DNA from: Actinomycetota bacterium
Lineage (GTDB): Bacteria > Actinomycetota > Aquicultoria > Aquicultorales > Aquicultoraceae
DNA length: 46,873 nt
Assembly: GCA_030018005.1 (NCBI GenBank)
Contig: JASEGT010000008.1
Location: 1 to 46,873 of the forward strand
Direction: 5' to 3'
Positions 1 to 46,873 of this stretch are shown one piece after another. Numbering within the stretch: the first letter of the stretch is position 1; every line of letters starts with the position of its first letter. Position numbers and translations under genes: made by a program. The notes beneath the pieces are model-generated. The model saw only the letters and a list, made by a program, of their open reading frames with translations, ran no database searches and was not told the origin of the DNA.

Positions 1-839
1 TTGGTGTTCCAGGAGACCTGAGCACCGAGACACTCGGCTACGAACCGCAAGGGGACAAAGGTCGCACTCGCCTTCATCGCCGGCATGATATCTAAGACGG
101 TCGGCTCACCGTTGACAAAGGCTATGTTGTCGCCGACTGTAAGCTGGATGTTGACACCGTTGTGGTCAATGGTTATTAATTTGCTCGCGCTATCCCAAAC
201 CACTGCGGCGCCGAGTTCTTCAAAGAATTTTCTAATCGGCACCAACGTGCGCCCTTGACGGATAAACGAAGGGGGGTCGGCGCAGAGTAGTTTGTCGTTG
301 ATGTAGACGAGCAGGTCGTAGTTGGGGTCGCGCGATACGAAAAACATGCTCTTGGGATAGGCGATGAATTCTTGCGCGAACATCTTACCATACGGGCCGC
401 CATCGACCGCGCCGATGCCGACGTGCGTGTACTTTGCCTCCAGCATGTTCGCCTTATGCGTCGGGCTCTCCATAAGCCCCTTGAACGCGGCCTCAACCGA
501 GGGTGCGCCTGCCAGGTTTTCGCCTGCAAGGAGCCATCCATCTGAGACACCGGATGCTAGAACCCGGTCGAGCAAAGACCCTGAAACCGGGGAATCGTGG
601 CTGAAGAAGTCGTGCGTTATCATCTCTTGGCCGTAACGGCGGGCCATGAAAGTGAGTTTAGGGTCGACTTCGAGTGCGTTTAGGCCGTTTGCGCGGCGCT
701 CTTTGTTGACGAGGTTGAGCATGTACTGCTCATCGGCGGTTAGGCTGACAGCGCCCGCGGTTCCAACCGCTAGAGATGATATCAAGACTACCAGCGCTGC
801 GATTAGAGCGATACGTGGCCGGAAACTCACTACAACCAT
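1..839 (-). CDS. Secreted CAP-domain protein with copper-amine-oxidase-like repeat domain (C-terminus cut by window edge)
   Basis: About 279 codons are visible; the reading frame runs off the left edge without a stop. Residues 1-30 form a signal peptide (basic start, hydrophobic core ending near AVGTAGA). Residues about 35-160 match a CAP/SCP domain: LNLVNKERRANGL, then HDFFSHDSP, GENLAGA and the ESPTHKANML block. From about residue 175 a copper amine oxidase N-terminal-like domain begins (VYINDKL, GRTLVPIRKFFEELGA, ITIDHNG, FVPLRFVAECLGA), a stalk-like domain common in surface proteins of Gram-positive-type thermophiles. The likely role is an extracellular or wall-associated protein; the enzyme activity of bacterial CAP domains is unclear. 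A GAGAGG sequence directly abuts the ATG at 839, so the GTG four codons in (830) may be the true start. It is divergent from the CsaB-TagA gene; the 285-bp gap between them shows no promoter I would defend. Confidence 0.85.
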   Translation of the reverse strand, partial: MVVVSFRPRIALIAALVVLISSLAVGTAGAVSLTADEQYMLNLVNKERRANGLNALEVDPKLTFMARRYGQEMITHDFFSHDSPVSGSLLDRVLASGVSDGWLLAGENLAGAPSVEAAFKGLMESPTHKANMLEAKYTHVGIGAVDGGPYGKMFAQEFIAYPKSMFFVSRDPNYDLLVYINDKLLCADPPSFIRQGRTLVPIRKFFEELGAAVVWDSASKLITIDHNGVNIQLTVGDNIAFVNGEPTVLDIMPAMKASATFVPLRFVAECLGAQVSWNT

Positions 840-1124
840 CCTCTCGACTTGTCTCTTGCGAATCGTTCATGCTTTTCAGGGTATGTGCGCCGCCTGCAAA
901 ACTCGTGCGGCCGACTCCGGTTTTATCCGACGCGCAAGCGAATGATATTGCTACAGTTATATATCGGTTATAGGGGTAGCGACTTTAATGGGTGTTGGGA
1001 GCCGACAAAAAACACCCCGCTATTTTAAGGGTGCCGCTAAAAAGGGGCGCAAAGTGAACCCTCTTTTGATAAGATTATTGAGTCGAACGAAGCGCTGACA
1101 TGATTGCTGCAGTCTAAGGTAGTT

Positions 1125-2870
1125 ATGAAAAAAGTACTGATTTCAGGATATTACGGGTTTGGCAATACGGGTGATGAAGCGATACTCTCGGCGATGGTCA
1201 CGTCGCTCAAGAGCGAAGTGCCCAACGCTGAAATCACCGTCGCTTCATACCGTCCTTTTGAAACAGAGGCCAAGTATGGAGTCAAAGCTATTCCACGCTC
1301 GGTCGGTTCGGTGCGCCAAGCTTTAAAGAAGAGCGACCTTTTTATCAGCGGGGGCGGCGGGCTCCTGCAAGATGTCACCAGCATCCGAAGCCTCGTCTAC
1401 TATTGCTCGCTACTATTGCTGGCGCGCCTCGAGCGCGTTCCCATAATGATCTACGGGCAAGGAATAGGCCCGTTGAATAGATATTTCAGCAGATTTCTCA
1501 CCAAATTGGCGATATCGGGCGCGAACGTGATAGCGGTTCGCGACGAAGGCTCGAAAAAAATGCTTCAACAGATAGGTGTCCGTCGCGAAGTGGTCGTCAC
1601 CGGCGACCCGGCGCTTCTTCTCAAGCCGGTACGGATGTCGAGGCTAAATGGGTTGGAACGGCCCATCGTAGGTTTCGCCCTGCGGGCCTGGCGTGGTATA
1701 GAGTTCGGGCGCATAGCGGCGGCCGCCGACAGTATCAAGGCACGCACGGGGTCGAGCATCGTATTCATCCCGTTTCACGCGAAGCGAGACGACTCGGTGG
1801 CCGAGCAGATAACGGCGCGGATGAAAGAGCCCGCGACGGTTATAAATGGAATCGAGTTGCCGGCGGAGGTTATGGGTGTCATCGGTGAGTTGGATGTGCT
1901 GGTGGGGATGCGCCTTCACTCCAATATCTTCGCCGCGCTTCAGGGCATCCCGTTTCTTCCGGTAGCTTATGACCCTAAAGTTGACGAATTTTCAAAAGCG
2001 GTCGGTGCTCACGCACCTATAGCCTGCCGCGACCTCGATGAGCAAAAGCTCGTCCCCGAAGTCGAGCGGCTTTTGGCGCTCGACGGTAACTGGGGCTATT
2101 CGATTGAAGAGGCGCGCGGCAAAGCGAGGCAGAACGCGTTGCTCGCGAAACAACTGTTGAAGGAGCGCTACATTCTAGGGGTTCGCTTTGACGCTTTCGA
2201 GATGGATGAGGCGATAGCCGCGATTGAGGACCTGATAAAAGAGGGCAAACCGCACCTCATAGTCACTCTCAACGCCGAGATGATGGTCATGGCCAAGAAA
2301 GACGCCGCGTTTAGGAAGGTCTTGCAAGGCGCGCATCTGGTCGTTCCAGACAGTATCGGGATTGTGTGGGCGGGTAAGCTGCGGACGCGCGTTCCGGGCA
2401 TCGACATGATTGAGGAGATGGCGAAAGTAGCCGTGCGCAAGGGCTATCGCATATACATGGTCGGCTCCGAAGAGGGAATCGCGCAAGAAGCCGCGCTAAA
2501 ACTACAGGAGCGTTATCCGGGCCTCAATATCGTCGGCATCGAGAGCGGCTTTTTCTCGAATAAAGAGGAATCCGGTCTCGTCGAGCGGATTAGGCAAGCA
2601 GCGCCCGATATTCTGCTGGTCGGCTTGGGCATGGGCAAGCAGGAGAAATGGATTGCCGGGCATTTACACCAGCTCGGTGTCCCCGCGTGTATCGGTGTCG
2701 GGGGGAGTTTCGATGTTATAGCCGGGCAAGTAAAGCGCGCGCCCGAATGGGTGAGGGGCGCCGGTTTGGAGTGGCTCTACCGATTCGCTCAGCAACCAAC
2801 GAGATTCAAGAGGATTTTGGCGCTGCCGAGATTTGTCTACCTCGTCATACGCGAGCGGGGCTTAATGTAG
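1125..2870 (+). CDS. csaB: CsaB polysaccharide pyruvyl transferase fused to TagA/WecG glycosyltransferase
   Basis: The first about 340 residues are a polysaccharide pyruvyl transferase of the CsaB type: the start MKKVLISGYYGFGNTGDEA, the ISGGGGLLQD loop and the GMRLHSNIFA motif are diagnostic. CsaB adds ketal pyruvate to the secondary cell-wall polysaccharide that anchors SLH-domain proteins. From about residue 350 a second complete domain of the WecG/TagA/CpsF family follows: TLNAEMMVMA, VPDSIGIVWAGK, LLVGLGMGKQEKW and GVGGSFDVIAG. This family transfers ManNAc-type sugars to lipid-linked intermediates. The two activities are separate neighbouring genes in many Gram-positive bacteria; here they are one polypeptide of about 581 residues. 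The ATG at 1125 has AAGG five bases upstream and matches the family start; an in-frame TTG 21 bases earlier is less likely. MurJ follows, so a wall-polymer role fits. Confidence 0.9.
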   Translation: MKKVLISGYYGFGNTGDEAILSAMVTSLKSEVPNAEITVASYRPFETEAKYGVKAIPRSVGSVRQALKKSDLFISGGGGLLQDVTSIRSLVYYCSLLLLARLERVPIMIYGQGIGPLNRYFSRFLTKLAISGANVIAVRDEGSKKMLQQIGVRREVVVTGDPALLLKPVRMSRLNGLERPIVGFALRAWRGIEFGRIAAAADSIKARTGSSIVFIPFHAKRDDSVAEQITARMKEPATVINGIELPAEVMGVIGELDVLVGMRLHSNIFAALQGIPFLPVAYDPKVDEFSKAVGAHAPIACRDLDEQKLVPEVERLLALDGNWGYSIEEARGKARQNALLAKQLLKERYILGVRFDAFEMDEAIAAIEDLIKEGKPHLIVTLNAEMMVMAKKDAAFRKVLQGAHLVVPDSIGIVWAGKLRTRVPGIDMIEEMAKVAVRKGYRIYMVGSEEGIAQEAALKLQERYPGLNIVGIESGFFSNKEESGLVERIRQAAPDILLVGLGMGKQEKWIAGHLHQLGVPACIGVGGSFDVIAGQVKRAPEWVRGAGLEWLYRFAQQPTRFKRILALPRFVYLVIRERGLM

Positions 2871-3005
2871 GCGGGGCTTGATGAGAGCGGCGTTGTCGAG
2901 TGTGGGGTAGCGCAAGCCTCGGCGATGCGCAGGCTGAATCTAGAGCAGACGTTATGACCGGGGTAACCACGTATGGCTGTCAGGGAGATGGCGAGGAGAT
3001 AATAC

Positions 3006-4592
3006 ATGAGCAAAGGCAGGGCGCTTGCACTCTCGGCGGGCATAGTGACTATCGCGACTCTTTCGGGCCGCGTATTCGGCTTCGTGCGCGAGGTGGTAAT
3101 TGCCAACAAGTTCGGCGCCTCCGCCGAGACCGATGCGTTTATCGTCGCGTTCACCATCCCCAACATAATCTACAGCCTCGTCGTCATGGGGGCGCTGAGT
3201 GCCTCGTTTATCCCGGTATTCAGCGGGCTGCTCGCCAACGACGATGAAGAAGAAGCATGGCGCCTAGCGCATACGATTCTCAACCTTTTGCTTATTGCTT
3301 TCGGTTTTATTGCGGCGGCTTTGATGGTCTTCGCGCCTCAGGTAGTCTTTCTGGTCTCCCCGGGCTTTGGATCCTCAGGTGAACAGCTTGCGCTGGCGTC
3401 GAACCTGTTGCGAATAATGGCCCCGGCCCTCATATTTCTTGGTATATCCGGATTGATGGCGGGCACGCTAAATTCATATAATCATTTCGCTACACCGAGT
3501 CTGGTCGCGCTCGTGCAAAACGTTATAATGGTCGCGGCTATTATCTTTCTGGCGCAACGGATGGGCATCTACGCCGCCGCCATCGGGTTTCTTGCGGCTT
3601 CGGTATGCCAAGTGCTCATTCAGCTACCGGCGTTGTTGAAGCGAAGATTGCCGTATCGCGCGGTGCTGGATTTGCGCAGCGAGCGGGCAAAGAGCGTCGC
3701 CAGACTATTCTTACCGGTGCTGGTTGCTCTAGCCGCAAGCCAGTCCAATCTTATCGTCGACAAGTGGTTTGCGTCTTTTCTCGAGACCGGGAGCATATCT
3801 TATCTCAACTTTGCGTATAAAGTGGGCAGCCTGCCGTTGAACACGCTCGTCGCGGCGATTGCCATAGTCTTGTTCCCGACGCTGTCCCGGCAGGCCGCGA
3901 TGCGGGATATGGAAGCGCTGCGCAACACAATATCGCTCGGCGTTCGTATTATCGCGATGGTCGCGGTACCGGCATCGGTAGGTCTGTTTGTCTTAAGCAA
4001 ACCGATAATAGGTCTTCTATTCGAGCATGGGGCGTTCGGGCCGGCCGCGACGGTTGCGACAGCGGCGGCGCTCGCCGCGTACTCTTTCGGCCTGGTCGCT
4101 ATGGGCCTTAATATGCTGCTCGTCCGATCATTCTACGCGCTCCATGACGGAGTGACGCCGCTCAAAGCGTCGATCGTCTTTATCGTCTTTCTGATAGCGT
4201 TCGACATAGTTCTGGTGCGCCCGTTTGCGCACGTCGGCCTCGCTTTTAGCTATACAATCGCTGTAAGTGTCATGGCTTTGGTCATGCTCGGCGCGCTTAG
4301 AAAACGCCTCCAGGGCTTGGATGAGGCAAAGCTTATATCGTCTTTCGCGAAAATCTCCTTGGCGGCGGTGGCGATGGGGGTGGGGGCGTGGTTTACGGCG
4401 TTATACCTGAGCGCGACGCTTGCCGGAGGCACGAAGCTTGCCGAGCTGATGGCGGTAGGGATTGCGATAAGCGTAGGCGCTCTTCTATATCTTGGTGTTC
4501 TGGTCTTGGCTCGGGCCGATGAGATAGCGATTATCCGGCGGCTGATTCGCGGCAAAATCTCGGGCAAGCAGGTCGCCGCGGACAAGGCTTAA
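3006..4592 (+). CDS. murJ: Lipid II flippase MurJ
   Basis: A 528-residue polytopic membrane protein of the MOP/MVF superfamily. The N-terminus carries the MurJ signature (SGRVFGFVREVVIANKFGAS, ETDAFIVAFTIPN), and about 14 hydrophobic segments run to residue 500. MurJ flips lipid-linked peptidoglycan precursor across the cytoplasmic membrane. The start is set by a GAGGAG ribosome binding site about nine bases before the ATG. It lies 135 bp after the CsaB-TagA fusion on the same strand, so both may share a transcript devoted to envelope polymer assembly. The MurJ-type role is inferred from family and neighbours; a Wzx-like flippase for the CsaB-modified polymer cannot be excluded. Confidence 0.88.
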   Translation: MSKGRALALSAGIVTIATLSGRVFGFVREVVIANKFGASAETDAFIVAFTIPNIIYSLVVMGALSASFIPVFSGLLANDDEEEAWRLAHTILNLLLIAFGFIAAALMVFAPQVVFLVSPGFGSSGEQLALASNLLRIMAPALIFLGISGLMAGTLNSYNHFATPSLVALVQNVIMVAAIIFLAQRMGIYAAAIGFLAASVCQVLIQLPALLKRRLPYRAVLDLRSERAKSVARLFLPVLVALAASQSNLIVDKWFASFLETGSISYLNFAYKVGSLPLNTLVAAIAIVLFPTLSRQAAMRDMEALRNTISLGVRIIAMVAVPASVGLFVLSKPIIGLLFEHGAFGPAATVATAAALAAYSFGLVAMGLNMLLVRSFYALHDGVTPLKASIVFIVFLIAFDIVLVRPFAHVGLAFSYTIAVSVMALVMLGALRKRLQGLDEAKLISSFAKISLAAVAMGVGAWFTALYLSATLAGGTKLAELMAVGIAISVGALLYLGVLVLARADEIAIIRRLIRGKISGKQVAADKA

Positions 4593-4709
4593 GAGAGCAT
4601 ATATCCCGGCAGCGGGTTGACAATCAAACCTAAAACCAACATGCTTTTACTTACAGTTGGCAACCGATAAAAAAAGCAGATAGATGATTACTTTGAGCGG
4701 GGAATACTA

Positions 4710-6807
<2,098 letters not shown>

Positions 6808-6840
6808 GGCGAATTCGCGAAATGTTTTGGAGGCGTTAGT

Positions 6841-7875
6841 ATGAAGACAATCGAGTGGAAGAACGGGAAAGTCGTTTTAATAGACCAGACAAAGCTTCCG
6901 CTGATAGAAGAGTATATCGTAACCGACGACTACCGGAGGGTCGCCGAAGCGATAAAGATTTTGAGCGTGCGCGGCGCGCCGGCGATCGGTGTCGCCGCCG
7001 CTTACGCGGTTGCGCTGGCGGCTATGGAATCCCAGGCAAAGAATACCGAGGATTTCCTGGAAGAACTCGGCAAAGCGATAAAGCTTATCGGGGCGACGCG
7101 TCCGACCGCGGTCAACCTCTTCTGGGCGCTTGAGCGAATGAAAGACAAGGCGAGCGCCAATTCACATCTCGCGGTCAGCCGGCTCAAACGGGTTCTTAAG
7201 GAGGAGGCGGATTTGATCGCCGCCGAAGAACTCGAGATGAGCAAGAAGATGGGCGATTATGGTGCCGAACTCATCGCCGACGGGGATAACGTGCTTACAC
7301 ACTGCAACGCGGGGGCGCTGGCGACAGTTGATTACGGTACGGCGCTGGCGGTTATACGCTCAGCCCATAACCAGGGCAAAAACATCCACGTCTACGCCGA
7401 TGAGACACGGCCGCTCTTGCAGGGCGCCCGGCTTACAACGTGGGAGTTGATGAGGGAGAACATACCGGTCACGCTGATTTGTGATAACATGGCGGGCCAT
7501 TTCATGAGCCTGGGAAAGGTCGATAAGATAGTTGTTGGGGCGGATAGGGTGGCGGCCAACGGCGACATAGCAAACAAAATCGGCACGTACTCGGTGGCGG
7601 TTCTGGCCAAGGAGCACAATATCCCGTTTTACGTCGCGGTCCCGGTTACGACCATCGACATCTCGATTCCGGACGGGAGCCACATACCGATTGAAGAGCG
7701 TGAGTCGCACGAGGTGACGGGGTTTGGCGGCTTGCCGGTCGCGGCCGAGGGCGTCACCGTTGCCAATCCGGCGTTCGATGTTACGCCCAACCGTTATATC
7801 ACCGCTATCATTACCGACAAGGGTGTGCTGAAGCCGCCTTACGACAAGGCAATCGCCAGACTTTTTAAAAAATAG
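6841..7875 (+). CDS. mtnA: S-methyl-5-thioribose-1-phosphate isomerase
   Basis: 344 residues of the eIF2B-like MtnA family. Visible signatures are the RGAPAIGVAAAYA phosphate region, ILSVRG, the catalytic-Cys segment LTHCNAGALAT and the catalytic-Asp segment VGADRVAANGDIANKIGTY. It isomerises methylthioribose-1-phosphate to methylthioribulose-1-phosphate in methionine salvage; some homologues act on 5-deoxyribose-1-phosphate. A GGAGG site lies seven bases before the ATG. No other mtn gene (mtnB, mtnP, mtnK) occurs in the window, so the pathway is either completed elsewhere or is a shunt. A strong terminator follows about 80 bp downstream. Confidence 0.93.
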   Translation: MKTIEWKNGKVVLIDQTKLPLIEEYIVTDDYRRVAEAIKILSVRGAPAIGVAAAYAVALAAMESQAKNTEDFLEELGKAIKLIGATRPTAVNLFWALERMKDKASANSHLAVSRLKRVLKEEADLIAAEELEMSKKMGDYGAELIADGDNVLTHCNAGALATVDYGTALAVIRSAHNQGKNIHVYADETRPLLQGARLTTWELMRENIPVTLICDNMAGHFMSLGKVDKIVVGADRVAANGDIANKIGTYSVAVLAKEHNIPFYVAVPVTTIDISIPDGSHIPIEERESHEVTGFGGLPVAAEGVTVANPAFDVTPNRYITAIITDKGVLKPPYDKAIARLFKK

Positions 7876-7957
7876 CCGGCGACGCTATCGCGGCTCTGCG
7901 TTTCGGGTACGACGAGCGGTATGAACCGGGTCGGTGCCGCGGGTGTTAAGATTGCGA

Positions 7958-7990
7958 GAAGGTAAACCGTTTGCCGGTTTATCTTCTTTT
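7958..7990 (+). terminator. Rho-independent terminator after the punA-ahcY-mtnA cluster
   Basis: Two 12-base arms (7958-7969 and 7975-7986, one G-U pair) enclose a short loop and are followed by TTTT. It ends only a few bases before the AGGAGG site of the next gene, so it could also act as an attenuator with read-through into the transporter gene. Confidence 0.75.
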
Positions 7991-8004
7991 AGGTAGGAGG
8001 CAGT

Positions 8005-8922
8005 ATCAACGAATTAGTCGGTATTATCCTGTCAATATTAATACTCATCTCTATCGGGTTCTTCAGCAAGCGAGCCGGTCTGCTCCGGCGTGCGGATAAT
8101 GCGGTCTTAAACAACATCATCGTTTATATCACTATGCCGGCGCTCATATTTCGCGCTGTTTTCGAATCCGAACTCTCTCTATCCATAATCAAGATATCGA
8201 TGTTGGCTTTGATTGTCGTCGCCGCCAGTATGCTGACGGCCTTTGTTGTAGGACGTTTTGCGTGCAGCTCGCGGCCGACATTCGGGGCACTCCTGATAGT
8301 CGCGGCCGTCGGCAATACCGGATATCTCGGATTCCCGCTGACGATGGAGATTTTCGGCATCGAAAACCTGATAAAGGCGGTCTTCTACGACCTCTTCGGG
8401 ACCGTCATCATCTTCTTTACCGCCGGTTTGATAGTCGCCGGCAGGTACGGTGAGCGGGAGGGGAAGATAAACATGGTGCGGGAGATACTTCTGTTCCCGC
8501 CGCTTCTGGGGTTGGTCGCCGCGTTCATGCTTAAAAGCGTCGGCTTGCCGAAATTCTTGCTCGACGTCATCGGGTTTTTGGCGGGAGCGACGGTGCCGTT
8601 GATCATGCTCTCTATCGGGCTGGCCCTTGAGGTCGGGCAGGTGCGCCGATACAAGCTCGAGCTGGGCATAGTCAGCGCCATAAAGCTCTTTGTGGCGCCG
8701 CTCACGGCGCTGGGCGGCGCGACATTGTTCGGGTTGAGCCGAGTCGACCTAGGGATAACCGTGCTGGAGGCATCGATGCCCGCGGCCATGTTCTCGATGA
8801 TAATCGGGTTAAAATACGGGCTGGACAACGACTTTCTGCCGGCGGCTATCGTTACGACGACCACGATAAGCCTGGTAACGATACCGGTGTGGCAATATGT
8901 CCTGAGCCTACTGGTGGGTTAG
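8005..8922 (+). CDS. AEC-family auxin-efflux-like transporter with a probable non-AUG (ATC) start
   Basis: A membrane protein with about ten hydrophobic segments of the AEC/MTP transporter family (PF03547): NNIIVYITMPALIFRAV, GNTGYLGFPLTMEIFG, and a C-terminal half with LEASMPAAMFSMIIG. It probably exports or imports a carboxylate or similar organic anion. The first in-frame ATG (8134) lies inside the conserved first domain and would delete two helices. The homologous sequence NELVGIILSILILISIGFF continues upstream to just after a perfect AGGAGG (7995-8000). No ATG, GTG or TTG occurs there in frame; the only plausible initiator is ATC at 8005, four bases from the site. A start mutation or sequencing error is the alternative. 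305 residues in this form, normal for the family. Confidence 0.8.
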   Translation: MNELVGIILSILILISIGFFSKRAGLLRRADNAVLNNIIVYITMPALIFRAVFESELSLSIIKISMLALIVVAASMLTAFVVGRFACSSRPTFGALLIVAAVGNTGYLGFPLTMEIFGIENLIKAVFYDLFGTVIIFFTAGLIVAGRYGEREGKINMVREILLFPPLLGLVAAFMLKSVGLPKFLLDVIGFLAGATVPLIMLSIGLALEVGQVRRYKLELGIVSAIKLFVAPLTALGGATLFGLSRVDLGITVLEASMPAAMFSMIIGLKYGLDNDFLPAAIVTTTTISLVTIPVWQYVLSLLVG

Positions 8923-9210
8923 CGCGAGAGAAAATTGGGCTTCTGCTTAGCTGACCTGGTCTTTGACCCCACACTCGCCTGCTGGAGGCCTCGCAGCCGT
9001 TTTAGAGCCACTAATACCCCTCTCGTCCTCCTGGAACGGCAGGGCTTACTCCTAAGACGCACCATGCTCAACAAAAGTCAGATATAGATAGCTTTTGCCT
9101 TACGTGGATCCTTTTGCCTGCATCTAGCTTGGATTATCCGGCGCAGCACTAGGCGGCGCCGGGGCAACCACAGACCTAAACAGAAACCCAAAGTCATAAC
9201 CTACCTGATT
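8923..9210. other. 288-bp convergent gap without a recognised gene
   Basis: It lies between the 3' ends of the AEC transporter gene and comF, where only terminators are expected. I see no coding frame and no clear terminator. The content is GC-rich with several short complementary tracts (for example GGTC and GACC on the minus strand near 8960), but no known RNA family could be named. Confidence 0.4.
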
Positions 9211-10017
9211 TTACCTGCATTTACAAGAATCCACAACCGCGCGGCGATGGTCGCCTTTGGAGCCATCGAGCGGTGTTCTGGCCACGGTCAGCACATAAAC
9301 AACCGCGGCACCCCGTTGTTTCAGGGCACTCGCGCACTCGCTCGCGGTGCTCCCGGTCGTGTAGACGTCGTCGATGAGGAGTACACGCTCGGGAACTTTA
9401 CCGAAAGCCCGAAAAGCCCCTTTGACGTTGTCCCCGCGCTCGGCGAAACCGAGCCGGTGTTGTTCGGGGATGCTCTTAACCTTTGCGAGCTTTGTGTAGA
9501 GCGGTTTATTGTGCCGGCGAGCCAGCTGCTCTGCGAGCAAGCCCGATTGGTTATAGCCGCGCTCGGCTTCTTTGAGTTTGGAGAGCGGGACAAAAGCGAC
9601 GGCGTTGACATCTCCCATCAGGCGACTCGCCTCATCGTCGATGAATTTACTGAGATGCGTCGCAAGACGCTTACCGTTTCTATATTTCAACGAGTGAATC
9701 GCGTTTTTTAGGCTGCCGGTATAGACGCCGCCCGATCGCGCCAAGGTGAAGTGGAGGTGTTTGCCCCGGCATTCACGGCAGTCGGGGACAGGCCGCTCGC
9801 AGGGTTTGCCGCACTTCTCACAGACCGGGTCGGTTATCCGTAAAAAGCTGTCGGCGCAGTCCTCGCAGAGCGGCTCGTGCGAGGCGCTTTCGCAGACCAG
9901 GCATATCTGCGGGAAAATGAGCTCCGAGAAGCCGCCGAGCAGGCGGCGCACGCCCGACCACATACTGCGAAATGAGCGTGGGGTGCCACTCCCTATAGGA
10001 GGGTTATGGCGATTCAT
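9211..10017 (-). CDS. comF: ComF family phosphoribosyltransferase-like protein
   Basis: A ComF/GntX-type protein. The N-terminal double zinc-ribbon is visible (PQICLVCESAS, LCEDCADSF, CEKCGKPC and CRECRG), followed by the SGGVYTGSLKNAIHSLKYRNGK block and a type I phosphoribosyltransferase domain with VLLIDDVYTTGSTASECA, the PRPP-binding loop. ComF is needed for DNA uptake in naturally competent bacteria and is also present in many others; no other competence gene is in this window. The reading frame extends to an ATG at 10095, but the extra 26 residues look non-protein-like and lie in AT-rich DNA. ATG 10017 is chosen, without a clear ribosome binding site, so the start is uncertain. It is convergent with the AEC gene. 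Confidence 0.85.
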   Translation of the reverse strand: MNRHNPPIGSGTPRSFRSMWSGVRRLLGGFSELIFPQICLVCESASHEPLCEDCADSFLRITDPVCEKCGKPCERPVPDCRECRGKHLHFTLARSGGVYTGSLKNAIHSLKYRNGKRLATHLSKFIDDEASRLMGDVNAVAFVPLSKLKEAERGYNQSGLLAEQLARRHNKPLYTKLAKVKSIPEQHRLGFAERGDNVKGAFRAFGKVPERVLLIDDVYTTGSTASECASALKQRGAAVVYVLTVARTPLDGSKGDHRRAVVDSCKCR

Positions 10018-10477
10018 GGCGTTTTGCCTACACTGCCGGCGCTTAGCATATTCGGGTCGCTCGTCATAAGTATTAGCATAAAAACACAATAGCATAAAAA
10101 GATTTGCCGGCTGTAAGAAACTATTTATAATTATTGTTTTTAAATATCAAGTGATAACACTCGTTTCAGGCTTAAGAGGCGGCGGGCTCAGATACCTTGT
10201 GCTGTATGATATGAGACGTCCTTCGCCAATATATACATGTCAAATCCGTGTAATAAGAGGAACCCCTACGCGGCGTGGTATACACGCCACCGGTTTACGG
10301 ACGACGGGTGTCGTCAAAGTAACCACATTAATATGGCAATATTTACCTGGTGATTGAGTTTCCTGGGTGGTATGTATGTAATTATGGGTACTATAGATAG
10401 CACTTTCGTTTTGTAGACGGATTCAAAGTGGTATCATATACCTAGGTTGTTGGTTTGTTTGGATTTAGGAGGTGCAC
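10018..10477. promoter_or_regulatory. Upstream region of the cold-shock gene with two tandem hairpins
   Basis: 460 bp without a gene, between the divergent comF and csp. Two perfect short hairpins lie in tandem: GGCGTG/CACGCC (10272-10288) and GACGAC/GTCGTC (10300-10315), neither followed by a T-run. A possible promoter is TTGTAG (10411) with TATCAT (10432) or CATATA (10435). If transcription starts earlier, the hairpins would lie in a long 5' leader, as cold-shock mRNAs often have. A 68-codon frame at 10151-10357 lacks protein character. Confidence 0.4.
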
Positions 10478-10681
10478 GTGCTTCAGGGAACGGTCAAATG
10501 GTTTAGCGCGGAGAAAGGCTACGGATTTATCGAGCTGGAAAGCGGTGATGATGTCTTCGTACACTTTTCTGCCATTCAGGAGGAAGGCTTTAAGACCCTC
10601 AACGAAGGCCAGGCAGTCATGTTCGAGGTAGTTGAGGGAGATCGCGGTCCTCAGGCTTCAAATGTCCAAAGACAAGTATAA
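10478..10681 (+). CDS. csp: Cold-shock protein
   Basis: 67 residues, a full single cold-shock domain. RNP1 (KGYGFIEL) and RNP2 (VFVHFSAI) are intact and the start [17 protein letters not shown] is typical. It binds single-stranded RNA/DNA and acts as an RNA chaperone. The AGGAGG site spans 10467-10472, so a GTG overlapping it cannot be the start; the GTG at 10478, six bases downstream, fits well. It is a single-gene unit closed by a perfect terminator 30 bp later. Confidence 0.93.
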
Positions 10682-10712
10682 CATTTTGAAGTCACTGAAA
10701 ACCAACAACGAC

Positions 10713-10741
10713 ACCCCATGTATTTTATACATGGGGTTTTA
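10713..10741 (+). terminator. Rho-independent terminator of csp
   Basis: Perfect 11-bp arms (10713-10723 and 10727-10737) around a TTT loop, followed by a short T-run. Confidence 0.85.
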
Positions 10742-10744
10742 CGT

Positions 10745-10781
10745 TAGTGTTCCGGCAGGGTACACGTACGTGCCGTCACTA
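10745..10781. other. Long imperfect hairpin between csp terminator and hpf
   Basis: Nested pairing TAGTG/CACTA, CGGCA/TGCCG and GTAC/GTAC forms one extended stem with small bulges. It lies just after the csp terminator and about 180 bp before hpf. No T-run follows. It might be a back-up terminator, an operator or part of the hpf leader. Confidence 0.4.
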
Positions 10782-10960
10782 ATCTAACTATTTAATGTAA
10801 AAAAGCATGCCGGCGATTTGCTTTGCTGGTAAACTATGTATACATATGGGAAGATTCTAAGAATAAACGGGGCATAGAGTCGACCTGCGTTTCCGCTACC
10901 GTCGTTATTCAAAGCAAAAGAACTGTCGGTCGACCCGAGCATAGTTAGGAGTGTATGCGC

Positions 10961-11518
10961 ATGGAAATAATCGTAAAAGGCAGGCATATGGAGGTAACCG
11001 ATGCCCTTCGGGCGTATGCCGAAGAGAAAATCGGGAGGATAAGCAAGTATTTCGACAAAATAATCAAAATCGAAATCGCTTTCATAGATGAGAAGAACCC
11101 GAGCATCGAGAAATCGAAGACCATCGAGGTTACGGTCTTCCCGAAGGGGCCTATCCTGAGGGCCAAAGAATCCTCGACCGACATGTATGCCTCAATCGAT
11201 ATGGTAGTCGACAAGCTCGAACGGCAAATCAAACGGTATAAGAACAAGCTCTCAAAGAGCGCCAAAGGCTCTCCGAAGCCCGGGGAGATGAGCGCTGCTC
11301 TCGTCGAGGTCGAAGTTGAGTTCGAAGGCCCGCGTATCGTCAAGGTCAAGCAGATAGCGGTCAAGCCGATGGACGCCGAAGAGGCGACCCAGCAGATGGA
11401 GCTCTTAGGCCACGATTTCTTTGTCTTCACCAACGCCGACACTGATGAGGTAAACGTCGTCTACAGGCGTCGCGACCACAACTACGGTTTAATCGAGCCG
11501 ATTTCCGGTAAGATGTAA
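10961..11518 (+). CDS. hpf: Ribosome hibernation promoting factor, long form
   Basis: 185 residues, the long-HPF architecture. The N-terminal S30AE domain (VKGRHMEVTDALRAYAEEK, KIEIAFIDEK, ASIDMVVDKLERQIKRYKNKL) binds the 30S subunit. After a linker, the C-terminal domain (VKQIAVKPMDAEEATQQMELLGHDFFVF, VVYRRRDHNYGLIEP) drives 100S dimer formation. It silences ribosomes in stationary phase or starvation. AGGAG at 10947-10951 is nine bases before ATG 10961 but only three before an ATG two codons earlier, so 10961 is preferred. Confidence 0.93.
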   Translation: MEIIVKGRHMEVTDALRAYAEEKIGRISKYFDKIIKIEIAFIDEKNPSIEKSKTIEVTVFPKGPILRAKESSTDMYASIDMVVDKLERQIKRYKNKLSKSAKGSPKPGEMSAALVEVEVEFEGPRIVKVKQIAVKPMDAEEATQQMELLGHDFFVFTNADTDEVNVVYRRRDHNYGLIEPISGKM

Positions 11519-11602
11519 CGCCGGTCGCGCAATTGCGTTATAGTAAAAAGGAAGCACTTATCGAAGAAGTAGTTCGTAGCAAGGCGGCAGAAGAGGAACC
11601 AA

Positions 11603-12250
11603 ATGAACCCGACGATAGACAACGTCTCGGTCGAAGAGATTGAGAGCTTAATCTGCCAAATCGAAGAAATCAAGGCAGCACGAATCGTAGTCGGTCCGGG
11701 CCGCGGAATCGAAGAGATTCATATCTTGGCGAGCTCGGCCAAAGGGCCCAAACAGATCTCCCGGGACATCGAATCGATGTTGATGGCGCAATTCGGCCTA
11801 CCCGTAAACCACCGCAAAATCAGTATCGCCCAGCTCGGTTCCGCCCATGCAAGGGTGCCGAGAGCGCGTCCGAAACTCGATTCGGTCCGGCACGAAGTCG
11901 ACGACCGGCGGGCCCGGGTCGCGGTTACCTTGCGCCACGGCGACACGGATTACGAAGGTCTGGTGGAGGGCGTCGCGTCGAGAGCGGGCAGGCTCCGGCT
12001 TGTCGCGAGCGCCACGATAGCCGCCGTTGAGCAGATAATCCTAGGAGACCAGGCTTTCGCCCTCGAAGACATCACCGCGATGACTTTGGGCCGCGATACG
12101 GTGGTCGTTGCCTCGGTGGCGCTTCTGGACAGTAGCGGCGATGAGACATATGTCGGTTGTGCTATAGTAAAAGACGATGAGCGCGAAGCGATAGTAAGAG
12201 CGGTGCTCGACGCTGTCAACAGGCGCTTGGAATTTTTGATAACCCCATAG
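11603..12250 (+). CDS. Conserved-looking protein of unknown function
   Basis: 215 residues, soluble, no signal peptide or membrane segment. The N-terminal 75 residues contain a GPGRGIEEIHILASS segment followed by KGPKQISRDIESMLMAQFG and an ISIAQLG strand, which reads like a compact alpha/beta domain. The second half (residues about 95-215) contains RVAVTLRHGDTDYEGLVEG and ends in a helix before a hydrophobic tail. I recognise no named family. AGAGGA lies six bases before the ATG. It follows hpf on the same strand (84 bp) and precedes the small membrane peptide and HD-GYP genes. Codon use matches the neighbouring chromosomal genes. Confidence 0.75.
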   Translation: MNPTIDNVSVEEIESLICQIEEIKAARIVVGPGRGIEEIHILASSAKGPKQISRDIESMLMAQFGLPVNHRKISIAQLGSAHARVPRARPKLDSVRHEVDDRRARVAVTLRHGDTDYEGLVEGVASRAGRLRLVASATIAAVEQIILGDQAFALEDITAMTLGRDTVVVASVALLDSSGDETYVGCAIVKDDEREAIVRAVLDAVNRRLEFLITP

Positions 12251-12387
12251 CGTTAGCGTTGATTCATGGACCGACATCAAAATGTTCGAGACAAAGGTGA
12301 ACAATCGATTAGTTATTGAGCGGAGCGGTGCTGACCCTTCCGACAGCGAGCGGGGAAGGGGAGAGAACCTAAAAGGAGGTCTCTTTG

Positions 12388-12468
12388 TTGAAAGCCCGTA
12401 TTCTGATGACACTCGTTGCTCTTGCAAGCTTGATTCTGGCCGGCGGAGCCGGCAGCAGAATGGGTTGA
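12388..12468 (+). CDS. 26-residue hydrophobic small protein with a perfect ribosome binding site
   Basis: A short frame starting with TTG at 12388 and preceded, eight bases upstream, by AAGGAGG (12373-12379), one of the strongest such sites in the window. The peptide begins MKARILMTLVALASL and continues ILAGGAG to a Gly end: two basic residues, a hydrophobic run of about 15 residues, then a Gly/Ser/Arg tail. This is the layout of a single-span membrane microprotein. It ends 10 bp before the start of the membrane HD-GYP gene, so translational coupling or physical association is possible. A TTG three bases earlier is an alternative start. No family is recognised; a leader-peptide role is also possible. 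Confidence 0.6.
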   Translation: MKARILMTLVALASLILAGGAGSRMG

Positions 12469-12478
12469 TTTTCTTTTG

Positions 12479-13858
12479 ATGTCGGTCCTTCTTTTATTGA
12501 AACAAGAAGGACGACCAGCTGTCGGTTCGACCCTTAACACTCAAAGAGATACAGTGAAGGACATCACTTCTAAGGCAAGAATATTTTTTTATAGCGTATA
12601 TGCGGCGGCATTTGTGGTTTTGCTAGCGAGTCTGATAACCAAGCCCGCGCTGTCATGGGCGGATGTCGCTTTCTTTGCGTTGTTCATTTTTGTTGCCGAC
12701 TCGTTTACCATCCCGCTACCCAAGAACGCTTCGATTTCAGTGAGTTTTGCCGTCATTTTTGCGGCGGCGTTGCTCTTCGGTCCCCAGGCCGTTGTAATTG
12801 CCAGCCTTATAACGGTAGTCAATATCAGTGACCTCAAACGCAAGATCGCCTGGTATAAGATGGTCTTCAGCGCCTGCAATTATGTGATTTCGGCCTATGC
12901 CGCCGGCTACGTCTATATTTTGACCGGAGGTTCTATCGGCGGGATAACCGTCGCCGACTTTCCGTATATAATCGTGCCCGTAGTCTTTGCGAGCACGGTT
13001 TTCTTCGCTATAAACACCGGCCTTATCGCTCTCGGCGTCGGCCTCCTAAACGACGAATCACCCGTTGGTATATGGCGTTTCGACTACCAGTGGCTCATCC
13101 CGAACTACTTCGCCCTCGGCGTGCTGGGCTTGGTTCTGGCACAGATATACTACCTGACCGGGCCGGCGAGCTTTGTCCTTTTGATAGTGCCGCTGCTCAT
13201 CGCCCGGCAGACCTTCCAGGTCTATATGCAGTTGCGAGGCGCGTATCTCGATACGGTCAAAGCGTTGGTCCAAGCGCTCGAGGCCAAAGACCCGTACACG
13301 CGCGGCCACTCGGAACGTGTCGCCAAGTACGCGGAGCAAATCGCGCGCGAGTTGAAACTACCCGAAGACCGGGTGGAGACGCTTCGCTACGCCGCGCTCC
13401 TCCACGATATCGGGAAAATCGGCATCGCCCGCAAGATTCTCAACAAGCCGGGAAAACTCAACAACGACGAGTTCAAGAAGATACAGTCGCACCCCAGAAT
13501 CGGCGCGGGCATCCTCAGCGACATCGATTTTCTCGAAAAAGCTATCCCCGCGGTCTACTATCACCACGAGCACCTCAACGGACGCGGTTACGGAGAAGGA
13601 CTGGCGGGGGAGCGCATCCCGCTTCTCGCGCGGATAATGACGGTCGCCGACAGCTTCGACGCGATGACCTCTACGCGCTCATATAGACCGGCGATGAGCG
13701 TCGAGGACGCGGCCGAGGAATTGATGGCGTGCTCCAACCGGCAGTTCGATAGCGAAGTGGTCGAGGCTTTCATGCGCACGCTCGACCTGTCGATGGTCGA
13801 GGCCGGCCCCGAGATAAAGGAGTTGCAGCTAAGCATTGCAGTCGAGAATCCAGCATAA
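12479..13858 (+). CDS. Membrane-anchored HD-GYP domain protein (putative cyclic di-GMP phosphodiesterase)
   Basis: About 459 residues. Residues 30-235 hold six to eight hydrophobic segments forming a membrane sensor domain; residues about 250-440 are an HD-GYP domain. Key blocks: DPYTRGHSERVAKYA, YAALLHDIGKIG (HD pair near residue 309), KIQSHPRIGAGIL, YYHHEHLNGRGYGEGL and ARIMTVADSFDAMTS. All metal ligands expected for the family are present, but the GYP tripeptide reads GYG. Family members hydrolyse c-di-GMP. No convincing ribosome binding site precedes ATG 12479; a GTG at 12554 after AAAGAGA is an alternative start that keeps every membrane segment. It is followed by a paralogue whose start overlaps its end. 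Confidence 0.85.
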   Translation: MSVLLLLKQEGRPAVGSTLNTQRDTVKDITSKARIFFYSVYAAAFVVLLASLITKPALSWADVAFFALFIFVADSFTIPLPKNASISVSFAVIFAAALLFGPQAVVIASLITVVNISDLKRKIAWYKMVFSACNYVISAYAAGYVYILTGGSIGGITVADFPYIIVPVVFASTVFFAINTGLIALGVGLLNDESPVGIWRFDYQWLIPNYFALGVLGLVLAQIYYLTGPASFVLLIVPLLIARQTFQVYMQLRGAYLDTVKALVQALEAKDPYTRGHSERVAKYAEQIARELKLPEDRVETLRYAALLHDIGKIGIARKILNKPGKLNNDEFKKIQSHPRIGAGILSDIDFLEKAIPAVYYHHEHLNGRGYGEGLAGERIPLLARIMTVADSFDAMTSTRSYRPAMSVEDAAEELMACSNRQFDSEVVEAFMRTLDLSMVEAGPEIKELQLSIAVENPA

Positions 13859-15080
13859 GGCAAAAGTATATAGGAGTGTCGTAATATCGCTTGGCGTCGT
13901 CGCGCTCGCGGTCTACGCTCTGCGCTTGACTGCGGATAATCTCGTCATGGTCGGCTTGTTCGCGCTCGCCGCGATTATCAGCCGGCTTCTCGATATCCGC
14001 CTGCCGCAAGGGGGCAAGGTCCACATCGACACGGCGGTAATCATAGCCTCGGTCTTGCTCTTTCCGCTGCCGCAGGCGCTGCTCATCATCGTAATCGGTG
14101 TCGTCGTATCGATGCTGGTGCAGCGATTGAAATTAAAGTTTACAGCGACGATGTACCCGCTTTCGCAGCTCGTTTTGATTGTTGTAGCGGCCGCCCAGGT
14201 CTTTTACGCGGTCGGCGGTGAAACCGGTAAAATCGAGCCCTTTTACGGCATAACGGCGCTGGTATTGCTCTGCGGCGTCTATACTTTCTTGATGCTCGGC
14301 GTAGACCAACTGGCTATCTCCATCAACCGGGGAACACCATACATCCCCGCGTTTATATCGGCGGTCGAGTTTTTGGCTCCGTTTTACCTCGCGCTCTCAT
14401 CGCTCGGGGTACTTCTTGCGATAATGTATGACGGCATGGCCTACTGGGGTCTGCTCATATTCTTCGTGCCGCTTCTGGTAACGCGCCTCTCCTTTAAATC
14501 GTTTCTCGATATCCGCAGGGTTTACCGCAAGACCATCGAAGCGCTCGCCAACACCATCGAGGCGCAGAATCCGCGCCGGCGTGGCCACGGCCAGCGGGTA
14601 GCGAGCTACTCGGTCGATATAGGCAAAGAGATGGGGATGCACGGGCGTGACTTGGAGCTAATCGGCTACGCCGCGCTCCTGCACGACATCGGCATGCTCG
14701 GTGTCGACGAGGACTCGCTCGACCACCTGCTGGAGCAGGCGAGCGCCCAGAGCGGCGAAGCCCCGCACGCCATCATCGGCGCGGAGATCATCGAAGAGGT
14801 CGATTTTCTAAAAGACGCGGCCGACATGGTCCGCAAGCACCACTTCCCGATAGACAAAGTCAGCTCGCCATCCGAGCTGTCGCTCGGCGCGCGCATCATC
14901 AACGTCGCCAGCTCATTCGACAAATTCACCCGGTCGGACAACCCCGACGAGCGCCTCACCGCCTACCAGGCCATAACCCGCCTCAAAAAAGACCAAGCCA
15001 TTCTCTACGACCCCAAAGTAGTCCGCTCCCTCATTAATGTCCTGCGCAAGCAGGGGAAGCTTATGGAGTTTGTGAGCTAA
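13836..15080 (+). CDS. Membrane HD-domain protein, degenerate paralogue of the preceding HD-GYP protein
   Basis: 414 residues with the same plan as its upstream neighbour: about seven hydrophobic segments, then an HD domain from residue 230. RRRGHGQRVASYS and YAALLHDIGML keep the His and the HD pair, and RKHHFP keeps a His pair. The GYP region is missing, and the late VADSFD block reads VASSFD, losing an Asp ligand. It is therefore probably reduced or altered in catalysis and may be a regulatory partner of the upstream protein. Its start overlaps the upstream gene by 23 bp: TTG 13836 has AAGGAG only 13 bases before it. A better placed AGGAG (near 13873) is followed by no standard start codon (only ATA), so initiation is uncertain. 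Confidence 0.75.
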   Translation: MQSRIQHKAKVYRSVVISLGVVALAVYALRLTADNLVMVGLFALAAIISRLLDIRLPQGGKVHIDTAVIIASVLLFPLPQALLIIVIGVVVSMLVQRLKLKFTATMYPLSQLVLIVVAAAQVFYAVGGETGKIEPFYGITALVLLCGVYTFLMLGVDQLAISINRGTPYIPAFISAVEFLAPFYLALSSLGVLLAIMYDGMAYWGLLIFFVPLLVTRLSFKSFLDIRRVYRKTIEALANTIEAQNPRRRGHGQRVASYSVDIGKEMGMHGRDLELIGYAALLHDIGMLGVDEDSLDHLLEQASAQSGEAPHAIIGAEIIEEVDFLKDAADMVRKHHFPIDKVSSPSELSLGARIINVASSFDKFTRSDNPDERLTAYQAITRLKKDQAILYDPKVVRSLINVLRKQGKLMEFVS

Positions 15081-15172
15081 TAACCTGTTCATGCTATCCG
15101 ACCTTTTTGCAGCTTTGCTCGACGATTTCAACAAAATCTTCCTGTGATGATGATTTTATTTACACGAAGTCG

Positions 15173-15188
15173 CTATTAAATTAAATAT
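15173..15188 (+). repeat. 16-bp direct repeat, left copy
   Basis: CTATTAAATTAAATAT occurs here and, identically, at 16413-16428. The two copies bracket the intact toxin-antitoxin pair and the truncated DsrE-like and antitoxin fragments, marking the edges of a rearranged unit. Confidence 0.8.
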
Positions 15189-15375
15189 CAAGCTTATTAA
15201 TAGGCATTCTTTGTTGTAAACAGCCACATGCGTAAATGTAGCTTGTTGGCTAGGTGGGGGTTATTTGACGCTTACGCATAAGTTGCAACAGCCAGACCTT
15301 GGTTTAGCGCCTGCCAACAGAAAGAATTAGCCCCGTCAAGAATTCCTAAATAATTCAACAATTCGGATTAGCGGA

Positions 15376-15405
15376 TTGACGGATATGCAGCATATCCGTC
15401 ATAAT
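15376..15405 (+). promoter_or_regulatory. Promoter with a perfect palindromic operator for the toxin-antitoxin operon
   Basis: TTGACG (15376-15381) and CATAAT (15400-15405) are separated by 18 bp. The spacer is almost exactly a perfect inverted repeat, GACGGATATG-CAG-CATATCCGTC (15378-15400). A protein bound there would block RNA polymerase, as expected for autoregulation by an AbrB/MazE-type antitoxin. Confidence 0.75.
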
Positions 15406-15423
15406 TTTATTGAGGTGGTAATC

Positions 15424-15675
15424 TTGATAAGGCGATTAACAGAAAGAAGCAGCATCAGTATTCCGAAAGAGAATCTTGAACATGTCGGTGTGAATCCGGG
15501 GGATTATTTCGAAGTGTCGGACGACGGCCGGCGGATTATTCTCACGCCGAAAGTCGTTGATGACAAGTTTTCAGAGAAAGAGTGGGAAGAACTTGAGTCA
15601 CTAGCCAAAGAGGCGGGCAAGAAATATAAGACAGCTGCCGACGCTAAGAAACACCTCGAAAGGCTGTCCGAGTGA
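15424..15675 (+). CDS. AbrB/MazE-type antitoxin
   Basis: 83 residues. The N-terminal 45 residues are a swapped-hairpin AbrB DNA-binding domain (RRLTERSSISIPKENLEHVGVNPGDYFEV); the C-terminal 40 residues are charged and helical and probably wrap the toxin. It should neutralise the toxin encoded immediately downstream and repress the operon through the palindrome in its promoter. The start is TTG 15424 with GAGGTGG five bases upstream. An earlier in-frame TTG at 15376 coincides with the -35 element and is rejected. The stop overlaps the toxin start by 4 bp. A partial copy of the C-terminal half lies at 16194. Confidence 0.85.
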   Translation: MIRRLTERSSISIPKENLEHVGVNPGDYFEVSDDGRRIILTPKVVDDKFSEKEWEELESLAKEAGKKYKTAADAKKHLERLSE

Positions 15676-15947
15676 ACTACGAGTACAAATCTTCCTTTGA
15701 GCGAATGTTCAAGAAGCTTGAACCGGGTGTAAAAATACGTGTAGTCGATGCGATATTCTCACTCATCGACTTCTTCGAGACCGGTCAACGAACTGTCGGT
15801 TTCGGACTAAAACAGCTCCGAGGCGATTTTTGGGAAATCAGAGTCGACCTCAAAATCCGAGTCCTGTTTGTTTTCGAAAGCGATACGGTCAGCTTCATAG
15901 TCGTCGGAACCCATGACGACATATCGAAATTTCTGCGCAGGTCTTAG
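15672..15947 (+). CDS. RelE/ParE-superfamily toxin
   Basis: 91 residues, typical for the superfamily. The pattern is a helical N-terminus (YKSSFERMFKKLEPG), then KQLRGDFWEIRVDLKIRVLFVFESD, the beta-sheet core of RelE/HigB-like toxins with the conserved G-WE-R and K-R-LF spacing, then a final FIVVGTHDDISKF. Members are ribosome-dependent mRNA endonucleases or gyrase inhibitors; the exact target cannot be told here. GTG 15672 overlaps the antitoxin stop (GTGA), the usual coupled layout. A long hairpin follows 10 bp later. The first about 20 codons are duplicated at 16316 and the last few near 18245. Confidence 0.85.
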   Translation: MNYEYKSSFERMFKKLEPGVKIRVVDAIFSLIDFFETGQRTVGFGLKQLRGDFWEIRVDLKIRVLFVFESDTVSFIVVGTHDDISKFLRRS

Positions 15948-15956
15948 AACAAGCAG

Positions 15957-15993
15957 AAAGTGGGCGGCAAAGAGAAGCTTTGCCGCCCACTTT
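15957..15993. terminator. Perfect 16-bp hairpin after the toxin gene
   Basis: Arms 15957-15972 and 15978-15993 match perfectly around a 5-base loop. The T-run is poor (TTT then CCC), so it may terminate both the toxin operon and the opposing DsrE-like fragment with modest efficiency. Confidence 0.65.
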
Positions 15994-16000
15994 CCCTCTA

Positions 16001-16184
16001 TTAGAAACTAACCACACTCGACTCGGAAATCAAATTGGCAAATTTAACCGCGTCAATGGATGAGGCGTTCAGCGTTTTAAGGTCTTCTTCAGTCACCCCA
16101 CGGGCAACCAAGCAAGCCCCTCAAACATAAACAGGAATATTCCCCTTGATAACCTTCGCGATTAACTCAGTTAGGGGCGGATTT
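16001..16184 (-). pseudogene. 5'-truncated DsrE-like gene fragment with in-frame TGA
   Basis: The C-terminal 60 codons of the DsrE-family gene found complete at 18269-18627. The frame reads PPLTELIAKVIKGNIPVYV, TGA (16123-16121), then GACLVARGVTEEDLKTL and a SESSVVSF end. Homology to the other copy stops abruptly near 16184, where a fragment of the antitoxin gene begins in the opposite direction. The TGA and the downstream bases predicted to form the selenocysteine insertion hairpin are identical in the two copies. No start or ribosome binding site remains, so this copy is non-functional. Confidence 0.8.
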
Positions 16185-16193
16185 TCCTCACTC

Positions 16194-16418
16194 CTAAGGT
16201 TGTTGATGGCAAGTTCTCAGAGAAAGCGGGGGAAGAGCTTGCGTCACTAGCCAAAGAGGCGGGCAAGAAAACAAGACGGCGCCGCAGCTAAGAAGCACCT
16301 CGAAAGGCTGTCGGCGTGAACTACGAGTACAAAGCTTCCTTTGAGCGAATGTTCAAGTGTAGAAGTTTGAACTGGATGCGAAAATCCCTCTGTTGTTGAT
16401 GCGATAATCTCACTATTA
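16194..16418 (+). pseudogene. Decayed partial copy of the antitoxin-toxin pair
   Basis: About 225 bp aligning with the end of the AbrB-type antitoxin gene and the first about 45 codons of the toxin gene (15552-15770). Recognisable blocks include TCACTAGCCAAAGAGGCGGG, CACCTCGAAAGGCTGTC and ACTACGAGTACAAA. Small insertions and deletions break both frames and there is no start for the antitoxin. The copy ends at the right-hand 16-bp repeat. Confidence 0.85.
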
Positions 16419-16428
16419 AATTAAATAT
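16413..16428 (+). repeat. 16-bp direct repeat, right copy
   Basis: Identical to 15173-15188. The next bases TTGACA (16428-16433) could be a -35 element for the following exported-protein gene, with TTTATT (16453) as a weak -10 at 19 bp. Confidence 0.75.
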
Positions 16429-16712
16429 TGACAGCAGGTCTTTTTTTGCTAGTTTATTCATTAATACGACGCCGAAAATATATGAGTAGGACAAGGAAAG
16501 GTATCAGACTGCACCAATAGTATAATATTGAAAGCTTACGTAGAGAGATTTTTGCTAGCAGGAATGGCACCAACCAGTTGTAATATAGCTGCAGAAAAAA
16601 GCGAGGAGGTGGTGGTTTTACATAAACGAACGTAACCGCATTGAGGCGGCGGTCAATCAATTGGTTTTTTGCTCCGGGAACTGCTTTAACTGTTGCTGAA
16701 AGGGTGATACAT
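16429..16712 (+). other. Leader region of the secreted-protein gene
   Basis: 284 bp without a gene. It holds a possible promoter at its left end and a strong GAGGAGGTGG sequence near 16603 that precedes only a seven-codon frame (GTG GTT TTA CAT AAA CGA ACG, stop). That could be a leader peptide or a relic. No known riboswitch fold was recognised. Confidence 0.35.
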
Positions 16713-17447
16713 TTGAGATTAAAGATTGCCATTATTAACAAAGCGGCCATTATGGCATTGACGGCACTACTATTGCTGCCGCTACCTGTTTTTGCGCTAC
16801 CACTTGGAGAAGGAATCCAGGATGGCGGTGCTACAGTGCGTGGCACTAAAGCTACAATGTATGTGATGCAGACGCAACCCAGTGCAAATCATTTAAACAC
16901 TGTGTATGTGTACAAAGATCTAGCAAACATGGTGGAATTTGGCTGGTGCTGGTGGGGTCCTGGTTGGCCCTATGGTTCGTACAGTAATCCAGGCTGGTTT
17001 TTGCATATTAGTAATAACTCTATAAGTAACTATGAAGAATATACATCCTATGGCAAGATCATAAATGGTACGTTTTATCCGGGGCAAAGCCCGCTTCCCG
17101 GTAACCCGACACCTGGCACATACTATCCTCTCAAGGTTGAGAATGGCGGCTATAACAGCAAGGTTTGGACCGCCAGTGTTTACAGCAATGGTCAGTGGTG
17201 GCCAAAATATTCAAAGACTTTCAGCCTCCTTGCCGATGGTCTTTCGGTTATTGGCAGCGAGCGCGCTAATTTGAATGATAGTAATTACGCGCACTGGACA
17301 TCTTGCCAGAACATAATAAGCCAGCCAAGCCAGCCATGGACCAACTGGGTCGCTCCATGGCAAGGACCGAACAATAAATGGAGTTACGACTCTGACTATT
17401 GGTGGCGCATGATCTCTGCAACCGAACATTATGTCCAGCATAATTAG
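16713..17447 (+). CDS. Secreted tryptophan-rich protein of unknown function
   Basis: 244 residues. Residues 1-29 are a signal peptide (MRLKIAIINKAAIMALTALL, cleavage near VFALP). The mature part is rich in Trp, Tyr, Asn, Ser and Gly and looks beta-rich: GWCWWGPGWPYGSYS, NPGWFLHISNNSISNYEEY, NGGYNSKVWTASVYSNGQ and PWTNWVAPWQGPNNKWSY. Trp/Tyr clusters suggest carbohydrate or surface contact, but I recognise no family. TTG 16713 has AAAGGGTG about eight bases before it and starts directly at the signal peptide; a longer frame from 16641 has no protein character upstream. Base composition is more AT-rich than the flanking genes, consistent with acquisition. It is followed 23 bp later by a membrane-anchored protein, probably in one operon. 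Confidence 0.7.
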   Translation: MRLKIAIINKAAIMALTALLLLPLPVFALPLGEGIQDGGATVRGTKATMYVMQTQPSANHLNTVYVYKDLANMVEFGWCWWGPGWPYGSYSNPGWFLHISNNSISNYEEYTSYGKIINGTFYPGQSPLPGNPTPGTYYPLKVENGGYNSKVWTASVYSNGQWWPKYSKTFSLLADGLSVIGSERANLNDSNYAHWTSCQNIISQPSQPWTNWVAPWQGPNNKWSYDSDYWWRMISATEHYVQHN

Positions 17448-17470
17448 AACAGGCAAGAAAGGCGGTCTTT

Positions 17471-18082
17471 ATGAATATTGATAAGGTAAGTAATAAGAAA
17501 GTCATCGCTGTCTTCATTGTGCTGGCTGCGTTGCTCTTGGCCCTTCTAGTGGTTCAACGGATGTTGAATGAGACTAATCAAATAAGCGGGGTTTCGCAAA
17601 CAACATCGACATCAACGCTGAATACTGTTGGCAGTATGACTGGCGGTAGCATGCAAGAAGGCCTTAAAAGAGTTGCGGTTGAGGTAGGGACCATCGAGGA
17701 AGCAAAGAAGATAGTACCATACGATTTCCCGGTACCAACGAATTCTAGCGGATACGAACTAACCGGAATATATGTTGAAGACAGCAGCACGGTCTATCTT
17801 CGCTATGAAAAATCGATATATATGATCTACCATGCATTGCGGGCAGGATATGATCCAAATATCGATGATACGGAGACGCTTTCTACGGAACCGGAGTTAT
17901 CCCGAATAGAAGTTAGGGGTTATCGTGGAATCGCGCGCGAGCCCGAAAAGGACGTCCGCGACGGCGTAGCCAGGAGGACCGACGGTATGATAACATGGTA
18001 TGAGAACGGGCTTGACATCGCAATATACGGCGATGGTTACCATGTCAATCAGCTTATGAGGCTGGCAAATTCTATGAAGTAG
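17471..18082 (+). CDS. Membrane-anchored protein, possibly DUF4367-like
   Basis: 203 residues. Residues 9-31 form one membrane span (VIAVFIVLAALLLALLVV), followed by a Ser/Thr-rich linker and an extracytoplasmic domain from about 65: EVGTIEEAKKIVPYDFPVP, YELTGIYVEDSSTVYLRYE, MITWYENGLDIAIYGDGY and VNQLMRLANSM. The IEEAKKIVPYDFPVP-to-VYLRYE pattern resembles the DUF4367 domain found on extracytoplasmic parts of sigma-regulator proteins, but the match is only by eye. AAGGCGGT precedes the ATG. It probably works with the secreted protein just upstream. It ends about 100 bp before a strong hairpin terminator. Confidence 0.6.
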   Translation: MNIDKVSNKKVIAVFIVLAALLLALLVVQRMLNETNQISGVSQTTSTSTLNTVGSMTGGSMQEGLKRVAVEVGTIEEAKKIVPYDFPVPTNSSGYELTGIYVEDSSTVYLRYEKSIYMIYHALRAGYDPNIDDTETLSTEPELSRIEVRGYRGIAREPEKDVRDGVARRTDGMITWYENGLDIAIYGDGYHVNQLMRLANSMK

Positions 18083-18186
18083 TTCCAATGAATAAGTGAG
18101 CGTAGCGCTCAACTTTCAATCTGGAGGCGTCGGTGTTTTGCATTCGCCTTAACAGCGACTCTTAGGATAGAGCACAGATGATGAAG

Positions 18187-18230
18187 AAGAATGCCTGTTG
18201 ATGGCTGGCTTATCAACAGGCATTCTTTGT
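18187..18230. terminator. Perfect 16-bp hairpin terminator
   Basis: Arms 18187-18202 and 18212-18227 are perfectly complementary around a 9-base loop, followed by TTTGTTG. The right half (AGGCATTCTTTGTTG) is also present at 15203-15217, further evidence that the two ends of this patch derive from one ancestral sequence. Confidence 0.7.
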
Positions 18231-18268
18231 TGCATAAGATACATATGACGACATCTCGAAACCCTCTA

Positions 18269-18627
18269 TTAGAAACTGACCACGCTCGACTCCGAAACTA
18301 AATTGGCAAACTCAACCGCGTCAATGGATGAGGCGTTCAGCGTTTTAAGGTCTTCTTCTGTCACCCCACGGGCAACCAAGCAAGCCCCTCAAACATACAC
18401 TGGGATGTTCCCCTTGACCACTTTCTCGATTAACTCAACAAGAGGCGGAAGGCCGACCCCATGCACGCTCTTCGCGACCGCCTCCTTTGTCAAATACGCC
18501 CCCTCGCCAAGCAGAGCGATGCCCACCTCTATGCCGGCCTCATGAGCGCCCACAGCAGTAACAAAGGCTAAGGTACACTTAGTCGGATCATCGTCGCGTG
18601 GGTGACTACTACCAGAATCTTTTTCAT
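18269..18627 (-). pseudogene. DsrE-family protein gene with in-frame TGA (probable selenocysteine, UxxC) and one frameshift
   Basis: A DsrE/DsrF-like fold of about 118 residues if read through two interruptions. The start MKKILVVVTH has GGAG upstream. One base is missing near 18597-18601, since the family pattern needs HGDDPTKCTLAF. The rest reads cleanly: VTAVGAHEAGIEVGIALLGEG, KGNIPVYV, TGA (18391-18389), GACLVARGVTEEDLKTL, ending in SESSVVSF. Homologues normally have Cys at the TGA site (CGAC), so the predicted motif is U-G-A-C, a selenocysteine/cysteine redox pair. Downstream of the TGA, GTTGCCC and GGGTGAC can pair around a GTG loop about 19 bases away, within the range for bacterial SECIS elements. 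DsrE-like selenoproteins are a known class. The frameshift may be real decay or a sequence error. Confidence 0.75.
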
Positions 18628-18858
18628 CTTCAACTCCTTTCCTAATTTCGTTTTATGTCTACATCTCCTTTAAGTAAGTTTTTAAACATCGTTGTTAGAG
18701 CTGGCCGGGGCGATCTAGACAAACTTAACCAATCTTGAGCGGTATGAGGAGGCCGCTGATGCGCATGATGTAGTTATTGAGATGCATACACATCGCCCAA
18801 GGGCATTCCGGACCAAACAAGCCATCGCCAACCGGCGAATTTCTCCCAATCTTCTCCA

Positions 18859-18887
18859 ATGACCATACTCGCGAAAAGTGCTACAAT
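18859..18887 (+). promoter_or_regulatory. Probable secA promoter
   Basis: ATGACC (18859-18864), 17 bp, then TACAAT (18882-18887) with an extended -10 TGC directly before it. Transcription would start about 95 bp before secA. The 360 bp between the DsrE-like gene and secA hold nothing else recognisable. Confidence 0.55.
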
Positions 18888-18989
18888 ACGTGTGGTTATT
18901 CGGAAATCGCACAGCCCTCCGATATTCTGGATTAAGATTACCGACTGCTGTATCCTTAAATGTGATATCACAATTGGAGATGAAGAGAA

Positions 18990-21518
18990 TTGTTTAAGGC
19001 ACTTGAGAAAGTCCTCCGCATGGGGGAGGGCAAAAAGTTTAAAATGCTTGAAGATAGGGTGGCTGCGGTCAATGCGTGGGAGCCGGAGATAGCGCCATTG
19101 AGCGATGCCGAGCTCAAAGCCAAGACTGTTGAGTTCAAGGCGCGCCTCGCCGAGGGCGAGACGCTCGACGACCTTCTGCCGGAGGCGTTCGCGGTCGTTC
19201 GCGAGGCGTCCAAGCGCGTGCTGAACATGCGTCACTTCGATGTCCAGATCATGGGCGGCACCGTCCTTCACGAGGGCAAAATAACCGAGATGAGAACCGG
19301 TGAGGGTAAGACGCTCGTCGCGACGCTCCCTGTATACCTCAACGCGCTTGAGGGCAAGGGAGTCCATGTCGTTACCGTCAACGATTACCTAGCCAAGCGC
19401 GATAGCGAGTGGATGGGGCAGATATACGAGTTTTTGGGCTTCAGGGTCGGCTTGTTGCAGAACGACACGCCGCTCGAGGTAAAAAGGGAAGCCTATCTGG
19501 CGGATATAACCTACGGCACGAATAACGAGTTCGGCTTCGATTACCTGCGCGACAATATGGTCAGCCATATCGACCAGCGCGTCCAGCGAGGCCACCACTT
19601 TGCCATAATCGATGAGGTCGACAGCATTCTCGTCGACGAGGCCAGGACGCCGCTTATCATATCGGGCCAGCCTGAGCAGTCGGCCGACACCTACTATACC
19701 TTTGCGCGGATTATTCCAAAGCTTAAAAAAGGCCGCGATTACGACGTCGACGAGAAGCATCGCACCGTCGCGGTGACCGAGGAGGGTGTCACCCGCGTCG
19801 AAGAAGCGCTCGGCATCGACAATATGTACGACCACGTCAACAGCCAGCTCGTAAACCACCTGCAGCAGGGGCTCAAAGCGCAGGCGCTCTTCAAGAAAGA
19901 CGTCGACTACATCGTCAAGGATGGCGAGGTCATCATCGTCGATGAGTTCACCGGCCGCCTTATGGAAGGGCGCCGTTACAGCGAGGGCCTGCACCAGGCG
20001 ATAGAGGCCAAAGAGGGCGTGCGAATCAAGGAAGAGAACCAGACGCTTGCCACTATTACCTTGCAGAACTATTTCCGCATGTATGAAAAACTCGCCGGTA
20101 TGACCGGCACCGCCGCGACCGAAGCCGACGAGTTTATGCACATATATAAATTGGCGACGGTCGTCATCCCGACAAACAAGCCTATGATCAGAGACGACAT
20201 GGCCGACCTCATCTATAAGACCGAGGAGATCAAGTACAAGGCGGTCATCGACGATATCGTCGAGCGAAACAGACAAGGGCAGCCGATACTGGTGGGCACC
20301 GTCTCGATTGAGCGGAGTGAGCTTCTCGGCAAGATGCTCAAGCGCCGAGGCGTCAAACACGAAGTACTAAACGCCAAACACCACGAGCGCGAGGCCGAGA
20401 TAATCGCGCAAGCCGGTCGCAAAGGCGCGGTCACTATCGCCACAAACATGGCCGGTCGAGGCGTCGACATCGTCCTCGGCGGCAACCCGCCCGAGCCGGG
20501 CGAGGCTGAAGAAGTCTTGGACGCCGGCGGCCTGCACGTTATCGGTACCGAGCGCCACGAGTCGCGCCGTATCGACAACCAGCTCCGCGGCCGCTCGGGT
20601 CGCCAGGGAGACCCCGGCTCCACCCGGTTCTATCTATCGCTCGAAGACGACCTGATGCGTCTCTTCGGCTCGGAGAGAATCGGCAACATCATGGAGCGGC
20701 TCGGCGTCCCCGACGACCAGCCGATAGAGCACAGCATGATATCGAAGTCGATTGAGACCGCGCAGAAACAGGTCGAGGCGCAGAACTTCTCGATACGTAA
20801 GCATGTTCTCGAATACGACGACGTGATGAACAAGCAGCGCGAGGTCATCTACAATGAGCGCTTTGCGGTGCTCACCGGCGAAGACTTGCACGAGCGCATG
20901 CTTGAGATGATAGACGATGTCATGTCGAGCGCGGTAGCGATATTTACCGGCGATGAAAAATACGCCGAGGCCTGGGATTGGGACGGACTCTTCGCCTACA
21001 TAAACCAGCTCTTCACGCTCGGTTGGGGCAGGGATTCGATTGACGACGCGACGATTACGCGCGAAGAACTCGAGGAGCGGCTCATCGAGAACGCGAGGGC
21101 TGCATATATGAAACGCGAGGAAGAGCTGGGCCCGGAAGTTCTCCGTGATATAGAGCGCATGGTTGTACTGGAGGTAATCGATAACAAGTGGCGCGAGCAT
21201 CTCTACGAGATGGACTATCTCAAAGAGGGTATCGGTTTGCGCGCCATCGGCCAGCGCGACCCGCTTATCGAGTACAAATCGGAGGCGTTTGCGGCCTTTA
21301 ACGCGATGAGTGAGGGTATCAAAGAAGACGTGCTCCAATATATGTACCATGTGAAGGTCGTCCGCGACGAGCCCGAGCGCCCGAAAGAGAAGGTCTTGGT
21401 GACCAGCGGCGGCGGGGAAGGGCCGAAAAAACCCAAAGTCAACGACGACAAGACCGGGCGAAACGACCCGTGCCCGTGCGGAAGCGGCAAGAAGTACAAG
21501 AAGTGCTGCGGCCAGTAG
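18990..21518 (+). CDS. secA: Preprotein translocase ATPase SecA
   Basis: 842 residues, complete. Motor motifs: MRTGEGKT (Walker A), [17 protein letters not shown] (Walker B), GTVSIERSE and [14 protein letters not shown] (second RecA-like domain), [20 protein letters not shown]. The preprotein cross-linking, helical scaffold ([17 protein letters not shown]) and wing domains follow. The C-terminus ends with the zinc-binding SEC-C tail ([16 protein letters not shown]), which contacts SecB-like partners or ribosomes. It drives post-translational export through SecYEG. TTG 18990 is chosen because it begins the conserved FKALEKVL helix and follows a GGAG/AAGAG region. Followed by prfB, a neighbour order common in Gram-positive bacteria. 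Confidence 0.96.
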
Positions 21519-21643
21519 GCGAGGGCAAGTAGCGGGCTCAGGCATTATCCTTTAATGTAATAGCTGCGCTGCGCCGTTATTTAGATTATTAAAACGTTTA
21601 GATTATTAAACCGAAATCAGATTCGATCAGGGGTGGCTATAGA

Positions 21644-22769
21644 TTGGCAACAGATTTTAGTGAAGAGATTAGCCTGGTACGTGACAAGATACGAGACATA
21701 AAGGATTATCTTTGACGTCGACACTAAGCGCGACGAGATAACCAAGCTTGAAAAAGAGGCGAGCAAACCGGGTTTCTGGGACGACCAGGAAGCGGCGCAA
21801 GCCTTAATGTCGAAGATGAGCGATATAAAAGACGACATCTCCGCCTGGGAGAAGGCGGATGATGACGCCGAAGAACTCGAGATAATGAATGAACTCGCGG
21901 TCTCCGAAGGCGATGAGGCGCTCGCCGCCGACGTAGAGCGGGGCTTCAGGCGTTTAAAGAGATACGCCGACGACCTCGAGCTGCGGAGCTGGTTCACCGA
22001 CCCGCTCGACAGCCATAGCGCCATCGTCACCGTCCACCCCGGGGCGGGCGGCACCGAGTCGCAGGACTGGGCCGAGATGCTCATGCGCATGGTAATCCAA
22101 TGGTCGAAAGATAAAAACTATCAGGCGAGCGTCTATGAGATTGCCGCAGGTGATGAAGCCGGCATCAAGACCGCGACCTTTACCATCCAAGGGAAATACG
22201 CGTACGGCTTTCTGCAGGCGGTGCGCGGCGTCCATCGCCTTGTCAGGATATCTCCGTTCGATTACGGCGGCCGGCGCCACACCTCGTTTGCTTCGGTAGA
22301 TGTCATCCCGGAGGTCGAGCGCGACGTCCAAATCACAATCGACCCCGCTGATCTAAGGATAGAGACCTACCGCTCGACGGGGGCAGGCGGCCAGCATGTC
22401 AACGTGACCGACTCCGCAGTGCGAATCACGCACACCCCGACGGGTGTTATGGCCCAGTGCCAGAATGAGCGCTCGCAAACCAAGAACAAAGAGACCGCGA
22501 TGATAATCCTCCGAGCGCGCTTGTATGAGCGTATTCAGGAGGAGCAGGCGCGCGAGGCGGCCGAGCGGCACAAGCAAAAAAAAGAGATAGCCTGGGGGAG
22601 CCAGATAATGTCGTATGTGCTACATCCCTACCAGCTAGTCAAAGACCACCGCACCAGCGTCGAGAAGGGCAACGTCCAGGCGGTTCTCGACGGCGACCTC
22701 GATGATTTCATAATCGAGTACCACCGGCAGCGGATTTCGGAAGCCGCCGATGAGCAGAGGGCGACATAA
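21644..22769 (+). CDS. prfB: Peptide chain release factor 2 (programmed +1 frameshift)
   Basis: RF2 recognises UGA and UAA stop codons. The first 23 codons run from TTG 21644 (AGGGGTGG seven bases upstream) to CTT at 21710, then the in-frame stop TGA at 21713-21715. Shifting +1 at CTT-TGA-C continues in the frame from 21714 to the stop at 22769, giving about 374 residues. An AAGGA just before the slip site is the internal Shine-Dalgarno-like stimulator. This is the classical autoregulatory frameshift. The peptide-release GGQ motif (STGAGGQHVNVTDSAVRITH) and the SQTKNKETA segment are intact. Taking the first ATG in the second frame (21807) would lose the N-terminal domain. Confidence 0.95.
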
Positions 22770-22838
22770 GCGAACCCTGCTGAAGACTGGGCTGTTGTAG
22801 ACAATAGCAATAATCACGTTAGCCGAAAGTTGATAGAT

Positions 22839-23591
22839 ATGACTCAACCGCAAAGGGCAACCATCAAACTCGAAGCAGACCTCCACGTCCATACGGTGGC
22901 CAGCGGTCACGCCTACAGCACCGTCGAGGAGATAACGAAGGAGGCGGCCAAGCGGGGCCTTAAGATGGTCGCGCTTACCGACCACGGCCCGGCGCTCCCC
23001 GGCGGCGCGCACCGGTATCACTTTTGGAACCTGCGCATAATGCCCGCCGAGCTCAACGGAGTCCACATTCTCAAAGGAATCGAGGCCAACGTCATCAACT
23101 CCAACGGTGACCTCGATTTGCCCGAGGACTATCTCGCGCCGCTCGAGCTGGTCCATGCCGGTTTTCATCCGAATTGCGGTTATGTGAGCGGCTCGATCGC
23201 GCAGAATACCGAAGCCCTCTGCCGGGCGATGGATAATCCGCTGCTCGATTTTATCGTCCATCCCGGCAACGCGAAATTTCCGATCGACCCCGAGACGCTC
23301 GTCGAAGCCGCAGTCGAGAAGGGCGTCCCGCTCGAAGTAAACAACAGCTCGTTCTTGCCGACCACCAGTCGGCCGGCGGCTTACGATTATGATTTGGCTA
23401 TCGCAGAGCTTATCCGCGAGAAACGCTCGCATGTTATAATAAGCAGTGACGCACATATCTACACACAGGTAGGCGTCTTTGACCAGGCCTTAGAACTGGT
23501 TACCTTAGCAGGCATAACCGAAGACCAAATCGTAAACACCTCGGCTCAAAAAGTGCAGGATTATCTTGCCTCAAGGAGAGCCCGGCGTTAG
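22839..23591 (+). CDS. PHP-domain phosphatase (YcdX-like)
   Basis: About 250 residues, a single PHP domain. Metal-binding motifs in order: EADLHVHTVASGHAYST, ALTDHGPALPG, LKGIEANVIN, HAGFHPN, FIVHPGNAKF and ISSDAHIYTQVG. This subfamily (YcdX) forms a trinuclear metal site and hydrolyses phosphate esters; the physiological substrate is unknown. Two starts are possible, TTG 22830 and ATG 22839, neither with a good ribosome binding site. It is followed 8 bp later by the DUF2993 protein gene, so the two are probably co-transcribed. Confidence 0.85.
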   Translation: MTQPQRATIKLEADLHVHTVASGHAYSTVEEITKEAAKRGLKMVALTDHGPALPGGAHRYHFWNLRIMPAELNGVHILKGIEANVINSNGDLDLPEDYLAPLELVHAGFHPNCGYVSGSIAQNTEALCRAMDNPLLDFIVHPGNAKFPIDPETLVEAAVEKGVPLEVNNSSFLPTTSRPAAYDYDLAIAELIREKRSHVIISSDAHIYTQVGVFDQALELVTLAGITEDQIVNTSAQKVQDYLASRRARR

Positions 23592-23599
23592 GAGTCAGC

Positions 23600-24289
23600 G
23601 TGAAACGCTGGTGTATAATCGCAACATTAGTCATAGTCTTGGGCGTATTCTTCGCGATAATCGTCCCGACCGTCGTCAGTTACTCGATAGAAAAGACCGT
23701 TATCGAGACTATTCGCCGCGATTACGACCTCAAGGATTGCGCCTACGTTCGCGTCGACCACAGCTATCTGGCACTCTTTCGCGGCAAGATAGAGCGCGTC
23801 TATATCGAATGCACCAAGAGCGAGTTCAACGGCATCAAGGCCAAGAGTGTAGTAATCACCGTAAAAGATATCGAGTTCGACGTCAGAAAGACCCTGCAGA
23901 CGCGCGACGCCGCGATTCGTGACATCGGCATGGCCAGAGCGAGCATAGTCGTCAGCGAAGCTGAGATAAACAAGTTTATCGCGAGGAGCTATGACGACTT
24001 GAAAGGCTGGCGCATCGGCCTTATGCCTAACAAGGTCGTCGCGAGCGCTGAAATCGAGATGATAGGCAAACTCGATGTCGCGTTCAAGCCCAGGCTAAAG
24101 GGGGACCGGCTCGTTCTCGAGCCGACCGAGGCTAAGTTCGCAGGCACCGACAACCTCGGGCTAGACGAGGCTAAGAACTGGATAGGCGAGATAGGACTCG
24201 ACCTTCCCGTGAGCGACCTGCCGTTTAATATGAAAATTACCAAAGTGCTTGTCCAAGACGACCAGATGTTGGTCAACGCGGGCAACTGA
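23600..24289 (+). CDS. DUF2993 (LmeA-type) membrane-anchored lipid-binding protein
   Basis: 229 residues. Residues 5-28 are one hydrophobic segment that anchors or exports the protein; the rest resembles DUF2993: SIEKTVIETIRRDY, a cysteine-bearing VYIECTKSEFNGIKA, KDIEFDVRKTLQ, VVSEAEINKFIAR and a C-terminal beta region (LDLPVSDLPFNMKITKVLVQDD). DUF2993 includes mycobacterial LmeA, which binds phosphoinositides in the periplasm, and the family is mainly actinobacterial, so this gene supports the taxonomic guess. GTG 23600 has TAGGAG about five bases before it. Confidence 0.8.
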   Translation: MKRWCIIATLVIVLGVFFAIIVPTVVSYSIEKTVIETIRRDYDLKDCAYVRVDHSYLALFRGKIERVYIECTKSEFNGIKAKSVVITVKDIEFDVRKTLQTRDAAIRDIGMARASIVVSEAEINKFIARSYDDLKGWRIGLMPNKVVASAEIEMIGKLDVAFKPRLKGDRLVLEPTEAKFAGTDNLGLDEAKNWIGEIGLDLPVSDLPFNMKITKVLVQDDQMLVNAGN

Positions 24290-24426
24290 CAGCGCCCGCA
24301 CCTCGTTTTAAGTGAGTTTTAGCACTTCCAGCCCGGATGGGCGCATGCAAACGGTCGCCGAATTCTCGAAGTTATTTGCCGCGCGGTGCAAAACGCGCTA
24401 TAAAGATAGATGGGATTAATTGTTAG

Positions 24427-24482
24427 CGCCAAAACAGTGTTTTGGCGAGGCATTGCCGGCCGGCTTGCGCCGGTCATATTAT
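24427..24482 (+). promoter_or_regulatory. Transketolase promoter with upstream palindrome
   Basis: A perfect inverted repeat CGCCAAAAC-AGT-GTTTTGGCG (24427-24447) sits just upstream of TTGCCG (24453-24458), with TATTAT (24477-24482) 18 bp further. The spacer itself contains CCGGC-TTGC-GCCGG. The palindrome is a good candidate operator. Confidence 0.6.
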
Positions 24483-24506
24483 ATGCGGATTGTGAAAGGA
24501 GCAGAC

Positions 24507-25361
24507 TTGACCACGCACACGACAGACAAACAGGCGACCGTCTCATTGGTAGAGGCGAAAGCCAGGACCATACGGACCCGAATAATCAACATGCTTGGCG
24601 CGGCGGGCTCGGGTCATCCGGGCGGCTCGCTATCGGCGGCCGATATTGTTGCGACACTCTATTTCCATGAGATGAACTATAATGCGGCGGAGCCTCGGTG
24701 GCCGGGGCGCGACCGTTTTGTCTTAAGCAAAGGGCATGCCGCGCCGGTCTTATACGCGGCACTTGCCGAGAGCGGCTATTTTCCCAGGGAAGACCTTGCG
24801 ACGTTGCGCAAGATAGACAGTCATCTCCAGGGCCATCCCGATATGAATAAGACACCGGGCGTCGAGATCTCGACCGGCTCACTGGGGATGGGGTTCTCAG
24901 CGGCGGTAGGGATGGCCCTCGGCCTGAAGATAGACAAGAGCGAATCGCGGGTTTATACGCTCATCGGCGACGGGGAGTCCCAGGAGGGGATAATCTGGGA
25001 GGCCGGTATGTTCGCGGCGCAGCACAAACTCGATAACCTTGTCGGCATTGTCGATTATAACAACTTGCAGATAGACGGCCATGTTAGCGATATCGTCGAT
25101 ATCCGGCCCGTCGCCGCGAAATGGTCGGCTTTCGGCTGGCACACGATTGAAATCGATGGACATAAGGTTGAGCAGATAATAGGCGCCCTCAACGAGGCGA
25201 AATCGATAAAGGGCAAGCCGACTATGATAATCGCAAACACGGTAAAGGGCAAAAACGTCACGTTTATGGAGGGCCAAGTCGATTTCCACGGTAAAGCGCC
25301 GTCCAAAGATGAGGTCGCGCAGGCCTGTGGCGAGATTGAGGCATCGGGTCCGCTCGGCTAA
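24507..25361 (+). CDS. tktA: Transketolase, N-terminal subunit
   Basis: 284 residues, the thiamine-pyrophosphate domain of a split transketolase. Motifs: GAAGSGHPGGSLSAADIVATLYF, DRFVLSKGHAAPVLYAAL, STGSLGMGFSAAVGMALG and the TPP site IGDGESQEGIIWEAGMFAA, followed by DYNNLQIDG. With the C-terminal subunit it transfers two-carbon units between sugar phosphates. TTG 24507 with AAGGAG five bases upstream is chosen over a frame extending to 24420, whose extra residues have no homology-like character. Separate N and C subunits occur in archaea, Thermotogae and many Gram-positive anaerobes. Confidence 0.92.
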   Translation: MTTHTTDKQATVSLVEAKARTIRTRIINMLGAAGSGHPGGSLSAADIVATLYFHEMNYNAAEPRWPGRDRFVLSKGHAAPVLYAALAESGYFPREDLATLRKIDSHLQGHPDMNKTPGVEISTGSLGMGFSAAVGMALGLKIDKSESRVYTLIGDGESQEGIIWEAGMFAAQHKLDNLVGIVDYNNLQIDGHVSDIVDIRPVAAKWSAFGWHTIEIDGHKVEQIIGALNEAKSIKGKPTMIIANTVKGKNVTFMEGQVDFHGKAPSKDEVAQACGEIEASGPLG

Positions 25362-25462
25362 GAAAGAGCGCGTGCGGAGGTGTCACCAGTTGCCCGACTC
25401 ATCGGGCTTGATTTGTACGTTCAAGGGTTCAATAGAAGGCTAGACAGATAGTAAGGAGCACG

Positions 25463-26398
25463 ATGTCTGAGAAGAGAGCGACGCGCGAAGCGTATGGAGA
25501 AACACTGATAGAGTTGGGTCGGGCAAACCCGAATATAGTTGTTTTAGAAGCGGACTTGGCGAAGTCGACAACGACGATCAAATTTAAGAAAGAATTTCCT
25601 GACAGGTTTTTTGATTGTGGTGTCGCTGAGCAGAACATGATGGCGATGGCGGCGGGGCTGGCGACGACCGGCAAAATATGCTTTACGGGCTCGTTTGCGA
25701 TGTTTGCCACCGGCCGCGCGTTTGAGCAGGTGAGGAATACGATAGCGTACCCCTCTCTCAACGTTAAAATATGCCCCACGCACGCTGGCATAACCGTCGG
25801 TGCCGACGGAGGGTCGCACCAGACCATCGAAGATATCGCGCTTATGCGCGTGATTCCAGGCATGACCGTCATCGTCCCGGCCGACTACTACGAGGCGAAA
25901 AAGGCGATTGCCAAAGCGGCGGAGATAGACGGGCCTGTTTATGTGCGTCTTGGTCGTGCAACGCTGCCGATGATATTCGACGAGGATTACGATTTCGTCC
26001 CCGGCAAGGCGATTGTCCTCAAGCAAGGAACGGACGTCACGATTTTTGCGACCGGCATCATGGTAAGCAGCAGCCTGGTAGCGGCGGAAAACCTTGCTAA
26101 AGCCGGCATTAGCGCTGAAGTTATCAATATATCTACTATAAAACCACTAGACGATAACGCTATAATAGAATCGGCGGTAAAAACCGGAAGAGTGGTAGTA
26201 GCAGAGGAACACAGCATTATCGGTGGACTCGGGAGCGCTGTCGCGGAGTTGTTATGCGAGAAGCATCCGGTACCGGTAGCAAGAGTGGGAATAAAGGACG
26301 TTTTTGGGCGCTCAGGCGAGCCGGCCGAGTTGCTAAAATATTACGGACTAACCGACGAAGACATCTCCCAAGCGGCGAAAGGTCTACTGGGCAAGTAG
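25463..26398 (+). CDS. tktB: Transketolase, C-terminal subunit
   Basis: 311 residues holding the pyrimidine-binding and C-terminal domains: ATREAYGETLIELGRANPN, LEADLAKSTTTIKFKKEFP, FFDCGVAEQNMMAMAAGLA (conserved Glu of the TPP site) and GADGGSHQTIEDIALMRVIP. The C-terminal domain has FATGIMVSSSLVA and VVAEEHSIIGGLGSA. It pairs with the N-terminal subunit encoded 101 bp upstream to make an active transketolase. An AAGGAG site precedes the ATG by six bases. Confidence 0.93.
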   Translation: MSEKRATREAYGETLIELGRANPNIVVLEADLAKSTTTIKFKKEFPDRFFDCGVAEQNMMAMAAGLATTGKICFTGSFAMFATGRAFEQVRNTIAYPSLNVKICPTHAGITVGADGGSHQTIEDIALMRVIPGMTVIVPADYYEAKKAIAKAAEIDGPVYVRLGRATLPMIFDEDYDFVPGKAIVLKQGTDVTIFATGIMVSSSLVAAENLAKAGISAEVINISTIKPLDDNAIIESAVKTGRVVVAEEHSIIGGLGSAVAELLCEKHPVPVARVGIKDVFGRSGEPAELLKYYGLTDEDISQAAKGLLGK

Positions 26399-26495
26399 AC
26401 ACGCAAGCCCCACTTTCCCGCAAAGCATACCGGCAAAGACCTTTGCTTTATCTCAAGCCTTCTGGTAGCATACCGATTTTGGGAGTGATAGTAGC

Positions 26496-27185
26496 ATGAT
26501 TAGAATAAAGAACGTGTCAATGTCGTATAAGGGGGCTCATCGTCCGGCGCTCAAGGACATCAACGTCGATATCGACCGCGGTGAATTCATCTTCTTGGTC
26601 GGTCCCTCAGGTTGTGGTAAATCTACTTTTATACGCTTGTTGCTTAGGGAATTGATACCCACAAAAGGCGATATCTTTATTGCCGGACATGACCTTGTCA
26701 ACATGCGCCGATGGCGCGTGCCGCTGCTCAGGCGCAACATAGGCTGCGTTTTTCAGGATTACAAGCTCCTCCCCAACAAGACCGTCTACGAGAATGTCGC
26801 TTTCGCGCTCGAGGTTATCGGGCGCCCGACGAAAGTCATCAAAGCGCAGGTTCCCGAGGTAATACGGCTCGTCGGTCTGGAGGAGAAGCTTAGCAATTAC
26901 CCGGATGAACTATCCGGCGGGGAGCAGCAGCGTGTCTCGATTGCGAGGGCTTTTGCCAACCGGCCCGCCATTATCCTGGCAGACGAGCCGACCGGAAATC
27001 TCGACCCGGCGACCTCTAGCGGCATCATGTCGCTTCTGAACAAGATAAACCGGACGGGGACGACGGTCCTGGTCGCGACGCACGACCGCGAGATGGTCGA
27101 CAGCATGCGCAAGCGTGTAATAGCACTCGAGGAAGGGGCTCTCATGCGAGACCAGCAGCGCGGTGTATACGGTTACGAGGAGTAA
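26496..27185 (+). CDS. ftsE: Cell-division ATP-binding protein FtsE
   Basis: 229 residues, an ABC ATPase of the FtsE type. Walker [11 protein letters not shown]-loop [22 protein letters not shown], signature [14 protein letters not shown] and Walker [12 protein letters not shown] are all intact. FtsE with FtsX couples ATP hydrolysis inside the cell to activation of peptidoglycan hydrolases outside at the division site. GGGAG precedes the ATG. ftsX follows 76 bp later, then an M23 peptidase with coiled coils, the usual FtsX partner. Confidence 0.95.
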
Positions 27186-27261
27186 TGTGAAGGAATTCAG
27201 GGAAAGGATTGCCGGCAAAACCCGAATTTCTGTGTTGTATATTTAGAAGGAGCCGAACTCT

Positions 27262-28140
27262 ATGCAATTTCGTCCTTTTTACTTCTTGAAAGAGTCTTTG
27301 GTAAGTTTCAAGAAAAACTGGGTCATCAGTATGGCGGGCATCACCACAGTCGCACTATCGCTGCTGCTGGTAGGGGCCTTCATGCTCTTCGCGTTTGCGA
27401 TGAACAACATCATAAAATCGACCGAGCAGAAGGTCGAAGTAGTGCTTTTCCTGGCCGAAGGGGTGCCCGCCGAATCGGTCGAAGCGCTCCAGGCTGAGAT
27501 CATCTCCTGGGAAGAGGTTAAAAAGGCGACCTATGTCTCCAAAGAACAGGCGCTCGGCAGGCTGAAGCAAGAATTTAAAGAGTCGGACATGCTCGAGATG
27601 CTCGAAGGCAACCCGCTACCGGCGTCTCTAGAGGTAACGCTTAAGAACCCGCAGAAGGCCAACGATGTCGTCGACCGGTTAAAGGGACGTTCTGAGATTG
27701 ACGATATTAGACACGATAGAGAGACTGTTGAGCGGCTGTTTCAGGTAACCAGGGTCGCGCGGTGGTTCATCGTGGTCTTTGTCGGGCTGCTCGCTTTTAC
27801 ATCCCTGGTTCTTATCGCTAATGCGATTCGCCTCGCCATTTATGCGCGACGCAAAGAGGTAGCGATCATGCGGCTCGTCGGTGCGTCGAACTGGTTTATC
27901 CGTTGGCCGTTTTTGCTCGAAGGTATCTTACAGGGCTTCATCGGCGGTATTATCGCAGCGCTCCTGCTGTACCTCGCAAAGGTCATGCTCATAGACAAGA
28001 TAAAGGGCGCGCTGGTGTTTCTGCCGATCAGCTCGAGCCCGCAGGAATTCTATCAACTGATATTTGCTTTGCTTGCTGCCGGGATGTTCATCGGCGCGGC
28101 AGGGAGTGCCATAGCTCTACGGCGGTTCTTAAGGGTCTAA
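27262..28140 (+). CDS. ftsX: Cell-division permease-like protein FtsX
   Basis: 292 residues. Hydrophobic segment one lies at about 20-45 (GITTVALSLLLVGAFMLFAF), then an extracellular loop of about 120 residues (QKVEVVLFLAEGVPAESVEAL, WEEVKKATYVSKEQAL, EMLEGNPLPASLEVTL), then three more segments in the FtsX/MacB-like fold (RWFIVVFVGLLAFTSLVLIANAIRLAIYARR with KEVAIMRLVGAS). The loop is the part that binds EnvC/PcsB-type hydrolase regulators. AAGGAG is nine bases before the ATG. It forms the FtsEX complex with the upstream gene. Confidence 0.95.
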   Translation: MQFRPFYFLKESLVSFKKNWVISMAGITTVALSLLLVGAFMLFAFAMNNIIKSTEQKVEVVLFLAEGVPAESVEALQAEIISWEEVKKATYVSKEQALGRLKQEFKESDMLEMLEGNPLPASLEVTLKNPQKANDVVDRLKGRSEIDDIRHDRETVERLFQVTRVARWFIVVFVGLLAFTSLVLIANAIRLAIYARRKEVAIMRLVGASNWFIRWPFLLEGILQGFIGGIIAALLLYLAKVMLIDKIKGALVFLPISSSPQEFYQLIFALLAAGMFIGAAGSAIALRRFLRV

Positions 28141-28356
28141 ACGAGCCGGGACGCCATCGCAAAGACGATAGATAATGAGCTTGCGGCTACATCGTAGCAA
28201 TAGTTTGCGCCAGGACGCTCTCTCCTCGCATATATATCATGGCCAAGCAGGTGCGGTTGCTATACGTAAGCTTGAGGATTATGCGCCCTCATGTAGTGCG
28301 CTGGTTGACTTGCCAGGCCTCCAATGCTTAACTAATAGCTAATCAAAGGTGGAGCT

Positions 28357-29604
28357 ATGGGTGTTACTACTGCGTTGCGGCAAAAGATAACAGCAGTAAT
28401 TGCGATATTCGTTATTATCTCTCAAGTTAATCCTGCCTTTTCTTCTGCGGTCTCCACTAAGAAAAGCGAGCTAAACGGTGTCAACAGCCGTCTCAAACAG
28501 ACTCGTGAAAAGATCAAGCAATCCAAAGCCCAAGAGGCCAGGCTCGTCGGCGAGATAAAATCGGTCGACGACAGCGTATTTGCCGCGCAAAAAGAGTTAG
28601 ACAGATTCGACGCCGAACTCAAGAAGGTAGGCTTACAGCGCGGCGTGACCGAGCGCCAGCTCGAAGTGTTACAAGTAGAACTTTGGGGTACCGAGCAGGA
28701 GCTGGAGCAGACCTCCGCAAAACTCGACGAACAGAAGACCCTTCTAGACAACCGCATAGAAGGTATGTACAAACGCGGAAGCGCGGGCTACCTCGACGTT
28801 TTGCTCAATGCGAGCAATTTCACAAGTTTTCTGAACCGGATGCGTTTCCTGGAGTACGTCGTGGCCCAGGATATCAATATAGTCGGCCGGATAACCGACA
28901 CCAAAGAGATCATCGAGCAGAAAAAGCGCGACGTCGAACAGAATAAAATCGCCGTAAACGGTGAGCGCGTCAAGTTAGTAGCGGAGGAGCAGCGGATTAA
29001 AGAGCTGACCCAAGCGCGGCTGACCAAGAAGAAGGCTCTCCAATCTGAGAACGGCAGGAAACAAGCGCTTCTTGTACAGATAAAGGACAACCGTTCAGCA
29101 TATGAGCTGGCCGAAGACCAGCTTCTCGATGAGTCGTCGCGACTTACCGCAAAAATAAAGGAGTTGGAACGCAAGGGGCGCGGGAGCGGGCGCTCTTCGG
29201 CAAGACCGAGCGATTTCTCACCGGGTGCTTTTGCTTGGCCGACCGATGGCGATGTTACATCCTCGTTCGGCATGAGAAAGCATCCTATACTGGGTGTAAC
29301 ACGCATGCACACCGGCGTCGACATCGGCGCGCCTTCCGGACAAGCGGTTATCGCGGTCGATGATGGTGTGGTCATTCAGGCCGGATGGCTTAAAGGATAC
29401 GGACAGACCGTAATCGTCAGCCATGGCGGCAACACAAGCACCCTATACGCCCATCTCTCATCGATCAGTATCTCCGAAGGGAGCAGCGTTTCGAAAGGGC
29501 AGACGGTTGGCAAGATAGGCTCGACCGGTCTGTCTACCGGACCCCACCTCCATTTCGAAGTGCGAAAAGACGGCGAGCCGCAGAATCCCATGAATTGGTA
29601 CTAA
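28357..29604 (+). CDS. Coiled-coil M23 peptidase (EnvC/NlpD-like murein hydrolase)
   Basis: 415 residues. A signal peptide (residues 1-32) is followed by long coiled coils (about 35-120 and 190-280, rich in Lys/Glu/Gln heptads) and a C-terminal LytM/M23 domain (about 290-415). The zinc-site and active-site residues are all kept: [35 protein letters not shown] and [13 protein letters not shown]. It should therefore be an active endopeptidase rather than a degenerate activator. Coiled coils plus M23 downstream of ftsEX match the FtsEX-controlled hydrolases (EnvC, PcsB, RipC analogues). GGTGGAG precedes the ATG by four bases. Confidence 0.9.
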
Positions 29605-29746
29605 TAAATCCTTAGCAAAAACCCGTCTATGTCCATTCGGTGACTCCGTTTATTCTATCGTGGCCCCAATATTTCGCAAGCTATGGCGGATACCCCTGTT
29701 TTTGCTTATACTATTTAAAGTCACTGTATTAAAAGAGGTGTAAGTT

Positions 29747-30952
29747 TTGGATAGAAAAGTTTTAGCCGCAATTGGAGTCGCGCTCGCATTTTTGGTAGTT
29801 TTCGCAACATTCGCCGGGGGTATGTTTCTCGGCAAGATGCTCGAGCAGCAGCGTACTGCGGCGTACCAGCAGGGATTACCGTCGGTCCAGAAGGTCCAGG
29901 AAGTATTCTCGATAATCGACCACGCCTATGTCGAGGAAGTCTCAGAAAAAAAGCTGATAAACGGGGCGGTGGAGGGCATGCTCGAAGCGCTCGATGACCC
30001 CTATACCCACTACTTCGACAAGACACATTTCGACAAGTTTATGGAGGATACGACCGGGCATTTCGATGGTGTCGGCATTGTCATAAGCCAGAACAAAGAG
30101 AAAGAATTGATCGTAATATCGCCTATCGACGGCACACCGGCCCATAAAGCGGGCATCAAAGAGAACGATATTATTATAAAGATAGACGACAAAGCGACCA
30201 AGGGGATCAATAGCGACGAGGCGGTGAAGTTGATTCGCGGAAAGCGCGGCACAAAGGTCAAGCTGACGATGCGCCGCGAGGGAACAAAGGAGCCGCTCGT
30301 TTTTGACCTGGTAAGGGCACAAATCAACATCCCGAACGTCTCGTCTGAAAAGGTCGACGGCGATATCGGGTATCTTAGGCTCCACCAGTTTAATGAGCAG
30401 ACCCAAGCCGATCTCAAGAAACACTACGAAAAGCTTAAGTCGCAAGAGGTAAAAGGAGTCGTTTTTGACCTAAGAAACAATCCCGGCGGCATTCTCGAGC
30501 AGTCTGTCGATGTAGGAAGCATGTGGATAAAGTCAGGCCCTATCGTAAAGGTGAAATCAAGGACGGGCCAAATCGAATCTCGAAATGCGAATGGCGGGGC
30601 CGATGAGAAGATGCCCCTCGTCATCCTGGTCAACAAGGGCAGCGCCAGCGCGGCTGAAATCGTTGCCGGGGCTTTGCAGGATTATAAGCGGGCCGTAATT
30701 GTCGGCGAGACTACTTTTGGCAAAGCGTCGGTACAGACGGTCATCGATCTTTCAGACGGGTCGGGGATCCTATTGACGACCGATAAATATCTGACACCGA
30801 AAGGTCGGATGATTCACAAGAAAGGCATCAAACCCGATATCATCGTCAAATTCGACCCGCACAAAGATAAAGAGGACGTTCAGCTTAAGCAAGCCAAAGA
30901 GGTTTTGAGGGAGCTAATCTCGGGGAAGCGGATACTTAAAGCGGCATCGTAA
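29747..30952 (+). CDS. ctpA: C-terminal processing peptidase (S41 family)
   Basis: 401 residues with an N-terminal membrane anchor (AIGVALAFLVVFATFAGGMFLG), a CTP N-terminal region (VEGMLEALDDPYTHYFD), a PDZ domain (about 95-175: GVGIVISQ, SPIDGTPAHKAGIKENDII) and the S41 catalytic domain. The Ser-Lys dyad is visible in VNKGSASAAEIVAGALQD (Ser) and GETTFGKASVQT (Lys). Such proteases cleave C-termini of envelope proteins and often regulate cell-wall hydrolases, which fits its position after the M23 peptidase. TTG 29747 has AAGAGGTG six bases upstream. A strong bidirectional terminator follows. Confidence 0.94.
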   Translation: MDRKVLAAIGVALAFLVVFATFAGGMFLGKMLEQQRTAAYQQGLPSVQKVQEVFSIIDHAYVEEVSEKKLINGAVEGMLEALDDPYTHYFDKTHFDKFMEDTTGHFDGVGIVISQNKEKELIVISPIDGTPAHKAGIKENDIIIKIDDKATKGINSDEAVKLIRGKRGTKVKLTMRREGTKEPLVFDLVRAQINIPNVSSEKVDGDIGYLRLHQFNEQTQADLKKHYEKLKSQEVKGVVFDLRNNPGGILEQSVDVGSMWIKSGPIVKVKSRTGQIESRNANGGADEKMPLVILVNKGSASAAEIVAGALQDYKRAVIVGETTFGKASVQTVIDLSDGSGILLTTDKYLTPKGRMIHKKGIKPDIIVKFDPHKDKEDVQLKQAKEVLRELISGKRILKAAS

Positions 30953-30981
30953 GGCCGCACCCGCCGACGACGTGCGCAAAT

Positions 30982-31017
30982 AAAAATAGCCCAGAGCGTC
31001 TGCCCTGGGCTATTTTT
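30982..31017. terminator. Bidirectional rho-independent terminator
   Basis: Arms 30982-30994 (starting AAAAATAGCC) and 31005-31017 (ending in TTTTT) form a perfect 13-bp stem. It lies between the convergent ctpA and the minus-strand gene ending at 31027, so it can serve both. Confidence 0.88.
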
Positions 31018-31026
31018 ACTTCAATG

Positions 31027-31464
31027 CTACATCCGGTCGTCGTCGTCGATTTCATCGAAGAGCTCCGCCGGTGCCTCTTCGTCGTAGCGTGACGCTGCAA
31101 AAATCTCGCGATTGACGCGATTTGCGCGCTTATTGTCTTCTTCAATCGGGGTGAGTTTCAGGATTTTAATGTCATCGACCAATTCTATTACGCTTAAATT
31201 GTTATCATGAGGGAAGAAACGTAAATAATTAAAGCTGAGGATGTTCAAGAATATGCAGCCGTTTACGATGAGAGTCGAGGTCTCGGCGTTAGAAAAAACT
31301 TTAACCACGACACCTTCGCCCTCGCTGATGGTGCTGCCGTCGACGTTGTAGGTATACTTGACACTCTCGAGGGTCTCGAGGGCGCGTCGCATGTCTTTCT
31401 TGTTTATCAGGATGCCTTCATTGACGATACAAGGAGCAGGTGAGGCATGACGAAAGTTTTGCAT
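31027..31464 (-). CDS. Acidic protein of unknown function
   Basis: 145 residues with no signal peptide. The middle segment (KYTYNVDGSTISEGEGVVVKVF, STLIVNGCIFLNILSFNYLRFF) looks like a small beta domain; the C-terminus is strongly acidic (EEAPAELFDEIDDDD). The ATG at 31464 follows GGAGGT at an eight-base distance, so upstream in-frame residues are excluded. It is divergent from rnr and convergent with ctpA. No family recognised. Acidic tail and lack of membrane segments suggest a cytosolic adaptor or structural protein, but that is a guess. Confidence 0.7.
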   Translation of the reverse strand: MQNFRHASPAPCIVNEGILINKKDMRRALETLESVKYTYNVDGSTISEGEGVVVKVFSNAETSTLIVNGCIFLNILSFNYLRFFPHDNNLSVIELVDDIKILKLTPIEEDNKRANRVNREIFAASRYDEEAPAELFDEIDDDDRM

Positions 31465-31574
31465 CGATTCTAACCTCCGAGTCTGTTGCAAGTTACTTGC
31501 TCATTCTATAACAGTTACCGGAAACCGTAAATACTAAAAAATCGAATATGGTTAAAACTTTTAAGGGGTGTTAA

Positions 31575-33710
31575 ATGCAGATAACACGCGAACTGATAAA
31601 GCTGATGAGTAAAAAGGGATACGCGCCGCAGGACTTGGACGGGCTGGCGGCCGAACTTCATCTTCCGGGCGTAGACAAGCATGATATAAAGAAAGCCCTG
31701 GGCTTGCTCGAAGCCGAAGGGAAAGTCCTACAGACGAAGAAGGGCAAGTATGCATTGCCGGCGCAGCTCGATTTGGTAATCGGCGAGCTTCTGGCGAACA
31801 AGGCCGGATATGGTTTTGTAAAGACTCCCATCGGCGATGTTTTTGTTCCGGCGAGCAAGATAAACGGGGCCATGCACGGCGATAAGGTCGCTATTCGTAT
31901 TTCGCGAAGAAAGACCAGGCAGGGTCCGCGGAGTGAGGGCGAGATAGCGCGCATATTGGAGAGGGCTTATGAGGCGGTTGTCGGGCGTTATGAGCGGCAC
32001 GGCAAGATAAGTATAGTGGTACCGTCAGACAAGCGCATACAGTACCAGGTCTTTGTTCACAGAAACGATGCCATCGACGCGAAGGACGGGGACATGGTCG
32101 TCGCTAAAATACTCGAATACCCGGACGGAGTGCGCGCGGCGCGCGGGAGCATTATCGAGATAATCGGCGATGAGACGTCGCCGACGATAGAGATAGACGT
32201 CATCGTCCGCGAACATAATTTGAGCACGGAGTTTACACTGGCGACCATGGCCGAAGCCGAATCGGTGCCCGAAAGCGTCATAGTGGCCGATACGATAGGG
32301 CGCAAAGACTATCGCGGTGTTTTTACGGTAACGATAGACGGGCTCGACGCTAAGGATTTCGATGATGCCATCAGCATCAGGCGCGATAATAACGGTCATT
32401 TCCACCTTGGCGTACATATTGCCGACGTCTCTCATTACGTGGGCATCGGCAGTGCGCTTGACCAGGAGGCATACGAGCGCGCGACCAGCGTCTACCTGGC
32501 CGACCGGGTGTTGCCGATGTTGCCGCATAAGCTCTCCAACAATATTTGCAGCCTCAATCCGCGCGTAGACAGGTTGAGTCTCTCTGTTGAGATGGTCGTC
32601 GATGAGAGCGGTGAGGTCGGCGATTTCGAGATATTCAACGGGGTGATAAACAGCGATTACCGACTGACCTATGAGCAGGTTGACGAGGCGTTTGCGACAG
32701 GGGTTTTCCCGGATGCGGACGTTCGCGACCTTCTAGTCTCGATGCGCGAGCTGAGCGATGTTCTCGAAGGTAAGCGCCTAAGGCGGGGGAGCCTCAATTT
32801 CGAGACTATCGAGCCGAAGGTGATTCTCGACGCGAATCTCAGACCCTTAGAGGTCATAGTCCGGGAGCGTACCGCCGCGACCAAGCTTATCGAGGAGGCG
32901 ATGATTCTCACCAATGAGACGGTGGCCGGCTTTATGTATTGGCAGGATGCGCCGATGGTCTATCGCGTCCACGACAAGCCCAACGAGGAGAGCCTCGTCC
33001 AGATAGAGGAACTCATCGAGAATCTTCATTATCCGGTCAAGAAGCTCAAAGGGGCGCATCCGAGGATAATCCAGCAGATAATCACGCACGCGCACAACAG
33101 ACCGGAGAAGTTGCTCATAAACAACCTCTTGCTGCGGGCGATGAAGCGGGCGAAATACACGCCGTCGAGCATGCTCCACTTCGGGTTGGCTTCACAGAAT
33201 TATACCCATTTTACCTCGCCAATCAGGCGCTATCCCGACCTCATCGTCCACCGGCTGGTCAAGGCTACACTCGAACAGAGTTTATCCGAGCCCGAGCTGG
33301 TAGGCATGGTCGATAGTCTCGTCGAGATTTGCGAGCATAGCTCCTACATGGAGCGCGAAGCCGACGACGCCTCGCGCGAATCGGTCGATGTCAAACTCTG
33401 TGAGCTTATGAAGGCGCATATCGGAGAGGAATTCGATGGGACGATAACGGGTGTCGCGGGATATGGATTCTTTGTTCAGCTCGCGAACACGGCCGAGGGG
33501 CTCGTGCATATCAAGGATATAACCGACGACTATTACGAATACGATGAGGCTACCTTTACGCTGCTTGGGCGGCGCACGGGGAGGGCGTTTCAAATCGGCC
33601 ACACCGTGCGGGTCCAGATTACGAACGTCGTCATCGGTGAGCGCAGGATAGACTTTGTGCTGGCCGAGGAGGAACAAACCCGCAAGAAACGCTCGAAGAG
33701 GGCAAGATAG
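31575..33710 (+). CDS. rnr: Ribonuclease R
   Basis: 711 residues, typical of RNase R. Order: an N-terminal winged-helix region (LIKLMSKKGYAPQDLDGLAAEL, VLQTKKGKYALP), cold-shock domains (ANKAGYGFVKT, DVFVPASKINGAMHGDKVAIRI), the RNB catalytic domain with DGLDAKDFDDAISIRR (four conserved Asp), the HYVGIGSALDQEAYERATSVYLADRVLPMLP block and HFTSPIRRYPDLIVHR, then a C-terminal S1 domain (GTITGVAGYGFFVQL, AEGLVHIKDI) and a basic tail. It degrades structured RNA 3' to 5' and removes the faulty mRNA in trans-translation with SmpB and tmRNA, which are encoded next. AAGGGGTG precedes the ATG. Confidence 0.96.
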   Translation: MQITRELIKLMSKKGYAPQDLDGLAAELHLPGVDKHDIKKALGLLEAEGKVLQTKKGKYALPAQLDLVIGELLANKAGYGFVKTPIGDVFVPASKINGAMHGDKVAIRISRRKTRQGPRSEGEIARILERAYEAVVGRYERHGKISIVVPSDKRIQYQVFVHRNDAIDAKDGDMVVAKILEYPDGVRAARGSIIEIIGDETSPTIEIDVIVREHNLSTEFTLATMAEAESVPESVIVADTIGRKDYRGVFTVTIDGLDAKDFDDAISIRRDNNGHFHLGVHIADVSHYVGIGSALDQEAYERATSVYLADRVLPMLPHKLSNNICSLNPRVDRLSLSVEMVVDESGEVGDFEIFNGVINSDYRLTYEQVDEAFATGVFPDADVRDLLVSMRELSDVLEGKRLRRGSLNFETIEPKVILDANLRPLEVIVRERTAATKLIEEAMILTNETVAGFMYWQDAPMVYRVHDKPNEESLVQIEELIENLHYPVKKLKGAHPRIIQQIITHAHNRPEKLLINNLLLRAMKRAKYTPSSMLHFGLASQNYTHFTSPIRRYPDLIVHRLVKATLEQSLSEPELVGMVDSLVEICEHSSYMEREADDASRESVDVKLCELMKAHIGEEFDGTITGVAGYGFFVQLANTAEGLVHIKDITDDYYEYDEATFTLLGRRTGRAFQIGHTVRVQITNVVIGERRIDFVLAEEEQTRKKRSKRAR

Positions 33711-33795
33711 CCGTGAGCTGTATGTCGCGGTTGGACTACTTGCACTACGCGACTTCTTCCGGGCCGGAGTTTTCGCCACAATCCCGGCTGCGAAG

Positions 33796-33804
33796 TGATA
33801 TAAT
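33796..33804 (+). promoter_or_regulatory. Extended -10 element directly before smpB
   Basis: TGA-TATAAT (33796-33804) is a perfect extended -10 ending eight bases before the smpB ATG (33813). Transcription starting the usual six to seven bases downstream would give an essentially leaderless mRNA. No clear -35 lies upstream. Confidence 0.55.
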
Positions 33805-33812
33805 TCATTAGC

Positions 33813-34280
33813 ATGAAAACGGAAAGAATCGCGGCCAAAAACAGAAAAGCATATCATGATTACCATATCGATGAGACCTACGAAGCGGGAATCGAGCTTA
33901 AAGGCTCAGAGGTCAAGTCGATTCGCGCCGGTAAAATCAATCTGAGGGATAGTTACGCGCGCATCGACGATGGCGAGATGTGGCTATTTAATGTCCACAT
34001 AAGCCCCTATAGCCATGTAGATAAATTTACGCAGCCCGACCCGATTCGGCCCCGCAAACTGCTGTTGCACAAGAAAGAGATACTGCGCCTGATAGGGAAG
34101 ACAAAAGAGAAGGGTTATACGCTCATACCTCTCAAGGTCTATTTTAACAACCGCGGAAAGGCGAAGGTCGAGATAGGGTTGGCAAGGGGTAAGCTTCTCC
34201 ACGATAAACGCAAGGATATCTCCGAGCGTACCGCGAAACGCGACATCGAGCGCGCGCTCCGCGAGCGGCAGAAACAGTAG
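33813..34280 (+). CDS. smpB: SsrA-binding protein SmpB
   Basis: 155 residues. Conserved blocks: AAKNRKAYHDYHIDETYEAGIELKG reading into SEVKSIRAGKINLRDSYA, the HISPYSHVD loop, DPIRPRKLLLHKKEI, TLIPLKVYFN, and the basic C-terminal tail (KVEIGLARGKLLHDKRKDISERTAKRD) that enters the empty mRNA channel. SmpB delivers tmRNA to stalled ribosomes. No Shine-Dalgarno sequence precedes the ATG; a perfect extended -10 lies so close that leaderless expression is likely. It lies between rnr and the tmRNA gene, a compact trans-translation cluster. Confidence 0.96.
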   Translation: MKTERIAAKNRKAYHDYHIDETYEAGIELKGSEVKSIRAGKINLRDSYARIDDGEMWLFNVHISPYSHVDKFTQPDPIRPRKLLLHKKEILRLIGKTKEKGYTLIPLKVYFNNRGKAKVEIGLARGKLLHDKRKDISERTAKRDIERALRERQKQ

Positions 34281-34321
34281 GGTCGAGCGCTTGGTATGCT
34301 GAGCGTGAGAGCGCTGGTCCA

Positions 34322-34350
34322 TTTACAGCGGAAGCTTAATTCTATATAAT
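34322..34350 (+). promoter_or_regulatory. tmRNA promoter
   Basis: TTTACA (34322-34327), exactly 17 bp, then TATAAT (34345-34350): a near-consensus housekeeping promoter. Transcription would start near 34357, about 55 nt before the mature 5' end of tmRNA, leaving a leader to be removed by RNase P. Confidence 0.8.
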
Positions 34351-34411
34351 TTACATAGGGTTTTGTACATTGAAAAATGCGCCGGTGGTTAATATCGCCG
34401 GCCAAAAATAT

Positions 34412-34990
34412 GGGGGCGACAGGCTTCGACTGAGGTTGGTTTCGGCAAGAGAAGCGAGTCGAGCTCAGACAACTCGTTAAACTATCTGACAAAAAACAAA
34501 CGCAAACGAACCAGTTGCACTAGCCGCTTAATTGTGGCTCGTCAAACTAGAGATTGCTCACATCTCTAGGGCGACGTCATTTTAGTGAGCTCACTTCACC
34601 CGGACGCCCATAAGGGTTGAAGAAAATCTCATGGGATAGCGACCGGTTTACCCTGACTGTGGGGATGCCGGAAGCGAATAACAAACATAGTCTACGCTCG
34701 TAGATGCTCTTGTGGAAATGCCTGAGGACGTGGGTTCGATTCAGAAATGGGGTCGCCGGTAGCGGTAACGCTACCAGGAAAAACAAGGCTTACATCGGTG
34801 AAATCTAAGTTCGAGAGAATAAGGCAACGCCGAGGGGTGAAAGCCCTCTAGAGACTTATGTAGGAGTCTTGCCAAGTAGGTAAATCTATGGCTCTTACTA
34901 TACGCCTTGCACCGCACTATAAGAAAAATGCGGTTGAAGACATAGTCCAGTCCTTTCGGAAACGTTAGGGTAGCTGTCCCACCGCCTCCA
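34412..34990 (+). ncRNA. ssrA: tmRNA, interrupted by a group I intron in the T-loop
   Basis: The 5' end GGGGGCGACAGGCTTCGAC is the tmRNA signature. The acceptor stem pairs 34412-34418 with 34983-34989. The tag frame starts at GCA 34502 and reads ANEPVALAA followed by TAA (34529-34531), a normal proteolysis tag ending in LAA. Pseudoknot-rich sequence follows. The tRNA-like T-arm is split: GTGGGTTCGAT ends at 34740 and TCCCACCGCCTCC resumes at 34977. Joined, they give a 5-bp T-stem and a 7-base T-loop (TTCGATT). Mature length without the intron would be about 343 nt, standard for tmRNA. CCA is not encoded. Function requires splicing of the intron. Confidence 0.95.
34741..34976 (+). mobile_element. 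Group I intron (236 nt, no internal ORF) in the tmRNA T-loop
   Basis: The full catalytic core can be paired. P1: exon CGAT with GTCG (34752-34755), ending in the required U-G pair at the 5' splice site. P2: GGTAGCG-GTAA-CGCTACC. P3: CAAGGCT (34784-34790) with AGTCTTG (34865-34871). P4: CGGTG (34796-34800) with CGCCG (34828-34832). P5: a hairpin with GAGA tetraloop. P6: GAGGG with CCCTC. P7: GACTTATGT (34853-34861) with ACATAGTC (34940-34947) and one bulged base. P8: hairpin 34872-34891. A further ACCGCA/TGCGGT hairpin and P9 (TCC-TTTC-GGA) follow. The last intron base is G (34976), as required. All elements are intact, so it should self-splice. Group I introns at this T-loop site have been reported in other tmRNA genes. 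Confidence 0.93.
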
Positions 34991-34992
34991 CA

Positions 34993-35025
34993 AAAATAGG
35001 CCGCCTTTTATGGGTGGCCTATTTT
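34993..35025 (+). terminator. tmRNA terminator
   Basis: AAAATAGGCCGCC pairs with GGTGGCCTATTTT (35013-35025, one G-T pair) around a 7-base loop and ends in a T-run. It begins three bases after the tmRNA 3' end, and the following gene's ATG lies directly after it. Confidence 0.85.
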
Positions 35026-35026
35026 A

Positions 35027-35833
35027 ATGTTTGTTAATAGAACATATGTTCGGTATTATGATGTTATGGAAACCACACTCGTAAGGAATTGCCAGCAATG
35101 TGGCATAGCATTTAAAGCGCCATTGAGGGAGCTCAAGCGTGGTAACGCTAAGTTCTGCTCAAGAAGTTGTTCAGCAGCTTTTGGAAATCAAGTACGAAAG
35201 AAAGAGCAGGTCTCCAATCTAATATGTCATAAGTGTGGCCATGAGTTCTATCGTAAGCCTTCATTGAATAGATCAAGGACTAACTATTGCTCTGAGTGGT
35301 GCTTCAGGGAAGCATCAGGGCGCGCTTTTTCCAAAGGAGAGATTCTCCGTCTGATTCAGGATTTTGTTGATAAGCAGGGACGCATACCAACTCAAGTGGA
35401 GTTCTCTCGCAAGAGAGGTTGGCTAAACCCGAGCACGGTAGTTGGCCATTTTGGCTCATGGAACAAGGCAATTGCAGAGGCCGGCTTTCAACCTAATTCA
35501 GCGTCGATAGGCTATATGTGTTTTGCCAGAGATGGTCATCTTTGCAGGTCTTACAGTGAATTACTGATAGACGATTGGCTTACGGATAATGGAATCGGCC
35601 ATGATAAAGAAGTTAAGTATCCAGGCAGCAGATTGGTAGCCGACTGGAAGGTCGGAAATATTTTTATTGAATATTTAGGAATCGATATGCAAAGGGACAA
35701 TGCGATCAGCCGTAATTATCTTGAAACGCTGGAGCGCAAGAGAAGGATTTGCCTGGCCTTAGGCGTGAGATTGCTGGAAATAAGGCCTTTCGATTTAAAC
35801 AGTATCGAAATAGAGATGTTTCGTTATACCTAG
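35027..35833 (+). CDS. Homing-endonuclease-like protein: two zinc fingers, HARE repeat and PD-(D/E)XK-like nuclease domain
   Basis: 268 residues. Two zinc-finger-like motifs come first: C22-C25-C44-C48 and C67-C70-C88-C92 (each ending in a C-S-x-x-C type pair). Residues about 104-154 match the homing-endonuclease-associated repeat (ILRLIQDFVDKQGRIPTQVEF, HFGSWNKAIAEAGF). Residues about 174-256 resemble a PD-(D/E)XK nuclease: E178 in SYSELLIDDWL, D206 in VADW, E215 in FIEYLG and a later K238. This set is characteristic of intron-associated nucleases. It lies wholly outside the intron, 37 bp after the tmRNA 3' end, overlapping no exon. No ribosome binding site is visible before ATG 35027; ATG 35066 is another possible start. 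Its target is probably the tmRNA T-loop sequence. Confidence 0.75.
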   Translation: MFVNRTYVRYYDVMETTLVRNCQQCGIAFKAPLRELKRGNAKFCSRSCSAAFGNQVRKKEQVSNLICHKCGHEFYRKPSLNRSRTNYCSEWCFREASGRAFSKGEILRLIQDFVDKQGRIPTQVEFSRKRGWLNPSTVVGHFGSWNKAIAEAGFQPNSASIGYMCFARDGHLCRSYSELLIDDWLTDNGIGHDKEVKYPGSRLVADWKVGNIFIEYLGIDMQRDNAISRNYLETLERKRRICLALGVRLLEIRPFDLNSIEIEMFRYT

Positions 35834-36111
35834 TTTAGAAGCAGCACGGTTTCCAACACAGGACTCGTTGCTCTAAGAATTGCCAAAATAGCTGCTTCAG
35901 CCACTGATACTGCTCATAGCAGGGTATTCCTCCGAACGCGCGTTCATGCGCAACCGGCTCTGGCTTCAGAACCGGCACTCATCTTCGCGTTCTGCGTGTC
36001 TGTCTCGTCATATTCTTTAAGGTTTTTCTCTGAAGACCGATATTTTTAGAGTAACAGCAAAGCTCTAGTAGGTATCGATCAGCAGTTCTATGAACGGCGG
36101 GGAGACGACCA

Positions 36112-39100
36112 TTGCAGGAACGTTATGATTTTCTCGAAAAATTATTGGAAAATTCGGCGGTGGCGACCTTCGTTATCGATAGAGATCATAAGGTCATCTT
36201 CTGGAACGGAGCCTGCGCAAAATTAACCGGCTTAAGCAAATCTGAGGTCATTGGAACGAGCGATCACTGGAAAGCGTTTTACAGTCACCGGCGGCCGTGC
36301 TTGTCGGATATTGTGGTCGACGGGGATTATCACGAACTCCCGAATTTCTTTACAACATACGGCGAATCGAAGCTCGTACCCGGCGCTGTGAGTGCGGAGA
36401 CATGGTACGAGGACATGGGAGGCCGGACAAGGTATGTCTTCTTCGAAGCCGCACCTGTCTGTGACGCAAAAGGCGAGTTAATCGCTGCAATAGAGACATT
36501 GCAGGACTTCACCGAACACAAGAAAGTCGAAGAGGCTCTTGAGGATGAACGAAGTTTCAATGCGGCGGTGTTAGAGACGGCGGGCGCGATTGTGGCCGTA
36601 CTCGACCAGGATGGCCGTATCGCACAATTCAACCGCGCCTGCGAGCAAGCGACAGGCTACACGTTCGAAGAGGTGCGCGGAGAATATGTGTTCGACCTCT
36701 TGATTCTGCCGGAAGAGAGAGAGGACGTTGAGCGTGTATTTCAAAACCTGAAAGCGGGCATGTTCCCCAACACCTATAAGAATTATTGGCTGACCAAGGA
36801 TGGCAGTCGGCGCCTCATCGCATGGTCAAATACTGCGTTGGTCGGGCACGATGGGAATGTTGAGTGGGTCATTGCTACCGGAATCGATATTACAGAGAAT
36901 TATAAGGCCGAAGAAGAATCGACCCTCAAATCCCTGCTTCTTGATTGCGCGAAGGACGCGGTCGTCGTCCATGACTTTGAGGGAAATCATATCTACGTAA
37001 ATGAAGCTGCCTGTAAACAAAGAGGTAAGACGCGCGAAGAGCTTCTCAACATGTCCGTTAAAGACTTCATCCCTCCCAAGCTCGCGCATCAGTTCGACGA
37101 GAGAATCGAATTATTGAAGAAGAACCGCAGCTTGGTCTTCGAATCGTTTCACACAAAACCGGACGGGACTTTGTTTTACGTTGAGGTCTATGCCGGTGTT
37201 ATCGAGTTTCAAGGTGAAGATGTGGTCATCTCTATAGCGCGCGACATTACCGACCGTAAGGATTCTGAAAGATTGCTCAAAGAGAGCGAGGAACGCTACC
37301 GTCGGCTTATTGAATTATCCCCAGTTGCGCTAGCCGTCCATAGCGGTGGAAAGGTCGTCTACGCTAACGCGGCGGCAGCGAAGCTCCTTGGCGCCTCGAA
37401 ACCTGCTGAACTCATTGACAAACCGGTTCTCAGCTTTGTCCACCCCGAAGACCATGCTCTAGTAAAAGAGCGGATTTCTCTGATGATGCAGGGCAATGAG
37501 GTCGATCTAACCGAAGAAAGGTTTGTCCGTCTCGATGGCGGGATAATAGATGTCGAGGTAGCGGCCTCTCCGATTATGTACAACGGCAAGCAGGCCATCC
37601 AAGTCACAGTCAGGGATGTGACCGAGCACAGACAAGCGTTGGCCGCTGTCGTGGAGGCGAAAGAGCGGGTGGAACAGCTCTACCGCGTCATGCCGAGTGC
37701 TGTTTTCACCGTCGACCGCGAGTCTCTTATCACTAGTTTCAACGATAAAGCTGTTCAGATAACCGGCTATGAGGCGTCCGAGATAATCGGCCGGAAGTGC
37801 TCGGAATTCGCGCTTGAACCCTGCACTAACAAATGTGGCCTGTTCTCGTCGGACGTACAAAAACCGATTATGGGCAGGGAGTGTACAATACGCCGCAAGG
37901 ACGGCGAAATCCGGACACTCTCGAAGAACGTGGATGTAGTTCGCGACGCCGACGGCAACGTAATCGGCGGCGTTGAGAGTTTTGAGGATATCACCGAGCG
38001 TAAGCATGCCGAAGAGATGCTCAACTATATGGCATTTTATGACCTGCTTACTGATTTGCCCAACCGCACACTGCTGTCCGACCGGCTTATCCTAGCTATC
38101 GCCAACGCTCATCGCAGCGGCAATATGATGGCCTTGCTCTTCCTTGACCTAGACAGGTTCAAGACGATAAACGACACGCTTGGCCACACCGTCGGCGACA
38201 AATTACTCCAGCAGGTAGCCGACCGGCTCAAAGGGTGCCTTCGCGAAGGGGATACCATAGCCCGCCTTGGCGGCGATGAGTTTACGTTGCTCTTGCCGCA
38301 GATAGTGACGGTTGATGACGCGACAAGTGTTGCACAGAAAATAATCGATGTTTTGAAGCCACCGTTTGGCTTCGATGGCCGGGAACTTCATATAACGACG
38401 AGCATCGGTATCGCGCTCTATCCGAGTGACGGTAAAGACGTCCAGTCGCTCTTGAAGAACGCGGACATCGCGCTATACCGGGCCAAGGAGCAGGGCAGGA
38501 ACAATTACCAGCTCTACACGCCGTTGATGAACGCCGAAGCGTTCGAGCGGCTGGCGATGGAAGTCAGTATGCGAAAAGCGCTTGAACGCCAGGAGTTCGT
38601 GGTCTATTACCAACCGCAAGTAGATTTGAAGACCGGAGCGATAATCGGTATGGAAGCCCTTATTCGCTGGATGCACCCGGATTTAGGTCTGGTCTACCCG
38701 GCGGAGTTTATCCCGATGGCCGAAGAGACGGGCTTGATAGTGCCGATAGGTGAATGGGTGTTGCGTACCGCGTGTGAGCAGAACAAAGCCTGGCAAGACG
38801 CGGGATATGCTCCGATAAGGATGGCCGTCAATTTGTCTTGTCGCCAGTTCCAGCAGGTTGACTTAGCTGAGAGGGTGGCGCGGATTGTAAAAGAGACCGG
38901 CCTCGACCCCAGGTATCTGGAGTTGGAGATAACCGAGAGCGTTCTTATGAAAGACGCCGATGCCGCAGTCGACACACTCAATAAGTTGAAGAAAAAAGGA
39001 ATCTATATTTCAATAGATGATTTCGGCACCGGGTATTCATCCCTTGGATATTTGAAACGGTTTCCGATTGACGTTCTCAAAATAGACCGGTCGTTCATCA

Positions 39101-39330
39101 GGGAGCTGAGTGCCGGAACCGAAGACGCCGCAATTGCCACCGCGATAATAACGGTCGCGCACACCATGAAACTGAAGGCGCTTGCGGAAGGCGTCGAGAC
39201 CTTGGAGCAGCTAGAGCTCTTGAGGTCGCTCAAGTGTGATAGCATGCAAGGCTTTATCTTCAGCCGCCCCGTACCCGCCGAAGAAGCGTCCAGAATATTG
39301 GGCGAGGAGCGCCAGATTCGTGTAGCCTAG
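36112..39330 (+). CDS. Multi-PAS GGDEF-EAL cyclic di-GMP signalling protein
   Basis: 1072 residues, no clear membrane span. About five PAS domains occupy residues 1-640 (repeats of [95 protein letters not shown]), the first and fifth with Cys-containing or long loops. A GGDEF domain follows ([44 protein letters not shown]), with an intact GGDEF signature, then an EAL domain ([49 protein letters not shown]) with its metal and catalytic residues present. It may synthesise or degrade c-di-GMP in response to redox, gas or ligand cues. TTG 36112 has GGGGAG upstream. The 278 bp before it hold nothing recognisable. It may act with the HD-GYP proteins at 12-15 kb. Confidence 0.93.
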
Positions 39331-39563
39331 CATGTCTGTTGAAGCCGCTCTCACAGAATCCGTCGTCAGAAATCGCATGTCGACACACAGCGTTTCTAAG
39401 CCAAGTATCCCCAAGGCTCGTCTATGTAAAAGACTTAACGCAAGTTGGCGTAAAACCGCGCAAAATATCCGATAATCTTTATTATTTTGACCCCATTTTA
39501 GCTATAATGAGGAATATTGTTTGAGTGCGGCATTCTTAAGCGAAGTGTCAAAGTGGAGGCAGA

Positions 39564-40397
39564 ATGGATAGCAGGCCGATAGGCATATTCGACTCGGGGC
39601 TCGGTGGCTTGACGGTCGTCAGTGAGATTATGCGCCAGCTCCCGCATGAGCAGACGCTTTATTTCGGTGATACGGCCAGGTTTCCTTACGGGCCGCGCAG
39701 CGCGGAGGAGCTCCGGGGTTTTGTCTTTGAAATAATAGATTTTTTGCTCATATATGATGTGAAGTTCATAGTGATAGCCTGCAATAGCGCGTCGGCGGCC
39801 GCACTCGAAGCGGCCCAGCAATTCTACAGCATCCCGATTATCGGCGTGATCGAGCCGGGCGCGCGCGCGGCGGTTCAGGCGACGCGGAACCGGCGCGTGG
39901 GAGTCATAGGAACGCAAGCGACGATATCGAGCGGCTCATATATTACCTCCATGAAGACCATAGATGCCGGAGTTAAAGCCTATTCGCTGGCTTGCCCGGA
40001 ACTCGCGGATTTCGTGGAGCGCGATGAGATAACAGGCGAGAGGGTGGAGGGGGCCATCAAATGGTACCTCGACCCGTTAGTGCGAGACGGCATCGATAGC
40101 CTGATTCTCGGATGCACGCACTACCCGCTGTTGTCGGAGACGATTGCGAAAGTCGCGGGAGATGATATTACATTGATAAGCTCGGCCGAGGAAACGGCGC
40201 GCGAACTCAAGGAATTTCTGCAGCGAAAAGACAGCTTCCGCGAGGGCGGCGTAAGACCCGAGCCGAGATTTTTCTCGAGCGGGGACGAGGGTGTCTTTGG
40301 CCGGCTGGGGGCACGGTTTTTAGGACAGGAGATAGCTCGCGTCGAGCGCGTCCATCTTCCTTTTAAGGCAAAGGTGAATCGCGTTGAAAAAGGATAG
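39564..40397 (+). CDS. murI: Glutamate racemase
   Basis: 277 residues. The catalytic cysteines are C73 in VIACNSASAAAL and C184 in LILGCTHYPLL; the start PIGIFDSGLGGLTVV and GDTARFPYGPRS are typical. It supplies D-glutamate for peptidoglycan. GTGGAGG precedes the ATG by five bases. A TATAAT (39503-39508) lies 55 bp upstream without a good -35 partner; a TTGACC 10 bp before it is too close. It overlaps the following queT-like gene by 14 bp and starts a run murI-queT-rph-rdgB. Confidence 0.95.
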   Translation: MDSRPIGIFDSGLGGLTVVSEIMRQLPHEQTLYFGDTARFPYGPRSAEELRGFVFEIIDFLLIYDVKFIVIACNSASAAALEAAQQFYSIPIIGVIEPGARAAVQATRNRRVGVIGTQATISSGSYITSMKTIDAGVKAYSLACPELADFVERDEITGERVEGAIKWYLDPLVRDGIDSLILGCTHYPLLSETIAKVAGDDITLISSAEETARELKEFLQRKDSFREGGVRPEPRFFSSGDEGVFGRLGARFLGQEIARVERVHLPFKAKVNRVEKG

Positions 40398-40902
40398 GAT
40401 CATCTGGCTCACAAGAGGAGCTGTAATCGCGGCGATGTATGTGGCGCTTACAGTGACGCCTCCGCTTAACGCCATAAGCTTCGGAATGGTTCAATTTAGG
40501 CTCTCCGAAGCCCTTGGCATATTGGCGTTTTTTGAGCCGGCGGCGATACCGGGTCTGTTCGTCGGCTGTCTGCTGGCAAATAGTATCGGTACGCTCATGG
40601 GGACATCCTTGGGCATCCTCGATATAGTATTCGGCTCGCTCCTGACCTTGCTTTCGGCGGTGTTTATCTGGAGAATCAAGCAGCCCTTGCTGGCGTTGAC
40701 GGCGCCGGTGGTGCTCAATGCTTTTGGCGTTGCCGCGCTTCTTAAAATAGTCCTCGACCTCCCGTATTGGCCGAGTGTTCTCTTTGTGGGAATCGGACAG
40801 ACGGTCGTCGTATATGGTCTGGGATACCCCCTTTTATTACTCATGCTGAAGCGGCGGATTCTAATCAGGGAAGATATATTTCGCGAAAAAATGAACCGTT
40901 AA
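40384..40902 (+). CDS. queT: QueT-family transporter (ECF substrate-binding component)
   Basis: 172 residues with five to six hydrophobic segments: LTRGAVIAAMYVALTVTPPLN, FRLSEALGILAFFEPAAIPGLFVG, ANSIGTLMGTSLGILDIVFGSLLTLLSA, and a C-terminal TVVVYGLGYPLLLLM. The FRLSEAL and PAAIPGLFVGC region is the QueT family mark. Relatives are substrate-binding S components of energy-coupling factor transporters, thought to import queuosine precursors. No preQ1 riboswitch is possible directly upstream because the gene overlaps murI. TTG 40384 has AAAGGTGA upstream. Substrate assignment is by family only. Confidence 0.85.
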   Translation: MKKDRIIWLTRGAVIAAMYVALTVTPPLNAISFGMVQFRLSEALGILAFFEPAAIPGLFVGCLLANSIGTLMGTSLGILDIVFGSLLTLLSAVFIWRIKQPLLALTAPVVLNAFGVAALLKIVLDLPYWPSVLFVGIGQTVVVYGLGYPLLLLMLKRRILIREDIFREKMNR

Positions 40903-41091
40903 ATAGTCGAAGTCGGGTACACGATCATCCAAATCTACTATCTGAGAGAGTGTACAGACCGGATAATCCCAACCGCGAGCCTTATATTGCCAACCAGCGC
41001 TTATTGCTATAACGTGGAAACAAGCATTGATAAAAATCCTCAAGCGTCGCGGGTGTTTGAGCCGCGATATCAAATAACGAAGGAGAGACTC

Positions 41092-41847
41092 ATGGAGCGC
41101 GTCGACGGAAGGCGTCCCGACGATATACGGGAGGTCAACATAACCAGGAACTACTTGCCGCACGCGGAGGGCTCGGTCCTTATCGAGATGGGTAACACAA
41201 ATGTCATCTGCACTGCTACAGTCGAGGATAGAGTCCCGAATTGGCTGCGCGGGCAGGGTCAGGGCTGGGTTACCGCCGAATACGGCATGCTGCCGCGCTC
41301 GACCGGCATCAGGATGGTGCGTGAGGCGAGCCAGGGCCGCGTTGGAGGGCGTACCCATGAGATTCAGCGCCTAATCGGGCGCTCGCTCCGTTCGGTGGTA
41401 GACCTCAAGGCGTTGCCCGAGGTGACTATTTGGATAGATTGCGATGTGGTGCGGGCCGACGGCGGCACGCGGACCGCATCGATTACCGGCGCGTTTATTG
41501 CATTATACGACGCGCTCAGGTGGCTCGTCGCGAATAGGAGAGTAGCCGAGTTGCCGCTCTCTGATTTTGTGTCGGCGGTAAGTGTAGGCGTCGTCGACGG
41601 TGTCCCGCTGCTCGACCTCTGTTATGAGGAGGATTGCAGGGCGCAGGTCGACATGAATGTGGTCATGACGGCGTCGGGCAAGTTCATTGAGGTTCAGGGA
41701 ACCGCCGAAGAACACCCTTTTGAACGCTCTGAGCTGGAGCAGCTCCTCAATTTAGCGGAAAAAGGAGCCTCGGAGCTTATCTCCTTGCAGCGCGAGATTC
41801 TCGGAAAGGATTTGTCGGTCAATGTTGGAACTCATCATAGCAAGTAA
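41092..41847 (+). CDS. rph: Ribonuclease PH
   Basis: 251 residues. Motifs: [34 protein letters not shown] reading in short blocks, [52 protein letters not shown] and [21 protein letters not shown]. It is a phosphate-dependent 3'-5' exoribonuclease that trims tRNA precursors. The start is ATG 41092 with AAGGAG six bases upstream; an in-frame upstream extension to 40987 lacks homology-like sequence. It overlaps rdgB by 26 bp. Confidence 0.96.
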
Positions 41848-42433
41848 GAACGACGGCAAAATCAAGGAAATCGTTGATATCCTAGAGTTGTCCGACTTGA
41901 GGGTCTACACGTATAAAGATTTTCCCGACTGGCCGGACGTCGAGGAGACCGGGACGACGTTTTACGATAACGCCCTGCTTAAAGTGGAGGCTTTGGTCGA
42001 GAAGTACGGTAAACCGGCTGTCTCTGATGATTCCGGGCTTGAGGTAGATGCTCTGGGAGGCGACCCCGGCGTTGACTCGGCCATATACGCGGGCGAGCAT
42101 GGAAACGCCGCCAAGAACAACGAGAAGCTGCTGCGGGCGCTCGACGGCGTGCCCGAGAATGAGCGAACCGCGCGTTTTCGCTGCGTGGCTATACTAATGA
42201 CACCGGACGGCTGGCGGGTTTCGACCGAAGGTACAGTCGAGGGGCGCATAGGCTTTGAGCCGCGCGGTGCGCTGGGGTTCGGCTACGACCCGCTCTTTTT
42301 TCCCACAGGGGAGACCCGCACAGTCGCCGAGATGGGCCTAGATGAAAAGAACAAGATAAGCCATCGCGGGCATGCGTTCATGAAGATGCGGGATAAGATG
42401 GAAGAGGTTCGCGAGCATTTGAAGGATTCGTAA
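41822..42433 (+). CDS. rdgB: XTP/dITP diphosphatase (non-canonical purine NTPase)
   Basis: 203 residues. Motifs: [60 protein letters not shown], and the C-terminal [10 protein letters not shown] and [11 protein letters not shown]. It hydrolyses XTP, dITP and ITP to monophosphates and keeps damaged purines out of nucleic acids. It overlaps rph by 26 bp, and the rph-rdgB order is conserved in many bacteria. It is followed by tRNA-Pro. Confidence 0.95.
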
Positions 42434-42537
42434 TCCCATTGCCGCGAGGGCCGCGTGGGTGACACGCAATGATACGCGACAACGAACAGACATTAATTAC
42501 TGCACTTTCCACCGACTATGTGTTAAAATACCATCTG

Positions 42538-42556
42538 GCATACCTTCAGGGTATGC
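42538..42556 (+). other. Hairpin in the 5' leader of tRNA-Pro
   Basis: GCATACC-TTCAG-GGTATGC, seven perfect base pairs, ends 9 bp before the tRNA. A weak promoter (TGCACT 42501, TAAAAT 42524) would place it at the very 5' end of the transcript. Confidence 0.5.
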
Positions 42557-42565
42557 AATATATTT

Positions 42566-42640
42566 CGGGGTGTGGCTCAGTTTGGTTAGAGCACCGGTTT
42601 TGGGAACCGGGGGTCGGAGGTTCGAATCCTCTCACCCCGA
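42566..42640 (+). tRNA. tRNA-Pro (anticodon TGG)
   Basis: Cloverleaf seen by eye: acceptor CGGGGTG/CACCCCG, D-arm GCTC...GAGC, anticodon stem CCGGT/ACCGG with loop TTTGGGA (TGG, proline), five-base variable region and T-arm GGAGG-TTCGAAT-CCTCT. CCA is not encoded. A terminator follows six bases later. The island with AbiE and TOTE begins directly downstream. Confidence 0.95.
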
Positions 42641-42645
42641 CAGCT

Positions 42646-42690
42646 AAATGGCTTGTGAAAAATGCTTTTCACAAGCCATTTTCTTTTTGC
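42646..42690 (+). terminator. tRNA-Pro terminator
   Basis: Perfect 16-bp arms (42646-42661 and 42666-42681) with a 4-base loop, followed by TTCTTTTT-type T-run. Confidence 0.88.
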
Positions 42691-42784
42691 CGAAGAGTTG
42701 AGAGGTGACAGGATTCGAACTGCTACCAAACACTTGAATTATGCTGTGTTAATTCCCTTCATTTTGCTAAGCTTCTAAAATAAA

Positions 42785-42813
42785 TTGACGATAGGATTGG
42801 TAGATGTTACAAT
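42785..42813 (+). promoter_or_regulatory. Promoter of the abiEi-abiEii operon with repeated ATGTTAC boxes
   Basis: TTGACG (42785-42790), 17 bp, TACAAT (42808-42813) with an extended TGT before it. ATGTTAC occurs at 42804-42810 across the -10 and again at 42832-42838, 28 bp apart, so both lie where a repressor could act. AbiEi antitoxins are known to repress their own operons. Confidence 0.7.
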
Positions 42814-42870
42814 ATGTCGGGGTAAATATATATGTTACGACAATAAGTATCATGTGAGGCTAATGAACTA

Positions 42871-43473
42871 ATGGCTAGATCAAAGGTACAACAAGTTCTT
42901 AATATAGTTAATAGAGAGGGAACAATAAGAGCCCGAGATCTTAATGCTTATGGTATTGAACGGGTATACCTGAAGCGAATGAGTGATCGCGGGCTAATTG
43001 AGCATATCGGTCGCGGTCTTTATGCTCTACCTGATGCTGTTCCCACTGAGAACCGTACGCTTGCTGAAGCCGCCAAACGAGTACCTCGTGGAGTAGTGTG
43101 CCTGCTATCGGCACTAAGGTTCCATGGTCTGACTACGCAACTACCTTTTGAAATATGGTTTGCCATCGAAGAAAAGGCAAGAAAACCAAAGATCGATCGC
43201 CCCATGATGCATTTCGTTCGTTTCTCGGGACTTGCTTTTGATGCTGGTATTGAAGAGCATAAGATAGAAGGGGTAACGGTAAAGATTTATTCTCCGGCCA
43301 AGACGGTTGCCGATTGCTTTAAGTATCGCAATAAGATAGGTCTCGATATCGCCATTGAAGCGCTTCGTGAATGTCGCAGGCAGAGAAAATGCTCAAATGA
43401 CGAACTCTGGCATTATGCAAAAATCTGCCGGGTGGCAAATGTTATGAAACCATATCTTGAGGTGATTATGTGA
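42871..43473 (+). CDS. abiEi: AbiEi-type antitoxin (type IV toxin-antitoxin)
   Basis: 200 residues. The N-terminal about 60 residues are a winged-helix domain (RSKVQQVLNIVNREGTIRARDLNAYGI, RVYLKRMSDRGLIEHIGRGLYALP). The remainder matches the AbiEi C-terminal domain: RVPRGVVCLLSALRFHGLTTQLP, MHFVRFSGLAFDAGIEEHKIEGV and the KIYSPAKTVADCFKYRNKIGLDIAIEALRE block. It should repress the operon and prevent toxicity of AbiEii without binding it. GAGG lies 12 bases before the ATG. It overlaps the toxin gene by 4 bp. More AT-rich and different codon use than the housekeeping genes upstream. Confidence 0.92.
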   Translation: MARSKVQQVLNIVNREGTIRARDLNAYGIERVYLKRMSDRGLIEHIGRGLYALPDAVPTENRTLAEAAKRVPRGVVCLLSALRFHGLTTQLPFEIWFAIEEKARKPKIDRPMMHFVRFSGLAFDAGIEEHKIEGVTVKIYSPAKTVADCFKYRNKIGLDIAIEALRECRRQRKCSNDELWHYAKICRVANVMKPYLEVIM

Positions 43474-44393
43474 AAGATAGGCAGATCACCAACTTAGAAG
43501 CCTCAATTCGCCAACGCCTATTAAATCTAAGCAGAACTCACGGCGAAGATTTTGGCTTTGTTCTCACCAGGTATGCAAATGAGCGCTTCTTGTATCGCCT
43601 CTACCAATCCGAGTATGCCGACAGATTTATTTTGAAAGGTGGAATGCTCTTTCTTGCATGGACAGAAGGGCTATATCGACCGACTCGAGATATTGATTTT
43701 CTGGGCTTTGGCGATAACGCTGATGATAGTCTTATCAATACGGTTAAAGATATTTGTGCTACGCCCGTAGAACAAGATGGCCTAGCATTTAATGCTGAGG
43801 ATATTAAAGTCATAGATATTCGTGAGGATGAGGAGAATCAGGGTAAACGGATAACTCTTAATGCAAACCTTGGGGCCGCCCAGATTCCTTTACAACTTGA
43901 TATTGGCTTTGGTGATGCAGTTGTTCCTGAGATTGAAATAATCGAGTATCCGACAATGCTCGGGTCGCCCGCACCAAGGCTTCGGGCATACCCTAAAGAG
44001 ACTGTGGTTGCTGAAAAACTTGAAGCCATAGTTAAGCTAGGCATGGTGAATAGCCGCATGAAAGATTTTTATGACATCTGGATGATGTCAAAGATGTTTG
44101 CTTTCAGCGGTCATTCTCTGCAAGCAGCAATCAAGGCAACATTTCATCGGCGCAAGACACCGATTCCAAACGTAACACCCATAGCTCTTACGCATGAGTT
44201 CGCAGAAGAAAGGGACCATAAAAAGCAGTGGAGCGCATTTCTGAGGCGCAATCGCCTTGATGTAGGCGGTGTTGAATTTAGTCAAGTTATCGATGAAATA
44301 TATTTCTTTTTAAACCCAATTATTTCAGCAATTGCCGCTGATCGTGCTTTTAGTAAGGTTTGGTCTGCGGGAGGGCCTTGGAATGACACTTAA
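43470..44393 (+). CDS. abiEii: AbiEii/AbiGii-type nucleotidyltransferase toxin
   Basis: 307 residues with the nucleotidyltransferase signature: KGGMLFLAW at 56-64 and DID at 74-76 (RPTRDIDFLGFG). Further family blocks are LDIGFGDAV, YPKETVVAEKLEAIVKLG and SRMKDFYDIWMMSK. Characterised AbiEii-type toxins (for example MenT proteins) add nucleotides to tRNA acceptor ends or otherwise block translation and provide abortive phage resistance. GTG 43470 overlaps the antitoxin stop (ATGTGA). The TOTE-type gene follows 70 bp downstream in the same direction. Confidence 0.93.
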   Translation: MKDRQITNLEASIRQRLLNLSRTHGEDFGFVLTRYANERFLYRLYQSEYADRFILKGGMLFLAWTEGLYRPTRDIDFLGFGDNADDSLINTVKDICATPVEQDGLAFNAEDIKVIDIREDEENQGKRITLNANLGAAQIPLQLDIGFGDAVVPEIEIIEYPTMLGSPAPRLRAYPKETVVAEKLEAIVKLGMVNSRMKDFYDIWMMSKMFAFSGHSLQAAIKATFHRRKTPIPNVTPIALTHEFAEERDHKKQWSAFLRRNRLDVGGVEFSQVIDEIYFFLNPIISAIAADRAFSKVWSAGGPWNDT

Positions 44394-44463
44394 TGACGTG
44401 GATTGTATGGTGACATATCTCATTATATAAGAGATGTGGGATTTCGCCGAAAGGGAAATATTT

Positions 44464-46873
44464 ATGCTGTCCGATGACCTTACGTCACGACTTGAAAAAG
44501 CACTAGCAGAAAACGCCAGACTTTGTGATGAAAACCGTCGCTTAAGGGAACAACTTGGATTGCCAGTCGTAGCGGTAGAACCGGTACAAACCACGATTTT
44601 CGACATAACTCAGGGTTGTTCAAACACTATAACTAACCTCTCATCTGCTGAAGCCAAAATAGCCTTATTTAGAAGCCTTTTTCAGGGACGCGAAGATGTT
44701 TTTGCCATGCGCTGGGAAGGAAGAAGCGGCAAATCCGGCTATTCACCCGCTTGCCTTCATGAGTGGGATCGGGAGCTATGCGCAAAGCCGAGGATAAAAT
44801 GTGCGCAGTGCGAGAACCGTGAGTTTCGAGCGGTTACGGACGAAATCATTAACAATCATCTATCCGGAAAGTATACGATAGGGATTTATCCGCTGCTATT
44901 GGATGAAACCTGCTGGTTTCTTGCGGTTGATTTCGATAAGGCAGTGTGGAGGGATGACGTTGCATTTTTTATACAGGCTTGCAAAGAGGTAGAAGTCCCT
45001 GTAACAATTGAGCGCTCTAGATCCGGGGAGGGTGCTCATGTATGGATATTCTTTGATCAGCCGATTTCTGCAGCGCTGGCACGCAAACTTGGGTGTGCAC
45101 TGCTTACACGCACCATGGAAAAGCGACATCAGTTAGGCCTTGATTCGTATGACCGCCTGTTTCCAAATCAAGATACCTTACCCAAAGGCGGCTTCGGAAA
45201 CCTGATAGCGCTTCCGCTGCAGTTTGAAGCTAAAAAGAATGGCAACAGTTTATTTCTCGATGCGAATTTTGAGCCGCATCCCGATCAATGGGCTTTTCTC
45301 TCAAGTATTAAACGAGTGAGAGCCAAAGATGTTAATCGGATCGTTAAAGAAGTAGTTTCGGGTGGCGACGTAATTGGTGTGAGGTCAAAATTCTTTGATG
45401 AGGATGAAAAACCATGGACTCTGTCGCCTTCAGGTACGAGGCCGCTTAAGATGATTGAAGGCCGGCTCCCAGAAAGCGTTCGTTTGATCTTAAGCAACAT
45501 GATTTATGTTGAAAAACGAGGGCTTCCTCCTGCTATGCTTAACCACTTAATGAGACTGGCGGCGTTTCAAAATCCTGAGTTTTATAAAACTCAGGCGATG
45601 CGCCTATCTACGTTTGGCAAACCGAGGGTGATAAGTTGTGCAGAGGATTTCGATAACTATATCGGACTTCCTCGTGGATGTTTAAGCGACGTGTTGGAGG
45701 CTTTAGCTGTCCATGGTGTTAGGGCGGAGTTGGCGGATGAGCGTTTTGCAGGAAACTATATCGATGTAGGTTTTCGTGGTGAGCTTGCTCCGCTGCAACA
45801 AGAAGCGGCCAATGCGGCATTAGCCCACGACATCGGAGTCATCAGTGCTGAAACCGCTTTTGGCAAGACAGTTATCGGGGCCTGGCTTATCGCTGAGAGA
45901 AAGGTCAATACGCTTGTTCTTGTTCATCGGCGACAATTGATGGACCAATGGTGTGAGAGACTTAAGACCTTTCTTAACCAATCACCGAAAGAAATCGGCC
46001 TTATCGGTGGCGGTAAAGCCAAACCGACCGGTGTGATAGACATCGGGATCATCCAGTCTTTGAATGCCAAAGGCCAAGTCAAAGACCTCGTCGCTGATTA
46101 CGGACAAGTTATAGTCGATGAGTGCCATCATATTTCCGCCTTCAGCTTTGAACAAGTGCTGAAGCAGGCGAAGGCAAAGTATGTAGTAGGGCTAACTGCA
46201 ACACCTGTTCGAAAAGATGGTCATCAACCGATCATATTTATGCAATGTGGCCCCATTCGTTTTCAAGTGAAAGCTAAAGAGCAGGCAGAAAAAAGACCTT
46301 TTGAGCATTATGTCATACCAAGATTTACAGGTTTTCGGGTGCCGATAGATAAGGATGCACAAGAACTAACTATTCAAGAAATCTATGCTGAAATAACCGC
46401 TAGTGAAATACGAAATCAGCTTATTGCCGGTGATGTCGTAAAAGCTCAAGAAAGCGGCAGGAACTGTCTTGTATTAACTGAGAGAACCGCCCACGTAGAA
46501 CTGCTTACAAGAAAATTGCGCGATAATATCCCCGATGTGATAGCTTTAACGGGTAGCATGGGAACAAAGGAAACAAAGAACATATTAGCAAGAATATCTG
46601 AGACTCCTATCGATAAACCGCTAACTTTAGTAGCTACGGGAAAATACATTGGCGAGGGTTTTGACGAGCCCCGTCTTGATACTTTATTCTTGGCAATGCC
46701 TATATCGTGGAAAGGTACATTGCAGCAATACGCTGGTCGGCTTCACAGATTATATGAGGATAAGAACGAGGTCCAAATATACGATTATGTCGATGTCCAC
46801 ATAAGAATGCTTGAAAGAATGTATAATAAAAGGCTTAAAGGCTATGCCTCAATTGGTTATAAAGCAAAAGGAG
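44464..46873 (+). CDS. TOTE-type primase-helicase defence protein (C-terminus cut by window edge)
   Basis: 803 codons are visible without a stop. Residues 3-32 form a short coiled coil. Residues about 60-270 are an archaeo-eukaryotic primase-like domain of the TOTE conflict-system type: a cysteine cluster (C97, C106, C113, C116), the metal motif D156-F-D158 in FLAVDFDKA, and SGEGAHVW (187-194). A superfamily 2 helicase follows from about 440: A465-F-G-K-T469 (Walker A), D552-E-C-H555 (DExH), LTATPVRKDG, and QQYAGRLHR (754-762). Such primase-helicase fusions occur in predicted anti-mobile-element systems, often with a further nuclease domain, which would lie beyond the window. AAAGGGA is eight bases before the ATG. 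Its AT-rich composition matches the AbiE genes. Confidence 0.88.
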   Translation, partial: MLSDDLTSRLEKALAENARLCDENRRLREQLGLPVVAVEPVQTTIFDITQGCSNTITNLSSAEAKIALFRSLFQGREDVFAMRWEGRSGKSGYSPACLHEWDRELCAKPRIKCAQCENREFRAVTDEIINNHLSGKYTIGIYPLLLDETCWFLAVDFDKAVWRDDVAFFIQACKEVEVPVTIERSRSGEGAHVWIFFDQPISAALARKLGCALLTRTMEKRHQLGLDSYDRLFPNQDTLPKGGFGNLIALPLQFEAKKNGNSLFLDANFEPHPDQWAFLSSIKRVRAKDVNRIVKEVVSGGDVIGVRSKFFDEDEKPWTLSPSGTRPLKMIEGRLPESVRLILSNMIYVEKRGLPPAMLNHLMRLAAFQNPEFYKTQAMRLSTFGKPRVISCAEDFDNYIGLPRGCLSDVLEALAVHGVRAELADERFAGNYIDVGFRGELAPLQQEAANAALAHDIGVISAETAFGKTVIGAWLIAERKVNTLVLVHRRQLMDQWCERLKTFLNQSPKEIGLIGGGKAKPTGVIDIGIIQSLNAKGQVKDLVADYGQVIVDECHHISAFSFEQVLKQAKAKYVVGLTATPVRKDGHQPIIFMQCGPIRFQVKAKEQAEKRPFEHYVIPRFTGFRVPIDKDAQELTIQEIYAEITASEIRNQLIAGDVVKAQESGRNCLVLTERTAHVELLTRKLRDNIPDVIALTGSMGTKETKNILARISETPIDKPLTLVATGKYIGEGFDEPRLDTLFLAMPISWKGTLQQYAGRLHRLYEDKNEVQIYDYVDVHIRMLERMYNKRLKGYASIGYKAKG

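Follow-up and report, generated by a model that had tools for sequence, protein, structure and literature searches.

An intron-split tmRNA gene in a Candidatus Aquicultor and the endonuclease-like gene beside it: a putative mobile pair

How does a group I intron that carries no gene of its own come to occupy a tmRNA gene (ssrA), and by what means could it spread? The question reaches beyond a single locus: 883 intron-form tmRNA genes, mostly interrupted at T-loop position 7, have been catalogued in 21 phyla, with introns of 293 nt on average and a smallest intron-form gene of 545 bp (PMC11915505). The homing genes sought in that survey were LAGLIDADG genes inside the intron, present in 4.1%, and about 96% of these widely spread introns have no recognised homing gene (PMC11915505). 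We analysed one further case in a window of 46,873 nucleotides (contig JASEGT010000008.1), the host of which is a Candidatus Aquicultor (Actinomycetota; its genome is G000 below), in comparison with a set of 36 genomes of the class Candidatus Aquicultoria and a set of 396 genomes of the phylum Actinomycetota. A close neighbour is Candidatus Aquicultor primus (G001, contig MELI01000066), of the same class.

The split tmRNA gene

The ssrA gene lies behind smpB on the plus strand, with the following features.

31575..33710, plus: RNase R-like gene upstream of smpB, with RNB and S1 domains
33813..34280, plus: smpB, encoding the tmRNA partner protein (PF01668, E=3.4e-62)
34322..34350, plus: predicted ssrA promoter TTTACA-17-TATAAT (consensus scan, 11/12 positions)
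34412..34740, plus: ssrA exon 1, ending at T-loop nucleotide 6 (RF00023; ARAGORN on the in-silico spliced sequence)
34502..34531, plus: tmRNA tag reading frame, ANEPVALAA and stop (ARAGORN)
34741..34976, plus: group I intron of 236 nt, ORF-less, with P7.1 and a terminal G (RF00028; empty site in a congener; covariation)
34977..34990, plus: ssrA exon 2, comprising the last T-loop base, the 3' strands of T stem and acceptor and the discriminator A, with no encoded CCA (sequence, ARAGORN)
34993..35025, plus: predicted intrinsic terminator of ssrA (consensus scan)

The match to RF00023, the Rfam tmRNA model (34419-34743, 139.9 bits), ends within the T arm, and ARAGORN called no tmRNA in the unspliced window. 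Once 34741-34976 had been removed in silico, it called a complete tmRNA with the tag ANEPVALAA*, a 5-bp T stem and a 7-nt T loop, the same rejoined arm that the first-pass annotation had drawn from the letters when it proposed, at 34412-34990, a tmRNA gene whose T-loop is broken by a complete group I intron with no ORF. The Rfam group I model RF00028 was covered over its full length at 34726-34969 (39.1 bits, E=1e-8 with the stretch alone searched), and in a genome-wide search the same intron was the sole match (E=1.5e-8). It should be noted that 39.1 bits falls below the gathering score of 50, so that the call requires support from relatives.

Such support comes from two sides. The ssrA of the congener G003, the exon 1 of which is 98% identical, reads GGACGTGGGTTCGATTCCCACCGCCTCCAC / GGGTTCGATTCCCACC across the site and has no insert. 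The second source is an alignment of nine homologous Actinomycetota introns, all at the same site and alignable over the core, on which the hand-drawn P1-P9 structure was paired in 96.8% of 561 cells; both-sided changes occur in 21 of 63 pairs, against 1-8 pairs with the partners slid and a mean of 8.0 after shuffling. The covariation stems mostly from P2, P7.1 and P9, with P1, P4, P6 and P7 nearly invariant. The pairing of P1-P9, first judged by eye, was borne out: P1, P2, P3, P4, P5, P6, P7, P7.1, P8 and P9 all form, P1 being CGAU:GUCG with a U.G pair at the splice site, and the covariation-supported core P3-P9, including P7, is that of a group I intron. The fold z-score of the intron is -3.06. 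The P7.1 hairpin between P7 and P3 we take to suggest a group IA-type intron. Owing to a repeated T, the DNA leaves two options for the boundaries, 34741-34976 or 34742-34977. The former, which is also where the first reading had placed them, was chosen because it ends the intron in G, in line with the terminal-G rule, and gives the 5' splice site its U.G pair: T34740 pairs with the G of the guide GUCG in 9/9 introns, and the final intron base is G34976. No ORF of at least 100 aa was found inside the intron.

We therefore regard it as almost certain that a group I intron interrupts ssrA, with T-loop nucleotide 6 before it and nucleotide 7 after it. Its class would make it self-splicing, as has been reported for the tmRNA intron of Clostridium botulinum (PMC2729099); and since only one tmRNA locus of G000 scores above the family cut-off, splicing should be needed for a functional tmRNA. 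Taken alone the intron is ordinary, a member of the already known intron-form kind of tmRNA: it shares with the known cases the gene and the loop position (the first-pass annotation had rightly noted the site as known from other tmRNAs), the U at -1, the terminal G, P1-P9 with the P7.1 region and the usual absence of an ORF. Its 236 nt are short against the mean of 293, but no record, given the 545-bp gene mentioned above. What sets the locus apart from the known cases is the linked endonuclease gene, which stands free of the intron.

The endonuclease-like gene and its promoter

This gene, with a LexA-type box, lies directly downstream of ssrA and had been overlooked in the first-pass annotation.

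35031..35059, plus: predicted endonuclease promoter TTGTTA-17-TATTAT (consensus scan; same layout in G001, G008 and G037)
35040..35051, no strand: LexA-type box GAACATATGTTC within the 17-nt promoter spacer, between -35 and -10
35066..35833, plus: free-standing homing-endonuclease-like gene, 255 aa from ATG 35066 or 268 aa from ATG 35027
35090..35302, plus: two paired-Cys (CxxC) motifs, probable zinc ribbons (C22, C25, C44, C48; C67, C70, C88, C92), invariant in the three intact homologues
35330..35488, plus: HNH_repeat PF18780, a homing endonuclease associated repeat (E=1.4e-12)
35525..35782, plus: PD-(D/E)xK/Vsr-like nuclease domain (E178, D206, E215, K238)

The gene starts 75 bp past ssrA. 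Its likely start is ATG 35066, the longer mechanical ORF beginning at 35027; as this ATG is only 6 nt past the -10 box, a leaderless message is implied. The protein joins a nuclease domain, with E178, D206, E215 and K238 invariant across nine homologues, to DNA-binding modules including PF18780, in the manner of a homing endonuclease. No convincing sequence match was found for it in the PDB. The AlphaFold2 model is weak as a whole (pLDDT 69, pTM 0.40) and better in the nuclease domain, for which the best Foldseek match in the PDB is the catalytic domain of I-Bth0305I (probability 1.00, weak E=9.3e-3, TM 0.62 by target), likewise a multi-domain protein with separate DNA-binding modules. I-Bth0305I belongs to the EDxHD family, which is defined by the active-site motif of that name. 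This motif was not seen here, there being no H-D pair among the residues invariant in the nine homologues, and the invariant residues come nearer to the PD-(D/E)xK arrangement; the domain is therefore termed PD-(D/E)xK/Vsr-like. Searches of phages and plasmids returned only partial, weak relatives of the protein, and viral contigs hold relatives at the level of domains.

Between G000 and G001 the dN/dS of the gene is 0.19 overall and 0.13 over repeat and nuclease, with a dS of 0.49 that is similar to the 0.43 of smpB. These rates indicate that purifying selection has kept the gene since the two species split.

The 12-mer GAACATATGTTC has its only perfect genomic copy in this promoter, and the genome's own lexA is preceded by the similar CGAACCTATGTTTG and GGAACATAGTTTTG. 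The order of -35, box, -10 and ATG is repeated in G001, in G008 (where the core of the box has a single mismatch) and in G037 (CGAACAAGTGTTTG), so that a LexA-type operator is conserved in the endonuclease promoter of four genomes. The motif GAACNNNNGTTC is not enriched genome-wide (30 occurrences against 39 for the control), and the case for LexA accordingly rests on position, conservation and lexA. With such an operator, the endonuclease would probably be made once DNA damage has induced the recombination functions.

Downstream of ssrA in G002 and G003 (L003, L005), the promoter, the box and an eight-base stretch resembling the first codons, ATAGAAAC, remain, and the rest is absent as one block; this scar suggests that an ancestor carried the endonuclease gene. 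A second palindrome, GAACGCGCGTTC (35934-35945), is found where the absent block ends on the right. The 3' ends of ssrA genes commonly serve as sites of genomic islands; this explanation of the extra DNA in G000 and G001 was rejected, the block consisting of the endonuclease gene and about 100 bp, with no integrase. Further downstream, a large PAS-GGDEF-EAL signalling protein is encoded at 36112-39330; the G002 counterpart, likewise multi-PAS, is divergent in the aligned N-terminal part.

Occurrence of intron and gene in relatives

A tmRNA gene was located in 34 of the 36 genomes of the class and has the intron form in 8 of these 34, which bears out only in part the initial view of the intron as uncommon in this lineage; across the 396 Actinomycetota genomes, the intron was detected in 10 by DNA similarity (E<=1e-6). 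A profile search of the same 396 genomes found six genes of the endonuclease protein family, all six directly behind ssrA and five of them at an intron-bearing ssrA. The gene is intact in G000, in G001 (82% identical) and in G037 of another class (44-46% identical), and has an internal stop in G004 and G008. The sixth copy, in G014 (L017 / L122), is degenerate (it contains stops, and its nuclease domain is truncated) and stands beside an intron-less ssrA; its genus-mate G025 has the intron, on a contig that stops just past ssrA, so that presence of the gene cannot be judged there. The association of intron and gene is strong over the 396 genomes (Fisher p=1.9e-8, relatedness uncorrected) and is found within the class as well, where the gene occurs at 4 of 8 intron-bearing and 1 of 26 intron-less ssrA genes (p=0.007, relatedness again uncorrected). 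The intron also occurs without the gene, in G002, G005, G009 and G066, and inspection by eye of the translated ORFs behind these four ssrA genes revealed no other endonuclease gene. G003, G006, G007 and G010 have an intact, intron-less ssrA. Among relatives we thus find intron with gene, intron with broken gene, intron only, an empty site and a broken gene only, which are the states of a cycle of gain, decay and loss.

The intron tree and the host tree are largely congruent; transfer between lineages is hence not demonstrated, and recent transfer is not claimed. Introns within the genus differ at 2-5 of 236 nt, and the smpB-ssrA spacers at 12-19 of 131 (G000, G001, G002). This low divergence is no proof of recent homing, exon 1 being nearly equally conserved.

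Within about 34230-34410, G000 and G003 share an identical 150-nt block, which takes in the smpB end and the larger part of the spacer before ssrA; the remaining congeners show differences at 9-18 sites there, which is a sign of recombination beside ssrA. In P6, the introns of G004 and G009 (L007, L009), which belong to two genera, have related insertions of about 100-200 nt with CAAGAAA repeats; as the two genus-mates of G009 have no intron, this common insertion hints at transfer.

Collaborative homing and its alternatives

In phages, ORF-less introns are known that have their target in common with a free-standing endonuclease encoded next to them, a relation termed collaborative homing; examples are the psbA intron of S-PM2 with F-CphI and loci of T3/T7-like phages, and the arrangement at the terminase intron of ICP1 has been likened to it (PMC6083498, PMC3984707, PMC10448857). 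The locus described here has the same layout, an ORF-less group I intron with a free-standing endonuclease gene adjoining the intron-bearing gene. It differs from the phage loci in that it is chromosomal and bacterial, and has a non-coding RNA as its host gene, another nuclease fold and a LexA-type box.

On balance, we favour as probable the reading of intron and endonuclease gene as a case of collaborative homing on a bacterial chromosome with SOS-linked expression. The intron would remove itself from the pre-tmRNA with guanosine, rejoining the halves of the T arm. Having no mobility gene of its own, it would be supplied with an endonuclease by the separate gene after ssrA, which the LexA-type box would have expressed under DNA damage. 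The enzyme probably cuts intron-less ssrA at or near the intron site, the presence of the intron shielding the host's own copy, and repair off an intron-bearing copy could then bring intron and gene together into a new genome. More tentatively, we propose that a tmRNA intron whose internal homing gene was lost, or never existed, would be moved in trans by a free-standing endonuclease that is dedicated to it, SOS-induced and encoded beside ssrA. This would be a collaborative-homing element of bacterial chromosomes, its spread timed to DNA damage and its host gene a non-coding RNA.

The confinement of the family to ssrA, with five of six genes at the rare intron-bearing copies, would count for such a mobile pair, as would the mix of relatives in which intron or gene is intact, broken or missing. 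PF18780, the fold match to I-Bth0305I, the dN/dS of 0.19 and the LexA-type box count in the same direction. Against it would stand the gene remnant of G014 with its intron-less ssrA and the intron without gene in G002, G005, G009 and G066; the agreement of intron and host trees, the weak model outside the nuclease domain, the Foldseek E of 9e-3, the RF00028 score under the gathering value and the lack of genome-wide enrichment of GAACNNNNGTTC also count against it.

The two distributional objections are at the same time the strength of the main rival, namely that a free-standing homing gene cuts the region downstream of ssrA and spreads only itself (intronless homing), the intron being an old passenger that is occasionally co-converted. 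It would account for the remnant of G014 and for the four intron-bearing genomes that lack the gene, and congeners with and without the gene do differ by a single clean block behind ssrA. Nevertheless, five of six genes stand at an intron-bearing ssrA despite the rarity of this intron in the phylum, and we consider this rival unlikely. A repair or defence nuclease, SOS-induced, unrelated to homing and placed beside ssrA through vertical descent, would suit the LexA-type box, the purifying selection and the restriction-like or Vsr-like fold; it is quite improbable in view of the homing-endonuclease-associated repeat, the homing endonuclease as best fold match, the repeated decay and loss among relatives and the position of the gene at ssrA in a second class, with nearly all the genomes in between lacking it. 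The first-pass annotation had seen splicing as a possible control point for trans-translation, and an intron domesticated as a regulator, its splicing rate setting the tmRNA supply, might be argued from the single tmRNA locus of G000 and from an intra-genus conservation equal to that of exon 1. The intron behaves as an optional element, however, missing from G003 and several other family members (G006, G007, G010), all with intact ssrA, so that the control-point view is left unsupported; no regulatory element was found, and we hold domestication to be very improbable. That the insert does not splice, being retained or yielding a two-piece tmRNA, is scarcely credible given the covariation over nine genomes and the conservation of P3, P7 and the flanking exons, its one argument being the RF00028 score below threshold.

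For the favoured mobile pair, the literature searched, which covered few subscription papers, so that absence from it is weak evidence, offered by title no clear precedent for LexA with a homing endonuclease and none for collaborative homing at a bacterial chromosomal ssrA or tRNA gene. What may be new sits in the linked endonuclease gene, a more informative feature than the intron. A linked free-standing enzyme offers a testable answer to how tmRNA introns reached 21 phyla and suggests that homing genes be searched for beside ssrA and not inside the intron; should the LexA-type box prove functional, mobility of the intron would be coupled to the cell's recombination state.

Group I introns are frequent in the class Aquicultoria in general: a match occurs in 21 of the 36 genomes, and in a single genome there are as many as five, including one in 23S rRNA (e.g., L050). 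Elsewhere in the window, a raiA RNA, a member of a conserved non-coding RNA family, is encoded at 8942-9184 on the minus strand (RF03072, 161.9 bits, E=7.9e-41).
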